Shown: positions 1 to 64,000 of the stretch, piece after piece
Position numbering within the stretch: position 1 is the stretch's first letter
Layout of the letters: the number at the start of each line of letters is the position of its first letter
Assembly: GCA_008933995.1 (NCBI GenBank)
Contig: WARS01000126.1
Coordinates: forward strand, 524,001 to 588,000
Source of the DNA: Datnioides undecimradiatus
Lineage: Eukaryota > Chordata > Actinopteri > Lobotiformes > Datnioididae
Direction: 5' to 3'
DNA: 64,000 nucleotides
Made by a program: the position numbers and the translations under genes
Notes under the pieces: model-generated
Told to the model about the DNA's origin: nothing
The model's database searches: none
The model's input: only the letters and a program-made list of their open reading frames with translations

Positions 1-471
1 CATGGCTCCCTACTGTCAACTTAATGATAAGAGCATGAGAAGACCTTACAAAACACTGTGTGTTTGTATGGCAACTGACCTTTCCAATAAGACTATGATG
101 CTGATGATCAAAACTATTTAATGTGTCACTGAAAGTACTGGGAGAGTTAAAACTAAAAAAAACAGCATGTATAGAATCACCAATCAAAACAAATTAAACT
201 TGAAAATTTCAAATAAAAAGGCTTAAACACATTATTTTCCCACAGGTTATGCTTCTTCTGCGCACAGGCTTTGCATCAATGAGCGACACAATTAGCTTCT
301 TATATTGGCTGTTAAAAAGCAGACTGCTGCCTTTTGAGCAGCATTGGAGAGATATGCCATAGGGGTGTTACAGGCTTTTCCATTTAAACTGTGTCTTCTG
401 GATGGGTTTAAACGCAACTGTATGCTAACATGTTAGCAGTACACATTTTAAGGTGATTTACTTAAGGCAAA

Positions 472-560
472 GCAAATTTAGTTATATAGCAACATTCAGA
501 CAGCACAATTCAAAGCGCTTTACAGGGGCATAGAAACAATTTGCATAGATAAGAAAAAAC
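472..560 (-). repeat. Reversed LINE/SINE-type 3' tail fragment
   Basis: Read on the minus strand, this stretch contains 'tgtaaagcgctttgaa' followed by 'gctatataac'. This resembles the end of the L2 element found elsewhere in the window ('tgtaaagtgccctgagatga' then 'gcgctatataaataaa'). It looks like a decayed retroposon tail in reverse orientation. The family assignment is an inference; no boundaries or target-site duplication are visible. Confidence 0.45.
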
Positions 561-3500
561 AAAGAGTGTGGTGAATAAATATAGGTTTAAAAAGAAATTG
601 CATTTAAAAGGTTGGATTTAGTGTGTTCTGCCTGCCCCAGGAGGCAAACAGGAATGTATTAGTGCAGCTTTAAAGCAGCAGTCCACTGATTTATCAAGCG
701 CTCCTCTAACATGGTTGGACAGCTAATAAAATACATCAGAAGTGATGCAGCACAGCTGGCCTCCAGCAGAGATGAGGAGCAGGCAGAGGTGAGAAGCTTC
801 TTTTACACCCACAGATTTTTAAAAAAGTTTTCAAACTTGTGGTCTTTAGACCCGTCTGACGCTGACCGACTGAGTAAATGCAACCACACAACTTTTTTTA
901 AACACAGAGCAAGTTTTAAATTGGTGGAGTCTGCCTATGAGGTCATACACTGCGACAGAAACCTACTATACACACATTCTACATTATAATGTGTGATCAG
1001 TAAAACATCACGACAGGTGGATGAATCACAGACACAGAATTAACAAAAAGCCTTTAACAGAACCATGTATTTGCTTACAAACAGCACATAAGCTGCTTGT
1101 GTCTCTCTCAGCGTGCATAAATATGCAGGACCAGACTGTCAGGGGTCACTGAGGGTCACGCCATCCGTGTGGCCTTGTTCAAACTTCAGCTGACCTTAGT
1201 TTCCATGAAGGGTGCTCCTATATTTAGATGTCACATATTAAATGATTCACTCTGCTGTGTAAACATGAGACAGGACACAGTTCAGACAGACTGAGGTGAG
1301 ATATACGAGGCTTTAAAATATTATTAAAAAAAGGATTTCAAGACATTCATTTGTCCATCTGTTCTACTTCAGTCTATGTACCATGTAGCATGACAGCTGC
1401 CAACATGTTACACCACACCTCAGGCTCACCTCACCTCTCCTACCTAAACTTCTTTTGTTTACCCACCCTTCCACCGCCTGCCACACATCACCCACAAAGC
1501 CCCACCCACAGAGAGATTAGATAAACAAAGGCGCACTTACTTCTCAGTTTGAACGGCTCCTTTACATCAGCTTTTAAAGTTAGAAGCTCTACAGTTGTGT
1601 GTGATCCACCAGCTTGCTAAGTGCTGAACAATGTGCATGCGATGTGTGGTGTGGGAGTCAGCCGGGGCTAGCTAGACACAGTGGGCCGGCTGGAGGATGT
1701 GTTGGGAACTGTTGGCGGTCAGCGGCAGGCCTGGGCACGTTCCTGTTACCATCGAACACACATAAACACGTGTGTGTGAGCACATCTAGGTGTGTTGGGC
1801 TTATGTGTGTGACTGTTACTGGAATGTGAAGAGGTAATTCCAACACCAGCACGCTGTCGGAAGTAATGCCCATTCATTCATTCATTCATTCATCTCCACC
1901 GCAAGGATTTTGAAATAATATGAAATTCTGGCGAGGTCTGTCACTTTGTTTATTGTTGCACCACATTCTGACGCAGTTGTTTAAATATGTTTGCTCCTGT
2001 TTGGACAATGTTGCACCTATAGAAGCAGTGAAAGGCTGTAGCTTTTCAGTAATATCACCACGTTCCAAACAGACATTTATGGATCATGGAGAGCATCTTT
2101 TCATCATTTCAGAGTTAGCTGATTCAAAAAACAAGATGATCAGCCTGTGCTGATTTTGTAAAATAAAAAGGTATTGCTACATTTTCAGAGCTCAAAGCAA
2201 CCGAGTGCATTCAAAGAGAGGGATGGGAAATCAGCCGCACACCGCACACCCCACACCTATGGCTGTTCCTCACCAAATTACCTTTTGTGTTATTTACAGC
2301 CTTTATTCACCTTTAGAACCATTGTTGAAGTGCAACCACTTCTTTTCCAGGCAGATACTGATAAACTTACGTCATATTTTTTTCCCTTGCAGGCATGATT
2401 ACAGCAATGCTCCTCTTTCTGGTCAATTAAGCTGACCAGATCAAAATCTGTTAACATCTTTAAAGGAAATCCTAGTCTTTAATCTACCATCTTCTCCTGT
2501 GCTACACCAGCCTCTCTCTTCTGCACAGTCTGCTGTTTCCTTAATATGCGGTTGTTATGTACCATGCATTGCAATTTTGAACAAAAGGCACAATATAGAT
2601 AGTTTTGGTCTGATTGGATGATTACTATGATGTGCAATGAATGAAAACCTTATATTTTGCTTTTATTCCTAGCTGCATCCATTTGTTCACCTGAATGAGC
2701 TGATTGACTAGAGTGACTGCAGAAAGCTTGTTAAACTCCATGAGTTTTAACTAAGGCCCACATCATTGTTGAGTGGCAACAGAAGGCATATGTGTTAGTC
2801 ACTAGGAAAGTTGGTAATCTTTCCTAGTAAGTTAACAACCAGCAGCTCATTGTAGTGGAACATTTGGCAGCTAAAAGGCCAGTTATTTACTTTAGGAGCT
2901 GGTGGAGATCAAAAATAGAGCCAAAAGGACAAGTAAATGGACATTAGCATATTGCTAACTTTGCTGCTGGTAGTGTGAGGGGGAGGCAATGCAGAGATAT
3001 ATCTGTGACCCTTTGGGCTAACCTCTAACCCATACCCACACTTCCAGCTAACCACCAGGGTTTGCTCACCAAAGGGAGTGAGTGGATACAAGAATGTTGG
3101 ACATGACTCATTTTCTAAGTGCAGGAGGAGCTGAAACCATCAAAACACAAAGATGTGTCATTGAAAGCCAGAGTGGAAACGTGAGATAACCATCTAGTCT
3201 GTCCACCTATCATTGACTTGTCATGACATGCACGCACAGTGACTTTTCCTGCAGAAGCTACACCCCTCTGTTCGTCCAGCCTTGTAATGACGGCATCAGA
3301 CACCTACAGTCATCGCGCATGATCAAATGTCGCAGTCTTGAATGGACACTTTCCTGCTGCGTGTTGATACCGCGTTGTTAGGGATCTCAGCACATCTTAT
3401 CCATGATCGCAACATCCAAAATGGATGGCAGTCAACAAGAGCATAGCTGAAGAGATTACTATCCACTGCAGGGCTACTCTAATGAGTCCACTTCTGAGTT

Positions 3501-6500
3501 CTCTTGATCATGGGATTGATTGGTATTGTTGCGGTTGTCACAAACCTGTCAACAGAACCTGTTTATTTCACAATGGTCGTTTGCTTATGGATAATCTCTT
3601 AGAGCTACAGTTACACAATGAATAATTCTCATTGCCAGTGCTCTCAGTCTCAGTCTTGTTATCTCTGCAACAACAAAAATCACACTCCTGACCACAGTGA
3701 ACAGTCAAACAGCCATATGAAAAAAACAAAGATCAGGACCAAAATTTTAAAAATATATATTATAAAATAATGCAAGGTCATGTGTCTATTTCAGTACAAT
3801 CCATAAAAACAGATGCCTGCTACTATAAAGAGCTGCCAACAAACATCAGAGCCCTGGATGTGCATACCTCTGTTTGTTTTTTTCATTTTTAGATATTATT
3901 TATGTGTGGTATTGCACAGCTCAATTTGCATTATGTCAGTTTGCAGTTGTGCATTTGTGCAGAGTGACTGCAGGAATGAGTGATGGTTTAATGAGTCATT
4001 CAATTAGCAATGGGTGATGCCTCAGATTGTGATATCCATCCTCCACCAAGTAACTGCAGCCTCTAATATTCTTAACTTTACCTGTGGAAAACCTACATGA
4101 ACCCAGTTTGCATTATTACATTTACAAAGGCCTCTCATCTGACAAACACCTAGAGACAATTCCAGTAGACCTAAACAGATGGAGAGCAGAGACTGGGAGC
4201 AGCATGATGCTTCACTAATCAACAAGCAGCTGCAGACTGAACAGACCTGTGGAGGTTTCTTTCCCAGCATCAGAAGTGATTATTATTTTCAAAAGCAGTG
4301 AATGTGCTCATGTATCATGTAGTGGAGAGAAACATGCCGCAATATATGCTGAGATTGAATTATTGATAGGTTGGTTGTGTGTTGCTGTTTGTTAGTTTGC
4401 TTCTGTTTTGTGCCAAATATGCAGTCGTCGGGGCCTGATGTCACAGATGTCACTGTGCCTAATGAATGCACACCAGTCAAAGTGAGCCCAGTGTGTGAGG
4501 GCAACTCTGCCATTCATTGTGTGATAGCTTCTCTTTCTGTTGGTCGATCATAGCTATTTGTGTGTTTCTCAAAGTTTAGCAAAGATGAAACAGTGATTTT
4601 GCAGCTGCTTCCTTGAATTCAATTGTTAAACAAGCGTCAATTGAAGTGAATGAGCAAATATCCACAGATATTGGAGAAACTGAAAACCAACTTTAGGGCT
4701 CCATCAACTGATTGTGGGGAAAGCATATAGAGGAGACACAGACCATTAGTATCAGAGTCATGTGTGTCCACTTTATTAATGTAACTCCAATATTCACTCT
4801 CCTTTTAGCTCTGGTTTGGTCATCTCCCGAGGGAAATGGCTGGCTGTATGTTTTAGTTGTTGGTCCAGTCACACCTACATTAAATGAAAACTTCAAAACT
4901 TTCCATCATCATTCAGCAGAAGATGTTACACTGTGGATTCTCACATGTACCGGCACATGTTGAGCAAGGCTATTATGAAGGGTAATGACTGTGAAATGGA
5001 ACAAAAGAGGTCCTGGAGGCAGTAACATTAAACTGTAGGTCAACACCCTTTTTGTTGCTAAGTACAGCGAGTTAGAGACAAGCTCAAGCACGGTCCTGCA
5101 CTTCACCTCCGTTTCACAACAGCCAAGCCTGGCGGAGAGTGACAAAGAGAGCGGACGCTTTCACGCTGAGCCATATGAATGAAGCGCAACCATATGTGTA
5201 CTGTGCTGCCTGTGACATCTCTCCAATCACAGTCATTAAAGTGTAAACTCTAGGACACCTCTCTACATGGCCACAAAGGCAGCTTGAATAATGCATTCAG
5301 AGTGATGTCAAAGAGTGAGTCAGCCCGCTTCAGCTCTCTGCAGAGTGTGTTTCAGCTTGTGGTTTGGACTGCTGGGCATTTCTGTAACTAGCTCGTTACA
5401 CACTCCATAGAACTGTCTCCTTTCCTAAACTGCCTGCGAGTGAGAATGAGAAAGGGAGGGAAACATGTACATACTCAGATCCACAATGGATCTGCAGTGG
5501 TTTTAGCACTCCATTTAAGAGCTGATACATGTTATGAAAGCTATGGATGAGTATGTACATGTGTACCTGTGTGTGCACGTGTACGTGTGCATGTAAGAAG
5601 CGAGTGCACTGATTAATTTGTTTATGGTTTTCAGCATGTGTGCATACTGTTACTGTGCCACTGGCTAGATGTTACAGGCCATCAGTCAAAGGCAAACTAA
5701 CACAATGGCTTCACAGTCCCCACCTGACTGCTCCCTCCACACAGCACATGCACACACAATGGGATCCAGTCAGCGCACCTAAGTGCATGGAGAGGTTTCA
5801 TGCAAGTGTGCAATCTGCGGCATCCCAGATAGTGTGCATTTCAAAGAAAAAGACAAAGCTGCGGACAAAGACAGTGCCAGAAGATGGTTCATCACCGGCT
5901 TCGAGCTTCCTAGAAATGACATAACTGACTGTTAGTAAATACTCCAATTTACGAGTCATTGTGGTGGTCATGTGACAAGGCACTGAGTGCTCTGGAGCAC
6001 AGAGCCATCAGATGATATCGGCTAATTAAATACTTGACAGATCAAGAAGCTTTGTCACATTTATGCAAATCATTGAAAATCCCACTTTGGAATAAAACAG
6101 TAGCACGCAGCTCATTGACTGACGTTGTCTGCAAAAGCTACCATGGTGTAAGTGGTGGGGGAACAATATCTGTAGGCTGACAAACTGATGTCTGCTCTGA
6201 GGAGTAGCAGTGAGAGAAAGCGATGGAGGCATCAGTCGTTCCCATCCACCTCTCTGTCTGTCTGACACTTCAGCTCAGGGCAGGATATCTCTGCAGCTCC
6301 AGGTGTGATTAAGGAGATATTTGACATGGGTTTTCGTGGTCTCCAGAGGATTTGTGTTTACCCCGTGCCTTACATCAAATCAAACACTTATAATGCTGAA
6401 AGAAATGGCTGTACTTCAGTTAAACTGACTGACCTGGTGTAATCAAATGTGATCCCCTTGTAGGAGCTAGGAGCTGCTGTCCAAATGAGACCGTCTCTGG

Positions 6501-8152
6501 TGTTCCTGGCCTAAGAGCAGCACACAATGAACAGTTGCAGCAGTGTGAGCAGTACTTGTTGTGAAAAAGTGTATCTGGTTACTTCGCCTGAACAACATCA
6601 GAACCTGTGTTACCTGTGTGCGTTTTTGTGCCCAGTTGCTGGTGCGTGTGCGCGATCCGCGAAACTTTGGCATACAAAATATTCTGTTCCATTATATCCT
6701 GAGCAGATTCATGCTCTTATCAAACAGTCTGATTTTAATCTGGGTTTTTTTTTTAATCTAATATCACAAAATAGTGTTTGGTTTCATCCTCACATGAAAA
6801 CATTCATTCCTAATCTGTATTTTTTGCCAAAACATAATTAGAATTTCATATTCTACACCTAAAGCAACCTTTGATTTCATGCAACATTTTATTCTGTTAT
6901 TTGAATAAATGCATGTCCACCCACACACAGCAGCAACACCAGCAGCAACACACTTTCCCTGGAAAAGGGTTGGATTGTTTTGAATCTTTCAGGTCTTTAT
7001 CCCAGGTGAGGTGCTGGGTTGCAGTGCTGTTAAATCCCCCGTGACTGAGCTGAAAGAGGCTGAAAACCAACACCCTGCTGAAAAACAAGCCTCCACAAAG
7101 GGACAGAAAACCGGCTTTTCCCATCAACCACACACACGTTCATGACTGCCAAGGTCGGGTGATACAGTTGGCCGACAGCACGTCACAGAGTGTGTGTGGT
7201 GTGTTCATCGCAGGAAAGTCAAGAAGTCACACACACAGTTATTGTGCTCCTTGTAAAGTGGAGCCGAGAAAACACAGGATGAGGAAGAATATAAAAATAA
7301 GTCAGAGCATTTCAGAATGTGTGCCAGTCCCACTGTTCCCTGTCATGAAGCCAAACAAGGGGTGATGAGGTTCTCTGCTTCCTGACAGAGACTGAGTAAG
7401 TGTGACAGTGATCTCTTCACACACTCCAACTTCCACCATTTGCTCCAGATCACTGAATGGTGGGACAAACCTGAGCGGCGCAGAGAGTCAGTGTTGGGAG
7501 TAGCAAAGGTCTCCTGAACACAGACCGTTCTTCTCTGCAGTAGGGGAAAATGTTCAGCATCATCAAGTTTGAATTTGTCCAACAGTTGATATTATGACAA
7601 AATCGGCCTCGGCTCTCCTGCTCCAAACCAACACCCAAAGGTGAAGCACATGTCCATCCTCAGATCAGGTGACCATCTCATGTCTGTGATTTAGAAACTG
7701 ATTTTTACATACTCTTATTTTTTTATCATGGACATAAATACCTCTGCAATCTGGTTTTGCGTTACACATTCTCAGAACATCTCAGGTGAACGGGTGTTTC
7801 CTCCTAATATCTCAGTGAAACGTGTGAACATGTGAGGACAGCACAGACTTGGGCTGTTGTAAGTAATCTGAGAGCTGAGTTCAGCTTTTGTTTTTTTCTG
7901 GGGTTAGGGTTTTATGTGCATGTGCACAATCTGTGCCCTGAAGTGAGGGCATGGTTTCATCAGCACAGCCTCGTTAACATCCAGACTCTGGTAAGACTCA
8001 TGTTACACAATGATTACCAGAGAAAGCTGTCAGCTGTTTCAGGAACAGTGAAACAGAAACATAGCCATTAGCCATGTGTTTTTGATATTCAGGAGAGTTC
8101 CCCATTTGTGTGTATGAGTGTGAGGTATGCCGTGTTTCCACTATGAGACAAA
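561..8152. other. Intergenic stretch without a recognisable gene
   Basis: Open frames here are short (under 115 codons) and overlap on both strands. None has a recognised protein motif or forms a spliced series with neighbours. The only clear simple repeat is an (ATTC)n run at about 1871-1893. The frame at 711-989 was considered and rejected as a gene (see rejected list). Regulatory elements could be present but cannot be recognised from sequence alone. Confidence 0.5.

Positions 8153-8192
<40 letters not shown>
8153..8192. repeat. (TG)n(TA)n microsatellite
   Basis: An uninterrupted run of TG dinucleotides passes directly into a TA run. Confidence 0.95.
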
Positions 8193-8681
8193 AATAAATC
8201 ATTTATTTATGAGCCACTTAACCCGTTGCAATGATGAAAAAATCCTGGACACACCATGAAAACATGTAGACCAACAGAGTTTTTAATAAGCAAGCTAACT
8301 CAACATTTGTGATCAGGTCAAAGACAAACGCGACTGTAGCCTGAGAACGCTCAGGAGTCCAAATGGAAATCTGTGTTAATTTCATTAATGAAAACTAATA
8401 TGAAACTTTTTGTGACTACGCTGAGACGCTGACGAGCTAAAAGCAGGTCTTTGATGTGAAAAGATATGATGAGATGTATGTTTTGTTTTCCTGAATGATC
8501 CATAAGTGGGACTTGACAATCAGAACATGCACAGAACTCTACTCCCAGTCTGTCTTTATATCAAAAATACATCCCGGCCATTGACTGACCTGCAGATTCA
8601 AAAGGGTTGGTCAGACATTCAGAATACATCTCTGGGCAAACTGCACAACGCAGCAGAAAAGAAAACACAAAGCACTGTCGC

Positions 8682-8903
8682 AGTCAGGGCAGATGGCCGT
8701 CCACCTAGAGCCAGGATCTGCCCAAGGTTTCTGCCTGTTAAAAGGAAGTTTTTCCTTGCCACTGTCGCCAAGTGTCTGCTCATGGTGGAACCTTTGGGTG
8801 TAATTAATAATAATGAGTTTAGTCTAAATCTTCTCTATATGTAAAGTGCCCTGAGATAACTGTTGTTGTGATTTGAAGCTATACAAATACAATTGAAGTG
8901 AAC
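8682..8903 (+). mobile_element. L2 LINE 3'-end fragment
   Basis: The block is nearly identical over about 200 bases to the 3' untranslated end of the larger L2 copy at 51.9-52.1 kb. It shares 'agatggccgtccacctagag', 'aaggaagtttttccttgcca' and the terminal 'aaagtgccctgagat'. It is strongly 5'-truncated, holds no coding part and ends in a degenerate 'caattgaagtgaa' tail. It therefore represents an older insertion of the same family, in the same orientation. Confidence 0.85.
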
Positions 8904-9937
8904 TGCAGTGATGTAATACAGAGACGAATTAGGTAGGAATAAAACAACCCACCCAAGCAGGGGCATTTAAAGAAACATCACCCTGTTACTAAAGCCAGGA
9001 TACGTCCTAATGTTAATGAAGCACAGTGTCACTGGGCAGTTAGCGGGCTGGAAGCCAGTTAGGATCCCAAAAAAGAGAAACGGGAGAGAAACATGTTGCT
9101 GTAACAATATCAGCAATCGACCTTGAAACTGAAACGTGACAAAACTAATGAGCATTTTCATCTAAAAACAACTAAATGTAAAATAGGGGGCCAAACTGAA
9201 GTAAGGCCATAACTTGAAATCAGGTGCCAAAATCAACACGACAAACACAGATAACTCAGGAAAGTTTCTAAAAAGCCAAAAAACAACAATAAAAAACAAC
9301 CCTGGTCCACCGACCACAGGCCTTACTCCACCGACGGACATTTGACAGTCAAAAGCCGAGTTATCTGACGTCTCATTTCCAAGTCAGATGTGGGGTTTTC
9401 TTTTCTATATAGTCTCAACCAGACGGTCCAGAACAGCGGGCAACATATCTGAAAAGGTCACAGAGACTCGCAGCCATATGCATGAGATGAAAAGTAGGAA
9501 ATCATTTGGTGGAGAAAAAGGAATAAACTCTTTCTGTGAAAAGGTCAGGCGGTGTGTTCCAAACTCAGAGAGACATTACACTGGGAGATTGCAGTGGGGT
9601 TTTTTGGGGGTGGGGGTATTGGTTTATGATATTTCCTGCGAGATATATTCAAAGAAAAATCACAACGTGTGGTCTCTGACTCTCTAAATGTAAATGTAAT
9701 TCTGTCTTGTTTGGACTCGCTGTCACTTTCATACAGCCGTGCTGCAGTGGTAAATTACGCACTTCAGTCGCATTAATTGCTGTTTCCACTGCTCAGAGTT
9801 TAAGCTGTGCTTGATTTTCTAATGTAATGACTGCTGGGTGGGCTCACTACACAGTAATTAGACTTACGCATGCCGCCACTTGTCAGTTTGCCAATGAGTC
9901 TGCAAACTAACAAGCCATCTAGTTACATTAATGAAAA

Positions 9938-9980
9938 GCACACACACGCACACACACACACGCACACACACACACACACA
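9938..9980. repeat. (CA)n microsatellite with CG interruptions
   Basis: CA dinucleotides, interrupted three times by a CG step. Confidence 0.95.
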
Positions 9981-10385
9981 CTTAGAACTATGTACCATAG
10001 TAGTAGAAGAGTGGTTGGCCTGGCTAACTGCAAGCACACAGGAAACAACATTTAACCCAAACATCTTGTGCATCAAAGCCTCATCAATGAGCTCATCGAT
10101 GAACGTGTTGTATCCTGTTGAATCTGCACACAAACCCAAAGTGACAGTTTGCGGTTTTAGTGGGAAGTAATGTTACATTTCTTGACAAACATGCACTGAT
10201 TAAATAAACTAAATGTGTATTAAACAGCGAACCATCTTATTTCTGATGTTGTTGTTATGTATTTGGATTTGGATTTGAAATCGTAGCCAGAAACCTGGTC
10301 CAGAAGTACTCACCTGCAGGGGTGTGTCCAGGCTTTTTTTTTTGCAGGGGCAGGTATGACAGACATGTATATGCACGCATAATCC

Positions 10386-10387
<2 letters not shown>

Positions 10388-10417
<30 letters not shown>
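10388..10417. repeat. (AC)n microsatellite
   Basis: An uninterrupted run of AC dinucleotides. Confidence 0.95.
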
Positions 10418-10418
<1 letters not shown>

Positions 10419-10666
10419 CTGAATAGCATTAATCCACCTTTTCTCATATTTGCTTTAACTGCTGACATTACAGAATTTCCGATCTCTTGTCTCTTGATGT
10501 TTCTGTGTTTTGATTTAAAATATGAAGTATCACAACACAACAGAGACACACCACACAAAAAGAATATACAACTATTCAACTATTTAGGTCCTCAGAAAAG
10601 AAAGAAACACCGGCCTCACACTGGGCAGACAGCCAATCATAGAATCAGATAGATAGGTGTCACATG

Positions 10667-10687
10667 GGGTGGCCAGTCAGGCCACCC
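10667..10687. repeat. Perfect short inverted repeat (hairpin)
   Basis: The sequence is gggtggcc, a five-base loop agtca, then ggccaccc: a perfect 8-bp G+C-rich stem. A further 'ggccaccc' copy follows directly at 10689-10696. It may be a piece of a transposable element; no element boundary is visible. Confidence 0.7.
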
Positions 10688-12057
10688 AGGCCACCCTCCT
10701 GAACATGCCCTAGTTTATCAAGAAATAGTTCCAGCATCCATTCCAGACTAACCACGTCCTGACACCAGCTCTGTCACACACAGCCAGGAGACTGAGATCC
10801 ATCTGAACATCACGCTCTTAGGAAAAAAATTTAAATTGTGTATTTGCTTAAATGTTCATCAATCAATTTTGATATTAGTTAATGATACAACATAAAATAT
10901 TGTCAACCATCGAGCAAAAAACAGTCTGGGTGCCAAATAATTGTCAAAGGTTTGTAGAGCTTGCATCATGTATGACAAAAAAAATGAAGAAAACCATATT
11001 TTATAAAGTAGTAAATATGACATATACTTCCAATAAATGAAATGAAATGAAGCTCGAGTGCACGCTGTGCATAAGCCTCCTTTGCTCAAACTGGTGATGG
11101 AACTTTCTTATTGTCAACGAGTTCTGTCAGAAACCCAAACCGACAATGAACGTGTCTCCTAACAAGTGTTGCATGTGCATCGCAGCCTGATAGATATTCT
11201 TCCTCTGTGCCACAGCACTCCACTGCTGTCCAAAAACTAGTAAAAACACATTAATGAGCCCCACTGTTGCACAGGCTGACAATTACACACTCACAAACAC
11301 ACACACACCATCCTGGTGCCCACTAAAACATTAAAATGTGTACTAGTCCTCTGCTTAAAATGCAGTGCAACAAATGCATTATGACCCACTGTTTAAGTAA
11401 CATTTGATAAAACAAGAGTGACCGGTTATATATTAAAACAATATTGGTTATTGATTAAACAATATTATTTTAACTTGGAACCAAACCTGAGCAGCAGAGG
11501 GTGAGCTGTACGGTTTTTATGGCACCCAGAATAGGCCAACCTCCAAAATCCACTGATTTCTCACAATGCAACTCAACAGACCCTCAATCCTTAGTGCACA
11601 TTTACATCTTTCAAACAGCACATCTCCAGTTTGTAATAAAGGTTCATGTTGTTCAGAATGTGTGCCTCTGCTTTTACAAGGATGCCTCATGCTCATACAG
11701 TCAGGGAACTGACTTTGACATCTAAAGTGTGTAAGACGCTGCTTTAATGACATCATTCATAACATGTGAGTAGGTGTATTTACTATTCTGGAAGATCACA
11801 CTGGTGTGAACGCAGGACACTTTCTGACCATGTGTCTCACAGTTCATACAGTCACTTTGGGTGTGCACAGTCATATCAGCACCAAACAAACCCCTGTTTG
11901 TTTTACCTTATGGCCTCATAAAAAATTCATATGGTACAACACGTAGGCAGCGTGGAGGACATGGCGGCGCTCCTCTCATGCTTTCAAGTCAGCCGGACAC
12001 GTTGCTCACTGCTACTTGAATGAACATGTACGTGCTTCCTCACGGCGTCACGTTTAA

Positions 12058-12360
12058 GTGATTATCAGCATTTATTGATTGTGGCTCTGCTTTTAATACA
12101 GTCGTGCTGGTGTAGAAACTCACAGGTGTTAGTCTATGCAAGTCCGGGTGCAGCTGGCTATTTGTATCATCAGTCTGTGACAGTAGGCAAAACATACTCA
12201 TCTGCAGTAACAGGGGCTGAAGAGGCTGCTGCTGTTCCCTCCTGTACACTGTGCAGCCTATTTACACATGACCAACTATGATACCATAAACTTTGCTTAC
12301 AACACCACTGTGAATGGACTGATAGGTGACAGTGATGAGAGGACTGACTGCACCCTCAAG
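12058..12360 (+). pseudogene. Decayed LINE reverse transcriptase fragment
   Basis: Separate frames retain pieces of a non-LTR reverse transcriptase in the expected order. FIDCGSAFNTVV at 12071-12106 corresponds to the RT A block, normally FIDYSSAFNTI. LFTHD near 12258-12272 precedes the catalytic block. FAYNTTVNGLIGDSDE from about 12292 corresponds to the FADDTTVVGLI block of teleost LINEs. The catalytic aspartate pair has become Tyr-Asn, and frames change between the blocks, so it is dead. The closest relative in the window is the Rex1-like element at 32.6 kb. The match is by memory of family motifs, not by alignment. Confidence 0.65.
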
Positions 12361-13215
12361 AAAGCACTTCAGAGGCTGTTCTCCCAGTATGGAAGCCCTG
12401 GTGAACTGGCTGCACCGCAGTCTGGTTCAGCAGCAGTGTGTCGTTCCTGCCACTCACTCTCATGGATTCTGGCCCCTGTTAAAGCCACAGACTTGCCATC
12501 CATCAGCTCTATCCCCTCTAGATCAGCCCCAGCTCCTGTCCCACTCATGGCCAGGTCATTGTCTCAGCTACAGTGGCGCACACACACTTCAGGGCCTCTC
12601 TCGTTTTCAGGGTTACTGTTCGTGTTTATTCCTCGCCTGTCGTCTTTCCCTTGCGCCTCAGGATCATCTCTCATCTCATGCCTGCCTCGCTGCTTGTCAA
12701 CCTGCCTGCTAACCCTGAAGGTAACTCCAGCCTGCCCGCACCACTCACCATCATCTGTCCTTCAAGCCTGGCCCAACTCTGCCATCCAGCACCATTGTTT
12801 GCCTCTCTACCTCCATTCCAACAACTGACCTTCCCCTCTGTCTGTGCCCTGTGATTTGGTATTATAGTGAGTATTTGGTTATGTGATGGTCTGTATCTAC
12901 CTACATACACAAAGAATTTGAGTGCAGGAACAGAGAAAACAAAAGAGAAATCTGGTCAGTCCTTGTCCGAAGGGGAGACTGTCTGTTTTAGAGAGTCTCT
13001 CTGAAATTGTTTTTGATGAAACAAAAGTACAGCTACACTACAAGTTCCACTTAAAGCCCATGAAACTCATATGAACCCACTCAAGGACAAGAAGTGCCTG
13101 AAAAAGCAGTTCAAGGACTCTGTCTCTGTTAAAGACTCCTGAAACACCTCAGGGAACCTCCTGAGTCCTCACAGACCCTGAATGTATCTACAGCCAACAT
13201 GCAGGATATCACTTG

Positions 13216-13222
<7 letters not shown>
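12361..13222. other. C/T-rich stretch without a supported gene
   Basis: Long frames at 12268-12828 and 12326-12712 arise because the strand is pyrimidine-rich and poor in stop codons. Their translations are Ser/Pro/Leu-rich in all frames, show no domain, and the first begins inside the dead reverse transcriptase. I treat the region as non-coding. Confidence 0.55.

Positions 13223-13258
<36 letters not shown>
13223..13258. repeat. (TG)n microsatellite
   Basis: An uninterrupted TG run; a second TG run lies at 13381-13407. Confidence 0.95.
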
Positions 13259-13260
<2 letters not shown>

Positions 13261-13380
13261 TTAGTGTGAGTCTCAGACATGACACATATTTGACACTACA
13301 GCTGAAACAGATGTTGTCTGAGGTAACTTCCTCTGTGTCTCCTCAGCAGGTGTCGCCTCAGTTCCGTTTCCTTACAAATT

Positions 13381-13407
<27 letters not shown>
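13381..13407. repeat. (TG)n microsatellite
   Basis: An uninterrupted TG run, about 120 bases from the preceding one. Confidence 0.95.
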
Positions 13408-13411
<4 letters not shown>

Positions 13412-13935
13412 CTGTAAGCATGCTTCTGCAGGGGTCCTTTAAGGATGTCCCTTAACAAACAACCTGCTGCCCACACACGCTCTACAATAGCTCCTGTATT
13501 TTACTGTACATGTAAAACAGTTTGGTGTGACTTGCGCTGCATTACATGTATTACATGGATAAACAAAGGTGTGTGAGGACAGCTCAGCATCACTAACATG
13601 CATTAATTTCTGATTTCAATCTTATGTTAAAGCAACAACAAATAATCTTTGTGTTGTCACATGTTTTCAGATAATACACTTGTGATAAATTAAAATTTTC
13701 TATGTGTGTAGGATTTTTAGAAATGTTGTAGGTGAAGTAACACATGAAGCATCCTCTGGCTTAAATAACATATCTTAGGCTCATGTGATCGTTAGAACTG
13801 TCACAACTGACTCAACCTGTAGTATCTCACATGTGAAACACCACAGGACATAATAATAGGACATATGCCAATGTGGTTTTCTGAAATTTCACATGTGAAA
13901 ATTAAAAACCACAGTTTCATATGTGTGTGCTTGTG

Positions 13936-13938
<3 letters not shown>

Positions 13939-14003
<65 letters not shown>
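13939..14003. repeat. (AT)n(AC)n compound microsatellite
   Basis: About 40 bases of AT dinucleotides run directly into about 26 bases of AC. Confidence 0.95.
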
Positions 14004-16267
14004 TCATATGAACAGAGACATGTCATTTATTCTCCATGAGATTTAATATTCACGTGTCAAAATAATGACTTTTTTATTCAGTACTATAATTTAATTATTT
14101 CTTCACTATAATTATCAGTGGAGAGTTTTAGCTTTCTACCAAATGCTTCACAACCTGCAGAATAACAGTCCAACTGAAAGTGTAAATATCAGCATATAGG
14201 TTACAGGTATAGATTATAGATATTTTAGAAGACTGAAATGATACACATCGATTTTGAGCCAAAAGTTGAAACTGTGATTTCTTGTATGATTGAATGCATA
14301 GTATCATACCAGAGATTATCATCTGTTGGGATCTGATAATTAGATCTCTGTCATTCAGCTGAATGACTAGAGTGAATATATTGCACGTATTGTATTATAG
14401 CCACGGAAAACCCCTAACCTGAGCTGTGTATGACCTGTGTTTTATCTCTTGATTAATCAGAATTGACCTCAGCGGGGTTTCCTCAAGACTCTGATCTTTA
14501 TAAGCACAACAGAAGGTCCACTCTAGACACAATGGCCAACGTGTGGCCGTGATGATCACTAAAGTGTTACTATCAGTCCTTCAGATCATGTCCAGGCTGA
14601 TGCCTTGAAACCAGCTCAGCCAAGAAATCCTGCATTTTGATGTTTATCGTCTGAAACCTGCAGGTAAAAGAAGACAAGGTGCGTGCATGGAGTGAAGTCT
14701 GCGCTTACCTGTCTGGATCCCAGACTCTCCCTCCGTTCTTGTTAGTGGTTTAGTCCGAACAGCCAAGTGCTTCCCACACCATCCACTTTCTGCAACAAGT
14801 AACAAGTCCTGAGTTAATGGGAGGAGGGAAAGGAAAAACCCAGCTCCTCCCCTCGCTGAGAGCAAAGTTCAACTTCCTGGTATGCAGGATGGTGAGACAG
14901 ACTGTCCAAGGGTTGATGCAAAGCACTGAGAAAAGTCGGCGTAAAAGGATAGGAGTGGGCTCATAATGGGATGTTCTCCAAAGTAGTTATAATAGACCTG
15001 GCTGGCACAGGGCGCAGCAGCGAGAAGACAAAGAAACTGGTTCTGCAACTTTGCAGTCAGATCACAGCAGAGCTGCCGGGGCACTGAGTGAGAAAATGAA
15101 TGAATGTGTTTAACCTCCTCACACGAGGACAGTACCTGCCTTGTAGCAACTTGTACAATAGGTCACATTATAGCTGCTGTGTTAAAACAGCAGCAGTCAC
15201 AACACTGCAACAAAATGCATTAACTAAAATACAATTATTCCATGATATTGCTCTAATGTTTAGATATTTATCAGGTTGTATTGGTGTATTAACTGTCAGT
15301 CCAGGCCAATATATCAGCCAATATTAATCTATCACAGATATATCAGTGTATGGCAGCCAAGGACCAAGAAATGTCGGTACAGACAAATTAATTAAGATAC
15401 TTGAGATCATCCCTCAGTATATCTTGATCAGACCCTATATTTAGGAGATATCTGTCTGAGGTTGGAAACTGAAACAGCATTTAGATCCAGAGGAAGCAAA
15501 ATCACAACATACACAACATAAATTATTGAATAGAATATGAAAAATATAACAGGGTGGTGTTGGGGGAGCTTGTGCATTACTAAAATATAATATATGATAT
15601 TATATAAAGACATACTATGAAATAAATGGGTGGTTTTGCTCACCGAGTCCAGCAAACTCTGACATCATTCACTGTTTCGGACAAAACGGCAGAACTTTAT
15701 GAATTAAAAATCAGTTTTTGATTTAGTAATGTAATAGATTTCATTATTCGTTCAGCTGGTGTAGGAATTAAAAGGAACAGAGGTAACAAAGCAAACAGGA
15801 TGAAAGAGGCCATGCCTGGCAAAGGAGATGCTAAGGTGATGCCGAAGACAGAAATAGTGTAGAAGTGGCAGGACAGATGGATCAGAGATGACAGCTATAG
15901 AAAATATTACTGGATATTAAATAAATAACCAAGGTGCGTTTAGAGGAAACTACAGGCAGGAGATAGTTTCAAACACACGGGCATAAATAAAACACTGTTT
16001 CAGTTTGGGAAATATATCAGATGAGTGCCTTGAACGTAAAGTCACGGAAATTATAGAAAATATGTTCGTGAACTCAGAAAGTATAGTGAATGGGACCTCC
16101 AGGAATAACAGGGTACACAGAAAAGAGCTGCGCAGTATTTGAGTAGATAGGATTATATCGTAGAGTATATTTATCTTTTTTTTGTTTGTTTTACAATTTT
16201 TCATGTAATTATTAGAATATAAAGACATGAACAAGTTGAGAAACATTATTTTACTATGCTATATACT
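14004..16267. other. Intergenic stretch without a recognisable gene
   Basis: A+T-rich sequence with only short overlapping frames and no recognised protein or repeat family. Confidence 0.5.
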
Positions 16268-16366
16268 CCGGTGCAGTAGGTGGCGGTAAACCTGTTGCAA
16301 ACCGCCGTTTAAGCAGAAGAAGTAGTAGTAGAAGAAGTAGAAGAAGACGAAGAAGAAGAAGAAGAC
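16268..16366 (+). repeat. Short hairpin repeat with GAA/GTA tail upstream of pex10
   Basis: The block starts 'ggtgcagtaggtggcggtaa', has a matching 'accgcc' at 16301-16306 (stem ggcggt/accgcc) and ends in an imperfect run of gaa, gta and gac triplets. Hairpin-plus-GAA blocks of this kind recur in fish genomes, often close to promoters. It lies about 370 bases before the pex10 start codon. Its class is not certain. Confidence 0.6.
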
Positions 16367-16479
16367 AACATTAGTACATACAATGGTAATAACGGGATAA
16401 TAGTGCATATTTTGAGTACGCAGAATAAAGACACAGAGTTTGACACTACAGGCATTAAAGATACCTGGCACTCAAGTTA

Positions 16480-16741
16480 GCTTAGCCTGTCGCTGCTTCG
16501 TGTTCTCTCTTTCTCTGCAGTTCGGTGGCATTTTGAATGTTTGCTAGTCAGGCTGTCAGCTACATGCTAACGTGAGCGTCTATTGGACTGACAGCCTAGC
16601 GGGACAGCATGGCAGAAGAAGCCTGACTCTGCCGGGAAAGTTTCTCTACCTGAGTAAAACTTCGTCGGGCGGGAATGAGGCGTCGTTAACCCGGTTTGGT
16701 AACGTTAGCATCTCAGCGTGGCTCTCTGGTGTTAGTTCGCG
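16480..16741 (+). promoter_or_regulatory. Likely pex10 promoter and 5' leader
   Basis: G+C and CpG content rises compared with the A+T-rich flank, and no TATA box is seen, as is usual for housekeeping genes. Two tiny upstream open frames lie in this stretch: ATG at 16564 with a stop three codons later, and ATG at 16609 followed by four codons and TGA. Whether both are in the mRNA depends on the unknown transcription start. Confidence 0.45.
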
Positions 16742-19700
16742 ATGCCGCTCGCGCCTGCTAATCAGTCCCAGCTGATTCGGTCCAGTCAGAAGGACGAATA
16801 CTACCAAACGTGCCTGCGAAACAACGCTAATGAAGCTTTTCAACTACTTGCAGGTAAGTTAGCTCAAACCTTACACACTGGAAACGTATAATTTGTCTTA
16901 TGGAGCTAGTTTGCTTGACTTAAACATCTAACGTCATGTAATTAATTTAATGTACATATAAACCTGAGTAGGTGCAGCTTGTATTTCTAATCTCCATAAC
17001 GCTCTTTGCTAAGTCACTGACTGCAAATCAGTAACTTAGTAAAGATGGACACAAGTTAGTGAAGTTAGTTTCACGTTGGAAAAAACTAACTGAAACCAAC
17101 TTCACCGTGGTGATGGACACTTGGTTCACGATCCTTAAGTCCAACCTGTGTTGTGCTGGGCAGTGGGCATAACGGCTCAACAGTATTGAAAAACTCAACT
17201 TATACTGACCTAAATGCTGCTTTGATTATAAGTATAAGTAATCAATTAAAAAGGAAAGTTTGTACATTAATATCAGGTTAAGCAGGGTAAAATCAAAGTT
17301 GCAGATATTTGATGTTAGTTAGTCCAAAATAAACCAAACTCCCTCTGCCTACCTTACTCTCTGCTGAGTCTGACACTACTTTTCAATTCAGTGGTCACTC
17401 GCCATTGTTCAGCCATTCATCATCATAGATGAGCAGGTTGCTATCAAAGGAAAATCATCAAGAGAAGGAGTATCAGTAAACTTTAGCACTCGGTATTAAA
17501 GCTAGTTGAACCTCTCTCGCTCTCTTTCTACAGGATCCAAGAGGTGGCTGAACTGGAGGAGAGAGATAGAGCTGCTGTCAGACATCGCCTACTATGGATT
17601 AACAACATTCTCTGGTAGTTACTGGTCAAAGCAGTGTGAAATCAGAGCTGACTACATGTGCCTCTCATCTTCATTTTGTTGGTATCTCTCTCCTCCTCAG
17701 GTTATCAAACCCTGGGCGAAGAGTATGTCAACATCGTCCAGGTGGATCCCACTAAACGCCGAATCCCCTCTTCAGCCAGACGGGGCCTCTTCGTCTTCTG
17801 CCATGCCTTCTTTCCTTACCTCCTTGACAAGGTGCTGGTGTGCCTGGAGAATGAGCTGGAAGGTGGGCAGGAGAGCAGTGGTCTCAGTCGAAGGCGAGCA
17901 GCATCTGGGATGTGGAGCCTGGAGTCCTGGCTGAGGAGCTGGGCACAGAGGGCGGTGGGGCTGCTGTCTGAGCCCCAGAGGAGGACCTGCCTGTTGGCCG
18001 TGTTTATCCTCCATCAGGGTCTGACCTTCCTGCACCGACTCCACGTGGCTCTTTTCTACATCAGCGGCTCTTTCTATCATCTGTCCAAGAGGGCGGCTGG
18101 GATCAGCTTTGTAGGTGTTCTGTTTTGTTTTTTTTATTATTATTTAATTTTAGAAAAGTCCAATTTTTAAGTGTTTTACATCTTACGGATTCTTGAGTTA
18201 AGGCTGTTTGAATACATTTCATATTTTTAAATTTTCCAAATGTGTCATTTTGGGTGTGTGTGTAGATTCGTATGGTGGGGCTGAACGGCGATGACGGGAC
18301 CATCAGAAGCAGCTACAGGCTGCTGGGGGCCGTGTCCCTCTTTCAGCTGCTCATCACCGTTTGTCTGCAGTTCAACAACTTCAGACAGAGACAGAGAGTC
18401 CGGCAGGAGTGGAAGCTCTACAGGAACCTCAGGTACTTCACACACACCTGCGCCTAGTCTTGCTGGAAGAACAGATTTGTAGTTTAAAACAGCTAATCCT
18501 TATCCTGCAGTTCAATACTTCAGTGCACAGTACTAAGCAAAAGCCCCTAAGATTCATTCTGCTTGACGTGCAGCCTCGTTAAGCATGTGAGTGAAACCTG
18601 GCCTGTCCTTGTTGACGTGTCTTACCCTTGGCTTGCAGCACGAACCTGGCAAAAGATAATTTAAGTTACTGTGGTCAGATCATTTCTTTTCAGGCTGCTA
18701 GCACTGAGCACAGGTGCGCTGTAGCTGCTTTGTTCCACTGTGCACGGCTACATTACGTTCCAGCTGCAACTCTTGTTTCGTTCCATTCTTCGCACGGCTT
18801 CACACCTCACCAGGAGCACATCAGACCATTTTGTCTGCAGGATCACTTGGCATCACAAACATGGGCATTGCAACTGGAACCTGATGCCGGTGGAATCAGG
18901 CAGCCTTCTATGAAATCCATGCTGTGTTCAGTGCCTGACTGTTTGTGTCTCCAGTCCTCAGTGCACATGGAGCTCAGGCCCCAGAGTTGCCCGCTGCATC
19001 CTCTGCCTAGAGGAGAGAAGAAACTCTACGTCCACTCCCTGTGGACACCTCTTCTGCTGGGAGTGCATCACAGAGTGGTGCAACACAAAGGTCAGGCCTG
19101 TGTCATGACTAACTCCATTCATGAGTCAGCTGTCATCTGTATATGTAACACTGCAGTACGTAATTAACTGAGAGTTAAAACAATGTTCAACTGATGCTTC
19201 ATATTTCCCCAAACAATATTTATTGTAGTTCATTTGCACAGGGATTTCTGTCCCTTATTGTTAGATTAATATTAAATAGATGTTATAGTTCATTTTAAAT
19301 CACACAGCAGTGGGTTGCACTGCACTGACATGGTGAATGTGCTCTCTGTTAGCTGGTGTTTATGTTCAGCTGGTGTTACAGAATGAAGGGTTACATCACT
19401 CTGTAACAGCACTGCACTACTACAAGCTGACAGCATGTCTTTGCACTTGAAGGGCAACAGATTTGCGGCTCTCATCTCAGGAAACCGTCCGGCTGATCAC
19501 ATCGATTTCAGGAGAATCTCCCAGTAAAAGTTCAGCACTTGTCACATCAATAATTAAAGTTCATCAACAAAACAGTTTTACATCAGAAACCTGCAGTAAG
19601 AGTTCAAGCAGCTCATGAACGATAAGCAGTGTCAGCCAGTCAGTGAGCTCTCACCTTGGTCTGACCCGTTTAATCAATATTTCATATTATTTGATGTTCA

Positions 19701-20246
19701 TTTCATGTGAGCTCATAAAAGATGGATAGATCTTCAGCTGCATTTTGAAACCTTCAGGATTAAAGATGAACCTGTTCTTTCAGGGATTGGAGAGGATTCA
19801 GGTGAGTCATGGATTTCAATAAAAGCCACTGAACCCAGTCTGAGCCCCAGAAGTCCACATGTTGAACATGGTCTCTGAGTCAAAATCTGTTTTTTAGACC
19901 CTCATCATTTCAGTTTTGTGCCGTTATCCATAAACTAAGTAATCTCTTCCAAAACCTGTACTGTAAATAAACAGGACCCATGTCACCTGACCACACCTTC
20001 ATGAGTCAAAGCCCTGAGGAGTCGGAGCACTTCCTGTTAAGTCACAGTAAAGCTTTCAGGAGCCTGTGTTTCTGCCTCGCCTTCTCTACCTCCCTGCAGC
20101 TGCAGCTGCCCTGAACGTTGACTTGAACGTGTGCACAGTCGTCTGCATGTTTGCTAATGTAACACTGTCTCTCACAGGCCGAGTGCCCTCTGTGTCGGGA
20201 GAAGTTCCAGCCTCACAGACTGGTGTACCTGAGGAACTACAGCTAG
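16742..20246 (+). CDS. pex10: Peroxisome biogenesis factor 10 (RING E3 ubiquitin ligase)
   Basis: PEX10 is an integral peroxisomal membrane protein. With PEX2 and PEX12 it forms the RING ligase complex that ubiquitinates the import receptor PEX5 for recycling. Six coding exons join in frame: 16742-16853, 17534-17614, 17701-18110, 18266-18432, 18955-19090 and 20178-20246, giving 324 aa, close to the vertebrate length. The N-terminal two thirds match the Pex2/Pex12-type membrane region, including [14 protein letters not shown] and the basic [14 protein letters not shown]. The C-terminal C3HC4 RING is complete: C271, C274, C286, H288, C291, C294, C305, C308. The exon 5 acceptor at 18955 was chosen because the two nearby AG alternatives would put the RING out of frame. 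No damage is seen. Confidence 0.95.
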
Positions 20247-20542
20247 AAGCCTGATGCCACACACACCCACACACACTCCGTGGTGGACTGTTATACTTTT
20301 TAATACCTGTGCAGGTACACTGCCCCTCAGGAGCATGTGAAGACATTAGCTGTGTTTTGCAGCTATCACACAGAACCTTGTGCCAGCACATGTAGCTCCT
20401 CCAGGCACAAACACAACTTCCATGCTCTGTTTATTTTTTAATTGAATTGCCTCTGTTGTTGATTGAGGATTACATTTTGGATTGTATCAGTCAAAACATG
20501 TAAATATTATTTTTGAATTTAATTCAGACTTTAACTGATCCT

Positions 20543-20548
20543 AATAAA
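20543..20548 (+). other. pex10 polyadenylation signal
   Basis: A canonical AATAAA about 300 bases after the pex10 stop codon, in an A+T-rich context. It is the first such hexamer downstream on this strand. Confidence 0.65.
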
Positions 20549-20599
20549 ATACAGAGAATGTCTAAACATTGATCTGTTTTGGGTTTAGGGATTCACGTG

Positions 20600-23500
20600 C
20601 ACAACACACATACACAAACCAAGGGAGCGTGAGCTCATTCTCTGCTGCAGTCGCCATCAGTTTGCTCTGTCTCTAAGTAGTATGAAGTTGTTTGCTGACA
20701 TCTGTTAAGGCTGAATGCTGGTTATTGCATCTTTGAGTTCAGATGTTCATCAGTACACCTGGGTCATGTGATGTAAAATAAGCTCTGGTCAGTGGTCTGC
20801 TTTGCCCGGGTGGTGGTCCAGACTTGTTTTTGAGCCAAACTGATGACAGATTTGTTGTGTATCACACACCAAACCATTCAAACAGTGCAGAAAATGTGGA
20901 GTTTTATGTATTTTCTGGCCCTGTTACTGTTAGCACACAGACCAAACACGGTCTAATCAGACATGAAGTCACAGGCTTTCCTTCAGTCCACCGTGAAGTG
21001 TTTCAGTCTCTGTCACTCTGTGGTTAATATTTCTTCCTTGATGAAGGACTCGGGCTGAGCCTCTGGGTGTGACGCAGCAGCGGAGTTGGGCTGAGTTGCA
21101 GCTGCCATAAATCTGTAATCTTAAACAATATCCCATGTGTGTACGACTCGTTACTGTATTCTCATGCCTGTAGCGCCAGATGACGAGCCCTGGGGAGTTG
21201 GCTGAAAGCCCTGATTCAGATGACATACGCATTATTATTTGGAACTACAAATGCAGCTGTCTACAAAGCCCCTGTGTGCAGAACACGTATGTGATTATAT
21301 CGTCCGTGCCTGACATTTTGAAGTTTGAAAGGAATGTGTTAGACAATTTGACAAAGATTTTGTTTGACGCCAACGGAGGACTCGACCTCTAAGGAGCCCC
21401 TCAGAGCAGCATGGCATCACCAATGTTAGCTTTCTGTCAAAGCTGGCCAGAGGAAAGTTAATTGAGGGTCCAGGTTGCAGCAGTTTTCATTGGTGAGCAT
21501 GCTATCTTTAGATTTCATATATTTCTTATGTTTGATCTTTTCTTGTGTTTTGAACAGATGTAGGTTGTTTCCTCTGGGCACTGAGAATATAATGAGCACC
21601 GTTTGAGGGCAATCTGGCCAAACCTTTGCAGATTTCTGGTCATGCCTTTTGTCCTGGCGATGTTTGGTAAGTGCCGATGAGACTTCAAAAATCTTTAGAA
21701 GTCATTCTGAGTGGGTCATGAACAAGCCCAGCACAGTCCGTTGTGATCTGTCACCATTTAAAATTCTTGCTTTCTTTAACATCTGTGCGTGGCAACAATG
21801 GGTTAGGGTCAGGGAAACATGGCAGTTATGGAAAATGCACATTCGGGATATGTTTGGGATATGTCCTGGTTAGGATTAATTGCTGGTTAAAGAGGTTGTA
21901 CCAACTTTTGTCCCCTACAGATTGCCCAACATCTACAGATTGCTCAGCATCTTCATTGGGGTGTAAATCAGGAAGTTGAAGTTCTTTTGCTCTGGAGTAC
22001 ATCCCAGTCAGTCTAAACTGTTCTAACAACAGCACTGGTCCATTGTTAGAACACCTGAAGCTAGGGTTTGCATTTGTCTTTCAGGCAACCTTTTGTGGCC
22101 CTCTGAATAACGACATTAGTCTCTGAAAACAAAGGCGGAGGATGATGTGGACGTCATGTTAGCAAAGAAGAGAGCGTGGTATGCATCCCATCCTGTCTCC
22201 TACTTAACAAACGTACTGAGAAATACACAAACTGGGCTGGCACAGCACCCACTTTACAACAGCTATTTGTTGATGCTGCTCTCTGGTGATACATAGTGAT
22301 GTCAAGTGAACACAAGCGTCTATAATCATAGGCTTTTAAACTCCTCATAATACAGCAGCTTAACAATAGGCTGCTGTCTTTGTCTTGGCACAGCTCTGAA
22401 GCACTGCCGCAGGAAGTGTGTTATAGGGAATGGAAAGAATGGAAAGTGAGCGGACATGCTCCAGCCTGTGGATGACAAGTGATCGACAGAAAAGTCGTGT
22501 CTGCGTGAAAAGTCAAGTGTGAGGCTTGTTTAGGTGCAGAACTTCATTCATACAAACAGATGCCTGTGATTAGAAAGTGCTGCTGATCTGAGCACCTTTA
22601 ATGCTTATACTTTAGATTGATTTCTCATTTTCATCCAACCAATAGTCAATGTTTGATGCTCTCACCAGTGGTGGAAAGTAACTCAATACATTTATGCTAC
22701 ATTAACTGTTGGCTTCCTCTGCACGATGTGTGGAGCTGGTGTGGAGATCCAGACAGAACCGAGTATAACTACCGTACCCCTTCTTTGCGCTTAAAGCAGT
22801 CAGTTTAGGCCATTTCAATGTTTCTCTGAGACCTTTCTTTAGAAGTTTAAGTGGGAGTTTACCCCAGGGCAGACTGCAACACACTTGAGGGATTACATAT
22901 CCCTGCTGGCCTTTAAACATTTCGGAACCCTTGTAGAGAAGCTGGAGGACATATCTGGAGATTGAGACATTGGGCTGCAGGCATTTCAAAAGGGATCCCA
23001 GGTTTTACCAACCTTAAAGGCAGAATGCATGGACTTGTAAAGACCTAATCCACCATTTGCTGTGTTCAGGATGTTTCTTGGCGTCAGCCCTTGGGGAGTG
23101 GGTGTGTTGCCCCCCAGCCAAGAACAGCACGCAGGATGTGAGGGCGGGAAAATGTAAGAACCAGGTGCCAGATCGCAAGAGGAAGCTGGAAGCTGAAAGA
23201 CCTTACTCATTTTTCTTTTAAGGAGGCAGGTTCTCTAAACCATGACAACAGTCAGACTTTTTCTATTAAGACCACAGAAAAGTCTTTAGGAGAAGACAGA
23301 GGACATCAGAAGTAGAAGTAGGAAAGCAGACTGACTGAAACTGTGAGAATGTTAAAGTGTAGCCATCACACCCTGCAGGCTCTGCTGAAACTGAGCAGAT
23401 GCTCTTTAAAGGAGCATTAGAAGCATAATTCAACTTATTAATGACTTTCCGGAGTTTTCTCATGGCCCACACCACCTGCCAGCACTCAAAAGTGTTTACA

Positions 23501-24389
23501 TCCAAATACTCAGTCCCAACCCACTCTGGTGGCATATTCTCCCTCCTGTTGACAACCAGCCAGTTCATTTACACTGCTGTCACTTTGGATAATCCGGTTT
23601 TCCCTCCCGTGGAGAGCAGGGCTGACAGTGGAAGCAGACGGTGCCGGGCTACCACTGATCCCTGAGCTGTTGCACTATTACATTTAGATGATGGGTGTCT
23701 GCTGCTGTTCCTTCTCTCTCTCTCCTGATCATTAACAGCCATGCAGTTGGCTCAGTAATATGTTTAATTACACCCTGGAAAGAGCATTAATTTGAAAATA
23801 TGAAACTGTTCTCTCTTTCCTTTTGCAAGAGTCCTGAGAGAGGCGACAGAGGGGTGTTTGTTGGCTGCAGATTGAGCTCCACTTAGTAGGCAGACGGTGA
23901 ATTCAGGCTAAAATGCAGACGCTATTGAACTACTTAAGAAATGTTTGTATTGTATTGCTAAAAAACAAAAAAACCCCAACATTATTTCCTTAAAATTCAC
24001 CAGAGTAAACAGACCCAAAGCGCAGTCTTACACACAATGGAATAAATGGCAGTCAGCAGCAGGGGTCCACAGGTGTGCAGGTGCATAGAGATGTGTGTAC
24101 GCGACAGCATCTATAAACACAGCTGGCGATGTAAAACTACATTAATAGACATGCAGTGGGGAGATGGAGACAAATGATGACCTCACTGACATTCCACTGT
24201 GTAGCTCCCCTCCAGTTTTAAGTCACAAAGCTTTCTACTTGTGCGGGGGATTATTTGGTACATTGTAATCTTAATATTAACAAATGGTAGTTTAAGTGAA
24301 TAGGCCTAACATGGGCAGTAAGGTTTATCTTATCTTAAATATATTTTTTTTTTCAATTTTATTATTAAATTAATCAAAAAGGAGCAGCT
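20600..24389. other. Intergenic stretch between pex10 and the Tc1 element
   Basis: No exon series or recognised protein on either strand. A short piece at 22667-22703 ('accagtggtggaaagtaact') resembles a common fish repeat core. Confidence 0.45.
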
Positions 24390-24578
24390 CATCAGCAGTT
24401 TCCAATCACTGTTGCACTGGGGGTTCAAACCCCAAGTCTCTACATGTGTAAGTGTGCTTGAGTATGACTTTAAACCTCTTTCTGGTGGTGAGTCCCCAAA
24501 TAAAAAGCAAAGCTCTAAACCCCTTCGGTTAGGCGCACCATACCAAAGCAGCCATTCATTTAGCAAGTGGGTACTTAT
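24390..24578 (+). repeat. Possible tRNA-derived SINE fragment
   Basis: The piece 'gggggttcaaaccccaagtc' at about 24419 contains a tRNA-like B box (GGTTCAAACCC). It is followed by text resembling tRNA-SINE bodies of fish ('gtgtgcttgagtatgact', 'ctctttctggtggtgagt'). The adjoining Tc1 element begins directly after it. No A box was confidently found, so the assignment is tentative. Confidence 0.4.
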
Positions 24579-24582
24579 ATTA

Positions 24583-26144
24583 CACTGCGTTCCACATTAT
24601 TATGCAAATGTAATTTTTCTCTCTTTTCCCTAAATAATCTATAAAAATGATAGTTCCCATAATTTTCAAGTCATCAAGCATTAGAGTATAACTCGACTGT
24701 TTTTGAACGAACCTCCAAATCATTTTTAAAAAAAAAAACCCAAAATCTTAAAATGCACTGTTCCACATTACACACAATAGAGTTTCAAAACATTTTATTG
24801 TTGTAAACAACTGAAAATGGTCATTAGTTAAACTGCAAGCATTTGCAGGTTATATTTGCTGAAATCAAAAGCTCTTTCAATCAAAAATATCTTAACTGGC
24901 CAAATTACATTTTGACATAGGACCCCTTATTGGATAGGAGCTTCACAATTCTTGCATCCATGGAAGTTGTCAGTGTTTGGATGGTTTCTGCTGGAATTTC
25001 TTTGCAGGATGTCAGCACAGCCTCCCAGAGATGCTGTTTTGATGTGAATTGCCTCCCACCCTCATAGATCTTTTGCTTCATGATGCTCCAAAGGTTCTCA
25101 ATAGGGTTGAGATCAGGGGAGGATGGGGGCCACACCATGAGGTTCTCTTGTTTTATGCCCATAGCAGTCAATGATGCACAGGTATTCCTTGCAGGATGGG
25201 ATGGTGCATTGTCATGCATAAAGATGATCTTGCTGCGAAAGGCACAGTTCTTTTTTTTTGTACCGCGGAAGAAAGTGGTCAGTCAGAAACTCCACATATT
25301 TCACAGAGGTCATTTTTACACCTTCAGGGACCTTGAAGGGGCCGACCAGCCCTGTCCCCATGATTCCAGCCCAAAACATGACGCCACCACCTCCTTGCTG
25401 ACGCCGCAGCCTTGTCGGGACATGGTGGCCGTTCACCAACCATCCACGACTCCATCCATCTGGACCATCCAGGGTTGCACGGCACTCATCAGTGAACAAC
25501 ACTGTTTGGAAATTAGTCTTCATGTACGTGTAGGCCCACTGCAGGCGTTTCTGCTTCTGAGCTGGTTAAGGGTGGCTGAATGACAGGTTTATGCATAACT
25601 GCAACCCTCTTGAGGATCCTACACCTTGATGTTCTTGGCACTCCAGAGACACCAGCAGCTTTGAATACCTGTTTGCTGCTTTGCAGTGGCATTTTAGCAG
25701 CTGCTCTCTTAACCCGACGCATTTGTCTGGCAGAAATCTTCCTCATTGTGCCTTTATCTGCTCAAACCTGTGTGTGTTCTGAATCGGCTACAAATCTTTC
25801 TATTGTACGATGATCACGGTGAAGTTGTTTTGAAATATCTAAAGTTGTCATACCTTCTCCTAGGCATTGAACTATTTCTCGCTTTTCAGCAGCAGAGAGA
25901 TCCTTCTTCTTCCCCATATTGCTGGAAAATGGTGGTCTGCTTAATAATGTGGAACATCCATTCTTAAGTAGTTTTCCCTTTATTTGGACTCACCTGCAAA
26001 CTAATTGGCACAGGTGTCTGAGATTGATTGGAGTGATTGGAAGAGCCCTGACACACATTCCCATCCATGTGTTTAAACTGACAGACAAAAAAATGACCTT
26101 TATGACCTTTAAACACAATTTGCATAATAATGTGGAACGCGGTG
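24583..26144 (-). mobile_element. Tc1/mariner transposon with both ends present
   Basis: The element is 1,562 bp long and flanked by TA at 24581-24582 and 26145-26146, the target duplicated by this superfamily. Its terminal inverted repeats are 27 bp with one mismatch (left 24583-24609, beginning cactgcgttccacattatta; right 26118-26144). A second shortened copy of the end motif lies about 170-190 bp inside each end: 'cactgttccacatta' at 24756-24770 and, inverted, 'taatgtggaacatcc' at 25945-25959. This gives the paired binding-site arrangement known from Sleeping Beauty-like elements. It carries one transposase gene on the minus strand, which is broken. Confidence 0.93.
24905..25917 (-). pseudogene. 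Broken Tc1-like transposase
   Basis: Read on the minus strand, the gene starts MGKKKDLSAAEKREIVQCL at 25917 (helix-turn-helix DNA-binding start of Tc1 transposases). It continues through MRKISARQMRRVKRAAAKM and the catalytic blocks FTDE, HDNAPSHP and SPDLNPIENLW, ending at 24905. Three lesions disable it: an in-frame TGA at 25762-25764, a frameshift near 25560, and a frameshift in the run of nine A/T bases near 25247. The second catalytic Asp and the Glu are separated by 37 residues rather than the 34 of classical Tc1. It is therefore a non-autonomous copy unless a transposase is supplied from elsewhere. Confidence 0.92.
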
Positions 26145-26561
26145 TATTTTTCTAAAATCATTATGGTATACCCACGAGTGAGCATTGTTAATTTTAAAGG
26201 ACATCAAATTTAGTGCATCACTCCAAAATAAGCTGCGTTGTGTTCACACTGAGAGAACAGATCCTCAGTGGCGGAACATTGCTCAAGGCTGGATCTCATC
26301 TGTTTGGTTCTCCATCTGTTTGGTAAATAGAGAATGTTTTTTCTCACCTTGCAAGAATGCAAGAATCCTTCCTGTAGCTCAGGCAATTAACTCAAAGTTC
26401 CCTTTATTATAGTGCTCTGACTGCAATGTTTTAGAGCTGTAATGTCAAAACTAATACTGGTAGTGTGTTGACTGCATAGAGAACTCACTTGCACTAAGAC
26501 GTGCTGTCGCAACACAGGACCTCTGTTTCCCAACAGGAAGGGTTTGAATCTTTGATTTTTC

Positions 26562-26567
26562 TTTATT
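26562..26567 (-). other. Candidate polyadenylation signal of the TMEM272-like gene
   Basis: AATAAA on the minus strand (tttatt on plus), about 170 bases downstream of the stop codon of the minus-strand gene. Confidence 0.45.
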
Positions 26568-26735
26568 TCTCAAGGAAGCATGCAGTGTTGTAACTTAGAG
26601 GAACATTCAAGTCTTACATTTACTCACAGTGTTTTCAGCTTGACTAAGCCAGAAGAAGATGCTTCCAGCTGATCTTTTAAAAGGCTTTAATGTGATGATT
26701 AAAAGTCTCTGAAATGGAGTCATACTTAGTTCCGT

Positions 26736-28330
26736 TCAGGTAATGAAATAACTTGTAAGTATATCTGTAGCTTTCATGCAACCATAAAGGCAGATGATTA
26801 TCACCAGGGCATTTCCGGCGAACACATAGACCAGCGTGGTGGTCCAGAAGGCAAACAGGTACACGGTTCTGTCACAGTAAGCAACCGCAGCCGTGACACG
26901 ACCTGCTGCTGGAGTGCTGAGGTGGTCTCCGTTCGTCTCACTGCTGATGTTCCTCAAAGTCTGGTTGTTATCTGCTGCAGTGGGGGAATACAAACTGTTG
27001 TTGTGGCTGATTGGGTTGGTGGTGGTCTTGGTGTAGTTGGGGAGGTATATTGAATAAATCTGGTAACTACCTGAAGATGAAAAGACAAAAGAATAAATAA
27101 ATAAATTACAGTAACCATCTGTAAGTTCAGCAGATGTTTAAAGACTCCGCCAGATCATTATATGGAACTGGAACTGAAGATTAAGTATCTACTTTTAAGG
27201 AGGCACAATGACCAGAAGGCTTAATTGTGTTTAATTGAAATGATATGATGCACAAGAACACGCATCTTTTTACCATATATGAACCAGGCGAAGACGAACA
27301 GGATCAGGCTGATGGTCCACACGGTCCAGATCTTGTTGGATGTTGTTGCGGGACAGAGCTTTGGGAATGCAAACAGGCCGGTAATCTGCAGGGCCAGTAT
27401 CCCACACACCATCACATACACTGGAATAGTTGGTGCTGCTGGGCATTCGTACATGTACACTGCACCTGTTTGCACACAAGAAAGACATTTAGAGAACTGG
27501 GCCGCTCTGATTCTGCAGTTACTACAGGGTAGTGTAGACATTTAAAACTAGGTCTGACTATATATTATTTTTACTTCACAGAAGAGAAAATAGCATTAAC
27601 AGTGACTAATAATCTTTTTTGTTGTTGTTGATTCATTCATTTCTCTATCTGCTGGTAACATTTATCAGGCCCCCTTTGGGCAGCCCTAGAGTAGAGACTG
27701 GACCAAAACAAAGCTGTGCCCACCCGTGTCTCCTGAAGGTGAAGCATTTTGAGTTTACATTCGGTTCCACTGGGAATTCATATTTTTATGTGTTGAATAG
27801 TTTGGCTCAGCTCTGTTCAGTTTCAATGAACTTTGCCAAACAATAGGAAATAAAGTAGTTTTCTGTTTTGAACGCAAGGTATCTACATGCCAGTACAACA
27901 TATTTCATCCCACGAATTAAGTGAAAAACAATATTCCCAACAGGTGGTATTCTATTTTCCCGGCAGGATATGATATTGTTGGAGATTTGAAGACAATTGT
28001 GTTAAAACATGTAGAGCAGGAAAAGGATTTTTCAAACATGCATACTTAATAATTACTACATTAATACTGTTAAAAGTACCTATAAGCTTTAAGGTTTTTA
28101 AAATGATAGAATTATGAAATTAGGATCACTTACCTATTGTGATCTGGGCAATTGGGAACGCTGCTAAAAGGAGAATGGAGCATCCTAAAGAAGGTTACAG
28201 ACAATGGTCAAATTGATTGTTACTTAAATGACCTTGTTGTTATTCTTTGCATAGTTTATAACTTACCTGCGATAAACACACTTGCAGTAAACAGGTTAGA
28301 TAAACAGTTCCCCGGGAAGTTCCCCGCCAT
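26736..28330 (-). CDS. TMEM272-like four-pass membrane protein
   Basis: Four coding exons on the minus strand join in phase 1 throughout: 28330-28267, 28184-28134, 27465-27274 and 27070-26736, giving 213 aa. The protein has hydrophobic segments at about residues 22-42, 47-68, 84-103 and 171-198. The first two flank GAVYMYECPAAPTIPVYVMV, which resembles the conserved region of TMEM272-like proteins, abundant and uncharacterised in fish. The third-to-fourth segment loop carries two N-glycosylation sequons (NQT about 138, NIS about 143) and is probably extracellular. All borders have GT/AG consensus. The function is unknown; I assign family only and give no symbol because fish have many copies. 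Nothing in it appears damaged. Confidence 0.8.
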
Positions 28331-28339
28331 TCTGATAGA

Positions 28340-30545
28340 TGACAGGCTCCAGTCACCAACTCTAAAAGAGAAATGGACACTCCACCACCAGAGGTAAACA
28401 GACTGACACTGTGGGACACTTTCCAGATAGTCCAATTGGCTGATTGATTAAAATACGTGTTTACAAGATCAAATGAAGAGTTGAGTTTCATCAAGGAAAG
28501 GCAAAAGACTTACTGTCTGGCTTCTACCGGGTCTGTTCGTATAAATGAGTGTCAGTTTGTGTTGTTGGCCAAGTCAACATGTCTCAACTCCTCAGTGTGT
28601 CACTGGAGAGACACCTCAGGAGGAAACATTTAAGCAAGGAATTTCCTCTGTTGAGTCAATAAGACAGTATTAGTGCAATACTATCTGCCACCCCCCCGTA
28701 ACAGATTTCAGGTTCATAGGGGTTATTTAATTGATCACTTACCTGACAGAGGTTTGTACTAGTTAAATCTACAACCCGTTGGTGCTGCTGAAAATACACT
28801 CCAGACCAACACACTTTATTTTAGGAGATACACAACTTCAGAGATATTTTTCACTACAGATGCTGAGTGTATATCAACTTCTGCAGCTGACGTTTATATT
28901 ACTGGGTGTTGTAAATGGATAGGAATGGGAGCCACAATAAGATTTAGACATTTGAATCATATTCACTCTCCGTTTTAGCCTGTTTTGGTCTCCAACAGCT
29001 TCCTTAATAAATACCAGACAGATAATGTGCTCAATTCTGGCATTTTTGAGGGAAATATTAACCAAAAATTGAAGATTAAATGAATTTTTAACTGAAAAAA
29101 CAGCTGCCACTACACAAAGATGGAAAAGGCTCTTTTTCCAGCCCTGACTGGTGTCTGCTTCAGGCTGTGTCCAATCCCACAGTGGGGAAGCCTGTAAGTA
29201 GCTGTGGGGCTGAAATCCAGGACAAATACTGTAATGACTGTAAACCTCTAATGATACCACTTTCTGCTGCTCGTAAAGTTGAATGAGAATCAGATGAACG
29301 AACATTTTCATCCCCTCAGAGCTTCACTGCCAATCGACAGTTGGGCAGGAAGGGAACTATGTTAAGAATAAGAGGTTCAACGTGATGTAGTAAAAGTCAG
29401 GATGACAACAGTCTGATTTTGAAAAGCACCTCAAGGGACATATCTACTCCCAGAGTGCCTTGCAACAGTGCCTGACAAGAAGGTGTCGGGCCGCCTTTTT
29501 CTTATTACAGCTTTAACTGAGTCAGCATTGTTACTGGAGCCAGCAGATGATCTGATTAGTGCCTATGCAACACAAGTAGTTACCCAGAGGCAAGACAGGA
29601 AGGGTGGTGCTGTGCTACATGCACTGTGTCATACAGTGAGCGGTGTGTGTGTGTCAGTGTACATTAGTGTCAGCCCCAACATGCAAAAACCACGTGGTAT
29701 TATTTGGATGTGAGCAGATAAATCTCTGGTGACACCCTTGGTCAGAAATATTTAGTTTTTAGATGCATTTTTATGGTTTTATATGATTCTGTTGTATCGT
29801 TTTCCATTAACAGGTAGTAGAGAAGCTTGAGAGCAGGTGAATGCTGCAGTGGCGCAGTCTTTGCTACCATCTGCTGGTTTCTCAACAAATCAATATGAAA
29901 CCACAGTCTCTTATCTGAGGGAAAATTAAGGATAACAATAACAACAAACAATTACTAGATATACACTCATAAAGCTTCTTGTATGATTTTATATTTTTAC
30001 CACACAGCATGGTCATCATAATCACATTGAAACTGTACCTCCTTGAATCACGCGCCTATAAACAAAACTTTTGTTTTTGCCACAAGGGAAAATGAAGGGG
30101 ATTTTCTAATTTTGCTATCATGAGCACATAGCATTATTGTGCACATAGTAATATACTGATATGTGTCTTTTGGGCTTTGTACAGGCAAGACATTGGTCAT
30201 TAATGCTCAGTGGATGGCACCACTGATTTATAGGACAGTTTTAACCACCTACTATAGGGCTCCCCTGTCCTATACAGTGCACAGCTCACGTCAGTAGTAG
30301 TTGTAGTTTTTCCAGTCACAATGTTTTCTATCGCTCCTGTATAAATCAACAATCAGCTGCTTGGTTTTGTTGACATTGAGCAGCAAATTATTCTGTATGC
30401 GCCACTCTGCAAGACTGTTCGTTCCTTTCCAATATGAATTGTGATTGTTGTTTCAAATATAATGATGATAGTGGTGTCAATGACAGACTTATTAGCAAAT
30501 ATCAGTCATGTAAATATTGTAATATATATTACATATTACATTATA
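28340..30545. other. Intergenic stretch upstream of the TMEM272-like gene
   Basis: This presumably contains that gene's promoter and any non-coding first exon, which I cannot place. The longest frame (28874-29311, minus) shows no recognised domain and no splice partners, so I do not call it. Confidence 0.4.
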
Positions 30546-30547
30546 AA

Positions 30548-30792
30548 GATGTGTTCAGACTGTGCGGAAGGCAGTGGATACGGTGTCTTTTGTGGATATG
30601 CTGGTTGTGAATGCAAACTGGTGATGGTCCAAGCTGGCTTTGGGATTTCTTTGTGCTGGAGAACCAGTTTCCCAAAGTGCTTTGTCATAATTGGGGCTGG
30701 ACAGGCTGTACCTCATCTAGATACTGCATACTTCTCAGGTACAAGGGCGATAAATGATTTGTTCTGCCTGTGCTTCTTGGTCGCCGGACCAA
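30548..30792 (-). pseudogene. Decayed LINE reverse transcriptase fragment
   Basis: On the minus strand the pieces PATKKHRQNKSF, PIMTKHFGKLVLQH and, in a shifted frame, LDHHQFAFTTSISTKDTV follow each other. These correspond to the PVPKK, LTPIIMKCFEKLVLQH and LDPLQFAYRPNRSTDDA blocks of the RT fingers in teleost LINEs. A stop codon and a frameshift separate them. Only the N-terminal part of the RT survives; no YxDD block is present. This explains the 162-codon plus-strand frame in the same place, which is its antisense shadow. Confidence 0.6.
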
Positions 30793-31044
30793 AAGCTTCA
30801 ATAGCTTTTGCCCCAGCAAAAGTATTTAAGTGTTTCCTGAAAGATAAATTTAAATTCAAAACAATCTTTAAATCATCTGCAAGTGACAGCATAGCTGGGG
30901 TGGTACATGCTTTGTGCAAAAATAATTAACAGCATTTATTTAAATGTTGAATTACTGGGGAGGCACTGAGAGCTGCAGAAGCGAGGAGCTAACACTGAGT
31001 TGCAGCTTAACACTGAGTTCATGGACAGTAGATGGTTAGTTTGT

Positions 31045-31620
31045 TAAATATGGGGCTATAATTGTACCAAACTATATACAATGATGTAGCCAAACCTGTA
31101 AATGTGTAGACAAATCCCCAAATGCAGACATAGATCTGTAAATGTGTTGATAAATATGTAAATGCAGACATAATGAATGATTGGCAGATTTTGATTAATG
31201 GCAGTGCTTTCCTTTAAGACTGACAAACACTTTCCTACACTTGAGATCTGCAAATGCGTGTGGAGACCTCCGAATGCATGGGGAGATCTGACACAATCAT
31301 AACTCAGTTGAAAATATAGGTTCAGCTTTATGTTATATACACTTATTTTGTATCATTGCATAGATACACTATTAATTATGTGACCTCAACCCTACCCAGC
31401 ACAGCAATGTTGTGCTTAGAATCACTGGGTGCTGCCACCGCCCAATGGTATGTCAGCTGTGTGGCTACTGAGGCCCAAAAGACAATTCTTCCACACAAGT
31501 TTGCAGGTCTGCACACCTATTTGCAGATCTGCACACGCATTTACACATCGTTGTACGTATTTACAGATTTGTCTACACATTTGTAATTAGCTTTGCTATA
31601 TCCCCATAGTTATACAGTCT
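31045..31620. repeat. Fold-back (inverted) repeat with internally repeated arms
   Basis: The left arm begins 'tatggggctata', passes 'gatgtagccaaacctgtaaa' and continues with repeats built on 'tgtaaatgtgtagacaaatc'. Read on the minus strand from 31620, the right arm gives 'tatggggatatagcaaagct' then 'acaaatgtgtagacaaatct' and further copies such as 'tgtaaatgcgtgtgcagatc'. Shared order makes the arms an inverted pair separated by about 250-300 bases. Each arm consists of degenerate units of about 15-16 bases. No transposase is present; it could be a MITE or fold-back element. Confidence 0.6.
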
Positions 31621-31999
31621 ATCCAGGGCAAATACTAGGTTAAAAATACTGTTGTGCATGCAGCCCTGGTTTGGAAAACATGCAGTTTTCAGTTGATTGA
31701 CTTCAGTTAGTCTTTTCTGAAATAAATCAGTCTATAATTAAAAGATCTTATGCTCACTTGGGAGGGAGTGAGAGTGTATCTGTATATTGGGTATCTTAAG
31801 TATTCCGCTTGTTGTCTATTTGTATTTGCTTTAAACTCTTTTATTAACTTTCTAAAGTGTGAATAAGAATTTGTTCTCTCTTATATTAACATTATTGCAC
31901 AACTTTTCACCCACTTGATTCCACGTTACTTCCTGAACACATCCTACAAAATCTTCAAAACAGTACCGTCATGTCCATTTTATGCTTCATGTGCACATT
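31621..31999. other. Short intergenic stretch, nothing recognised
   Basis: A+T-rich sequence with no open frame or repeat family that I recognise. Confidence 0.4.
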
Positions 32000-32197
32000 C
32001 CAGACTTCTGCTAGTGCGTTTACTCCAGCCGGATCACCTTGGTGTGATCCGCCTCCACTTCCTCTTCCACTGCACGGTGCTGCTGCAGCGGGTCATGTGA
32101 CAGCTGATCAACACACACACGAGCGTAGCTGACAGGCGCACAGACTCGCTGAGGCAACGCCGCTGCACAAACACCCTGTCTCTCCACTGGCCCGAAG
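32000..32197 (+). promoter_or_regulatory. Candidate promoter and non-coding first exon of renbp
   Basis: G+C and CpG content rise here. The block contains a short palindrome (ggatcac/gtgatcc at about 32031-32052) and ends in a good splice donor, 'cccgaag|gtaagag', at 32197. The renbp start codon at 36636 is directly preceded by an acceptor-like 'tctttttgaaag|gaacg' at 36630. This fits a non-coding exon here spliced to that point. It is inference; no transcript evidence is available. Confidence 0.4.
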
Positions 32198-32579
32198 GTA
32201 AGAGGCACACTTTTATTTGCACACTTCTGTGTTTTTACTGGTGTTAAGACACTGTAACGTTGTAAGATTAGAAACTGCCGCTGCGCGGTGAGCACCGACG
32301 GCGGATCAGATCGCTTCTTTCGCTTTTTAACGGGACTGAAACACAAGAAGTCACACACCTCTTGTTGCCTTAGAGTTTAAAAACCAAACTATGGCATGCC
32401 TGCTGACTTGACTATTGAACTGGATTTGATGGCGAAAGATGCGCGATGCTAGAGGACAGTATAATAATTTCGTTCAGCCTCCAGCGTTTGCATTCTTTTC
32501 CTTTTCATTAGGGAAAACAGTGACTTGTATCAGGTGTAAAAGTACAGAAGTATAACCAGCTAAATGCAGCTTAAATAGG

Positions 32580-34446
32580 CAGAAACTGGAACATCAGTTA
32601 CAGCAGGACGGTGTGAAACAGGTCTGGTCTGGTATGAGGAAGATCACAGGCCTGGGGGGGAAGGGAGGACCCCTGCCTGTCGAAGATCAGGACCAGCCTG
32701 AAGGCATGAATGCCTACTTTAACAGATACGACAACTCTGCCTCCTCCTTTCATCAACTGCCTGTCCCCTTGCTACACCCCCTCACAGTCCAAAACCTTCC
32801 TCCCAGCCAACCCCCTCCATCTCCCATCCACCCACCAGCTCAGTCTCCACCCCCAACACACTCACCCATAACACTCCAGCCATTTCAGGTGAAGATAGAA
32901 CTGGACAGACTTAAAAAAGGAAAAGCAGCTGGTCCTGATGGTATCAGCCCTAGACTTCTTAGGACCTGCCCCAGTCAGCTGTGCAATATCCTCACACCTG
33001 GAACTACAAAAGGTTCCCACACTATGGAAAACATCCTGCATCGTTCCAGTTCCCAAAAAGAGCCTCCTTGTTGATGCCAGTGACTACAGGCCTGTAGCCC
33101 TTACTTCTCACATTATGAAGACACTTGAGAGGTTGGTCCTCTCCTACTTAAGACCCAGGGTGAGGACACAAATGGATCCACTACAGTTCACATACCAGCC
33201 CAACATCGGTGTGAATGATGCCCTCATCTACTTGCTGCAGAGGACCAATGGCCACCTAGACTCCTCTGATGCGACTGTAAGGATCATGTTCTTCGACTTC
33301 TCAAGTGCCTTCAACACAATTCAGCCAGGACGGCTGAGTGAGAAGATGAGGATGCTACAAGTGGAGCCAGCACTGGTGGACTGGACGACGGACTACCTGA
33401 CTCGCAGGTCACAGTTTGTGCGACTGAAGAACTGTGTCTCCAGTACACTCCTGAGCAGCACAGGGGCCCCACAAGCAACTGTCTTGTCCCCTTTCCTCTT
33501 CACAATCTACACATCAGACTTCCAGTACAACACTGACGCTTGCTTTCTTCTGAAGTTTTCTGATGACTCAGCGATCTTCCTGGTGGAGGTCAGGAAGAGG
33601 AGTACAGGGGCATGATTGCGGACTTTGTGGACTGGTGCAACCTCAGTCACCTCCAGCTGAACATCTCCAAAACTAAGGAAATGGTGATTGACTTCCAGAG
33701 GAGGAGGCCCTCCCCGGCCCCAGTCACCATCCACGGCATGGAGGTGGAGGTTGTCCCCAGTTACAAGTACCTGGGAGTGCACCTGGATGACAAGCTGGAC
33801 TGGTCCAGACACATGGAGACAGCGTACAAGAAGGGTCAAAGCAGACTGTATTTCCTGAGGAGGCTTAAATCCTTCAACATCTGCAGACCCTTTCTGTGTA
33901 CCTTCTACCAGACTGCAGTGGCCAGTGCACTGTTCTATGGTGTTGTGTGCTGGGGGGAGGGGCCTCGCTCTATGGACTGTAACAGACTCAACAAACTGAT
34001 TAAGAGAGCGAGCTTCACCATCGGGGCTGAGCTGGAGGTGTTTCGGCAGAGCACCTTCAGTCACAGACTGATACTGCCAAGGTGCAAGACAGAAAATAGC
34101 AGGAAATCTTTCCTGCAAGCTGCCATTAGACTCCATAACACACAGCAATAATAATTAAGGGTTGCACATTGCACTTTATAAGCTCCACATTGCACAATAT
34201 TCACTGATCTTGCACTGATTGTTTTTAAATATGTTACATTTTTTACATTTTTTATTTATTTATATATTTGTTTTTTCCCTTGCCATTAAAAAAAAAAAGG
34301 CCTTGTACAGATTCAGTTATACTTCCTTTAGCCTAAATTATCTTTTCTCTTTTAAAGTCATTTGCACTTCTTATTTATGGCTGATGTAACACCAGAATTT
34401 CCTGCAAAGGATTTATAAAGTACTATTCTATTCTATTCTATTCTAG
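32580..34446 (+). mobile_element. Rex1-like non-LTR retrotransposon, 5'-truncated
   Basis: The element encodes most of a reverse transcriptase and ends in a (TATTC)n tail at 34422-34445, a typical 3' end of target-primed retrotransposons. The 5' endonuclease region is missing. Visible RT blocks are KGKAAGPDGISPRLLR, FFDFSSAFNTIQPG, STGAPQATVLSPF, LKFSDDSAIF and YKYLGVHLDDKLDWSRH. Rex1/Babar is the best guess of clade from these motifs; an L2-related clade is the alternative. Confidence 0.8.
32583..34151 (+). pseudogene. Frameshifted LINE reverse transcriptase
   Basis: Three overlapping frames make up one former polypeptide. The first (to about 32992) holds the RT start, the second (about 32990-33590) holds fingers and palm up to the FSDD catalytic block, and the third (about 33590-34151) holds the thumb and C-terminus from MIADFVDWCNLSHLQLN. 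The family normally reads through these joins, so there are two frameshifts, near 32992 and 33590. The catalytic Asp pair is kept, but no full-length product can be made. It lies in the presumed first intron of renbp, in the sense direction. Confidence 0.85.
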
Positions 34447-35710
34447 TACAACAAAAAGCTGTGCAATCAGCTGTTAATAATTGTGCATTACTACAATTAA
34501 CAATAAGTTGCTGTGTTTGAGGTGTAAGCTACTCTTTAATACCCTGTTGCTTTGTGTAATATTAAAACCTGATCACGTGGTGTTGTGTTTGTGTATTTAT
34601 GTGTTAGTCCACAGTGGCCTAAGTGTATTTGCTGACTCAGTGTATTGGAGGAAGTACTACTTTTGCATTGAAATGTGGTCAAGGAAATGTATAAAAAGGC
34701 ATAAAATGGAAACTGCTGGTTAGTACTGCATGGTCATGCAGGTTTGAATTGAGCAGGTTTGGGATTTTTAATAATCAGGAGTGAAAGGACTTTCACCGTT
34801 TGTTGTCAGAGAATAAAACTAACATCATCACACACAGGTCCACAGGAATGAAATATTACTAGGCTTTTATTTACACTATGATAGAGGCCTATGTTTCAGG
34901 GTTATGATAAGGATAGTACTTAGCCAAGGTTTGCAAATTCATTTTCCTGATTTAAAAAAACAGAAAGCAAGCCAAGGATCTGAATTTGAAATGCACAGAG
35001 GAACATTGCAGCACTCTAAAATCAACTGCTTTGTTTCTGCATTTAAATTTGTAAAAAGGTGTATGAAAAGTAGTCTGAGTTAATTATACAGCACACAAAA
35101 TGAGACTAAATTAAAATCTATTGTGTGGATGGATGTGTATGGTTAATGTGCTCCTGGGGACTGTCTGCTTCCTGCTGTAAAAGCCTCCTGGGTAAACACA
35201 TTCTGATTCAAAACCATGCACACGCACATGCAGACACACACACACACATTAAATACAAACAGTTAAAGCAAAACACACAAGTACCGCATTTATTGACATA
35301 GGATATTGACAGAGTATACAGATTTGAACATAGTTGACCACCATCCCTGAAACAGTCTTAAGTTCAGCATACAGCCAGTAGACCAAGCACAGCCTTATGG
35401 AGCAGAAGTCTAACTTAAAACTTCTAATATTGTTTAATATAATATTGTCTCACCAAAATATGCAGCCGAGGACATCTATTTGAATGTTTTTGTGAGATAT
35501 AACAACAGATTTAGAAGAAGTCTTGACTCAAAGTCTCAACCCGTGTTTAGTAAGGTGTATCCTTGTAAGGAGCGTCTGACTTATGTGGGATTTTTGAGAC
35601 CATTGATGCTGTTTGAAGGAAAAGTCACTGATTACAGTTAAATATTCCTTATTCTTTATTATATGAGAAAAATAGTTTACATACTGACATATACTGATAT
35701 GACACAGACA
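34447..35710. other. Presumed renbp intron 1 sequence between two LINEs
   Basis: A+T-rich, with a short CA run near 35235-35248. No gene or recognised repeat. Confidence 0.4.
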
Positions 35711-36500
35711 ATCCATCCATCTGTCTTCTTCCGCTTATCCGGGGCCGGGTCGCAGGGGCAGCAGCTTGAGCAGGGATGCCCAGACTTCCCTCTCCCCAGA
35801 CACCTCCTCCAGCTCTTCCGGGAGGATCCCGAGGCGTTCCCAGGCCAGTCGAGAGACATAGTCCCTCCAATGTGTCTTGGGTCTTCCCCGGGTCCTCCTC
35901 CCGGTGGGACATGCCCGGAGCACCTCCCCAGGGAGGCGTCTGGGAGGCATCCGAAACAGATGCCCAAGCCACCTCAGCTGGCTACTCTCGATGTGGAGGA
36001 GCAGCGGCTCTACTTTGAGCTCCCTCCAGGTGACAGAGCTTCTCACCCTATCACGAAGGGTGCGCCCTGCCACCCTGCGGAGGAAACCCATTTCGGCCGC
36101 TTGTATCCGTGATCTTGTCCTTTCGGTCATGACCCAAAGCTCGGCTCAGGTCCTTCTTCGCCACAACGGAACGGTACATCAACCACATTACTGTAGCCAC
36201 TGCACCGATCCATCTGTCAATCTCACGCTTCATCCTTCCCTCACTCATGAACAAGACCCCCGAGACTTAAACTCCTCCACTTGGGGCAGGAACCTTCCTC
36301 CCACCTGGAGAAGGCAGGCCACCTTTTTCCAGTCGAGGACCATGGCCTCAGACTTAGAGGTGCTGATTCTCATCCCCGCCACTTCACACTCGGCTGCAAA
36401 CTGCCCCAGTGCACGCTGAAGGTCCTGACCCGAGGGAGCCAACAGGACAACATCATCCGCAAAAAGCAGAGATGAAATTCTGTGGTCCCCATACAGACAA
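35711..36500 (-). mobile_element. Rex3-like (RTE clade) LINE 3' fragment
   Basis: On the minus strand it ends in 'ggataagcggaagaagacag' followed by 'atggatggat', the short GATG-type tail that marks Rex3 elements of fish. Upstream are coding blocks of the RT (ISSLLFADDVVLLAPSGQDL) and the C-terminal region (SQLRWLGHLFRMPPRRLPGE, WRDYVSRLAWERLGILPEEL). It is strongly 5'-truncated, beginning just before the catalytic FADD block. Confidence 0.85.
35735..36500 (-). pseudogene. Broken Rex3-like reverse transcriptase C-terminal part
   Basis: The frame from FADDVVLL reads to QVEEFKS and then shifts at about 36262, where the family reads EFKYLGVLF; two bases appear missing. It resumes as MSEGRMKREIDRWIGAV up to VAKKDLS, then jumps to ELWVMTERTRSRIQAAEM at about 36140. 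A segment of about 20 codons that the family has between these points is absent. The final frame runs to the stop at 35735. The copy is inactive. Confidence 0.82.
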
Positions 36501-36635
36501 TATGGGCTGATAATAGCAGCCAACAGATACATCGGTCTGATTTCATCTGCTTTTTAAGGCAAAGGGAAACAAGGGGATGTGATTTATCATACGTTTTATC
36601 ACAAACTGATCATAGTTTTCTTTTTGAAAGGAACG

Positions 36636-39600
36636 ATGTCTGTGGTGAAGCTGGAGGAGTGTCGAGAGAGGATTCGAACAGAACTGGACAACGTAGTGGA
36701 CTTCTGGCTCAAACACTCCCATGACACTGTACACGGGTACTGTACTTAAACTTAAATGCTTCTGACATTTCCATACCAACTGTAGTGTTCGTGCTTTCTG
36801 TATTCTCCTCATGAGCCTGACTCTCCGCTTCCTGTTTCAGAGGCTTCTTCACTTGCCTTGGGAGGGATGGGAATGTTTATGATGAGCTGAAGTACGTCTG
36901 GCTCCAGGGAAGACAAGTAAGTCTCTGTAGTGATACTGGATGCTCGTAACAAGTGATCCACTGTATGAAATGCAGCCATGAGACATTATGTGAATACCTT
37001 GGCTTCTTTCTATAACAGGTGTGGATGTATTGTCGCCTGTACCGAACCATGGATCGCTTCCATAGGCCTGAAATCCTTGAGGCAGCAAAAGCTGGTGTGT
37101 ATGAATGCAAAGCTGGTGGTGTCAAATGTTGTCCTGGTTGAACTGATCCAAATACTGTTGTAACAATGGTGCACTGAGGTGAAGTAATGGTCATGTGATT
37201 GAAAATGATATATTGCAGTGTAAAACTATATTTTACAGCAGATCAGATAGTCCGCTGTTTGGAAAAGGCACGATAAGTCTGTTTTTTCTGTTGCTGCAGC
37301 TTCACATATGTTTGTGTTTCACACACCCAGAGGTAAATCTGTGCAACAGGTGCCACACAGTGTTCTTTTGTAGACTTAGTTGATTAATGACTGTCATGAT
37401 CGTGTTTGCTCTGTACTTTGTGCTAATCATCAAGGCGGTGACATCACTGTGGGGTGGAAACCTTGGATGGAAAGAAAACATCCATGCTTTTAGCTGGAAC
37501 ATCATTTATTGGGATGTTAGTTAGGAAGCTTTGAAGGGTTTTACAGCATAAGGCTAATTACTGATTTCTACTAAGTAGAAGTCCAGAACTGTAGCAGTGA
37601 CATGTTTATTCAAATCCATCACAGAGACAGCTTGTGATCTGACAGAACACTATTCTACCCTCATACCAACATGTCACTGTTCTCCTGCAGCAAAGCTATG
37701 GTAGCATTGTGACTGCATATCCATGATTTGAGTCTCTTGTTCCACCTCAACCCAAAGGTGCTCTGTCGGATTGAAATCTGGTGCCTGTGGAGGCCGTGTG
37801 AGTCCATTAAACTCACCGTGATCTTCAAGAAAACTGAAAAATGAATTGTGCTTTCTGACAAGACATGTTATCCTTGCGGAAGACGCTGTTACAAAATGGG
37901 TAGACTATGGTCATTAAGACATAAACATGCTCAGAATGTGTCACCATTACACCACCAACAATACGATATACGGCAGGAGTGATCTGTGGTATTATGTTGT
38001 TTACTCCAAATTTTGATCCAACTCTCCAAAAGTTGCAGCAGACATTGAGACCCATCAGACCTGTCAACACTTTTCCAATCTTCTGTTGTCCCTGTTTGCT
38101 AAGCCTGTGCTCACTGAAGCCTCGTTTGGCATCTAGTGCAGTCCTCTGCTGCTGTAGCCCATCTGTTTCAAGGTTCATTGCGTTGTATGTCCACAGATGC
38201 TCCTTTGTATGTCTGAGTTTTAACGAGTTGTTGTATCTGCTCCAACCCAGTCTGGCCATTCTCATCAACAAGGCGTTTTCACTCAGAGACCTACGGCTCA
38301 CTGGTTGTTTTCTCTTTTCTGGACCTTTCTCTGTTGATTATGGTGATGGAAGTACCCGTGAATCCCAACCCTCAAGACACTAAATTAACCTGTCTTCCTC
38401 ATTATGATGCTGGTTTGAAATTTAGTAGATCTTCTTGACCGTGTCTACTTGCCTTGTGATTGCCTGATTAGATATTTCTGTTAATGAGCAGTTTAACAGG
38501 TGTACTTAATAAAGCAAGGGTATGTCTGACTACTGCTTTTAAGTTTCATGGCCCATATGATGTGTCTAATCAGAAGCTAAAGTAAACTCCTGTCGTTCTC
38601 TCTGCATCTCAGGAGGAGCATTCCTGCGAAAGTTCAGTCGTGTCCCTGGCAGCAGCCACGGCCAGTGGAAGTGTGCCTTCTGCTTAACAAGAGATGGTAA
38701 AGCAGTCAAAATTCAGAGGACTATATTCAGCGAGTGTTTCTACATCATGGCCATGGATGAACTAAGCAGGGTTACCAGTGACAAGGACATGCAGGTACAA
38801 AGACACAATTTAACCAGAATGTATCATCAAACACAGGATAAGTGTTATGGATTTTTGCCCTGATTGTTTTGAGGCCTCTGGAAAGCATCGTTAGCCAAAC
38901 ACTGCGGCTAACATTTCAAGTCTCAAGTGGCTGATCTTTGCTCTTACACCATCAGGGTAAACATTCTACTTTGCTTAAGAAAGTCTCTTTAAAATGAGTT
39001 GCTAGATTTCCATAAAATTTAGAGAGCCTATAGTATTATCTGGCTGTTTAACCAGCAGATCATGTCTACATGGGCTTGGGCAAGATGTTGCAGTAAAACT
39101 GTTCTTGACAGTCACATCAACACCTTAAACAGCTTAAAAATGAAATGTGCTCCAGAAAGAGGGCAATCAAACGTTGAAGTCGTCTTCTGGCCTTCTGCAT
39201 TTCTGGGAGTTGGACTCATTCAAGAACCAGTCGCACAACCAAAATTGTTGTCAAGTTGTATGTGCTGTTCAAGTGACTCAAGACTTGTTGTACCAGTTAT
39301 GTATGGACAGTCAGCTTTTCTCTTATTGGGAAAAAACACACTAATTTAACTTAAACTAATTATATTGTCTTCATTATCACAAGAAAGCAGGACTGTGAGT
39401 GAAACAAAGATCCCAAAGAAGATCTGAGAAACCTAATGACTGCCATTCAATAAAATTTTCAGTGGATATTCAATATCAAACTAATCTTTTTATATCAATG
39501 TGCTTTTTGAATTTGGTGATTTTTCTGTAGTACTCATAGATGTGTACAATATTGACCATTGGGATTGGGTTTGGTGTTGCATCCAGATGCCAGTAGCTCC

Positions 39601-42201
39601 ATCAAACTTTGCCCCTTTATTACAGAGCCATTTATTATTTATGACAGAAATGCATTCATCAAAATCAGAAAAAGAAGCACAGGGATTTGATTTAGTACAG
39701 CAGATCTTGATAGGATCACTTTCTGACCACCCAACCACATCAGCCAGACCAAATGCTCATGCAGTTGATTGATTGAGTGACAAACACGGAGAGTTACAGT
39801 TATTCTGAGTTATTATAAGCTCAAGGTTTAGGTGTTTACTGCCTCAACAGGATTTAAAGTGACCAACACCTGAAGACAGACCGATGTACCATGATGTTGC
39901 TAGTTGTTAACTAATGAATCTTTGCTCTTTGATGCAAAAGGTGGTTGACCGATTAATGGATGTTATGATATCATTGGCTGAAACTGGTTGGTTAAATTTT
40001 GTTTTACAGAAAGAAAACAGGATCATATTTTGATATAAAGCAACTAATTGTTTGACATAAATTGTAGTTTCACAATATGATCAAGAGATACAAAACTTTT
40101 TAGTCCTTTACCCCCCACCATTGTGTCCGAAAAAGCATGAAATGCTATGTACATGAGAAATGAGGGGCATACTTAAAAAGGTTTAATGGCTTTAAAACAA
40201 AGTGTCACTTATTAGGGAGTTACAGGCTTTACAGGCCTAAATTTCTATATACACATATAACATATATGTTACCTAGACGTAAACCAGTAATTCAGCTTAC
40301 TGGAAGTTTGATTTCTGCCTGAACAAGCTTGACCACATTGTCACCCCATCACTCTGATAGACTGTCCTCTGCTCTGTTGTGTTGCTAGCTGGAGGCCGAG
40401 CAGATGATGGAGCAGCTGATCTACTGGGTTCGGGAGGACTCGTCAGGTCTGGGTCGGCCCCAGCTTCCCGGGGACATTACCACCAACAGCATGGCAGTTC
40501 CCATGATGCTGTTGTGTCTGGTGCAACAGCTCACTGAGGGCCGGGGGCAGGAGGTAGTTCAGAAGTATAGAGAGCTGGGCAGCTGGTGTGTTCAGCAGAT
40601 TCTGCAACACATCCAGGTACGCTATAGAAACTGATTTTTAGTAATTTTAGTCTCATTTCTTATGTCAGTGTGCTTTTCAAAAAAGAGATTTCACAGAAGC
40701 CAGAAGTTCCAGTTTCACAGTCCAGTTGGGGCAAGTTGTTAAAATGCTCAATGTAAAACTTCCTGTTTCTTCTTTTCTAACTTGATGACAGAGAGATGGC
40801 AAAGCTATTTTGGAAAATGTGTCACTCGAGGGAGCAGAGCTACCGGGGTGCCAGGGACGACTGCAAAACCCAGGTACCCTGACCAGAAAGCCAGATAAGA
40901 GCCAGCACAGTGACTGCATGGGGAAGCTTGGGTTGTGCTCGTTTCCTGTTCCTTGTTGCCTGCCTCAACATTTTCCATTCTGTTTCCCCACATGCTAACC
41001 TGTGCTGACTCAGGCCATGCACTGGAAGCAGGCTGGTTCCTGCTTCAGTTCAGTGCAGAGCAGGGGCATGAGGAGCTCCAGAAGACTGCTATTGACAAGT
41101 TTGTAGAGCTCCCTTATCAGCACGGCTGGGATAAAGAACATGGCGGTCTCTTCTACTTCCTGGATGTGGATGGTCACTGCCCCACACAGGTGAATCAATC
41201 ATCTTTATGCATCATTATGGGGTTTTTTTGGCAGTTGACAGTGTCGGCCAACTCGGCCAGTGGCTGACATTGTTTGCATTTGGTTGATCACTCACTCTGT
41301 ATTTAAACAGTTGGAGTGGAGCATGAAGCTGTGGTGGCCTCACTGTGAGGCTCTCATTGCCTTCCTGATGGCCTACAGTCAAACCAAGAGGCCGGAGCTG
41401 CTGGAGAAATTCTTTGAGGTCTATGAATACATCTTTAGCCATGTGAGTTTACATTACAGTGCCAACGAAGCAGACAGTCTTCTTTTTCTTTTAAGGGATA
41501 GTTCAACATTTTGGGAAATACACATGATCTCCTTTTTGAGAATGAGATGTTCAGACGGATATTATTCTCATGTCTGTCCAGAGCTGGAGTCAGGGCATGT
41601 TTAGCCTAGCTTAGCATATTGACTGGAAGTATAGGGAAACAGCTAGCTCATCCAAAGTTAAATACACCTACCTACACCTCAAAGGCCAGAAATAAAAAAA
41701 TTGAAAAGTGTGTGTTTAGGAGGGGTTATATTCTGGGTCGTGATTCTGAATGAAAAACATCCTGGAGGAGTAACACTGTGCCGCATCACTGAATATGTGA
41801 TGTCAGCAAAACTATATATATGTTGCCTTTTCTGAGATGTGTATATTTTAATGCACTGCATACCTGATATAGTGTGATTCTTGTGCAGTTTCCTGATGGA
41901 AAGAGTGGTGAGTGGTTCGGCTATTTGACACAAGAAGGGAAAGTGGCACTGGATTTTAAGGGAGGTCCCTTTAAAGGTGAGAGCGTGATTGAGATGTAAA
42001 ATAACAGAAAAACTTGTTAAATGACCTTAATTTTTGTATTATACAATACAGTTTAACAACAGATAGTCCATTTATGCTTGCAGTTTTGCCTGGTTGATGG
42101 GATGATTGCTTCTCCTCTCTTCTTCAGGCTTCTTCCATGTGCCTCGCTGCCTGTACATGTGTGAGCGCATTCTCGATGATCTGCTGTCTAACAAGGACTG
42201 A
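36636..42201 (+). CDS. renbp: Renin-binding protein / N-acylglucosamine 2-epimerase
   Basis: RENBP interconverts N-acetylglucosamine and N-acetylmannosamine in the cytosol, linking amino-sugar and sialic-acid metabolism; the mammalian protein also binds renin. Ten coding exons join in frame: 36636-36736, 36841-36916, 37019-37094, 38613-38794, 40389-40616, 40792-40873, 41014-41189, 41311-41442, 41889-41976 and 42128-42201, giving 404 aa, near the family length. It is an (alpha/alpha)6 barrel enzyme. Recognisable parts include [13 protein letters not shown] near 60, [15 protein letters not shown] near 248-262 with a conserved His at 250, [18 protein letters not shown], and [16 protein letters not shown] with a conserved His at 384. 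Both His regions belong to the active site in the family. All introns have GT/AG borders; introns 3 and 8 hold repeats. Confidence 0.96.
37640..38520 (-). mobile_element. Decayed Tc1-like transposon in renbp intron 3
   Basis: On the minus strand the block starts 'ctttattaagtacacctgtt' and follows the layout of a very common fish Tc1-like element. It has a start region with 'gaggaagacaggttaattta', then [55 protein letters not shown] and, in another frame, [15 protein letters not shown], the degraded SPDLNPIEHLW catalytic block. Frames change and the end at about 37640 is ragged. It is inactive and belongs to a different Tc1 lineage from the copy at 24.6 kb. Confidence 0.8.
38795..40388 (+). 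other. renbp intron 4, nothing recognised
   Basis: A 1.6 kb intron with short overlapping frames only. No repeat family or exon-like block was recognised. Confidence 0.5.
41491..41705 (+). repeat. Common fish dispersed repeat in renbp intron 8
   Basis: Shows the sequence 'gttcaacattttgggaaata' followed by 'tctcatgtctgtcc', 'tagcctagcttagcatattg' and 'actggaagtatagggaaaca', in the order seen in a very abundant fish repeat. Coding potential is absent. The element class is not known to me. Confidence 0.65.
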
Positions 42202-42485
42202 AACCACTTGGCTTGCTGAACCAAATGCTATCACTGGAGGGGCACCGAGGCACTGTCCCCGCCTCTTCTCTTGTACTAAAACATTCACTAAGTAATGTTT
42301 TACATCAAATGTGCCTTTAACATACACTCTGAACCTCTGACCCAGATGTTTTAAAGAGTGTGTATCTTTACCTCCTATTCATTCCACTTCATTCAACCAG
42401 TGAAGGAACTCTGCTATATGTATTTTAAACACATCAATTGCTACTCTACAACATACGGGTGAATCAATATGTATGTTAGCACTAT

Positions 42486-42491
42486 ATTAAA
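42486..42491 (+). other. Candidate renbp polyadenylation signal
   Basis: ATTAAA about 285 bases after the renbp stop codon. A second ATTAAA follows near 42576; either could be used. Confidence 0.45.
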
Positions 42492-42746
42492 GCTGCAGAA
42501 CCTTTTGCTTGTGACCTGCTTGGCATTTGTAAACGGCCAGTCAGTTAATTGTATATTGACATTTTACAGCTGATCATTAAATGTGCAGTGCAAAGTATGC
42601 AAATGTCATTGAATTCATTTGGAATTAGACATTCAATCACTGCTGCCGGAGAGACCTTCTACTGCAGGAAATAAATGTGTTGAAACCAAAACAGCAGAAT
42701 TGTTGGATATAAAACCAAAGCAATGAGCTGAAAATATCATTGTGCA

Positions 42747-42816
42747 ATATATCTATATATCTATCTCTATATCGATTGATGTAGATATAGATAGATACAG
42801 ATCGATATAGATATAG
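42747..42816. repeat. Degenerate TATC/GATA simple repeat
   Basis: Runs of 'atatct' type units on the left are mirrored by 'agatat' units on the right, so the block could fold back on itself. Confidence 0.75.
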
Positions 42817-43230
42817 GAAATTAAAATTGGGAGTAGTGTGTATGGTAGAATATACAGAATATTTAATCTGAAAATGCAATATCTCAAATATCAATCCCAA
42901 TACTAATGACTGGCCAAAGTGGCATCATTTGTCCTTGGAAGAATGATATCTGATATCAGGGTGGATATCTGAGATGAAATTTGAGAGGAGGAAGAATATC
43001 ACTGGATGGATCCGACATGTTCATTTAGACTGGGAGTAGCTAAATGGTGAATATCTCCAACAGATATAGCCTTCAGTCAGCCTAATAATTAATTGTTGGA
43101 ATGGTCACTTAGACTATTTAGGAATTTAAAGACACCTTAAACTGAGTTTTGAATCATAGATGTCAGTTCTGACAGGTAATGTCATTATCTCATAGTGAGG
43201 GGGACTGTAGAATATAGAGACTAAATGATT

Positions 43231-43250
43231 TTATATATATATATATATAT
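43231..43250. repeat. (TA)n microsatellite
   Basis: A short uninterrupted TA run. Confidence 0.9.
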
Positions 43251-43399
43251 GAAATGTCATTACAGGGTGTGCAGGGTGGTATTAAACGTTACAGCTTGAA
43301 AAATCGTGGTGTGTATGAGCTAAATGTTTTGGCTTTATCTTTAGACCTATTTTAACATTTAAAGTGCGCGCTGGCAGTTGCACAGTGGTCTCAACGGCC

Positions 43400-44008
43400 C
43401 CTGTGAATATGGATGTGTAACAAACAAACGTGACTTGGTTGGCAGAGCGGAACCGGAACCTGTAATGTCTAACCGGACGTTGGTAGAAAAGATAGTTCAA
43501 CGGTAGCAGGGCTTGGTAACATTACTGCTCTACTTTCACGCGGCGTTAACAGGAAACGGACGTCAGGAAACAAGAGAACGAAATTTAACCCAAACTACGG
43601 CTCTGCTTTTTAACAAACACTTCCGTAGTACAAATACATCCAACACAAACTGAAAAACTGATTGGCTGCTTTGAACACAACCCGTGTAACAAACCGGAAG
43701 TTCGCTGTAACAAACGCGGTACATTAATGGAAGCCGAGCGATGAAGCTCCAGCAGGAAAATGTTGTTAACGCGAATAACACGGCGGTTTACTCAGCATGT
43801 GTGTGACGGAGCGACCTCACTTTATATTATTATAAGTACGAAAGTAACGAGGAAAACAACTAGCGTACTTCCGCGTAGCGTTACCATTAACTCTTTATGG
43901 CCATGGCTGCCATGTAAACACAGTTAGTGTTAGCATGATCCAGGGATTATCCTGCCCCGATGGTCATTAACGCCGCTGGTTTTATAAACCAGCTTGGGTT
44001 CATGCGCG
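43400..44008 (+). promoter_or_regulatory. Likely lrif1 promoter and 5' leader
   Basis: CpG-bearing sequence without a TATA box near the start. An ETS-type site, ccggaagt, lies at 43694-43701. The coding exon begins at 44009. The transcription start cannot be fixed from sequence. Confidence 0.45.
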
Positions 44009-47000
44009 ATGTATCCCTCAAGTAAAGGAATGGATGCGGTGCACAGGTACAGTTACACTTACCTGATACATCATAGACCAAAATTAAGTTTAGCAATAAA
44101 GAAATCCGATAATTGACAGACTTGACCATCCACAGTCCCCTTTATATTTGAGTTTATGGAGTATTTCTCTAATGGTTCAGATTCCGTTAGTTTATATTCT
44201 GTGGCTCTAACCATGAGTCAGCACCATGACTAAGTCTATTAAACATAGTTATTATTCAACTAATCAGTGGTATTATCATTGATCATTATAAAACAGTATT
44301 AATTTGGTTATGAGTATAATACCAACAGTTGCCAAAAATGCTTCCCATTGTAATGGATACGTTTAAAGGAATAATTCACCATCATTGATTTTGACATCAA
44401 GTATAATGCCAATATAAGCGATATTGTGATTGTTAAAAGTGAAATATTTAATAAATTATTCTTATCTAACGTTTCTCTTAAATGGTGGAATGAGATAAAA
44501 TACCTCAGCCATCAGGTTCACCATTTTTCAGATGGCAAAGCTAGAATCTGACAGTGTTCCAGGCTAATGATAGTAAATTCAGTATGTGCTGTTTCTGTGT
44601 TTCAGTATTTTGTGTTCACACAGAAAAAACATGCAGGGACTTAAAGGGCATGCACATGTGTTTTCAGTGACTCTGGCTCAATACACCTGTTGACAGGCAG
44701 AAATGGGTGGAGCTACGCTGGCAATTACAACTTGCTGTGTACTTCCTGGGAACTCTAAGGTGTACATCACATTTCATTGATGACTCATAAGAGAGAGTCA
44801 AAATTATTAACACTGAAATGTCCAATCCAGTATATCAAAACCGTATTTGCATTGCACATTGTGTCACTGATCATACCATGGAAATAAGGTGTATATAAAT
44901 CATTCTTATAGCTTTACTAATTCAGTGAACTGAAATGTAGAGAATGTTGCAATATTCAGCTGTAGCCGATAGTAATTGTCACAGTTTAGCACACCTGCTG
45001 ATACCTCTTAATGCACTTCATGTCCATGATTCTTGCAGTTTTCCAGATCCAGATGGTTCAAAGTCCTTATTTTAAGTCACTTTGGATACAAGCGCCTGCT
45101 AAATAAATGTCATGTTTGCCTGTTGTTTTCACACTGTGGAATGTTACGTTGTATGCTGTGAAACAGGCCTGTAGTTTTAAACATCTCATTTCCCAGAAGT
45201 TTGAACTATTCATTTAAGAACTATACTCTCACACTGTGTGAACTATGTGAATTGTAAAAACAGCTTTACATTTCAACCTTCCTGTTCTCAACTAACATGT
45301 TCCTGTGCTGTATTGTTGGTTTTCTGCAGTGGAACTGGTGTCTTCTACCAGGCAATGCCTGCTGTTGGAGCCGATGGAAAGAACATCATGAAACTGATTC
45401 CTGTGCAAATGATCGATGGACAGTTTTTCCAGAGAACAAGCAGACCCAAAACGGATTTTACTCCACAAAGAGCCCTAACCGTAAATATTCCCTCAGCACC
45501 TGTTCAAGTGGTTAAAAAGGCATCTTTGAGTCCTTCTGCCACCCAGCAAGCTGTCAGGAAGCCTGTTTCACTCGCGAATACGTTGCACAATCAAGTAGGT
45601 TTGGATCGTTGTAATTCACTAAACAAGTGTCCGCCACAGGAACAGAAGTTAAAAGCGACAAACTGTGAGAGATTAGCAAAACTTCCAAGCCAGCTCCCGG
45701 TGACAGTGAAATCTCCAGCACTCCCTAGAGGACAGTACCTACAGATACCACATAATGCACAAGTCCGAACAGTCCAAGCATCTGAACTACCTGCAGGAAT
45801 CAAAAAACAGATTTTTACTTCATCCGCCAGCTCTTCTCCAGGTTCAAGCTTACCCAGTGTAATCTACGTGTCACCTATCACGACGGTGAATCAAGATGTC
45901 ACTCCACCACGAGATCCTTCACTTCACTCGCTCAAGCTTTCCAAGACGTCAAATAGACCTGCATCTGGGCCAATGCAGAAAGCTTCGACACCACATTTAA
46001 AACTCATTCCAAAGGTTTCACAGAGGCCCAACAGCCCCATAAAGTGGGTGATTGAGGAAGAAGACAGCTCAAGGCTGCCAACTGTTGATCCTCTGAATTC
46101 TCCTTCAGTTACCTCGGAGATTCTTTCAGTTGTGGCGGAGAGAGAAAATGCCTTCAAGCGTCATGACACCAACACAAAACCGGTTTCTCAGCTGAGTCCG
46201 GGCAAAAGTGATCAAGGACAGGAAAACGCCTTGGTCATGTGCAACGGGAAGGTGTTTTTTGTTGCCAAAAAATGCAGCCTGCCGCGTAAAATGGGAAAAG
46301 GCAACTCACCAAACACGGCAACAAAAAGTGAAGAAGTGGAAAATACCACGGTGCCTCCATCTAAGCAGCCACGTGAGTCTGCTGCACCTGAGATGAAGCA
46401 GGACCTCAGAATTATCAGTCTTGATGAGTCAGATGAAGTGATTGACCTTTGTGATGATGACACAGAGGATGACTCATCCCAGCAAGCGGCATCAGTAAAC
46501 TTGTCAGCAGTCACTCAACTGGATGAAGACAACGTCATCTTTGTGTCGTATATTCCACCCAAGCCAGAGCCTCAGTCCGCACAAGACGTGAGGGTAAAAA
46601 CACAAATGGCACCCGAGAGGGAAACAGACCAGATGGTCACCAGCAGCTCAAACACTGCGACGGAACCAAAGAGCCTGGATGGTGCAGCTGACCAGAGCAC
46701 TTTAGTCAGCACAGTCAGAAATGTCACACGTGATTGTGGTTCAACAGTGATGAGCATGCACGGCAGTAAAGACTCAAATATCAACGGTCAGCAGAGCACC
46801 TCCACCCACCAGCTGGAGAGCATGGAAGTGCATGTAGAAACAGGGAAACCAGTGGATGCCTGCACCTCCGACAGCAGCACTGGAATATTCACGCAAACAG
46901 GAAAAGAAACAAACAGAACAGAGGTGAGGGCACTACTCTTGTTTGATCTATATAATATATTGTATACGTGTTTTTGATAGAAGCATGGAAAATAATTCTG

Positions 47001-48303
47001 ATGCATTTAACTGCACGGTTAATGTAGAGCAGAGTTTGTTTCCAGTGCATGTCAACATGCAAGAGCTTTGAGTCTGTACAGTGCATGTGCAGTTTTCATT
47101 TCAGTGTCATAAACCAAATGTTTGGTCACATTAAACATCCTTCTAACAAAGATTTGATCATGAGAAGCGGCCTGTTGCAGCCCTTCTCCTTCTGCTCAGC
47201 CTATTTACAGTATAGACCTTGTCAGTAAACTATGAAAGCATTGTAGAATATGACATCAGCCTCAGCTACACATTGCTAATGAAAGACTCCTACTTTATAA
47301 ATATCTCATTAACAAAGATTGTGGTTAACATAACCTGCCGTCAGTATCTTAACATTGTTGATATGTGTATGTTAGCATGTTAGCACCACTGTTTCAGAGT
47401 CAATAGCATGGCTTAATAACTGGCAGACTTGTTGACATGTTGTTTTGATGACAGAGTGTTACTTCTTTCTGCTTGCAGAGCTCCGTGAGTGCTGCGACGA
47501 GGCTGACGTCTTCTCTGTTACCAAAATCCTGTGCAGCCGCCGACCATCTGCTGAGGCAGATGTTTCAGATAAAAGCTGATGTCAGAATTTGCCTGCGGAG
47601 GATCGATGAAGCCTCACCCGCGTCAGTCAGCCATCCTGAGACTGACCGTTGTGGTCTCGTCGATGTCAGACAAGCGAAGGAACTAGCTGAGCAGGAGGGG
47701 TCAACAGACTCTGCCTCTCCAACACTTTGTTCACATCTCAAACTGAACACAAAACCTCTTCCTGCCTTGAAATGCATCTCAGGTCATAGTTCATGCATGG
47801 GAACGTCATATGATGTGGAAAGTGAGCCAGTGATTGGCTACGTGGAACCAATAGATGAGGATTTCCTCAGCACAGATGAAAATGACATCCCCAGGTCACA
47901 GGACGTAGACTTCCAGAGACAGACTCCGACTTGTGTGGATCTGAATTCAAGCACACGGAGGATGGGAAGAATGAGGAAGCGCACAATCTGTCCGTGTTGC
48001 ATCCCTGGTTCTCAAGATCCTGCGGCAAAGTACACAGCAAAGTCATGGGCACTAGAGAAGTTCGCATGGGCGACAGAGCAGGCAAGTAAAAAAGGTGGAA
48101 AAACAAAGGCTGTGAGAAAAAATGGAATAACGGCGAAGAACAAGCAGAACGGTTCCACTCCTGAGTTTCCTGCCAGCGACAGTTCATCCACAACATCCAT
48201 GGACTCTGATGAACTGAAACGACACGAACAGATTCACAGACTCAGGGAGCTTCTGAGAGAGAAGGAGGCAGCTTTAGAAGTGATGAGAAACAGCATGAGC
48301 TGA
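44009..48303 (+). CDS. lrif1: Ligand-dependent nuclear receptor-interacting factor 1
   Basis: LRIF1 (HBiX1) is a nuclear protein that binds HP1 and SMCHD1 and takes part in heterochromatin compaction; it was first found as a retinoic-acid-receptor partner. Three coding exons join in frame: 44009-44046, 45330-46923 and 47479-48303, giving 818 aa (human about 770). Family landmarks in order are FYQAMPAVGADGKN (18-31), LPVTVKSPALPRGQYLQIP (from 135), PSVIYVSPI (about 188), ENALVMCNGKVFFVAKK (about 311-327), ADVRICLRRI (from 577) and the coiled coil HRLRELLREKEAALEVMR near the end. The middle is disordered and low in conservation. EVIDLCDDDTEDD (about 382-394) looks like a SUMO-binding motif. The short exon 1 was chosen because its phase-2 donor joins exon 2 exactly before GTGVFYQ. 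Confidence 0.93.
45073..45112 (+). repeat. Short interspersed repeat tail in lrif1 intron 1
   Basis: 'taagtcactttggatacaag' followed by 'cgcctgctaaataaatg' matches the 'taagtcgctttggataaaag / cgtctgctaaatgaa' tail of abundant fish retroposons. Only the tail can be recognised. Confidence 0.6.
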
Positions 48304-50019
48304 GATAAAAAATATTCTAACATACTGCAAGGTTTGTTATAAGTTAACAGATTTATTTTAGTATATAACAGTTATTACTGTTCACTTTTGTTGTCACTTA
48401 ACACAAACTAACACAGGTATCACATGAGCTTCAGTACAGTGTAAAGGATTTATGGCGTTAACATGCACGAGCTTCTAGTTTCACAGCGGTGTGGTACGGA
48501 GGTGTGTGCAGACAGACTGGGCAGCGGCCACGTGTCCAGAGCTGGCAGTCACAGGACTTTAAAGTTAGCATTAATGAAAAATAAGATTTTTCTCTTGAAT
48601 CAGATGTTCACTATCAATTTATCAGGAAGTTTACATTGTAAGGACAGTGATTACCAGCTCATACAACTTCACGTAACAGGCCCTTGATGAAACAGCCTGT
48701 TGTTGTTGTTCCTGCCACAGGCGTCAAACCTTATGTTACGTTCACGCTTTTGGCATTGTTTTATTTTTATTTATTTCCTGTTTTTATGTTTCTCTCTGAG
48801 AGGAAGCTGTCATGTAGATGTCGACTTCTCAGCAGATTATTTATTGTACCTGTAACATTGTTTGCAAAACATTCTGATGTCGTTATCGCATCATCTTTAA
48901 CCTCGCACCACCTTTAGGTGTTTATTTAGTGTACAGATGCAGAGTGCGCAGCTGAATATGATCATATTACCACCATGCCACACTGTGAGTATCTCCAAAT
49001 AATTGGCCCAGTAACGATTATACACCCGTTCAACGTGGTGCTGCACATCACACACACCGCCATGAACAGTTCACTGCTATGAAACTCCAAGGTCACCGCC
49101 TTACATGTTGAAGGTTAAATCGATTGAAGAACCTTTAAGAAGTAACATTGAATCAGTAGCTCTAACATGCTACAGATGTGTCCCCGGACTCTTTTCAGAA
49201 TGTTAAGTTTAAATAGGCGAACTATCCCTCCCGGCTCATTGAATCCACCTCCTGGCTTTTTCAAAGACTGCGAGATGCACTTTAAAGCTCAGAAAGTAAA
49301 ACTTATGATTTATGAGCAGGCTATGCCACATGTATTGATCTATAGGTCCAAGAAAATTAAATGAGAAGTGGGAAATGAGCAATGCAATCAACTGTTTTAA
49401 GTTTCACCTCAGCTAGAGCTTCAAAGAGGAGGTACTTCATCTCTTTGAGTGAGGGTTTGTCGAGGCATTGAGGTGAGTACAGTAAAGCTAATACTGTATA
49501 CTAACACTGTAAGTCTGCCTGATGAGCAATGAATGCTTCGGTTAACAGCTAAGTGTGGGTTTGTACACACTCAAAACATTTTCTGTTTTATATTTGTGAA
49601 AAATGCTGTGTTATGAGGAGTTATTGAATGTCATGCAGGTCGTGTTTATGAAATACTAATGCAATATTTATATTTTATTGGGGCACACAAATAAATTCGC
49701 CAGTTAAAATGATCAACGTGAGCTTTTGTTGTTTTTAAGATAGGTTCATCAGTCAGTCATCAAGCATCAATCATATGTAGCCTGAATACAGAAATATGAG
49801 CTGCCTGTGGGCTGAAAGTTCAGACATGAAGAGATGCCCCAGGGCTGCTACGTCAGACTTCTGCTATGTGTGTCAGGCCTTCAGAATAAAAGTCGATACT
49901 TACAAAGTCAAAGTCGAGGTGATCTAATTACAGGGCAGATGATGCAATTTGGTATGTAATTGCCACACCCACTAAATGATCACGAAGATTAGTAGGTGTT
50001 TCTAGGAATTATTATCTTC
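48304..50019 (+). other. lrif1 3' flank
   Basis: Probably contains the lrif1 3' untranslated region. An AATAAA at 49690-49695 is a distant candidate signal. Nothing else was recognised. Confidence 0.4.
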
Positions 50020-51591
50020 AATGTACAAGCCAGTCTGAGCATTGTCTCAATCAACCGGAGAGTAATTAGATCCAAACCCTCAACCTGTCTTTTGGACCCC
50101 ATCCCAACTCATCTTCTAAAAGATGTTTTCCCCCTGATTGGCTCTTTTATATTAGACCAGATCAATCTGTCATTACTAACAGGTTATGTTCCACAGGCTT
50201 TTAAGGTTGCTGTCATCAAACCTCTACTCAAAAAGCCTTCTCTCGACCCTGGTGTTTTAGCGCACTATAGACCAATATCCAACCTCCCCTTTATTTCTAA
50301 AATCCTTGAAAAGACCGTAGCTGATCAGTTATGTGATCACCTGCAGAGGAGCAGTTTATTTGAAGCATTTCAGTCAGGATTTAGAATAAACCACAGCACA
50401 GAAACAGCATTGGTTAAGGTTAGCAACGACCTCCTAATAGCTTCTGACAATGGCCTCGTCTCCTTACTTGTCCTGCTAGACCTCAGTGCTGCATTTGACA
50501 CCATCGATCACGGTATCCTACTACAAAGACTAGAACATGTCATTGGCATTAAAGGAACAGCACTAAGCTGGTTTAAATCTTATCTATCTGACAGATTCCA
50601 GTTTGTCCACGTTAATAATGACTCGTCCGTGCACACAATGGTTAATCATGGAGTTCCACAGGGTTCTGTGCTTGGACCATTATTGTTCTCCCTTTACATG
50701 CTCCCCTTAGGCAATATTATTAGGAAGCACAACATAAATTTCCACTGCTACGCGGACGATACACAGCTATATTTATCTATGAAACCAGAAGAAACAGATC
50801 AATTAGTCAGACTTCAGACATGTCTGACAGACATTAAGGCATGGATGACTTATAATTTTCTGCTCCTAAATACAGACAAAACTGAGGTGATTTTGTTTGG
50901 GCCTAAACACCTCAGAGACAGGTTATCTGACCTCGCAGTCGCTTTGGATGGTGTTACCCTGGCCTCCAGTTCTACTGTGAGGAACCTGGGAGTCATATTT
51001 GACCAGGATATGTCCTGTCAGTCCCATATTAGGCAGGTCACTAGGACTGCCTTCTTTCACTTGCGCAACATAGCTAAGATTAGGAGTATCCTGTCCAAAA
51101 ATGATGCCGAAAAGCTGGTCCACGCATTTGTTACCTCAAGGCTGGACTATTGTAATTCCTTGTTGTCAGGTTGTCCGACTAGCTCACTGCGAGGCCTCCA
51201 GCTCATCCAAAACGCTGCTGCGAGGGTTCTGGTGGGAATTAGCAAGAGAGATCATATTTCTCCGGTCTTAGCTTCTCTTCATTGGCTCCCTGTAAAGTCC
51301 AGAATAGATTTTAAAGTCCTTCTTCTTACCTACAAGGCCCTTAATGGCCAAGCTCCATTGTACCTCAATGAGATGCTAAGTCCCTATCAACCCAACAGAT
51401 CACTTCGCTCCCAGAGTGCAGGTTTGCTTGTGGTTCCCAGAATCTCCAAAAGTAGAATGGGAGGCCGAGCCTTTAGCTATCAGGCTCCTCTCTTGTGGAA
51501 CCAGCTGCCAGTCTGGGTCCGAGAGGCAGACACCCTCTCTACTTTTAAAGTAAAACTTAAAACCTTCTTGTTCGACAAAGCCTACAGCTAG
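49996..51591 (+). CDS. L2 LINE reverse transcriptase (uninterrupted, truncated at 5' end)
   Basis: A single open frame of about 520 codons encodes the complete RT core, with [48 protein letters not shown] (first catalytic Asp), [28 protein letters not shown] (catalytic YADD, about 50750) and [11 protein letters not shown]. It extends through the C-terminal region to [11 protein letters not shown]. No stop or frameshift is seen. The endonuclease is absent, so the protein cannot be complete. The first residues of the frame may come from flanking DNA. Biological role: copying the element's RNA into DNA at the target site. Whether it is expressed is unknown. Confidence 0.9.
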
Positions 51592-52145
51592 CTCTAGTTA
51601 CCATCTGAACTACACCATCCATGCCATCCCCCAGTTATGCTGCTATAGGCCGAGGCTGCTGGGGGACGTCCCATGATCATCTCCACACTCCTCCTCTTCC
51701 CTCTCTCTCCTTAAACTCCATTAGCTCTGTGTCCTCTCTCCCCTAGTGCTGTGCTTGTTTCTCTCTGGTCTCTCTCTCTCTGTACCTCTCTACAGATACC
51801 TGTGGCTCCAGAGCTGAACATCTGACCTGTGGCTCCACCGACCTGCCCCGTGTCCTCTGCTGCCTATTGCTGTCATTTGCTGTCATTATTCTATATTGTC
51901 CCCCCCCCAACCGGTCAAGACAGATGGCCGTCCACCTAGAGCCAGGATCTGTCCAAGGTTTCTGCCTGTTAAAAGGAAGTTTTTCCTTGCCACTGTTGCC
52001 AAGTGCTTGCTCATGGTGGAACTGTTGGGTGTAACTAACAGTAATGAGTGTGGTCTAGACCTGCTCTGTTTGTAAAGTGCCCTGAGATGACTTTTTGTTG
52101 TGAATTGGCGCTATATAAATAAAATTGAATTGAATTGAATTAATT
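50020..52145 (+). mobile_element. L2 LINE, 5'-truncated, with intact 3' end
   Basis: The element begins inside the reverse-transcriptase region and runs to a typical L2 3' end: 'aaagtgccctgagatgactt', 'ggcgctatataaataaaatt' and a (TTGAA)n tail at about 52122-52145. The endonuclease domain and 5' leader are missing. The 3' part repeats the fragment at 8.68 kb. It lies in the sense direction between the lrif1 stop and the start of the lrif1-like gene. Confidence 0.92.
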
Positions 52146-52680
52146 CCTCTGCGATTTATAACAATGGTCATGAACAAAGTCAGTTTCCATCTCCTCTCCT
52201 GTGCTTATCATGACATTGATAATTTGTTTGTTTGTTGATGAAAAATTAGTCCATGCCCTTAAAATCAGCCATTTACTGTGCAGTAGTTACATTTTAAAGA
52301 CAAAGGGACAGATGGGTAGTTTGATGTATAACATGTACTTTTAAATCACATGTCTAACAGTGATTTCCTTGCACACAGACAGATTCTAGTTTAAAGACAA
52401 TCACAAGCCTTCCTGTCGGACACGGTGGTTCAAGAACATTTGTAGTTGAAGAACAAGGAATGAAGTAGACAATAGATATGATGATATAATTTCTACAGAT
52501 ATAAACTGATACTGATTGATACTTTTACTGTAAATAGAGTCTATAGTCACTGTTGTAGGCTGCTATAAAGCCAAATAAGAGGTCCGGATGCATTTCGAGA
52601 TGCTACTACTCAAGTGATTTCAGGGGGCTGAAGTGTAGCACATACGTTTGTTTAACCTGTTTTGTCCCTTTAAGAGTTTT
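52146..52680. other. Intergenic stretch after the L2 element
   Basis: No gene or recognised repeat; A+T-rich. Confidence 0.4.
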
Positions 52681-52689
52681 AGGCGACGT

Positions 52690-52794
52690 TTTTATTATGA
52701 AAGGTACGTCCCGGAAGTGCAGCTGTTTTCTGATTAAATGAAACTGCATCAGAGCAGCCGGGACCTCAGCAGCTAGATAACGTGTTTCGTTCAG
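52690..52794 (+). promoter_or_regulatory. Candidate promoter and non-coding exon 1 of the lrif1-like gene
   Basis: An ETS-type site, ccggaagt, lies at 52711-52718, in the same form as in the lrif1 promoter. About 75 bases later a good donor, 'gttcag|gtgagagcg', ends a possible exon at 52794. The coding exon at 54042 has an acceptor ('gtgtttacag|gcaaat') just before its ATG. The connection is inferred. Confidence 0.45.
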
Positions 52795-53929
52795 GTGAGA
52801 GCGACGAAACGGGATTTATTTGACATTATTCACACCACCGTCGACTATAATATGTGGTAGCTATGAAACAGAATCCGCATTTATCCGTTTCGATGGTAAT
52901 TTTAGTTTTCCACGTCCCTCCAATCCTACCGAGGCGCACTGTCTTGTATTACGGACTAAATACTTAAATACGTTTCATGGCGTTTGTTAAGAAGAAACTA
53001 ATGGACGTTAAAAACAACGAGGTCTGTCCTCACCTTCACCTCGCGCTTAATTATAAAGGTAGAAACAGTAACGCGGCAGGAGACGAATTGCCTTAGTTAC
53101 ACGGGGTGTTCTTCCGCCGGAGGACTTATCGAATGTGTTTCAGAATGTAGGACCTCATAGGGTACATGCTTACTGGTTAATTGCAGTGCAGTCACACCTG
53201 TTACTCCCCACAAGGATTAGCTGACTCTGGCAGGTGTGTCATTTAGCCGAGCAAGCGTTCTGATAAACAATGCGAATCAGCCTCACTGATTTGTTCTCAT
53301 TAAACTGATCCAAAACTAGGCACCCGCAAGTTATTGTTAGGAAAAACAATGTACTATAAATGATATCAAAAGAGGTTAAAGCAGTCCTCATTAAGACAAA
53401 TGTAATTGATTTATTATTGATCTAATGCACAACCATGGTGGCCGTAGACTCCACAGGGTATGAAATATTGGATCTTGGAGCTAAATTTCAAAATAAAAGT
53501 TGTGTTAGTCTGTGATTAATATCCTCACAGGTTAATTCCACATCTTATTTCCACCATCAAAAGTCACCCGGTGCTCCACGGCCATGACCCTGCTCATCAT
53601 CCAGACTGTTAGCTGCTGCGGATTGCTGAACCAAGTCAATGCCTGTTACCTCCACGAGGTGACAACGCACGATGAGGGCCGACAGCTGAATCAGAGTATT
53701 TTTCATATTTTCAGTTTGCCTGAAAAACTGAAAGCCATTCGGTTAATCATGTTAAGAAACAATTGGCAGATCTTCACGTTAGAAATCAGATGATATTGTG
53801 TAGATTCGAGAAATGAAACCAAAACTACCATCTAAAGAATCATCTTAGATTTTTACCTAATAATTGCATTGATACTATCCTTAACTACCACTTTATGTGA
53901 AAGCATGAAATTATGGTCAGTGCCCATCC

Positions 53930-53952
53930 CCATCCATCCATCCATCCATCCC
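53930..53952. repeat. (CCAT)n simple repeat
   Basis: A short run of ccat units in the presumed first intron of the lrif1-like gene. Confidence 0.85.
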
Positions 53953-54057
53953 CCAAAATCAGTGTGAAGCTGGTTGATCGTTGATGAAACGACCTGTTAT
54001 GGAGTCTGCGCTTTAACTGAACCACTGTGAATGTGTTTACAGGCAAATACACGGAGC

Positions 54058-56485
54058 ATGGATCTTGAAAGTATGGAAATCTACATCCCGGCGGACACTG
54101 AAGTGAAAAGGATCCCGCTGAGGAGTCTACCCAGCTCAATACTCAGACGAATGAGCCTCCCTCCGGCTGACACAGATGGGTCCAGGAAGCCTGCAGAATC
54201 TTCGGAGGGCATATGGATTTGTCCTGCGGTCCTGCGGAAGAAAGGCCAGAAGCCAGCATCCCACACAGGAAGCGGCGTGATAGAAAGCATGTCCTCACTG
54301 ATGAACAGGGATTTCAGGGCTGCTGTCGGTCCCTTCCGAATGTCCTTTGTCTCCTCCAGCCACACAGCTTACAAGGTGCTGAAGGACACGATGCCTGGGA
54401 AAAAGGTCTCCACACACACATCTCGCATGTCCCTGTTATCTCTGGACGCGACACCGCGAACGTACCATGAAGCTGTGTTCATCTACCAGGGCCGCATCTA
54501 CCTGTCCATCAGGAAGCCCCGCCGCAACCAGAGCAAACACGAGACAAACAAACCACAGCCGGCCACCCAGTCTTCTGTTCTCTCTACATCAGATGTGTCG
54601 TCTAAAAGCCAAAGGAAGGTAACGTGACACTCAAGCCACTGCAACAAACCTATGAGTGGGAGAACATGGCAGGTCATTTAACAGGCGTGGTTTCAGCCTT
54701 TGAAGTGAAATCGGAGTCTACAGCCATGCCAGCACACACAGTGGTGATTTGTCAGTATGCTAAAATGTCCACAATGCTAACATATGAATGTTTAACAGGC
54801 AATGTCTGCTTAGTTCACTGTCTTAGTAAGCATGTAACGTTTTATTACAGCTGATGATGTCACTGCATGAAACATCACATGGTCATCAGTGTTATAACTC
54901 ATTCTGATGAGGACATGAATGTTTAACAGCAGCATCTAAATATAAAGCACATTGCTGACAGTGTTCGGTCTAAATCAGAGGTTTGACTCTTCGTCTCTTA
55001 GGAAGATTTTGTAGGCAGTTATATTTACTCGTTTACATGTGACTTGTTTACCCTCCTGCAGCGCCAGTCCCCCCAGGCCTCTCTTGAACCTGCAGACAAA
55101 GAGGTGCAAAGGAAGAGGGTGCACATCACTTTGCCCCAGATCTCACAAAAACAGTCAAAGGAGCTTCTCACAAAAACAGACAGCGCAGATCAGGTGAGCG
55201 TAACAACAATGGCAACTTCATAAACATAGCACATGCACGGAAAACAAATAATTTGAAAACCACCTGCACACAACACCAGCAACTCCCGGAAACACTCTCG
55301 CACACACCGAGCAGGTTATTGCTGCTCCCAACGCAGACTCCAGAGCTAAAGCTGGCCTAGATCTCCTCTACCTTCCAAAATACACCAGTGACTGTGTGAC
55401 CCATTAATAGTTCACTGTGTTACACTGTTATTAAACACAGCACTGACTGTTGCGAGTCAGTATACCGAGTTGGATTAGAAAGACACGATGCATCAGGAGA
55501 AAACCCTGAATGTCTAAAAATATAGTAACACAGATTTCCATTCACACGCTGAGATATGTCATTCTGTCAGACATCACTGTTTCTATAGCTGTGCAGCTAG
55601 GGTGTCTATAGCAAGCAAGGGTTGCAGGTGAGCATCTGGAGCTTCAGAGTTCCTCAGAAAGATGTCTGACATGGTTTGAACCACTCATAACTACTTTTTA
55701 CTCGTCAAACACACATAGACAAGGGTCAAATGACTTGCATCTCAAAGGCAAAAGACACTTTACTCGAAATAACTCTTAAAGACCCAGCAGGAATGGAGCT
55801 CTGTCACAGTACAGCAGTTCTAAGCATCTGTTGTGGGCTTGATCATATGTCTTTACATTTAATCCAAGCAAAGGAACACGAGCTCCATGTGACAGAAGTT
55901 CTTTACATCCCTCAGGAGCTGCTAAATGACACCAGCCCCAAGAAGAAACACACCACATGTAAAGCAACACACAGTGAAAACATGATGAAAAAGGATGTGA
56001 CACACAAGGGAAGGGACGTGTCCTCAACCAAGACTGCACGCTCTGTCCCTCAGTCCTCTGACAGTGTGCACAGCGTGCATGGCCAGTGCCATAAGGATGC
56101 CGGAGGAGAGCAGGCTGCAGAGGAAGGACCCAGCCAGGAGCCAGCTTGGTTTCAGCATCAAGGGGAGCAGCAGCAGGTGGAGCCCAGCAATGACAGTGAG
56201 ACACAGTACCTGGATGCAGAAGAACCTGAGAGCACCAATCAAAGCAGTGACATGGACAGTAATATAAAAAGTGACAGCGGGGAACCTGACATCATGGTGG
56301 GCATTGTAGAGCAAAGTAGCAACCAGAGCTGGACCAGGAGAGAGTCACACAGCGCAGCTGCTGCTTCCACATCCCAAGAGCAGGAGTTTGACTTCACGGA
56401 GCTGGCACAGGAGGAGAGAATCGCACGGATGAAGGCCATACTCAGACAGAAAGAAGGGGCTCTCAAAAACCTGCACTTTTCATGA
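54058..56485 (+). CDS. LRIF1-like protein (probable diverged tandem paralogue)
   Basis: Three coding exons join in phase 0: 54058-54618, 55062-55193 and 55916-56485, giving 420 aa. Motifs parallel LRIF1 in the same order. IPADTEVKRIPLRSLPSSIL (10-29) matches LRIF1 IPHNAQVRTVQASELPAGIK. EAVFIYQGRIYLSIRK (138-153) matches ENALVMCNGKVFFVAKK. VHITLPQI (207-214) sits where LRIF1 has VRICLRRI. EERIARMKAILRQKEGALKN (397-416) matches the LRIF1 C-terminal coiled coil. The LRIF1 N-terminal FYQAMPAVGADGKN block is missing. A role with chromatin partners through the coiled coil is inferred, not known. The last acceptor (55915/55916) was chosen by pyrimidine tract and phase; an earlier start is possible. 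I do not recognise a named orthologue. Confidence 0.8.
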
Positions 56486-58818
56486 TGGCGGCCCAGTCGC
56501 AGCGACATTCAGCAACCACGCTTCAGTTCTCCCGAGCATCCATTCTTAGGTTTGTTAGAAAGCATTTAAGTTTGAATCCAGTCAGCGCAGAAGTGACAGA
56601 CAGGACAAGGACTTGTCCAAGTAGTTTGTTTCTAATGTACCAAACCACTGAGTTATTACTCACGTCTGATTTAAGTGTCATAACCAGACTGATCAAAGGT
56701 CTGAAAGTCAAAAACGTGCAGAGTCACGTTGTTACATTTCTTTGACATTTCCACAAACAGTGCATCCTGTTGTCTCCCTGTGTCTTGGCAGCAGGACGAA
56801 CGTTCCTTGTGGCCTTACACCTTTTCTGAGGTTCTGTTTATAAGTTGTTACAGAAGACGAATATGTGAGTAAGACAGTTTTGACAAAAGTCTTGATACTC
56901 CATCATGGCGACTTCACTGAGCATCCTCTGGTTTTAAATAACTCTCTGGTATGGGAGTAATTCAGCGACGGCGGTCAGAACATCCACAGCGTCCAAAATG
57001 TAAACAAATATGAAACGGGGCTCACCTTGCTGCCCACCCTCAAACTCACAGTATCCATGGCAACATTACACTTCCTGTTTGTCTTTTACTGTTCATATAT
57101 TTTTCCAAAAGAACACTTGATGTTCAAATTTCAGTTTGTCACTTTCGACCATTCCCTTTAGTTGACTTGAGCATAAAAGCAAAAACTGCTTTTTCTAAGA
57201 TTAATTCAAAAATGGAAACTTCATTTTCCGTCTCTAGATTCCCTCTTTCAGAGATATCACCTTATTTTAAACGTCTCCTTGTCTGTACCTGCTGCCTACA
57301 TTACCCACAAAGCAGCTCGACTGTTGTCGGTCTAGTCAGAGATTGAGTTGAGTTACATTAGCAGCTGCTAGTAGAGCCTGGAACCTCTGAAGGCTCGAAT
57401 TGAATTGTCATCTTTGTGATGTTTTGCTTTTGAAGACAGAGACATAGTTTAGGTTGGTCGCTGTTTTTTGTCTTGAGAATGTTTATTTAAAGATATTTGC
57501 TCAGCTTCACTGGGACACCTTTCTCTTTAGCCCGTTTGTTCCTATCATTGGCTGCTTCCCCTCTTTAGGTTTAATGTACATACTGTAAATCTTGTATTTA
57601 GCTGACTTCTGCTCATGGAGCCTGAATAGTTGCTCATCTGTTGTGTTTGGGATTCAAATGTGAGACTGTTCATCCAGACCCGTCCCGACATTTTGTAAAA
57701 CAGCAGCTGGGACAGCAGCCTGATGTGACTCCTTCACTCTCTGTTTATCCAACCTGCCAATGAATGGCTTCAGTTCAGCTCACACTTACATACACAGAAG
57801 CAGAGGACCGCCCGCCGTGCTTAGTTTTTTTTTTCTTAAAGGTTATCATGTGTTTATTATACAGTATCACAAGTAAACAAGTTGTTTTCGCTGACATGAA
57901 AATAAACACACTTTCACCAGAAAACAAAAGGTGGATCCCTCTGACTGATGTTAGTCAGACAGCAGCAGTTTGATGGCAGCTTTGCAACTGCTGTAAGTGA
58001 TCTGAGATGAACGTGTGACATCGAGGAGTTGCCATTATTGACTCCTGCATCCGACTGTACTTCACTCCTAATTAGATACAAACACACACTATTGCTTTGG
58101 TTGTAGCCTGCTGGACTGTAGCATGGCTACTGTAAATATGTTCGTGGCAAAGCATGCAAACACGATGCAAAACAGCGGCAAAGGTTTCCCACGCACACCT
58201 GATACACACTGACCATGGTTCAGCTAACATTGCATTAGTAGATTTCCAAATGCAAATATTGGTACATAAAAATAATGCAATGTTGATGTTAAAAACAGAA
58301 GGAAGGACACCAACAATAATAATAATCAGCAATCAGAGACCAGATGACAGAGTGCTTTTCTTTTTTTAGGGTGAACAGGCGACGTACAAACACAGATGCT
58401 TGTAGCTGTACTGCAGGGCTTTAATCACAGGGCTGCCCCACACACTCTTTTATTGGACTGCAATGAATATTATACACAGCGAAGTCTTTGCCCAAATGAA
58501 TTTGTCAAATTCATAATCTATATTTTTCTCTCCGTTTGGGCTTGGCCATGTTTTTTCTCACCCTCACCCTTTTTCTCACCATTTGTGCATCCTGATACAG
58601 TTTGGATCCTGTGTGCATGTAAGGAACCTGTCACTGCTTCTTGTTGCTGCTCCTTTTAAATGCCAGTGTAACAGATCACATAGGACAGCTGCTGTCATTA
58701 CCTTGCATACTTGGTCAGATGACACTGTGATCATAAAGTGTTAAACACACATATGTAATCAGTTACAACCAGCAATAACAGCAGTGATGTTTCAGCGCTG
58801 CATTCAGCTTAGCATTGG

Positions 58819-58819
<1 letters not shown>
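56486..58819 (+). other. 3' flank of the lrif1-like gene and intergenic DNA
   Basis: The first part is probably 3' untranslated region. An AATAAA at 57901-57906 is a possible end signal. No further gene was recognised. Confidence 0.4.
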
Positions 58820-58871
<52 letters not shown>

Positions 58872-58915
58872 GTGTGTGTGTGTATATATATATTGTGTGT
58901 GTGTGTGTGTGTGTG
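58820..58915. repeat. Compound (CT)n(TG)n(TA)n(TG)n microsatellite
   Basis: About 34 bases of CT run into mixed TG and TA dinucleotide blocks. Confidence 0.95.
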
Positions 58916-59054
58916 GATATTGGCGCTATTTGTACATGCAGGGGTAACAGATGGCAAGGAAAATTGTGAGTGTGTATTTGTGTCCGTGTGTGTTTGAACC
59001 ACCCAATAAAAGTGGATGAAGGCACTAAGCCAGTATTACAGGCAGTTCATATTT

Positions 59055-59122
59055 CATATATCATATATATATGTATGTGTGTGTGTATGTATATATATAT
59101 ATAGTTATATATATATAGTTAT
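59055..59122. repeat. (TA)n/(TG)n microsatellite
   Basis: Interleaved TA and TG runs; the 3' part contains 'tatatatatagttatatata' type near-palindromes. Confidence 0.9.
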
Positions 59123-60064
59123 AATTCAGTCATTTTTATGGCATATAAAAATGACTGAATTATCACGTGTTCTCTGTGATCACTGCTTGTGCTTTAAAGT
59201 GTTGATGTCCCTACACAGTGCTGAACTGTTCTCTGTGCTGACGTAGGACCACTAGAGGTCAGGAGGGCACAGGGTTGAAGTGCTCGGATGATGTGAATCC
59301 GTGAGTCTGACAGCCCAACGTCACTCACTCAAAGCTGGAAACGCACATTATGATGCATCACTTCCAAAAGGCTTCAGGTTAAGTAGACTCAGACCCTCGT
59401 AAAGACCTTTCCCTCAAACGATCCTGGAATGACTTTTGAAAGAAATCACCTCCCTCTTTTAGTTACACAGTTTACATGTGGTCTTTTCTGGTTCAAAGAC
59501 CCTACTCCAGATTTGTTTGAGCCGGACTGCTGTAATGTTTTGTCTACAGATCTTCCCTATCTGGGTTCTGAACTCCTTCAGATAGTTCATGAGGTTGCAG
59601 ATTCATTTTCAAGTAAAACTACAAAGTCTGACTAAATTACCGTAACCCCACTTCCTCAGTTCATTGGTTCTCTATTCTCACTGGATCAGGACTTTAAGGT
59701 GGTACTAATGACTTGTTATTGTAAATGGCAGAGGTGAGGTTTACTGCAGGGTAAGGGGGACTGGAATCAAGATGGCAGCTCCAGGCTCAGGATGCAGACC
59801 AGAGGTTTGCAGAGCACGCTGAGACCCAAATACCATCCCATCCAGACTTGTTCCTATAATAACTGATGAATTATTTAGAATGAACACATTTTGACTAGTT
59901 TCTTCTAACCTTTCAACCAACACAGCATTCCTGCACTTTACTGCGCTGGTATAGGCCCAGGAACCTCTCAAACCAGCTGTATGCTTTCCTAATCCTCCCA
60001 AATGACATGGCTCCGGCAGCCGTATCTGTACATTCCAATAAGCATAGCAAATCCAGGAATCAGT

Positions 60065-60097
<33 letters not shown>

Positions 60098-61100
60098 CGG
60101 GCAGACGAGATGAGACAACAGTTAGCGAAATAAGTGAGTCAGCGAGAAGCGACTTCACATGGCGCGCTCCAAAAAAGGAGGCAAGTCAACAATGAAAACA
60201 GAACTTTGACTCAAGAATGGACAGACTCACTTGTTCATTCATCCCAGTTTAAAACCAGTATGCCTCACATCCATGAACGTGGCCCTTATTAAAAACAGCG
60301 AGGTGAAGCGCCACCAGGAGACAGAGCACACAGAGCATCTTTTGTGCAAACATGGCCGCTGAAATCCGACCTGCAGCCACAGAAAAGCTAATATTTTCTG
60401 AATCATAACGCATTAAACACAATGCAGCAGACAAATCCCCTATGGGCACTCAGGATAATAATGTAACCAACCACCTTTGTTAAACCCTGCACTTCTCAAA
60501 TGTCCAGCAGGTGGCACGGATTAATAATTAGGTAATTACTGGATGTGCTGCGGTGGCGCTCACTGTTTCCAGGACACTTAACACTTAAAATAAGCTAGAG
60601 CTTTCTTTCTGTTTCTGTTAAGGTGCATCAGGCCAAACAGAGCGTGTGATGTTCTCAGTTAGACGTTGAATTACATTTACACTGTATGAGCACAAGTGAT
60701 GCAAACTGATGTGTTTCTTAGGAAGCTTAGGTTTTCAGCCAGAGTCTATACAGTACGGTATAGAATATTTATTATTGTGATCATATAGTTGGAAAACAGA
60801 TCAACAGCTACTGAACATCTGAACTTTTATTTATTGTTTTTTATTGTAAATCTGCTGTGATCTGTTCGGACAGACCACACAAACCGGTGATGCACTCTTT
60901 AAAAGGCCAGAACGATGGATATCATGTTTGCGATTACGACAAACGTCCTGTTACAAAGATGGCAGGAACATAGCAGAACGAGTTCATCCCCGGCCGGTTA
61001 AATCATCTGATATGAGTTCCAGATGAGATTTGAGTGGGAAACGTGTGAGGGAGTGGAGGGAGGAAACCTCGGCGCTGTGTTCCTCCCCTCCGGCTGCCCC
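59123..61100. other. Intergenic stretch upstream of igf3
   Basis: Contains the (AC)n run listed separately. No exon or known repeat was recognised. Confidence 0.4.
60066..60096. repeat. (AC)n microsatellite
   Basis: An uninterrupted AC run. Confidence 0.95.
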
Positions 61101-61108
61101 ACTATAAG
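61101..61108 (+). promoter_or_regulatory. TATA-like box of igf3
   Basis: 'actataag' lies 44 bases before the igf3 start codon, which would put the transcription start near 61130 and leave a very short leader. It is the only gene here with a clear TATA-like element so close to its start, in keeping with tissue-restricted expression. Confidence 0.5.
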
Positions 61109-61144
61109 GCTGCAGGTCTCCTGAAGTCGGTCCACACAGACAGG

Positions 61145-62563
61145 ATGCACTCCTCATGCTGCCCTTCAGCCAGACCACAGACACTGAAGGTAAGACCAAA
61201 AGTTGCTGATGCACTGTTGTGCAGCAGGCTGATACCTCTCATCATAGAGTTCAGATTATTGGGTGTTGTTGATTTTTTTATTAGTGCTTCAATAGTTCCC
61301 TGTAAATCCCTGGAATCCCTGAAAGGACCTCATTTGTTTCTGTAGATTCACTGGAAATATGGAGAACATATTGGATTGGTGCACTTATATTCATTTATTT
61401 TTGTACACAACATGTGTCCTCAGTAGAGAGATGCATATTCAGCATATGCTTAAACACTCACCGACTGTCTTTATTTTGCTCATAAGCATAAATAATTGTT
61501 ATTTTTTAACGAATTATTACGAAATGTTGGAGCTATAAATGAGAGCATCACTGCAGCTCTTCGGAAACTGAGCAGTTTAAGTTTCGGGCTGTTTTCCAGA
61601 CAAAATAAGCATTCTGAGGACACAACTTGCTGAAGGACATCACGTCTTCAGATGATTTATAACCAAAATGAATCCTGGAGCCACCAGGTTTCAGATATCA
61701 GCCTCTTGCACATTTGCAGATTGTCTTCATTGAGTCTATTGAGAATCCCTTTTTTGCTTTTAAAAAGCGATGACACCAGTTTATATCATTATTCATAATC
61801 TAATGCACAATGTTACAGCGGTCTAATTGCCCATAAAACAGGGTAACCTGCGCTGGTTTATTAAAAAAATGTTGTTTGGAATTTAGAGAATAAGTGTGCA
61901 ACCCATCACGATATTCTGAAATTTTCACTGGACTTAATAATGCTGGAATTATACGATGCAAATATCCCACTATGAAATTAATCCCTTTTTTTTTTTTTAA
62001 TTTCAATTTTAAAACGTGAGTGAAAGTTACGTCTCATACACGGGGGTTCAAAATTCCCTGAAAAATCCCTGAAACAACAGAGTCTATGAAGCACTCTCAG
62101 TGGCAGTGAGGTCCCACTGAGATGCCTGCACACTAAACAAAAGCCTTTTAATGTAACTCTGGCCAGTTTGCAGTCAGTTGACGTTAATAATAATAGTGAT
62201 GGCAGGTTGACAGAGGCCGAAGGAGTCGGTTGTGCGTTACAGTGAAGTTCTCCTGACAGGTGAGGGAAGTCACAGTGATTATAATTCAGTCTTTTGGACT
62301 TTTTAGACCTTTATTACAAAGTCATGATGAGGTAAAGACACAGAAAGCTTCTGCAGAATCAAAGCCTTGTCTTGGGCTATTTAAGGTGTGTATTAACAGT
62401 TTTCCCCCTTACCTTCAGGTGTTGTGTGTTCGGATGTGTATGTTCTACTCCGCCACCTGTCTGGCAGGTTGGCCGCTCCCCTCAGAGGCGGCCAGACTGC
62501 GCTGTGGTACGGATCTCCTCAGCGACCTCATATTTGTGTGCGGAGATCGCGGAATCTATTTAG
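61145..62563 (+). CDS. igf3: Insulin-like growth factor 3, first two coding exons (partial)
   Basis: IGF3 is a secreted teleost insulin-family hormone made mainly in the gonads, acting through IGF1-receptor signalling in germ-cell development. Exon 1 (61145-61189) and exon 2 (62419-62563) join in phase 0 and give 63 codons plus one base. The first part is a hydrophobic, Cys-rich signal sequence (about 16-33). Then comes the B-domain: ARLRCGTDLLSDLIFVCGDR (40-59) with both B-chain cysteines, C44 and C56, and the family signature FVCGDRGIY. Exon 2 ends at a consensus donor in phase 1, as in other IGF genes. The exon with the B-domain end, C and A domains is not in the window. Assignment to igf3 rather than igf1 or igf2 rests on the divergent B domain and signal sequence. 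Confidence 0.85.
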
Positions 62564-63179
62564 GTAAGCGTGTTTTCTTGCTATCCACTGTGATAACTGA
62601 TGATGAGATGTGGAACTGGAAACTGTGGCTGTCACAGAGATTGAAAGGCTGGGATTCATCGGCTAGAGAGCGGGAGCAAGGACAAAAGTTGTATTGCTAC
62701 AAAAAAAAGTTCCGCTGAAATAATAAAACATACATTTAGTGACAATCTTCACGTCAGTCTATTTTATTTAATGCTGTCAGTTTCTTCTGCGGTGGTTTCC
62801 AGTTTCAGTTGTCACTGCAGAGAGGAGGAGGGTTTGAGGAGAGGGGGAAACAGGAGTGTGATTTCCATATAATCTGCAACCCAAGGAGAGAACGTCACTG
62901 TTCCCAGATCCAAAATGCTTCTGATGTGACTGCACACTAACAGCAAAGGCTTTGTGAGAAAACACCCTTAACATCCTTATGGTCTGAGTGTTGCGGGTGA
63001 ACAGGTCGAAGCCATTGCTGCAGTGTCTGGCCATGCCAAAGGCTTCAGAGTGGATGGATGAAGGAACACTGACATCCTCTCTTTCAAGTGCATCATATGG
63101 AAATCATGCTCCCTTTGTCCCTTTCCCACAAGTAACTCAGACTAGTTGGGTAGCTGGGGTGTTAGCTGGTAGCTGCAGA
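62564..63179 (+). other. igf3 intron 2 sequence, nothing recognised
   Basis: Starts at the igf3 exon 2 donor. I searched for an A-domain-like exon (Cys pattern GIVxQCC) up to the window end and found none. Confidence 0.45.
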
Positions 63180-63265
63180 GGTGCTAGTTCACCCTCTGGG
63201 CACTAGCGAGGCACCCTTGACCAAAGCAGTGAACCCCAAACTGCTCAGACGCAGTTGGGCAATTT
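63180..63265 (+). repeat. Fragment of a common fish SINE-like repeat
   Basis: 'cgaggcacccttgaccaaag' followed by 'cagtgaaccccaaactgctc' recalls the body of abundant fish tRNA-type SINEs (text of the form 'caaggcacc... aacccccaactgctc'). It is short and degenerate. Confidence 0.45.
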
Positions 63266-63849
63266 TGTGTGCGTGTGTAAAACACCAATCAAGTGAAAAC
63301 TATTCCCCAGCCAGCAGATTAATAACATAATTCACACAATAATAGTGGCAGAGAATTTGAGGAGAATCTTGGAAAAACAGACTAAACCCTAACAACAACT
63401 CTGAAGGTTGTCATCAGAAACACATTAAAACACAACAAATCTCAAAATCAAATAATTGTCAATGTTTCACTTTTCTGTAGTACTCTTTTCTGAGCCAGTA
63501 CAACTTTTTTCCAATACAAGTGTTTCCAGTGTTTTCTTCTTCAGTTCTGTTTTCATTGTTCTGTATTATGGACACATTTGGATACAATCTAATACTGAAA
63601 CAGGCCCCTTGCACAGTATCAAGCTCAATTAAGGGAACATCTTAAAAGTGCATGCAGCATGGCAAAGAAAGGCTCCCAGATACTAACTTTACCAGCTTTA
63701 TTTTATCTGGACCTCCTCTTGCTGCATTCACAACCTTGTTTTTGTTAAATTATGCAATATAATTCAATAGGTTGTGTGTCTATGTTTTTTGAACACTCTG
63801 TTCTACAGATGTCAGGCTCTGCTGTTAGCAGGAAATTATTGAAAAGTGG

Positions 63850-64000
63850 CCAGGCTGAGGCCCGTCTGTGTGCAGTGTGCATGTTCTCCCTCTGCCTGCA
63901 TGCAGCTTATTCCAGGAGTTTAGGCTAAATGATGGCTTGATAGTGCTTGTAGGTGTGAATGTGAGCATGTCAGTCCTGTGAGCGACCGGTGATCTGTCCA
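63850..64000 (+). repeat. Common fish dispersed repeat, cut by the window end
   Basis: Shows 'tgtgcatgttctccctctgc', then 'taggtgtgaatgtgagcatg', 'tcagtcctgtgagcgaccgg' and 'tgatctgtcca'. This is the order of a very common fish repeat whose typical text includes 'gtttgcatgttctccccgtg' and 'gtgatagactggcgacctgt'. It continues past the window. Confidence 0.7.

Follow-up and report, generated by a model that had tools for sequence, protein, structure and literature searches.

The closest described relative of the gene reported here is LRIF1 (also HBiX1), a contributor to chromatin silencing and the family represented in Pfam by PF15741. Work on the human protein describes a C-terminal LRIF1 coil that binds SMCHD1 and a PxVxL motif that binds HP1, and reports that SMCHD1 binding at D4Z4 in human myoblasts is independent of LRIF1 (PMC10307901). 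According to a second study, LRIF1 connects SMCHD1 to H3K9me3, and its coil may contact the coils flanking the SMCHD1 hinge (PMC4628070). In zebrafish, the lrif1 knockout phenocopies that of smchd1, with hox and vertebral defects common to both (PMC9226161). Human LRIF1 also exists as long and short isoforms generated by exon 2 splicing (PMC10307901). The short isoform, LRIF1S, offers the nearest likeness to a compact LRIF1-type gene, being a shortened LRIF1 that coexists with the long form, lacks the exon 2-3 junction and shares the exon 3-4 end (PMC10307901). However, LRIF1S results from exon 2 splicing of one gene, whereas the gene described below is a separate locus. Because it is separate and keeps pieces resembling those of the large exon, it does not simply reproduce the LRIF1S arrangement.

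Within the accessible parts of the open-licence literature on LRIF1/HBiX1, teleost lrif1 and igf3/renbp synteny, we found no description of a second LRIF1-type gene, though predicted database entries may exist. The paralogue-like names occurring in these texts denote other things: LRIF1L is the human long isoform, another name belongs to a zebrafish mutant allele, and ‘LRIF1 homolog’ refers to HBiX1.

The window, that is, the whole stretch of 64,000 nucleotides analysed from Datnioides undecimradiatus, contains lrif1 itself on the plus strand. Its large coding exon (45355..46923) and its last coding exon (47479..48303) join in phase 0, giving a model of 797 residues that matches Pfam LRIF1 with E=2.1e-41. 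The last exon holds a VRICL motif (47581-47595) and the C-terminal coil (48211-48285), and the open frame enclosing it matches Pfam LRIF1 with E=4.6e-12. The gene terminates with this coil, its stop being at 48303. Translation probably begins in an additional exon 5' of these, because the frame contains no stop as far back as the acceptor at 45329/45330. A CpG-rich stretch lies upstream of lrif1 (windows from 43250 and 43500).

Upstream of lrif1, two open frames of GlcNAc-2-epimerase (renbp) type were found, one at 40914-41264 and another, which falls just below the Pfam cut-off, at 41239-41601. On the other side, near 62503, an IGF-type B-chain motif fits igf3. So does an A-chain-like stretch found among the open frames of the next 10 kb, about 935 bases past the end of the window; its paired cysteines are separated from the following cysteine by four residues, compared with three in other IGFs. 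Scanning the window and the next 10 kb with a strict insulin A-chain motif yielded nothing IGF-like, the one match, at 48698, being due to chance. The interval from lrif1 to the compact gene holds a reverse-transcriptase open frame (RVT_1, 49996-51591, plus strand, E=8.9e-37), which probably belongs to a non-LTR element. The two genes were thus probably closer together before it was inserted. The window also contains a second reverse-transcriptase fragment (RVT_1, 32899-33612, E=9.2e-20) and a Pex2/Pex12 N-terminal domain (17652-18167, E=1.4e-25), possibly that of pex10.

The compact gene holds up as a gene model. An initial annotation of this DNA had claimed a 420-residue gene in the same orientation as lrif1 and about 5.8 kb after it, and both points hold: one open frame runs over three GT-AG coding exons on the plus strand and encodes 420 residues plus a stop, with its ATG at 54058, about 5.75 kb from the lrif1 stop. 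Coding exon 1 (54058..54618, residues 1-187) begins with an ATG that has A at -3 and G at +4, and ends in phase 0 at the donor GAAG/GTAACG. Coding exon 2 (55062..55193, residues 188-231) lies between the acceptor CTGCAG/CGC and the phase-0 donor ATCAG/GTGAGC, and coding exon 3 (55916..56485, residues 232-420), which contains the stop, follows the phase-0 acceptor CCTCAG/GAG; both introns are therefore in phase 0. Codon use is coding-like. With log-odds trained on lrif1 alone, the in-frame values per codon were +0.135, +0.27 and +0.205 for exons 1, 2 and 3, and in each exon the true frame exceeded all five others. For 1,000 samples of nearby non-coding DNA, the mean was -0.30 and the maximum -0.078; since the background was derived from the same DNA, and since some wrong exon frames also lie above it, comparing the frames of each exon with one another is fairer. 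A CpG-rich region similar to that of lrif1 lies upstream (52500..53249, plus strand), with an observed/expected ratio of 1.16 for the 500-base window from 52500 and of 1.13 for the one from 52750. It contains a possible non-coding first exon, the donor of which (after 52794, TTCAG/GTGAGA) would be joined to an acceptor at 54042/54043, both splice sites being judged by eye.

Compared with LRIF1/HBiX1 (PF15741), the compact protein shows the terminal coil, the IP..V..LP..I block (hereafter IP block), the G-K/R block and, past a phase-0 intron, a single candidate VxIxL site; its gene shares the strand and neighbourhood of lrif1. Unlike lrif1, it scores below the Pfam cut-off, has no GADGKN block and no LxxLL site within its coil, is missing most of the region that links the G-K/R block to the intron, and is encoded with an extra intron. 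Four landmarks had been claimed to be kept, and their standing is unequal. When blocks picked beforehand by eye were scored against shuffles of lrif1, the IP block (54079..54153, plus strand, residues 8-32) reached 36 against lrif1 residues 129-153 (0/500 shuffles) and the C-terminal coil, the candidate Smchd1-binding end (56399..56473, plus strand, residues 393-417), reached 56 (0/500), so that both hold, the coil strongly. The G-K/R block (54469..54516, plus strand, residues 138-153) is weaker, with a score of 21 against lrif1 residues 291-306 that was attained by 14 of 500 shuffles, and we consider it moderate. The fourth landmark rests on position: VHITL (55119..55133, plus strand, residues 207-211), a candidate HP1 motif of PxVxL-like form, and VRICL (lrif1 residues 558-562) are the sole [PVIL]x[VI]xL sites in their respective proteins, with 0.41 and 1.57 such sites expected by chance in the compact protein and lrif1, but their flanks align with a score of only 4, which is not significant. 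An IYVSP block was not significant either (score 11, 372/500 shuffles).

The architecture of the two genes corresponds in two further respects. A phase-0 intron separates the G-K/R block from the VxIxL site in both, and the coil lies at most ten residues from the C-terminus in both proteins; an LxxLL site occurs within the lrif1 coil, whereas the compact coil has none. The GADGKN-type N-terminal block, probably conserved in LRIF1, is absent from the 420-residue protein, as annotated. A shortened middle, also annotated, was found in part: the distance from the G-K/R block to the intron falls from about 217 residues in lrif1 to 34 in the compact protein, whereas that from the VxIxL site to the coil is hardly shorter (about 210 versus 186). 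Shortening is thus mainly N-terminal, with at least 128 residues ahead of the IP block in lrif1 versus 7 in the compact protein, plus the stretch from the G-K/R block to the intron. The compact gene has an intron between the VxIxL site and the coil that is absent from lrif1 here, where exon 47479-48303 is unbroken. Human LRIF1 has an exon 3-4 junction (PMC10307901), and the extra intron of the compact gene may therefore be an old one that has disappeared from lrif1 in this fish.

Direct alignment of the two proteins gave a local score of 86, reached by 2 of 500 shuffles. The signal was clearest at the C-terminus, where the last 45 residues of the compact protein scored 68 against the last 60 of lrif1 (shuffles 23.2±4.6, none of 1,000 reaching it). 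Exon 1 scored 59 against lrif1 (14/1,000 shuffles), and exon 2 was not significant (267/1,000). With lrif1 as the single subject, blastp returned the coil with E=0.001 and the IP block with E=2.0; hhalign on the two single sequences gave E=0.0014 for the coil, with a probability of just 17.9%. Chaining of ungapped blocks over the full proteins yielded 222 versus 161±12.7 (0/200 shuffles), and when exon 1 was chained to the first lrif1 exon in full, 5 of 200 shuffles reached the score. Both of these blind chains placed the start of the compact protein at lrif1 residues 12-34 and not at the IP block. Over ranges chosen by hand (compact residues 1-160 and lrif1 residues 112-325), chaining gave 68 versus 45.4±8.9 (1/200), with the IP and G-K/R blocks landing as expected. 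AlphaFold models of compact exon 1 and the matching part of lrif1 are of low confidence (mean pLDDT 38.7 and 37.7); they place strands and a single helix at the corresponding blocks, ordered identically, with three extra short elements in the compact model, and this agreement in strands lends weak support because each model used the other sequence. Altogether, the relatedness of the compact protein to LRIF1, as judged from sequence, is supported but faint.

We propose that the compact gene is a separate, intact and strongly diverged lrif1 paralogue that arose by an old tandem duplication. Homology to lrif1 is, in our estimate, very probable, and homology together with a Smchd1-related role has a probability of about 0.5. 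A tandem duplicate, as originally annotated, is the simplest reading of the order and orientation of the genes. Such a paralogue would have kept the segment with the IP and G-K/R blocks, a candidate HP1-type motif past the phase-0 intron and the coil, and would have lost much else. By extension from known LRIF1 biology, the coil would grip the hinge region of Smchd1, VHITL may hold the HP1 chromoshadow dimer, and the protein would act as a short nuclear adaptor, either beside Lrif1 or sharing Smchd1 with it. Since the coil is the best-kept part, Smchd1 binding would be the likeliest retained activity, with roughly even chances; HP1 binding is less sure and, by the same analogy, rather doubtful. 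A true lrif1 paralogue may instead have left the Smchd1 pathway, its coil dimerising or serving another partner while the protein drifted to a new nuclear role. We hold this to be a tentative but serious alternative: identity has fallen to 36% in the coil and 23% over exon 1 as aligned, an extreme divergence, whereas lrif1 matches its family at E=2e-41, and neither the VxIxL flanks nor exon 2 are alike. Against it, no other part is as well preserved as the coil, suggesting retention of the coil's partner.

Profile searches bear on whether the compact protein belongs to the family at all. The full 420-residue protein retrieved no family with E of 10 or less among the 24,736 Pfam families searched. 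Its N-terminal residues 1-158 matched Pfam LRIF1 only (E=0.13), with residues 7-31 on profile positions 162-186, and its last 38 residues also matched LRIF1 only (E=0.088, profile positions 712-739); the last 47 matched LRIF1 on the same positions (E=0.097). In total, 3 of the 11 pieces scanned matched LRIF1, two of them covering the same coil, and the best scored 11.8 bits, below the curated LRIF1 cut-off of 27 bits. Seven of the 11, including the whole of exon 1, had no Pfam match; the whole of exon 3, coil included, did not retrieve LRIF1, just a chance match to an unrelated family (E=7.3), and the G-K/R block alone matched nothing. Among 20 shuffled pieces keeping composition and hydrophobic pattern, none matched LRIF1, and four matched some other family with E of 0.2 or less, one of them with E=0.0023. 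Single E-values near 0.1 are at noise level on their own. The proposed profile check against LRIF1 is therefore borderline, failing for the full protein, without any match above the cut-off, and pointing to LRIF1 alone for two end pieces; because it falls below the cut-off, the compact protein is not classifiable as an LRIF1 member by the Pfam rule, and ‘LRIF1-related’ describes it best. Searches of the PDB returned nothing for the full-length compact protein and two weak chance matches to azurin for lrif1, and a scan of viral_contigs found no relative.

An alternative is an unrelated fish gene whose C-terminal helix and small number of hydrophobic blocks resemble LRIF1 by chance, and the failure of the full-length search, the noise-level E-values of the individual pieces and the low hhalign probability all speak for it. 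We nevertheless consider such a gene improbable. The weight lies with two independent, non-overlapping pieces that select the same one of 24,736 families, in the correct order, this being the family of the neighbouring gene; moreover, no shuffle out of 1,000 reached the coil score, and the phase-0 intron matches that of lrif1.

The source genome (581 Mb, 497 contigs) was searched with only the best candidates of each search being scored. The LRIF1 profile gave two matches with E of 0.001 or less among six candidates scored, both of them lrif1 exons. With the compact protein, nine candidates were scored; its own three exons accounted for half of the six matches, the remaining three having E of 4.45 or more, and no second copy of the gene was found among these candidates. 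A further copy in this genome is thus unlikely, as far as the best candidates scored go. The coil of either gene retrieved itself and not the other coil, with one candidate scored in each case. Six chromoshadow matches on five contigs point to HP1-type genes.

That the three exons are alternative lrif1 exons spliced to supply a second C-terminus, or otherwise part of a shared transcript, is very improbable: they lie on the same strand about 5.75 kb downstream, and joining would preserve the frame because the modelled introns are in phase 0, but lrif1 already ends in a coil and stop of its own, the compact exons repeat blocks already present in lrif1, and the compact gene has a separate start codon in good context, preceded by a possible first exon within a CpG-rich region.

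For a diverged tandem paralogue of lrif1, the role in LRIF1-SMCHD1-HP1 silencing raised by the initial annotation, as a partner that is modified or competes, is a conjecture by analogy with LRIF1. It is a long shot, in our view, that some fish carry, beside lrif1, a second, dedicated short LRIF1-type gene that diverts or titrates Smchd1 away from chromatin marked by Lrif1 and HP1. If true, such a gene would be a gene-encoded counterpart of the balance between long and short isoforms that splicing sets in humans, and it could contribute to hox silencing of the oocyte-set kind known from zebrafish. Knockouts in fish with a second LRIF1-type gene would also have to be read with that gene in mind, whether through backup or antagonism, and the minimal make-up of the compact protein would reveal which parts of LRIF1 suffice.
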